Shown here: positions 1-16,935 of the stretch, piece after piece
Numbering within the stretch: the stretch's first letter is position 1
How the letters are laid out: every line of letters begins with the position of its first letter
Assembly (NCBI GenBank): GCA_020846515.1
Contig: JADLDX010000282.1
Location: 1-16,935, forward strand
Direction of reading: 5' to 3'
From: Pirellulaceae bacterium
Lineage (GTDB): Bacteria; Planctomycetota; Planctomycetia; Pirellulales; Pirellulaceae
DNA length: 16,935 bases
Notes under the pieces: generated by a model
Database searches by the model: none
Told to the model about the DNA's origin: nothing
The model's input: the letters and a program-made list of their open reading frames with translations, nothing else
Translations under genes and position numbers: made by a program

Positions 1-13
1 AAAAGCGATCGTC

Positions 14-1486
14 ATGCACAGTAATTCCACACGACGACCAGATTCCACACGACGACAATGGCTGGCTCAAGCTACTTGCGGTCTGGGTTCGTTGGCTTTG
101 GCGACACTGATCGAGGAAGAGTCACGAGCGGCTACTGGACGAGCGACGCATCACGCCCCCAAAGCCAAACGTGTTATTCAACTATTCATGGCTGGTGCGG
201 CCAGCCACATCGATCTGTTCGACTACAAGCCACAACTGGCTAAATCGCATGGCCAGCCGAGCGACTTTGGTGAACCGATCGAAGCCTTTCAAAATGGGCT
301 TGGCCCCTGGTTAGGACCCGTCTGGCCTTTTAAACCCTATGGCCAATCGGGCAAACCGCTGAGCAGTATTGTTTCGCAGCTTGGCTCTGTCGTCGATGAA
401 ATGGCCTTTGTGCATAACATGGTGGGCAAGTCGGGAGTGCACAGCCAAGCCACGCTCTTGCAGACGACCGGTTTTGATCGACCGGGCTTTCCTTCGGCGG
501 GCGCCTGGGCGAGCTACGCGTTGGGCAGTACGAATGACAACTTGCCTACGTTTGTGGTGCTGCCCGATCATCGCGGACTAGCCAGTAATGGCACTAAGAA
601 TTGGGACAGTGCTTTTCTGCCACCCCAATCTGCGGGCACCGTAATCTATCCGGATCGCCAGCAACCGATCGCAGATTTGTATCCGAATTCGCGGCGGCTA
701 AAAGTATCGACTCAAAGCGAACGCGATTTGCGCGAGATGTTGCATCAGTTGAATCGACGGCATGCGCTGGAGCGGCCTGAAGATGCCAGGCTGGAGGCGA
801 GGATTGAAAGCTATGAGCTGGCTGCCAAGATGCAACTGGCCGCACCGGCCGCCCTGGACTTCACCGACGAACCTGAGCACATCCTGAAGCTGTATGGGCT
901 AGATAATATTCCCGTAAAGTTTCCCAGCGAGATTAATCAGCGCGAGGAAGCGATTCTGTTCGGACGCAAGTGTTTGGCGGCAAGACGATTGATTGAACGC
1001 GGCGTGCGGTTCGTGCAGATTTGGTCTGGAAATGACAACGGTTTCCCACGACGTAACTGGGATTCTCATGAAGACATCCAACGCGATCATGGCCCTTTGG
1101 CATTTGGCATGGCCTCGGGTGCGGCGGCCTTGATCATGGATCTGAAGCAACGGGGATTATTGGAAGACACCCTGGTGGTCTGGACGACGGAGTTCGGTCG
1201 CTTGCCCAGCAGCCAAGGCGGCCGCGGACGCGATCACAATCCGTTTGTGTTTACCAATTGGCTGTGTGGCGGCGGGGTGCGCGGCGGCATCACCTGCGGT
1301 CAATCCGATCTTTGGGGATACAAACCGGCAGATCGCAATTCCGTGACCACGGTCTACGATATTCATGCCACATTGTTGCATCAACTCGGCTATGACCATA
1401 CGCGTCTGGCGGTCCGCAATGGCGGTATCGACCGACGTTTGACCGATGTCCACGGGCACGTGATTCATGAACTGGTGGGCACGTAG
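14..1486 (+). CDS. DUF1501 family protein, Tat-exported
   Basis: 490 aa. The N-terminus carries a twin-arginine motif (STRRQWLAQ, residues 11-19) followed by a hydrophobic stretch, so export by the Tat pathway is predicted. The body matches the DUF1501 family, which is expanded in planctomycetes and related to the alkaline phosphatase/sulfatase fold. Visible family signatures are HIDLFDYKP (residues 65-73), TTEFGR (391-396), GRGRDH (403-408) and a C-terminal segment with GGGVRGG and LTDVHGHVI. The biochemical activity of the family is not established. In planctomycetes these genes usually follow DUF1549/DUF1553 (cytochrome-like) genes; such a partner would lie just left of the window and cannot be seen. 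The ATG at 14 is the first start visible, with no clear ribosome binding site in the 13 available bases, so a start further upstream is not fully excluded. Length and both ends look normal for the family. Confidence 0.88.
   Translation: MHSNSTRRPDSTRRQWLAQATCGLGSLALATLIEEESRAATGRATHHAPKAKRVIQLFMAGAASHIDLFDYKPQLAKSHGQPSDFGEPIEAFQNGLGPWLGPVWPFKPYGQSGKPLSSIVSQLGSVVDEMAFVHNMVGKSGVHSQATLLQTTGFDRPGFPSAGAWASYALGSTNDNLPTFVVLPDHRGLASNGTKNWDSAFLPPQSAGTVIYPDRQQPIADLYPNSRRLKVSTQSERDLREMLHQLNRRHALERPEDARLEARIESYELAAKMQLAAPAALDFTDEPEHILKLYGLDNIPVKFPSEINQREEAILFGRKCLAARRLIERGVRFVQIWSGNDNGFPRRNWDSHEDIQRDHGPLAFGMASGAAALIMDLKQRGLLEDTLVVWTTEFGRLPSSQGGRGRDHNPFVFTNWLCGGGVRGGITCGQSDLWGYKPADRNSVTTVYDIHATLLHQLGYDHTRLAVRNGGIDRRLTDVHGHVIHELVGT
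24..59 (+). repeat. 18-bp tandem duplication in the Tat signal coding region
   Basis: The 15-mer ATTCCACACGACGAC occurs at 24-38 and again at 42-56, an 18-bp period. It encodes STRRPD then STRRQW, so the double-arginine motif is present twice in tandem. Confidence 0.85.
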
Positions 1487-1549
1487 GGTGGCCTAAGCAT
1501 ATCGACACGTTCGCTTTTGGATTGGGGCTCATTCGTCGTGATAGAGGAT

Positions 1550-1575
1550 GACGAGTCGCGGAGCGACTCGTCTAC
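1550..1575 (-). repeat. Dispersed palindromic hairpin, copy A
   Basis: Perfect 10-bp arms (GACGAGTCGC at 1550-1559 and GCGACTCGTC at 1563-1572) separated by GGA, followed by TAC. Read on the minus strand it starts GTAG-A-CGAGTC and matches the copy at 15301-15326 at 25 of 26 positions. It lies between the DUF1501 gene and the zinc-ribbon gene. No T tract follows the stem on either strand, so it is not a standard intrinsic terminator. Confidence 0.85.
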
Positions 1576-1594
1576 AATGAAGATCACTATCCAG

Positions 1595-1623
1595 TTGCAG
1601 CTAGGTGGGTTACCATGCATAAA
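1595..1623 (+). promoter_or_regulatory. Possible sigma-70-type promoter for the zinc-ribbon/pseudokinase pair
   Basis: TTGCAG at 1595-1600, a 17-nt spacer, then CATAAA at 1618-1623. Each hexamer matches four of six consensus positions. The site is 51 nt upstream of the ATG at 1674. This is pattern matching only, and planctomycete promoters are poorly characterised. Confidence 0.3.
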
Positions 1624-1673
1624 TCTATAAAACCCTTGTCAAACCCAGTCCATCAACAGTCTTCGGAATCGTG

Positions 1674-2372
1674 ATGAGCATTAGCGCCAGTGTGCTAGAG
1701 ACCTTGCACCGCATTCATCGTCAAAAGACCGATCTGTCTGGGCAACTGGAACGCGGTCCCAAGCAGATTCAGGCAGCGCGGACCAAAATCGACTACTGCA
1801 AGAAAGTCCTGGAAGATATCCGCGAGAAGCAAAAGAACTTGCGGATGGATGCCGACCGTCGCCAACTGCAGCTTCGTGAACGCGAGAATCGTATCGCATC
1901 GCTGGAAGGCAAGATGAACGCGGCCAAAGAAAATCGCGAGTACCAGACGCTCAAGGAACAGATTGCGGCCGATCGGCAAGCCAACAATGTGCTGTCGGAT
2001 GAAATCCTGGAGTTGCTGGAGCAGGTCGACGTAGTGCATGCTCAGATCGACCCGGCGATCGCACAAATCAAGGCGGCTGAAGGCGATTTAGTCGAGGTTG
2101 AAAAGCGAGTTACCGAACGCATGAAGGCCGTCGAAGCCGATCTGGCCCGAGTGATGAAAGAATTAGCCCAGGTTGAAAGTGGACTCGAGGGCGACTTTAA
2201 ACGAGACTATGAGAGATTGGTCTCCTTGCGTGGCGAGGATGGCATTGCCGAAACAGAAGGCAACTGTTGCGGCGGTTGTTACCAAATGTTAACACCCCAA
2301 ATGCTGGACCGCCTGGCTAATCATTTCACCGTCGTCTGTCCGTCGTGCGGTCGATTCTTGTATCAATCGTAA
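1674..2372 (+). CDS. COG1579-type coiled-coil protein with C4 zinc ribbon
   Basis: 232 aa from the ATG at 1674; a GTG directly before it at 1671 is the alternative start. Residues about 10-190 are highly charged and heptad-like, consistent with a long helical hairpin or coiled coil. The C-terminus carries a zinc ribbon with CGGC (C199, C202; C198 is adjacent) and CPSC (C222, C225). This architecture fits the COG1579/DUF164 family (zf-RING_7), annotated as possible nucleic-acid-binding proteins; the chlamydial member CT398 has been reported to contact sigma-54 and a FliH-like protein. The function here is unknown. It ends 10 nt before the pseudokinase gene, so the two are probably co-transcribed. 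In many bacteria this family sits beside a Nif3-like gene, which is not seen here. Confidence 0.85.
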   Translation: MSISASVLETLHRIHRQKTDLSGQLERGPKQIQAARTKIDYCKKVLEDIREKQKNLRMDADRRQLQLRERENRIASLEGKMNAAKENREYQTLKEQIAADRQANNVLSDEILELLEQVDVVHAQIDPAIAQIKAAEGDLVEVEKRVTERMKAVEADLARVMKELAQVESGLEGDFKRDYERLVSLRGEDGIAETEGNCCGGCYQMLTPQMLDRLANHFTVVCPSCGRFLYQS

Positions 2373-2382
2373 ATGTTAAAGC

Positions 2383-5300
2383 ATGAGTCTCTCGAGCGTA
2401 GAACTGTGGCAACGATTAACGGCCAGCCAGCTCGCTTCGCCAATGCAATGTCGTGCCTGGGCCGCCGATGCTGCAACAGGCCTGACCGCCAGCCAGGCAA
2501 TCGATGGTGAAGAGGTCGCCAGACAATTAGTCGTACAAGGAAAACTAACACAGTTTCAAGTCGATACTCTGTTGGCTGGTACCGATCAACCGTTGGTCCG
2601 CAATGGCTATCGTCTACTCGAGCCAGTTAACCTCCCCTCCCATTCTGCGTCCGATGTGCGATGTATTTGGCCGCAGTGGTGGGTGGTCGCCAAGACCCAA
2701 ACTGCCCCTGCCCTCTGGATGCGTTGGTTGGACGGCGTCGCTCTCAATCAACCCGCCGTCGCCAGTGCCCACCCCGCCTTGCCGCGCGTGTTGCAACATG
2801 CGCAGGTCAACCACGAACGCCTGCAAGTCGTCAAGCCGCCCGAGATGGCCGCGGGGACTCTGCAGATCAGCGTGGAACCGGTCAGTGGCAAGCTGCTGAG
2901 CAGCCTATGCGACGGAGGCGAAAAATCGGTCGATGGTGTCATGTCGCTATTGATCGATATCTCCTCAGCCTTGGCCAGTTTACACGCGGTAGGCCTGGCA
3001 CACGGTCGCGTGACGCCGGACCGCATTTGCTTGGGGAACGACGCGCGATACCAATTGCTGCGCGATCCACTGTGCGGAGCCACGCTGCAGTTGACCGACC
3101 ACGCATCAGAGACCGGCTTTGCTCAAGGTTTGATCGGCGTGCTATTGCCCGAAAAGCTCAACGCCGCTCACTTTATGGCACCGGAGTCGTTGCTGCCAGC
3201 GCAAGTGGCTACCTCACAGTCCGATTGCTACAGTTTGGGATGTGTGGCCTGGCTACTATTGACCGGTAAACCGCCTTTTCATGCTGACACGCCCGCGAAG
3301 ATTCAAGCGGCCCATGCAGAGACGCCGTTGAATCGTAAGGCTCTGGCTAAAGTGCCCGAACCCCTGGCGAAATGCATCTGGCATTGCCTGGCGAAAAATC
3401 CCGCCTCCCGGTTTAAACATGCCCAGCAGTTGCTCGACAGTCTGCAGGTCGCGCAGCGCGTCCTGGTCGCTGGGCCATCGTCGACCCCCATCACCAATCG
3501 ACCAATTGCCAAACCCAACCCTGCATCCAACCCGGCGTCCACCCCTGCATCAGCTGTTGCCTCACCTGTCGCTTCGGACAACACATCCAGCCTGGCCACG
3601 GGTGCAAACGTTCCAATTGCTGCACCTGCCCCTGCTGAAGCCAATGCTCAAGCTAAAGCCAAGCCCGAAGCCAAGTCTGAAGCCAAGACTGAAAAGTTGT
3701 CTGCGAAACAACCCACATCTGCCAGCCCAGTCACCAAAACATCGGCGGCAGTGGCTGCGGATAGCCCAATACCGTTGGCCAGCTCGGCGGCTCGCACGTC
3801 CAAGGGAGCTGCCCCCGCGAAACCTATTCCAACTCAGCCCGCTCCCGCAACTCAGCCCGCTCCCGCAACTCAGCCCGTTCCCGCGAGTAAACCAGTTACC
3901 GCAGGTAAGCCCACTCCTGCGAGTGCGCCCATCAACGTGGACCAGTCGGAGCCTTTAGATGCTCAGCCAACTGTAAATCCAACAACGACTAGTGTCGCGG
4001 CTGTCCCAACCAATGCGGCTGCGACCAGTCTGACGGAAACAACCGTGAGTTCGGAAACGGTGGCGGCGACGGCCGACTCGAAAAGCGAGCCAGCGCAGTC
4101 GGATTCTTCCGCGGCGGCACCTAAACGGGCTCTGCCGGGCAAACCACCTGCGCGACGCGCGACGCCGGGTGCTCGATCGTCCGGAGTTCGATCGTCGGTG
4201 CGTAAGACAGCCGGTAAACGAGCGAAATCTAGCAACTGGCTGACACCAGTCATTGGTGGTGGTGCGTTGCTCGTTTTGTTGCTGGTGATCGCGGTCATCA
4301 ATGGTGGTCTGGGTTTCGCGCCGCGCAGTTCGGTGAAGACGAAGCCGGCCACCGCGGCGGCAGGCAATGGTGGCGGCACCGACTCTGGAGCATCCGGCCA
4401 ACCTGACGCTGCTGTACCACCGGCCGATCCGCGTGCCGAACGATTTGAACTGGTCGACGCCGACCCCAATGCGCTGTGGGCGCCGCCCAGAGCCCCCGAG
4501 CCGATTCCGCTGGATCTCCTACCGCCCGGCGGGCAGTTCTTCGCTGCCCTACGTCCGGCATCGCTGCTATCCCAGCCAGAGAACCGACAACTGTTGAAAC
4601 TGCTCGATGAAGAGTTGTCGCCGTTATGGCAATGGGTAAATCAAGTCAGCGGCATCGCCATGGAACAGATCGAACAAGTAGTTATCGCCGCCTATCCCGG
4701 TCAAAGCGGGGTGCCCCAATATGCCTTGCGTGTGCAGTTGACCAACGGACGGACGTTGAGTGAGTTGAAGACGGCCTGGAAGGGGCCCAGCGAGAACAAG
4801 GTTGACCAGCAGTCGCTGCTGGTCAGTGGCGCAAACGCGTATTATGTCGCCACGCAACCGTTGGTTGATTCGCAAAGCGTTACCGAGTTTGCGTTTGGTC
4901 CGTTGGAAATGATGCGTGAAGTGGCCGGCGCAGCGGGTGGGTCCGGACCGCTGTCCAGTCAGATGGAACAACTTTGGCAAGCCACCGATCGGCAATCGGA
5001 ACTGAACCTGTTGGTCAATCCCATCTTTCTGTTTACCGAGGGACGTTCATGGTTGGAGCGCGTACCACCTAGATTGGCGTCTAATCTTCAACAATGGCTG
5101 GCTCGCGATATGCGTGGCGCGATGTTCACCAGTAGCCTCGGAAGTCTGGGCAACGCCTGGTTCTATGAACTGAGATTGACCGGTGCCACCGATCGCGATG
5201 CAGCCGTCAATCAACAAAAGCTAGCCGACACTAAGGGAAAGCTGGCACTGGATATGGAGAATTGGTTAGTCAATGAATTGCCGCACCCTTATTGGCGAGC

Positions 5301-5913
5301 AGTGGCCAATCGCTATCCAAGTATGCTCCGCGCGCTAGATGCGCAAACTCGAGTGGGATCGGAGAACGGCCAGGCGATCGCCAATGGCTACTTACCGCTA
5401 AGCGCTGCTCCCAATTTGGTCTACGCAAGTTGGATGGCGTTTCAGCCCGCTTCGACGACCAGTGCCGGGGCCGTGGCGGCCACATCTGGCAGCGGTACTC
5501 CCGCCCAGCCGCCCATGACAGCGCCGCAAATACTTGATCGATCAATTAAATTGGTCATCGACCAAACGGGCATCGAGAATGTACTGGCCGCCATAGGCGA
5601 AGCAGCCAACGAAAAACTGCCCGCCGGGAGCAAGCCCCTGCGATTCGAATTGGATGGCGCGGCCTTCCAACGCAGTGGTATTACGCGAAATCAACAGATT
5701 CGAGATTTCAAGATCGAGAACCAATCGGTGCGCGCCGCGCTAACGCTCTTGGCTAAGCGTGGCAACCCAGTCCAGCCGCTGGATGACCTCAAGTCTGAAG
5801 AGCAAAAATTGATTTGGGTCTTGATCGATAATGCCGATGGTGGCCTGATCTCCCTGACTAGTCGCGAAGCGGCTATGACGGCTCAACAAAAGTTGCCCTC
5901 TGAATTTCAGTAA
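2383..5913 (+). CDS. Membrane-anchored Ser/Thr pseudokinase with large C-terminal extracytoplasmic region
   Basis: 1176 aa. Residues about 1-70 resemble the leader of planctomycete Ser/Thr kinases (VARQLVVQGKLTQFQVDTLL, then NGYRLLEPV where the glycine loop should begin). A kinase-like fold follows to about residue 355, but the catalytic signatures are lost: no GxGxxG loop, HRDLKPxN replaced by HGRVTPDR (H207-R214), and no DFG. The structural APE (266-268) and D281 in SDCYSLGCVAW are kept. Residues about 360-615 are an Ala/Pro/Thr/Ser-rich linker. A basic stretch precedes one transmembrane helix at about 620-645 (GGGALLVLLLVIAVI), implying an inside N-terminus. The C-terminal part (about 685-1176) is probably extracytoplasmic and unassigned. 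Its last 125 residues have alternating strand/helix segments loosely like secretin/TonB short N-terminal domains, a weak resemblance. A scaffold or sensor role is inferred. Confidence 0.8.
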   Translation: MSLSSVELWQRLTASQLASPMQCRAWAADAATGLTASQAIDGEEVARQLVVQGKLTQFQVDTLLAGTDQPLVRNGYRLLEPVNLPSHSASDVRCIWPQWWVVAKTQTAPALWMRWLDGVALNQPAVASAHPALPRVLQHAQVNHERLQVVKPPEMAAGTLQISVEPVSGKLLSSLCDGGEKSVDGVMSLLIDISSALASLHAVGLAHGRVTPDRICLGNDARYQLLRDPLCGATLQLTDHASETGFAQGLIGVLLPEKLNAAHFMAPESLLPAQVATSQSDCYSLGCVAWLLLTGKPPFHADTPAKIQAAHAETPLNRKALAKVPEPLAKCIWHCLAKNPASRFKHAQQLLDSLQVAQRVLVAGPSSTPITNRPIAKPNPASNPASTPASAVASPVASDNTSSLATGANVPIAAPAPAEANAQAKAKPEAKSEAKTEKLSAKQPTSASPVTKTSAAVAADSPIPLASSAARTSKGAAPAKPIPTQPAPATQPAPATQPVPASKPVTAGKPTPASAPINVDQSEPLDAQPTVNPTTTSVAAVPTNAAATSLTETTVSSETVAATADSKSEPAQSDSSAAAPKRALPGKPPARRATPGARSSGVRSSVRKTAGKRAKSSNWLTPVIGGGALLVLLLVIAVINGGLGFAPRSSVKTKPATAAAGNGGGTDSGASGQPDAAVPPADPRAERFELVDADPNALWAPPRAPEPIPLDLLPPGGQFFAALRPASLLSQPENRQLLKLLDEELSPLWQWVNQVSGIAMEQIEQVVIAAYPGQSGVPQYALRVQLTNGRTLSELKTAWKGPSENKVDQQSLLVSGANAYYVATQPLVDSQSVTEFAFGPLEMMREVAGAAGGSGPLSSQMEQLWQATDRQSELNLLVNPIFLFTEGRSWLERVPPRLASNLQQWLARDMRGAMFTSSLGSLGNAWFYELRLTGATDRDAAVNQQKLADTKGKLALDMENWLVNELPHPYWRAVANRYPSMLRALDAQTRVGSENGQAIANGYLPLSAAPNLVYASWMAFQPASTTSAGAVAATSGSGTPAQPPMTAPQILDRSIKLVIDQTGIENVLAAIGEAANEKLPAGSKPLRFELDGAAFQRSGITRNQQIRDFKIENQSVRAALTLLAKRGNPVQPLDDLKSEEQKLIWVLIDNADGGLISLTSREAAMTAQQKLPSEFQ
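3832..3885 (+). repeat. Three tandem 18-bp units in the pseudokinase linker
   Basis: Units at 3832-3849, 3850-3867 and 3868-3885, the first two identical, encode TQPAPA, TQPAPA and TQPVPA. They sit in the Pro/Ala-rich linker between the kinase-like domain and the transmembrane helix. Confidence 0.9.
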
Positions 5914-6011
5914 GCCCAACATTGAGAATGGTCTTGATGGGGCTCGATTGATCTTGATTGCGATGCATTAGCGATTTAGCGAATCACCAATTCCCGCGTT
6001 GAGGCTTACTT

Positions 6012-9000
6012 TTAGGAAGATGCAAACACGCTTTTAAAGATCTGCCTGTTCTGTTGGCGAATGGCCGTGCAAGTGCTGCCCAGCGGATGACTATTGTTGT
6101 CAGCTTGGATATCAATAGACCAATCGGCGTGACGAGTGGTTTGCAAAAGGAACTGCAACTGATCCAGCAAGTCATTGGCGGTGGGCAACTCGTGCCTGGC
6201 CGCCAGGTTCATCAATCGCAGTCCGGACTCGACGCGCCGTAGCCATCGGTAATTGGCCGAGAGCTTTCGGCCTTGGTCTTGGTTGAGGAAACCAAACTGC
6301 AGCAGCTTGGCCAGTGCGTCGAGCGTACCTGGCACCAACACGTCGGGCTCGGCACGTGCATGTTTTAGCTGGAGCATTTGCACAATAAACTCAATGTCCA
6401 GCGTACCGCCGTACCCGCGTTTAATGTTGGTTGGCGCGGCACCTTGTTCCAGACGAACACGGTGTCGCTGAATATCGGTCGCATGCTCTGGTTGCCAATC
6501 GAGCGAAGTCAACATGGCCCGGACGCTCTCGGCCACCCTGGGCAAGATGGCCGGACTAGCCCAGACGGGACGAGCCTTGCATAGTGCTTGACGTTCCCAG
6601 AGTTGGGCTGGGCCACAGCAGAAATATTTTTCCAGGTCATCCAGAGTGGTGCAAAGTCCGACACTGCCGCCCAGCGGTCGCAGCCGCGCGTCCAGTTCAT
6701 ACAAGTGGCCCGCCGGACCAACGCGCGTAATCGACTTGACGACGCGCTGCGCTAACTGATTGAAGAAGAGGCGATTGGCGATGGAGTCATGCCTGCGATG
6801 AGGCAATAGCGGGCGCGTGGTTCCATCGCCTTCGTAAAGGAATAATACATCCAGGTCACTGTGATAATTCGGCTCGCGACCTCCAAGTTTGCCAACTGCC
6901 AAAACGACCATCTCCGCCGCCTCGCCTACGCGAGGTCCAGCCGCGACGATGGGCACACCAAGTTTCTGAATCAGCCGATGAAACTCGTGCTCGATGGTCT
7001 GCTTCAAACAGGCTTCTGCCACGTCCGAAAGCGCCCGATGCGTATCAACGATCTCATCCTTGCCCAAAACATCGCGAGCACCAATATGCAGGTGCATCGA
7101 ATTCTTGAAACTATGCAGTACCAGGCCTGGGTCATCGACTCCGCGACACAATTCAGCCAACAAACTTTCGATATGCTGAGTCGTGGGCAGGCGATCGAGC
7201 ATGAGCGAGTCGATCAGTTCGTCGATCATACCCGGGTTGGAGGTCAAGATCGCGATCAAGTAGGGAGAGGTCGCGCACAGGCGGATACACAATTCCATGG
7301 CGGGTTGGCTGCTTTGAAACAGCTCCCATAACACGGCTTTACCACCCAAACTATCGCTGACGCGCCGCAGTGTCGACAGAGCCACATCGGGAGAGGGTGT
7401 CTTGGCAAACGATTGCAGCAATCGCGGCGCGATGGCCGCCAAGAAGTGCCGACACCTCCGCGACGATAAGAAACTGACTTGTTCCTGTCCCAATGCGATG
7501 AACTCGCGATAAGCGGCGTGCACATCGCTGAACTTGTAAGGTGATAGCAGGCGAACGATTTCTGCCGCTGGCGGTGATTGCTCCAGGATCAAATCGGTCT
7601 CCGGGGCCACTTCACCAGATTCAACGGTGAACGTCTCGCTTAAGAGGTGATCCAAAATGCGCGAATTGCGTTTGGTGCGTTCATCCAATTGTTGCGTCAG
7701 CACGCTGGTATCAGCGGCCCCGTCGCTGGCGACAAAACCGGTAGCAATCAAGAACTGTCTCCGGTCCGGGTCGGTTGTGGGTAATGTTTCGGTATCGTGT
7801 CCAAGCACGACCTGCAATCGATGCTCGACCTTTCTCAAGAACCGGTAGTTATCGTCCAGCACGCTGCGTTCCTGAGCCGTAAGGCAACCGGTGCGTTCCA
7901 AAGCACCGATCGCATCGAGCGTATTGCCCAGGCGGACCTCGGGCAACTCTCCACCGTTGAGCAATTGCAGATACTGGATCAAGAATTGAATATCCCGGAC
8001 ACCACCAGCGCGATTATGCACGTTGCTCTGTTCCTGGCCGGCATCATGCACGCGTTTGCCCAATTGCCGTTTGAGCGCTGCGATTTCGGTGATATCACTG
8101 CGACTCAGATAGCGTCGAAAGACCCAGGGTTCTAACTGCGACAGAAACGCATGGGACAACGCGGCATCGCCGGCCACATGGCGGGCTTTGATGAACGACA
8201 GGCGTTGCCAGGTTTGACCTTGGTTCTCGTAGTAGCGCCGGGCCGCATCAATGGGCGCAACGTGAGTATCGCGCGAGATCATGGCGCGAAGATCGCAGTG
8301 GACTACGTATTGGCTGCTGACGTAGGTATTGTCCGTAATCAATTGTACGGCGCGTTTTCCGACGCGTTCAAAGTAATCGGCCAGCGGTGTGCCGCGACCG
8401 CCAGGCGGCGCATCGACGGGATCGCAGATCATCATCAGATCCAGTCGCGGTGCGTAGCTGAGTTCATTGCCACCTAGATCACCGTAACCGATGACCGACA
8501 TCCGCGCTGGTTGGCCGTTGGCGGCCGGTGGAACACCGAACCGCGAGGCAACCTCGCGCTGAGCTAAACGGATCGCCGTCTCGATAATCGCCTCGGCCAA
8601 CGTCGAGAGTTGTTGCGCAACGGTCTCAATTGGTAACGCGCCGATGAAATCCCCGAAGGCGATCCGCATCGTTTCGCGTTGCTTAAACGTATGCAAACTG
8701 CGTGCGGCCATTTGGGGGTCGAGCAGACCGCTGACCTCGGTGGCCAGTTCATCAACGAGAATGCTGCGAGATACCGGCAAGCCTTCGGTCATCCGCAAAA
8801 GGTCAAAACTCTCGGGGTCGGTGATCAGCTGTTCGGACCAGCTTTGGCTGGTCGCAAGAATGTGCATGAGCGTCGGCAAAGCCGCCTGATCGCGTTCGAA
8901 CAGGGCCAGTAGGGCTTGAGGTGAGCGCGACGCAGCGATATAGCTCACCAGATTGGTTAAACCGCGATCCGCATTGGGACTGGTCGGCAAAATGGTGGTT

Positions 9001-9170
9001 AACTGTCGCAGACAAACCACGACCAGTTCGCTGACAATCCCCAAGTCGAGCAAGGTCTGAAGACTTACCAGGGCTATATCAAGATCGCGACAACCAAGTG
9101 TCTCCAGCAGTCGACGGCGTTTCTCGGTCGAGCCGGCATCGGCCAACAGATCATCCAAAGCGTTTGTCAT
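6012..9170 (-). CDS. glnE: Glutamine synthetase adenylyltransferase, N-terminal domain with altered active site
   Basis: 1052 aa from the ATG at 9170; a GTG at 9236 would add 22 residues that do not look conserved. GlnE proteins carry two nucleotidyltransferase domains: the C-terminal one adenylylates a tyrosine of glutamine synthetase and the N-terminal one removes it by phosphorolysis, both under PII control. The C-terminal domain is canonical: GKLGGREPNYHSDLDVLF with D772 and D774, then GGTLDIEFIVQ. The N-terminal domain keeps the family frame (GGNELSY, then GGVRDIQFLIQ), but GKLGG reads GDLGG and the DxD metal site reads RLD, R242 replacing the first aspartate (codon CGA at 8447-8445). 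Loss of adenylyl-removing activity is therefore plausible, though not shown. Length and domain order fit the family. The gene converges on the pseudokinase gene (98 nt apart) and diverges from rpoD. No glnA or glnB is in the window. Confidence 0.93.
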   Translation of the reverse strand: MTNALDDLLADAGSTEKRRRLLETLGCRDLDIALVSLQTLLDLGIVSELVVVCLRQLTTILPTSPNADRGLTNLVSYIAASRSPQALLALFERDQAALPTLMHILATSQSWSEQLITDPESFDLLRMTEGLPVSRSILVDELATEVSGLLDPQMAARSLHTFKQRETMRIAFGDFIGALPIETVAQQLSTLAEAIIETAIRLAQREVASRFGVPPAANGQPARMSVIGYGDLGGNELSYAPRLDLMMICDPVDAPPGGRGTPLADYFERVGKRAVQLITDNTYVSSQYVVHCDLRAMISRDTHVAPIDAARRYYENQGQTWQRLSFIKARHVAGDAALSHAFLSQLEPWVFRRYLSRSDITEIAALKRQLGKRVHDAGQEQSNVHNRAGGVRDIQFLIQYLQLLNGGELPEVRLGNTLDAIGALERTGCLTAQERSVLDDNYRFLRKVEHRLQVVLGHDTETLPTTDPDRRQFLIATGFVASDGAADTSVLTQQLDERTKRNSRILDHLLSETFTVESGEVAPETDLILEQSPPAAEIVRLLSPYKFSDVHAAYREFIALGQEQVSFLSSRRCRHFLAAIAPRLLQSFAKTPSPDVALSTLRRVSDSLGGKAVLWELFQSSQPAMELCIRLCATSPYLIAILTSNPGMIDELIDSLMLDRLPTTQHIESLLAELCRGVDDPGLVLHSFKNSMHLHIGARDVLGKDEIVDTHRALSDVAEACLKQTIEHEFHRLIQKLGVPIVAAGPRVGEAAEMVVLAVGKLGGREPNYHSDLDVLFLYEGDGTTRPLLPHRRHDSIANRLFFNQLAQRVVKSITRVGPAGHLYELDARLRPLGGSVGLCTTLDDLEKYFCCGPAQLWERQALCKARPVWASPAILPRVAESVRAMLTSLDWQPEHATDIQRHRVRLEQGAAPTNIKRGYGGTLDIEFIVQMLQLKHARAEPDVLVPGTLDALAKLLQFGFLNQDQGRKLSANYRWLRRVESGLRLMNLAARHELPTANDLLDQLQFLLQTTRHADWSIDIQADNNSHPLGSTCTAIRQQNRQIFKSVFASS

Positions 9171-9644
9171 TGGGATAGAAACCTGCGTGCAATTTCCATA
9201 AGTCTCGCCCAGGTAACATTTTACGAGCCAGTCCACAGCGGCTCATAGGGAACGATGGGCCGTTCACTTGCACTCAGAGGCGGCTGAGGGCCGACGGTTT
9301 GCCCAACAGCCCGACTTGGCTAAGGATATGGATTCTCCAAGCATACTCGCAGGGACCGGAGGTTACGACGGGGGACGTTTCAATCGAGTAGAGGTCGTGG
9401 CTTTTTTGCATCATAAACCGAGTGGAAAAACATCATTGTTGTATATTGAGGACGCGGTGGCCCTGCCCAAAAAATATGATTTCCAGCCGCAAACCCTTAC
9501 CCTGCAAGCACTTACACTGCCTCCATACCTAAGTTTTTTCTCTTTGGTATTGACATTGCTTTTCTTCGAGTCATTCCCCGAATGCACTGATTGCCCAAGC
9601 AGTCTAGGCACTCCCAGTTGCTCGATGCCACAGAGAGGTTTGCT
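9171..9644. promoter_or_regulatory. Divergent glnE-rpoD intergenic region
   Basis: 474 bp between two divergent start codons, so promoters for both genes should lie here. The half nearer rpoD is noticeably richer in A/T and pyrimidine tracts. TTGACA at 9550-9555 is a perfect -35 hexamer, but no good -10 follows at 16-18 nt. TATATT at 9442-9447 is a possible -10 without a matching -35. CTTACCCTGC (9496-9505) and CTTACACTGC (9511-9520) form a direct repeat with 15-bp spacing that could be an operator. No tRNA, hairpin terminator or convincing gene is seen. Confidence 0.45.
9632..9638 (+). promoter_or_regulatory. Ribosome binding site deciding the rpoD start
   Basis: AGAGAGG ends 6 nt before the ATG at 9645. 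It supports that ATG over the in-frame TTG at 9591, which has no comparable site and would add 18 unconserved residues. Confidence 0.65.
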
Positions 9645-11345
9645 ATGAAGAAGAGCTACCGCGGTCGCATGAATCTGGAAGATGGTTTTGACGCCGAAGT
9701 GGACGTTATGGCCGATGGCCACTTCGATCACGCAGCAGAACACTTCGAAGAGACCAAAGAGATCGCCGGCGTCACACTGGACGACGAACTGGATGTCAGC
9801 ATCAGCGACGAACTGGATTCGGATCTGATCGAAGAGGGAGACCTGGAAGATCTCGAAGAGGAAGTGACTGGTACCAATGACCCCGTTCGCATGTATCTGA
9901 TGCAAATGGGTCAAATTCCATTGCTGACTCGTCAAGAAGAAATCTCTTCGGCTCGCCAGATCGAACGAACCCGCAGCAAGTATCGGCACTGGATGTTGGG
10001 CACCGACTTTATGCTGCAAGGGGCCACCAAACTGTTGGAGCAAGTTCGCGACGGCAAACTGCGTTTGGATCGCACCATCGAAGTCAGCGTAACCAACGCG
10101 ACTGAAAAGCGAAGCCTGATGCGCCGTATCGGTCCAAACGTGACCACGCTGCGTAGCCTGCTGTTGCGCAATCATCATGACTATTACACCGCGATCAATC
10201 GCAAGCTGGACAAGAAAACGCGTCGCGAAGCTTGGGTGCGATTGGTGCGTCGCCGCAATCGTGCGGTACGTTTAGTGGAAGAGATGAATCTGCGGACCAA
10301 TCGCCTGGAACCGTTGTTCGCCAAACTGCAAGACATCTCGGCTCGCATGCGGACACTACGAGCTCAGATCAAGATCGCTCGCACTTCCGGTTATGCCGAA
10401 GGTCACTCGCTGAGCCAATTGTTGGACGAACTGCGATACCTGATGCGAATCACCTATGAAAGTCCAGCCACGCTGGAACGACGCGTCAGCCGCGCCGCCG
10501 GTCATCGTCATGAGTATGACGCTGCCAAGCGAGACCTGAGCGCTGGTAACCTCCGTCTGGTGGTTTCAATCGCCAAGAAATATCGCAATCGTGGCCTGAG
10601 CTTCCTGGACCTGATTCAAGAAGGCAACACTGGCCTGATGCGAGCCGTGGACAAGTTCGAATACGAACGCGGTTTCAAGTTCTCGACCTATGCCACCTGG
10701 TGGATTCGTCAAGCGATCACGCGAGCCATTGCTGACCAAAGCCGTACGATTCGCGTACCAGTGCACATGATCGATACCATGAGCAAGGTTCGCCTGGTGA
10801 CCCGTCAATTGGTCCAGGAACTCGGTCGAGAACCAACGGTTGAAGAAACTGCAGAACGCGCCGGACTATCGATCGATGACGCTCGCGTCATCATCAAGAT
10901 GGCACGTCAGCCACTCTCGCTGGATCAACCAGTGGGCGATCACGATGACAGCTACTTCGGTGAATTCCTGGAAGACCATCGTGATGACGATCCATTGTAT
11001 GAAGCCAACCAAGAGTCGCTCAAGCATCACATCAACGAAGCCATGCAAACGCTAAACTATCGCGAACGTGAAATCCTGCGATTGCGTTACGGCCTGGCCG
11101 ACGGTTATGCGTATACCTTGGAAGAAGTTGGTCGCATCTTCTCCGTCACCCGTGAACGCGTGCGTCAGATCGAAAGCAAAGCCGTTCGTAAGCTGCAACA
11201 ACCTTATCGCAACAAAGCGCTGATGAGTTTCGTGGACGGCGTCGAGCCTCTGCAAGAATCGACCACCACCAACTCGGCAACCAGTACCGCGACCAGTACG
11301 GCAACCAGTACCGCGACCAGCACCGGTACGGACGCTGGTAACTGA
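9645..11345 (+). CDS. rpoD: Primary sigma factor of RNA polymerase (sigma-70 group 1)
   Basis: 566 aa. The protein directs RNA polymerase to housekeeping promoters. Residues about 1-75 are strongly acidic with no recognisable region 1.1. Region 1.2 begins at [18 protein letters not shown] (79-96). A non-conserved, highly basic and helical insert spans about 110-290. Region 2 covers about 295-370 and includes [26 protein letters not shown] and the -10-reading segment [14 protein letters not shown]. Region 3 is about 375-450 and region 4 about 465-522, with the -35-reading helix-turn-helix [20 protein letters not shown] (491-510). After the usual end, a tail of about 40 residues holds four ATST repeats. 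Conservation of all core regions argues for the essential primary sigma rather than an alternative one. It faces glnE across a 474-bp region and converges on radC. Confidence 0.95.
11277..11324 (+). repeat. 12-bp coding minisatellite in the rpoD tail
   Basis: Four units, 11277-11288, 11289-11300, 11301-11312 and 11313-11324, each encode Ala-Thr-Ser-Thr. Units 1 and 3 are identical, giving a weak 24-bp higher-order period. They lie beyond sigma region 4, so copy number should not affect promoter recognition directly. Confidence 0.92.
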
Positions 11346-11353
11346 GCACTCAA

Positions 11354-11401
11354 CGGTTCAGTTAGCGGTTCAAACAGCGGTTCAATGAACGGTTCAGTCA
11401 G
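11354..11401 (+). repeat. 12-bp repeat immediately after the rpoD stop
   Basis: CGGTTCA recurs at 11354, 11366, 11378 and 11390, an exact 12-bp period with variable five-base spacers. It starts 8 nt after the TGA and keeps the rpoD reading frame, where it would encode a Gly-Ser pair every four codons until a TGA at 11424-11426. It fills the 52-nt gap to the 3' end of radC. No terminator is visible here. Confidence 0.88.
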
Positions 11402-12363
11402 CGAGAGCGTAATTGCCCGATGCTGACGGCCGTAGAACCGCCCACGACGATGTGGTCGATCACATGAATGCCCAAGATCTTGCCAGCCGTTTCAAGTGTT
11501 TGCGTGACCTCAAAGTCTTCGCGGCTGGGAGTAGGATCGCCAGAGGGATGATTGTGCACCAATAGAACGGAAGAGGCAGCATCTCGAATCGCTGCCCGAA
11601 AGACCTCGCGCGGATGCACCAGGCTGGCATCGAGGGTACCAATGGTGATCTGATGGGTGCGAATCGGAAATAGTTTGGTATCGAGGGTCACAATGTGAAA
11701 CTCCTCTTGCCGACGATCCACGGCCAGTCGGGCGAAGGTTCGGCAACAATAATCGATGGCCGCCAGGCTCGAGTTGATCTTCATCGGTGGCTCGCGATCC
11801 GCCCCCATGGCTTCGGCAACACGACGACCAAGTTCAATACCGGCCATGATTTGACAGAAGGCCGTATCACTGACCACGCGACTAACCTCTTTATATTCAG
11901 CGGCCGACCAGCCGCGCATGGCATCCAGACGCTCGCCAGCACGATTGGCAATACGCTCTCCGGCTTCCAAAGCCGACTCGCCCTTGCGACCGGTACGGAT
12001 CAGAATCGCCAATAGCTCCGCGGTACGCAGATTCTCAGCGCCGCAACGCATTAAGCGTTCTCTCGGACGCTCGGCCATCGGGGTTTGCGTAATTTGTTTG
12101 CCGCAAATCTGCCGCTCAATCCAGCCCTCAATCGAGAACTGCTCTGGTCTACGTTTCCAGCGAAACTGGCTGGTCGTACCTTCAACCGATTCCTGCAACA
12201 CGCCTTCGGCGGCCAGTTGATTGAGAATGCGGGAAACAAACGTCGGCCGAGCTTCAAAGGACTGACGTTGAATTTCGGAAGCGGTGAACTGATCCAATTG
12301 AGTGGCGGCGCCCAACACGCGTTCATAACGCGCTCGCCGCTCTTCGACGGTCGTCTCTGCCAT
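11398..12363 (-). CDS. radC: RadC family JAB/MPN-domain protein with N-terminal winged-helix-like extension
   Basis: 321 aa from the ATG at 12363, preceded by AAGGTG 6 nt upstream. Residues about 1-75 look like a winged helix-turn-helix (FTASEIQRQ, then FVSRILNQLAAEGVLQ and FRWKRR). Residues about 93-185 match the helix-hairpin-helix-like UPF0758 N-domain (MAERPRERLMRCGAENLRTA, ELLAILIRTG). The C-terminal JAB1/MPN domain carries the JAMM signature: E220 or E221, HNHPSG (H270, H272) and PSREDF with S280 and D283. RadC was once linked to DNA repair, but its role is unsettled and JAMM enzymes are usually zinc peptidases. The winged-helix addition suggests DNA binding or autoregulation, which is inference. 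The ends are converging with rpoD, and the upstream side faces the MITE-like cluster. Confidence 0.88.
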   Translation of the reverse strand: MAETTVEERRARYERVLGAATQLDQFTASEIQRQSFEARPTFVSRILNQLAAEGVLQESVEGTTSQFRWKRRPEQFSIEGWIERQICGKQITQTPMAERPRERLMRCGAENLRTAELLAILIRTGRKGESALEAGERIANRAGERLDAMRGWSAAEYKEVSRVVSDTAFCQIMAGIELGRRVAEAMGADREPPMKINSSLAAIDYCCRTFARLAVDRRQEEFHIVTLDTKLFPIRTHQITIGTLDASLVHPREVFRAAIRDAASSVLLVHNHPSGDPTPSREDFEVTQTLETAGKILGIHVIDHIVVGGSTAVSIGQLRSR

Positions 12364-12433
12364 GCTATTCACCTTGGCCGGGTCGCAAGTCCATTTATGA
12401 CGCCGCAGACACCCATGCTGCAGCACCCCCCAT

Positions 12434-12462
12434 ATGCTAGCGCACCGCCGTTCCCCCTGCAA
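12434..12462 (-). promoter_or_regulatory. Possible sigma-70-type promoter for radC
   Basis: On the minus strand TTGCAG (12462-12457), a 17-nt spacer and TAGCAT (12439-12434); a start near 12427 would leave a leader of about 64 nt before the ATG at 12363. The -35 hexamer is the same as in the candidate at 1595. Element 1 begins 49 bp further upstream. Confidence 0.35.
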
Positions 12463-12500
12463 TGCGGGGAAGCAAGATTGTGTCGGTTCGGTGGGCTGGC

Positions 12501-12510
12501 TGTTTAACGA
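12501..12510 (+). repeat. Left target-site duplication of element 1
   Basis: TGTTTAACGA at 12501-12510 is repeated exactly at 12635-12644, abutting both ends of the inverted-repeat element with no extra bases. Confidence 0.8.
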
Positions 12511-12528
12511 CAATACTGTTCAACGAAG

Positions 12529-12555
12529 CACGTAGCCGCGTCTCTCCGAGACGCG
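12529..12555 (+). repeat. Dispersed palindromic hairpin, copy C
   Basis: CACGTAG then the stem CGCGTCTC (12537-12544), loop TCC, and GAGACGCG (12548-12555). It has the GTAG-N-stem-TCC-stem plan of copies A, B and D, and pairs as an inverted partner with copy D inside element 1. Confidence 0.85.
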
Positions 12556-12581
12556 AGTCCTGAGCCTTTTGGTGAAATTCG

Positions 12582-12608
12582 CGAGTCTCGGAGAGACTCG
12601 CCTACGTG
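12582..12608 (-). repeat. Dispersed palindromic hairpin, copy D
   Basis: On the minus strand: CACGTAG, one C or G, then stem CGAGTCTC, loop TCC, stem GAGACTCG (12600-12582). Relative to copy C, one stem pair changes from C:G to A:T with both sides altered. Confidence 0.85.
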
Positions 12609-12634
12609 AAAACGCCCTTCATTGAACGGTATTG

Positions 12635-12644
12635 TGTTTAACGA
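12635..12644 (+). repeat. Right target-site duplication of element 1
   Basis: Exact copy of TGTTTAACGA at 12501-12510. It directly abuts the 10-mer that flanks element 2 on its left (12645-12654). Confidence 0.8.
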
Positions 12645-12654
12645 CGTTGACCCA

Positions 12655-12834
12655 CAATACCGTTCACGTTTAAGCGGAGCAGCGCAAGCTGCCCGGTGTT
12701 TCTCAGAGAAAAGCCAGGCGGAACCGGACGGCTCTAAGTAGGAACCGGACGGCTTGCGCCGATTCCGCTTCAATTAGAACCGGACGGCTTGCGCCGATTC
12801 CGCTTTTAAGTAGATGGAAAATTGAACGGTATTG
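12655..12834. mobile_element. MITE-like element 2 (180 bp)
   Basis: Ends CAATACCGTTCA (12655-12666) and the reverse complement at 12823-12834 match over 12 bp and share the terminus of element 1. Flanking 10-mers CGTTGACCCA (12645-12654) and CGGTCAGCCA (12835-12844) agree at 7 of 10 positions, consistent with an eroded target-site duplication. Inside lies a module beginning AAGCGGAGCAGCGCAAGC at 12672, which is an imperfect inverted copy of two 29-bp direct repeats at 12742-12770 and 12777-12805, plus a near-perfect palindrome TTTCTCAGAGAAA (12699-12711). There is no coding capacity. The right end stops 18 bp before the stop codon of the DUF374 gene. Confidence 0.6.
12721..12813 (+). repeat. 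Tandem 29-bp repeats inside element 2
   Basis: A 29-bp unit beginning GAACCGGACGGCTTGCGCC occurs identically at 12742-12770 and 12777-12805 (35-bp spacing). A shortened copy with only the first 13 bases is at 12721-12733. The short copy and the last full copy are each followed by TAAGTAG. An inverted degenerate copy is at 12672-12698. Confidence 0.85.
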
Positions 12835-12852
12835 CGGTCAGCCACCAACCGT

Positions 12853-13566
12853 TTAGTCCGCCTTCAATTCCGCTTGGCTGTCCGCATTGAATCGGGCCTC
12901 TTGCGGATCATGTTTGTGTTCCAGATCCTGCAATGAGTTTTCGATGCGTTGCCGCAACTGTTCGGCGGTTTCGTCTTCTTGCGGAAAGATTGGCTGGGCA
13001 AAGTAGCCATCGATGCGCGAGAACGGTAATGGAATCTGCAAGCGATCCCAACTGCGCGAGATTACCCAACGGCGGGTTGGCACTGGCACCATCAGCAAAA
13101 TCGCCGCATCGCAGGTTCGCGCCATAACGGCCACGCCTTTATGGACATGGCCACGCGGACCACGTGGGCCGTCCACCGCCAGTTAGGCCGGTCGACCGCT
13201 CTTGACGTGCGCGATCAATGCATCGAGCGCCTCGCGACCACCTCGGCCTGTTCCACGTCCTTTGCCACCCGATCCTCGAACGGGAATCACACCCCGGACC
13301 CACAAGGCTGGCACTATGATCTGTCCATCCAGCGAACGCGACACCATTGCCCCGGTGCCCCGTTCGCTATCGACAATCGCCGAGACTTGATGAGCGTGCA
13401 ACACCGAGAATATATAGTGCCGACCGGAGGCGCGCAGTTGTGGTCGAGGGTCATCGTGAACGCGGACACGGCACGTCCAGCGCAATACCAATACGACCAA
13501 GGCCACGCCCCACGAGGCGAAGAAGATGGTTATGTGCTTGGTAATCGGGTAACGACTGGACATCAT
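12853..13566 (-). pseudogene. DUF374 lysophospholipid-acyltransferase-like gene interrupted by one in-frame stop
   Basis: Reading one frame from ATG 13566 to TAA 12853 gives a DUF374 (LPLAT superfamily) protein of 237 codons with a TAA at codon 128 (13185-13183). The first 127 residues carry an N-terminal hydrophobic segment (about 11-28), FSVLHAHQVSAI where the acyltransferase histidine motif lies, and RGSGGKG. The second part opens with the family hallmark LAVDGPRGPRG followed by KGVAVMART. Both halves are collinear with no frameshift, so one substitution such as TAT or TAC (Tyr) to TAA explains the break. LPLAT proteins transfer acyl groups in lipid or lipid A-like synthesis. A GTG at 13176 could restart the second half, but the two halves would have to reassemble. 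A sequencing error is the main alternative. Confidence 0.75.
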
Positions 13567-13692
13567 GCATTTTCAAAGACAGTGTTTCCAAGGTTAAGCA
13601 TGGTAGCAACACTGAATCCCCAAGCAAAGGGCGCAAGGCCAGCGACTCGCACCTTCAACGCGATCGGGCATGCCAATCCAAGAGCGATTTAG

Positions 13693-15267
13693 TTAGCGCT
13701 GTGCCAAATCGCCAGGAGCCTGACGCACGACAGGCGGCAAAGAGGATCCGCGACGTGCCAGCACGATGTAAGACGGGTCTTCGTACACAAACTGCCAGTC
13801 GGCTGTAGAGTTGCGGAACTGTTCCAACAGAGGTCTGACCTTGGCTGTCTGGTCGACCAGAATCGCATCGTGCGGATAGTTGTCCAGTAGCCGCTGCCAA
13901 TTGGAGTGAGCCTCAAAAAATTCCCAGTGCTCGTCAAAAACTGGTGGCTGATACGCTACTTCATAACGACCATCCAGGCTGACTTTCACATCGGGATAAA
14001 GTTCCCAAGATACGAAAGCGCCCGCATGAAACGGAGTCAGTAAGTTACCGCGAAACTGATGCTCGCGCAAATATTGTATGGCACCCAGGGGATAACAGGT
14101 ACTTTGTCGTGTCGTTTGACCACTGACGGTCGTCTGCCAGCACTCAAAGCTTACGGCCCAGCCGAGACAGGCAACTACGATGGCCTGCGCTATTGGCAAT
14201 GCCAACTGCCTGCGGCTGTTGATAAACCGCACAATCTCGCGACCCAATGACGTATGTGTCAGCCAGGCTGGTCCATACGCAATCCACACGACCGCATAAA
14301 TAGAACCATGTCGCAAATGCTTGATGGCCAAAATTGCACAGACACATAAGCCAACCAGTCCCAAAAGACTACCGAGCGGTTGACGACGAATGCTTAATAG
14401 GACCAATACTGTCGAGATCGCGAACAGCCCGAGCGTGATCAGCGGGTCATGGGTATACCACAGCGGCCACCATTCGGCGATCAACGGACGCGGCATGCCA
14501 ATGGCCTTGATCAAGTACGGCACATATTGACTGCCATAAGGATTGACCATCACCGCCAAACCCACCATCGGCAGCACCAAGGCCAGGTGCCAGGTAGCCC
14601 GCCAGGCCAGTCGCCATGAACCCGATTGATACCAATGCGTCAAAAAGCGTTGACCGGCATGCAATCCCAGCAGACCGACGCCAACGATAAAACCAGCGTG
14701 CATATTGAGCCAGACCACCAACATGCACCACCAGGCGACCAGCCAATAACGTCCCCCGCGACGATCCACTTCGTGCATCCACAATTGAATACTCAGGAAG
14801 ACCAGCGTAAACAGCGTGGCGCGGATCGTCGCGAACCCAACCCATAACATGGGGTAGACGGTTATTGCGAGCATGGCGAATAACATGGGATGCACGCCGC
14901 GCAACCGGGCAACGCGGTAGAGCATCGACCACAACGTGCCCATCAACGCAAATCGCAAAATGGTCAACCCTGTCAGCCCCAGTCCCGTGGTCGTCGTTAC
15001 GAAATACAGGACTGCGCCGGTGCCCCATTCATGATGCACCGAAGGATTAACCGTCGGCGTATACGCAAACAGATCAACTTGGGGAAAGACGCCAGTTACG
15101 ACGAACTCGCGAAACAGCGCCATCTCATGAAACGCATCGTGCGTGACCTCATTCAGTCGGGTGACCAAAGCCAGGAAACTGAATGCCAAAGCCGCCAGCA
15201 ACCACCCGATAAGCTGGCGGGTTGCCTGGCGATCTCGCGCGGTAGGATATAAAGCCGAATGGGACAT
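13693..15267 (-). CDS. Polytopic membrane protein, GT-C glycosyltransferase-like
   Basis: 524 aa with roughly ten predicted membrane helices in the first 390 residues (the first at about 19-37) and a soluble C-terminal domain at about 400-524. The first loop after helix 1 has acidic and histidine residues in the layout of GT-C transferases: D44, D65 in GVFPQVDLFAYTP, and HHEW at 78-81. The C-terminal part contains VSLDGRYEVAY and WQRLLDNY, a pattern seen in uncharacterised bacterial membrane proteins of this type. A role in moving a sugar or other group from a lipid carrier at the cytoplasmic membrane is plausible but unproven, and no substrate can be named. The ATG at 15267 begins the ORF without a clear ribosome binding site. 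The DUF374 gene follows on the same strand after 126 nt, so co-transcription is possible. Confidence 0.7.
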   Translation of the reverse strand: MSHSALYPTARDRQATRQLIGWLLAALAFSFLALVTRLNEVTHDAFHEMALFREFVVTGVFPQVDLFAYTPTVNPSVHHEWGTGAVLYFVTTTTGLGLTGLTILRFALMGTLWSMLYRVARLRGVHPMLFAMLAITVYPMLWVGFATIRATLFTLVFLSIQLWMHEVDRRGGRYWLVAWWCMLVVWLNMHAGFIVGVGLLGLHAGQRFLTHWYQSGSWRLAWRATWHLALVLPMVGLAVMVNPYGSQYVPYLIKAIGMPRPLIAEWWPLWYTHDPLITLGLFAISTVLVLLSIRRQPLGSLLGLVGLCVCAILAIKHLRHGSIYAVVWIAYGPAWLTHTSLGREIVRFINSRRQLALPIAQAIVVACLGWAVSFECWQTTVSGQTTRQSTCYPLGAIQYLREHQFRGNLLTPFHAGAFVSWELYPDVKVSLDGRYEVAYQPPVFDEHWEFFEAHSNWQRLLDNYPHDAILVDQTAKVRPLLEQFRNSTADWQFVYEDPSYIVLARRGSSLPPVVRQAPGDLAQR

Positions 15268-15300
15268 GATCAGGATTGAGGCGGTAGTAATTTAGGGGGC

Positions 15301-15326
15301 GTAGACGAATCGCTCCGCGACTCGTC
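15301..15326 (+). repeat. Dispersed palindromic hairpin, copy B
   Basis: GTAGA then CGAATCGC, loop TCC, GCGACTCG and TC. It is the reverse complement of copy A with one difference (A for G at the fourth stem position). On the minus strand that change makes a G-T mismatch, which would be a tolerated G-U pair in RNA. Confidence 0.87.
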
Positions 15327-15623
15327 GATTGTTCTTCTTGTCTGGAACGAAACCGTCGAAAGAACGGTAGGTTGCAGTTGGCCAGCCCCATGCAAGCTCT
15401 GGGATGATTGCTCAAAGGCTGGGAAGCACTCCTATGCTAGTATCGAAGATACCGATTAATCCGGCAAAAAGAGTTCAAGATTGCTCTGGTCGTGTCCGCA
15501 GTGGCTCTCTAGACTCGCGCTGGCCGCAATAGTGGCGATGCGAAGGTACTTGGGACAGCTTGGAGGAGCTCGACCAGTTTTGCCAACGACTCGCTGCGGG
15601 ATGACCCCAGATCAACCACAATT

Positions 15624-15628
15624 AGGAG
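15624..15628 (+). promoter_or_regulatory. Ribosome binding site of the peptidase gene
   Basis: AGGAG with 9 nt to the ATG at 15638. An in-frame TAG at 15623-15625 excludes any earlier start. Confidence 0.7.
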
Positions 15629-15637
15629 TCTTCGAGC

Positions 15638-16935
15638 ATGGAAGCTCGTATCGATCGCCCATGGATGGGCGCGGTGGCGCTATGCGCCGCGTTTTGGCTG
15701 ACTACAGCCCTCTTATCAACTTCTTCGCCAGCTCAGTTTGAACCGCCCTTTGCGTTCCGTCCCCCTATGGGTGCCAGTTCGGCGCCGGCTGGCTTCGGTA
15801 TGATTCCGCCAGCCATGCAGGGCATGACACACCCGGGCATGATGCAACCGGGCATGATGCAACCGGGCATGGCACAGCCGGCAGCCTTCGTCGGCCGCCC
15901 AGTACCTGGAGCGTCGATGAGCTCAGCAGCTCCGATGGCTCCGCGCAATTTGGGTCAATCGGAGAACTTCATCGTACTATGCAGTGACCCAAAGTTGACT
16001 GAGGCTGTATCCCAAGCGGCAGAACGACTACGACGTGAATTGGCAGTGCACTGGTTGGGGCATGAGTTGCCGAATTGGTCGCGACGTTGTCCCATTCAAG
16101 TTATCAGTGGCTCTCGTTTAGGTGCCGGTGGCGAAACGCGTTTTGTGTTGCACAATGGCAATGTCGGCGATTGGGAAATGAGGGTGCAAGGTACACCCGA
16201 GCGCATACTCGACAGCGTTCTACCGCACGAAATCACCCATACGATCCTCGCCAGCCACTTTGCACCACTGAACGTCCATGTACCACGGTGGGCCGATGAA
16301 GGGGCTTGTACGACGGTGGAACATGATTCCGAACAGGGCATACATAAGAAGATGCTCATCAGTTTCATGAAAACCGGTCGGGCCATGTCTTTCAATCGCA
16401 TGTTCTCATTAAAGGACTACCCGAAAGATATCATGCCTCTGTATGCCCAAGGCCACTCGGTGGTTGAGTTCCTGATCGCGCAGGGTGGGCCGCAGAACTT
16501 TGTGAAGTTTCTCGAGCAAGGCATGCAGTCCGGACGCTGGGAGTCGGCAGTGCGCGATCATTATGGCTACGAAACACTAGGCAAATTGCAGATCCAATGG
16601 AACATGTGGATCGCTGATGGTCGCGGCGCCGTAGACAAGTTTGCAGGACGTCCACTGAGCGCGTCGGCGCTTACCGACTCACTGGCCAATCAACTTCCCT
16701 CTTTGAATGTGCCGGCAGCGCTTGCCAGTGGTCCGAAGATACCTAGTTTGGAAATAGCTGGAGCTGTATCAGAAGGCGCTAGCGTTTCCTTAGCCGGCTA
16801 CACTCAGATTTCCCAAGCCGATGCGCAAAGCACCGAACTGACTCTTTCAGCCTCCAGTGCTCGCCCCAGTTCCATTGCCCCGCGCAGCACCGATCCTACC
16901 CTGACTGTGGGGCCAAGTTCTGATTCAAAAGTCGA
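15638..16935 (+). CDS. Secreted HExxH metallopeptidase-like protein, partial
   Basis: 432 codons with no stop before the window edge, so the 3' end is missing. The start has a good ribosome binding site. Residues 1 to about 32 form a signal peptide (GAVALCAAFWLTTALLSTSS, then PAQ). Residues about 34-105 are Pro/Met/Ala-rich with a PGMMQ repeat. A peptidase MA-like domain follows: LPHEITHTIL with H197, E198 and H201, and E221 in RWADEGACTTVE, 23 residues after E198, which fits the third zinc ligand of gluzincins. GHSVVEFLIAQGGPQNFVKF (about 281-300) resembles the helical tail of this group. From about residue 345 the sequence becomes Ser/Ala/Thr-rich. The active-site residues are intact, so peptidase activity outside the cytoplasm is reasonable; the substrate is unknown. 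It diverges from the GT-C-like gene. Confidence 0.78.
   Translation, partial: MEARIDRPWMGAVALCAAFWLTTALLSTSSPAQFEPPFAFRPPMGASSAPAGFGMIPPAMQGMTHPGMMQPGMMQPGMAQPAAFVGRPVPGASMSSAAPMAPRNLGQSENFIVLCSDPKLTEAVSQAAERLRRELAVHWLGHELPNWSRRCPIQVISGSRLGAGGETRFVLHNGNVGDWEMRVQGTPERILDSVLPHEITHTILASHFAPLNVHVPRWADEGACTTVEHDSEQGIHKKMLISFMKTGRAMSFNRMFSLKDYPKDIMPLYAQGHSVVEFLIAQGGPQNFVKFLEQGMQSGRWESAVRDHYGYETLGKLQIQWNMWIADGRGAVDKFAGRPLSASALTDSLANQLPSLNVPAALASGPKIPSLEIAGAVSEGASVSLAGYTQISQADAQSTELTLSASSARPSSIAPRSTDPTLTVGPSSDSKV
15833..15877 (+). repeat. Three tandem 15-bp units encoding PGM(M/A)Q
   Basis: CCGGGCATGATGCAA at 15833-15847 and 15848-15862, then a diverged copy at 15863-15877, giving PGMMQ, PGMMQ and PGMAQ in the segment between the signal peptide and the peptidase domain. 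Confidence 0.9.

Follow-up and report, generated by a model that had tools for sequence, protein, structure and literature searches.

A radC-adjacent, gene-free 124-bp transposon-like element with putative IS4-subgroup mobility in a Pirellulaceae bacterium

A short transposon-like element without a gene of its own, 124 bp long (12511-12634), lies beside radC in Pirellulaceae bacterium (GCA_020846515.1, JADLDX010000282.1); positions are those of the window, by which we mean the whole stretch of 16,935 nucleotides that was analysed. We consider it highly probable that this segment is one copy of a MITE family, here called family A, mobilised in trans by an IS4-family DDE transposase of subgroup IS4, because it has the end type of this subgroup and a 10-bp duplication, the targets are centred on TTTAAC and the copies spread in a recent burst. 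Judged from its sequence and that of its relatives, it is a genuine, recently active, non-autonomous IS4-subgroup element. The transposase would pair the two CAATACYGTTCAAYGAAG ends, cut the element out and join it to staggered cuts 10 bp apart, the repair of which would give rise to the 10-bp duplication; the element itself would supply only its 18-bp ends.

Structure of the element and its surroundings

An earlier note on this DNA had described a MITE-like element of 124 bp with a perfect 10-bp target-site duplication, and both features were confirmed (Table 1). The 18-bp ends CAATACTGTTCAACGAAG and CAATACCGTTCAATGAAG show two differences (16 of 18 matching) and enclose, as had also been claimed, a pair of facing hairpins, the arms of which (12529-12555 and 12582-12608) are 89% complementary; both hairpins carry GTAG at one end, namely at the outer base. 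The sequence TGTTTAACGA abuts both edges exactly, and the length of the duplication is 10 bp as judged by the flanks, which agree in 10 of 10 positions at this length and in 2 to 5 positions at lengths of 8, 9, 11, 12 and 13. When the whole window was scanned for inverted ends matching in at least 14 of 18 positions, located 60-300 bp apart and flanked by an exact 10-bp duplication, this element was the only structure found, and none appeared in 20 first-order Markov windows. The ORF list holds no transposase-like ORF within the element, in line with the earlier view of it as non-autonomous; a mechanically called 89-aa ORF (12504-12773, minus strand) merely spans this element and its neighbour. 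The segment thus has the attributes of a MITE: it is short, lacks a transposase ORF, has inverted ends, a target duplication and dispersed copies, and shares its ends with full-length IS in related genera.

Table 1. Features of the family A element and of the adjoining family B element in the window
Feature	Position	Strand	Evidence
Left target-site duplication copy, 10 bp, TGTTTAACGA	12501..12510	.	Sequence; 10/10 against the right copy
MITE family A, 124 bp, non-autonomous	12511..12634	+	Sequence, copies, flanks
Left terminal inverted repeat CAATACTGTTCAACGAAG	12511..12528	+	Of the type found as ends of the IS4-subgroup elements L157 and L159-L161
Hairpin 1, GTAG-headed, REP-like, GTAGCCGCGTCTC TCC GAGACGCG	12532..12555	+	Also outside such ends in other genera
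Hairpin 2, GTAG-headed, REP-like, facing hairpin 1	12581..12605	-	Also outside such ends in other genera
Right terminal inverted repeat, minus-strand CAATACCGTTCAATGAAG	12617..12634	-	18/18 identity with both ends of L160 and L161
Right target-site duplication copy, 10 bp, TGTTTAACGA	12635..12644	.	Sequence; 10/10 against the left copy
Possible decayed target duplication of family B, CGTTGACCCA	12645..12654	.	7/10 against 12835-12844
MITE family B, 180 bp, same end type	12655..12834	+	Extended form of a 122-158-bp element
Possible decayed target duplication of family B, CGGTCAGCCA	12835..12844	.	7/10 against 12645-12654

The element is situated between radC (minus strand) and a DUF374 gene on the same strand. 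radC matches PF04002 and TIGR00608 and by reading starts near 12363. The DUF374 gene (12853-13566, minus strand) contains an in-frame stop near 13184 that splits it into two ORFs, reflecting either a pseudogene or a sequence error. In 18 relatives' radC loci (of 28 places outside the host), with protein identities to the host of about 49-57% (68% for one short piece), no such end was seen within 2 mismatches, and the DUF374 gene was not found as a neighbour in their flanks. These orthologues are too distant to reveal an orthologous empty site.

A second element, of family B, begins 20 bp to the right of the family A copy. It owes its length to added copies of an internal AACCGGACGGCT...GATTCCGCTT unit and is probably older than the family A copy. 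The earlier note mentioned neither this element nor the REP character of the hairpins nor the target repeat described below.

Copies and flanking duplications in the host genome

The host assembly comprises 6.48 Mb in 1089 contigs and is 80.8% complete. Allowing one mismatch, the 13-bp end gave 91 matches in it versus 13 for the reversed pattern, and several of these form 124-bp pairs. Around a part of the 91 matches, 60 stretches were fetched, in which the ends recur with other flanks, as expected of the mobile element proposed earlier, in the form of 26 candidate pairs. These include a second pair on the left end of L018 and a 96-bp pair (L195), both probably due to chance, leaving 24 host elements.

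Two host families have these ends in common, family A (124 bp) and family B (most copies 122-180 bp, the length varying through copies of the internal unit), and a third, family C, is indicated by a single end in L021. Family B surrounds another hairpin core with the ends of family A, so a single source of transposase has probably multiplied several cores unrelated to one another. The hairpin units of family B were found within 200 bp of such ends in 29 of 29 and 32 of 32 cases in the host stretches read, counts in which overlapping stretches enter repeatedly and for which the stretches were mostly chosen for ends or target repeat. For family A, 28 sites were tallied (the halves of one copy may count twice): 11 are complete, 13 reach a contig end, as expected because repeats break assemblies, and 4 end inside a contig (L022, L028, L030 and L031). 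The 11 complete copies differ from their consensus by a mean of only 1.3%, indicating that the burst was recent.

An exact 10-bp duplication flanks 11 of the 26 pairs, and 16 have one matching in at least 9 of 10 positions. When left and right flanks of different elements were combined as a control, the corresponding figures were 9 and 23 of 650, a background to which genuine sharing of targets contributes. Matching positions were most numerous at a length of 10 in all pairs except L025 (9/9 at length 9), which we read as a 10-bp duplication with loss of the element's last base. The remaining 10 pairs, including L018 (6/10) and the family B element of the window (7/10), fall below 9/10. Among viral contigs, the end pattern was present in 8 stretches, with no facing pairs 60-300 bp apart within 2 mismatches.

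Target site

The 16 duplications with at least 9/10 matches were turned to their best fit with CGTTTAACNN, and in this orientation positions 4-6 read TTA in 15 of them. Several copies are inserted between CGTTTAACAG and TCAGCCGNAGGCGTAC, within a 26-bp target repeat that has 219 host copies within two mismatches, while the reversed pattern has none. This palindromic repeat, CGTTTAACAGTCAGCCGNAGGCGTAC, is often clustered in both orientations (219 copies in G000, the host; e.g. L202-L231). From 100 of the 219 places listed, 30 loci were fetched and 42 distinct copies read: 39 have no adjoining element end, 2 have one, and 1 could not be judged. Paralogous unoccupied target sites are therefore present in the host; in L003, tandem unoccupied copies even adjoin an occupied, slightly diverged one.

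A strict motif, AGCCGNAGGCG, adjoins 3 of the 24 elements of the host and, in other genomes, 5 of 14, among them all four full-length IS copies described below (L157 and L159-L161); it was counted 25 times in 153,641 bases of host sequence, in which insertions are over-represented. It starts 11 bases from one end in all four of these IS copies and likewise in L001 and L017 of the host, and 10 bases from the end in L025. At the insertion site in the window TTTAAC is present and the strict motif absent.

Full-length IS4-subgroup elements with the same ends

According to Table 1 of an IS4-family survey (PMC2266710), subgroup IS4 has -AATR ends, a length of 1400-1650 bp and duplications of 10-13 bp. 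The window element, with CAATA and 10 bp, agrees in ends and duplication and also in having a specific target preference; unlike members of the subgroup it has no transposase and has only the 18-bp ends in common with them. A profile search for Nterm_IS4 (PF13006) in 241 genomes of the family gave matches in 17. Four of the loci (L157, L159, L160 and L161, from G283, G184, G224 and G220, respectively) hold elements of 1471-1476 bp with CAATACCGTTCAA ends, and in L160 and L161 both ends are CAATACCGTTCAATGAAG. Their flanking duplications are exact in L160 (CGTTTAACGA) and L157 (TCGTTAAACG), 9/10 in L159 and absent in L161 (5/10). Both transposases tested, those of L160 and L157, contain PF13006 and PF01609 and score 152 and 173 bits, respectively, against NF033592 transpos_IS4_1 (cut-off 115), so that Pfam and NCBIfam place these predicted proteins in the IS4 family. 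The Y(2)R(3)E(6)K motif was read in L160 (YHERWEHEQVFDEQK); this motif and the two Pfam domains are also features of the subgroup in PMC2266710.

The match between IS and MITE ends appears specific, since other PF13006 loci (L158, L162, L166, L170, L172 and others) have related or different ends. It is confined to the 18-bp ends, and no internal MITE sequence matching the IS was seen. The earlier note had guessed at the IS4 group, a guess that proved right and can be sharpened, since related genera contain complete IS4-subgroup elements that share the element's ends and target. Its suggestion of looking for full-length copies bearing a transposase was thus productive in other Pirellulaceae; in the host's incomplete assembly none was detected, and PF13006 was not found among the 20 of 27 first-look candidates scored there. 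Four host PF01609 genes were rejected as partners, there being no end match within 2 mismatches at their loci.

A scan of named genomes yielded 21 relatives: 19 come from records with a planctomycete label (Pirellulaceae MAGs, Rhodopirellula sp., Tautonia, Singulisphaera and others), the other two from MAGs bearing the labels Rhizobiales and Emcibacter. Of the 20 checked, 19 have an end that differs from CAATACCGTTCAA by no more than 2 mismatches, on both sides in 9. Of these nine, L242, L247, L252 and L254 are flanked by exact duplications of 10 bp or more and L244 by one of 9/10, while L243, L250, L251 and L259 reach only 5/10, that is, no duplication. Some are insertions already met with (L242 is the same as L160, L243 as L161, L244 as L159 and L252 as L158). 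Two matches to the IS of equal size and identity (L256 and L257) come from two MAGs, one Planctomycetales and one Rhizobiales, whose isolate names are similar, which suggests mis-binning rather than transfer.

Alternative explanations

A Tn5-like IS (subgroup IS50) was the first partner candidate, and its transposase is indeed encoded between CAATACC ends in G020 and G085 (L107, L110, L112, L115 and L116; PF14706, PF02281 and NF033590 in L107), while a related one adjoins a CAATACC end in G012 (L104). However, this IS has IS50-type ends of its own (CTGTCGATTACCCACAAGT), and within the hairpins it is flanked by a separate 11-bp duplication. Further copies occupy complete or partial GTAG hairpins away from any CAATACC end (L106, L108, L109, L113, L114, L117 and L118), and one lies in another sequence (L119). 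The nested ends and the second duplication contradict a partnership and show an IS inserted into the MITE, and it is very unlikely that a Tn5-like transposase is the motor of family A. Its 11-bp duplication exceeds the 8-9 bp listed for subgroup IS50 in PMC2266710. In the two one-contig genomes (L106-L119), the Tn5-like IS has entered mostly GTAG hairpins, some of them in MITEs and some free. In G012, the related IS is flanked on each side by a copy of the MITE body found there.

Tyrosine (Y1) transposition is not known to make a target duplication. The exact 10-bp duplications at 11 of 26 pairs therefore speak against the element being a REPIN or BIME spread by a RAYT (REP-associated tyrosine transposase) with merely incidental CAATACC ends, as does the conservation of the ends around different cores. 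The facing pair of GTAG-headed hairpins is a published hallmark of GTAG REPs (PMC3733652, excerpt) and the host has two Y1_Tnp genes, but the A hairpin is absent from both of their loci in the incomplete host assembly; we regard this explanation as improbable, if slightly less so than a Tn5-like motor. That the segment is immobile, a vertically inherited palindrome fixed in a regulatory or structural role, has next to no probability. Its intergenic position and its strong tendency to form hairpins (-67.5 kcal/mol for the plus strand taken as RNA, a raw value without shuffle control) would suit such a role, yet its copies have unrelated flanks and duplications, the 18 radC loci of relatives show no such end within 2 mismatches, and no promoter- or terminator-like site was found in 12350-12900. 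Rfam gave no match at the gathering threshold. Mobilisation by an IS4-subgroup transposase remains the reading that we prefer.

Relation to known elements

As a MITE the element is ordinary and of a kind already known; what is uncommon is the REP-pair core. MIC231 and other IS231-related MITEs or mobile insertion cassettes of Bacillus are likewise non-autonomous and have IS4-family ends, but differ from the window element in subgroup, ends and host. Their cores are not known to be REP doublets, nor are REPINs known to have DDE-type ends and a 10-bp duplication. The window element is bounded by both, and resembles REPINs and BIMEs with GTAG REPs through its core of two inverted GTAG-headed hairpins; GTAG REPs have been reported from the PVC superphylum (both points from PMC3733652). 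ISRm22 is an IS4-family element that targets dispersed palindromic REPs (PMC1525189, excerpt), and an IS4-family element here also uses a dispersed palindromic repeat as target. ISRm22, however, belongs to subgroup IS4Sa (PMC2266710, excerpt) and makes a 6-bp duplication, and in the present case a MITE uses the target as well. Internal tandem units like those of family B are present in a Porphyromonas gingivalis MITE with an internal minisatellite (PMC4596501, excerpt), from a different host and likened here by description, not by sequence. In the titles and abstract openings of the papers listed, we recognised no Planctomycetota MITE of this kind and no DDE-type MITE with a REP-doublet core, and found no description of family A, its transposase link, its target repeat or its core. 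Family A comes with a likely transposase, a target rule and fairly fresh copies.

Origin of the REP-like core

The 124-bp element was searched against the 241 family genomes (E up to 1e-6, three candidates scored per genome, hence no census) and gave matches in 26 of them, outside the host mostly hairpins alone. Nine loci from other genera were read: L234-L238 and L241 carry the doublet without a surrounding CAATACC end pair (L237 has an end match with 3 mismatches at a distance of 53 bp, but wrongly oriented), L239 and L240 have one hairpin each, and L233 has a doublet beside a weak end (3 mismatches). Within the host, 50 of the 51 exact matches to the A-hairpin pattern are in elements with at least one such end, and the exact pattern is free-standing at a single locus (C777/L186), not at high copy. 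The core, two facing GTAG-headed palindromes, is most likely a REPIN- or BIME-like REP doublet taken up from a free-standing one, as other genera have this doublet free of these ends; it is from those genera that capture is inferred, because nearly all A hairpins of the host accompany such ends. Alternatively, the free doublets might be regarded as what is left of old MITEs.

G003, G020/G085 and G012 contain MITEs in which the same ends enclose other doublets of GTAG or GTGG type. Cores of REP type are those of family A of the host, probably family C (L021, one end seen), G003 (L125), G020/G085 (L107 and others) and G012 (GTGG-headed, L120-L122); no REP-type core was seen in G037 (L123) or G054 (L124). 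That IS4-subgroup ends in Pirellulaceae have repeatedly been wrapped round lineage-specific REP doublets, turning these repeats of tyrosine-transposase type into cargo of a DDE transposase which itself prefers a third palindromic repeat as target, seems to us a serious possibility that falls somewhat short of probable. Repeated uptake of this kind would link two kinds of bacterial repeat that are usually handled separately, and would give REPs a second route of spread for which no RAYT is needed.

In G020, a pattern of two exact ends with a gap of 60-90 was found nowhere, and the elements read there are longer. One MITE of G012, 131 bp long (L122:569-699), contains GCTGGAAGC twice over, perhaps a trace left by the excision of an IS.
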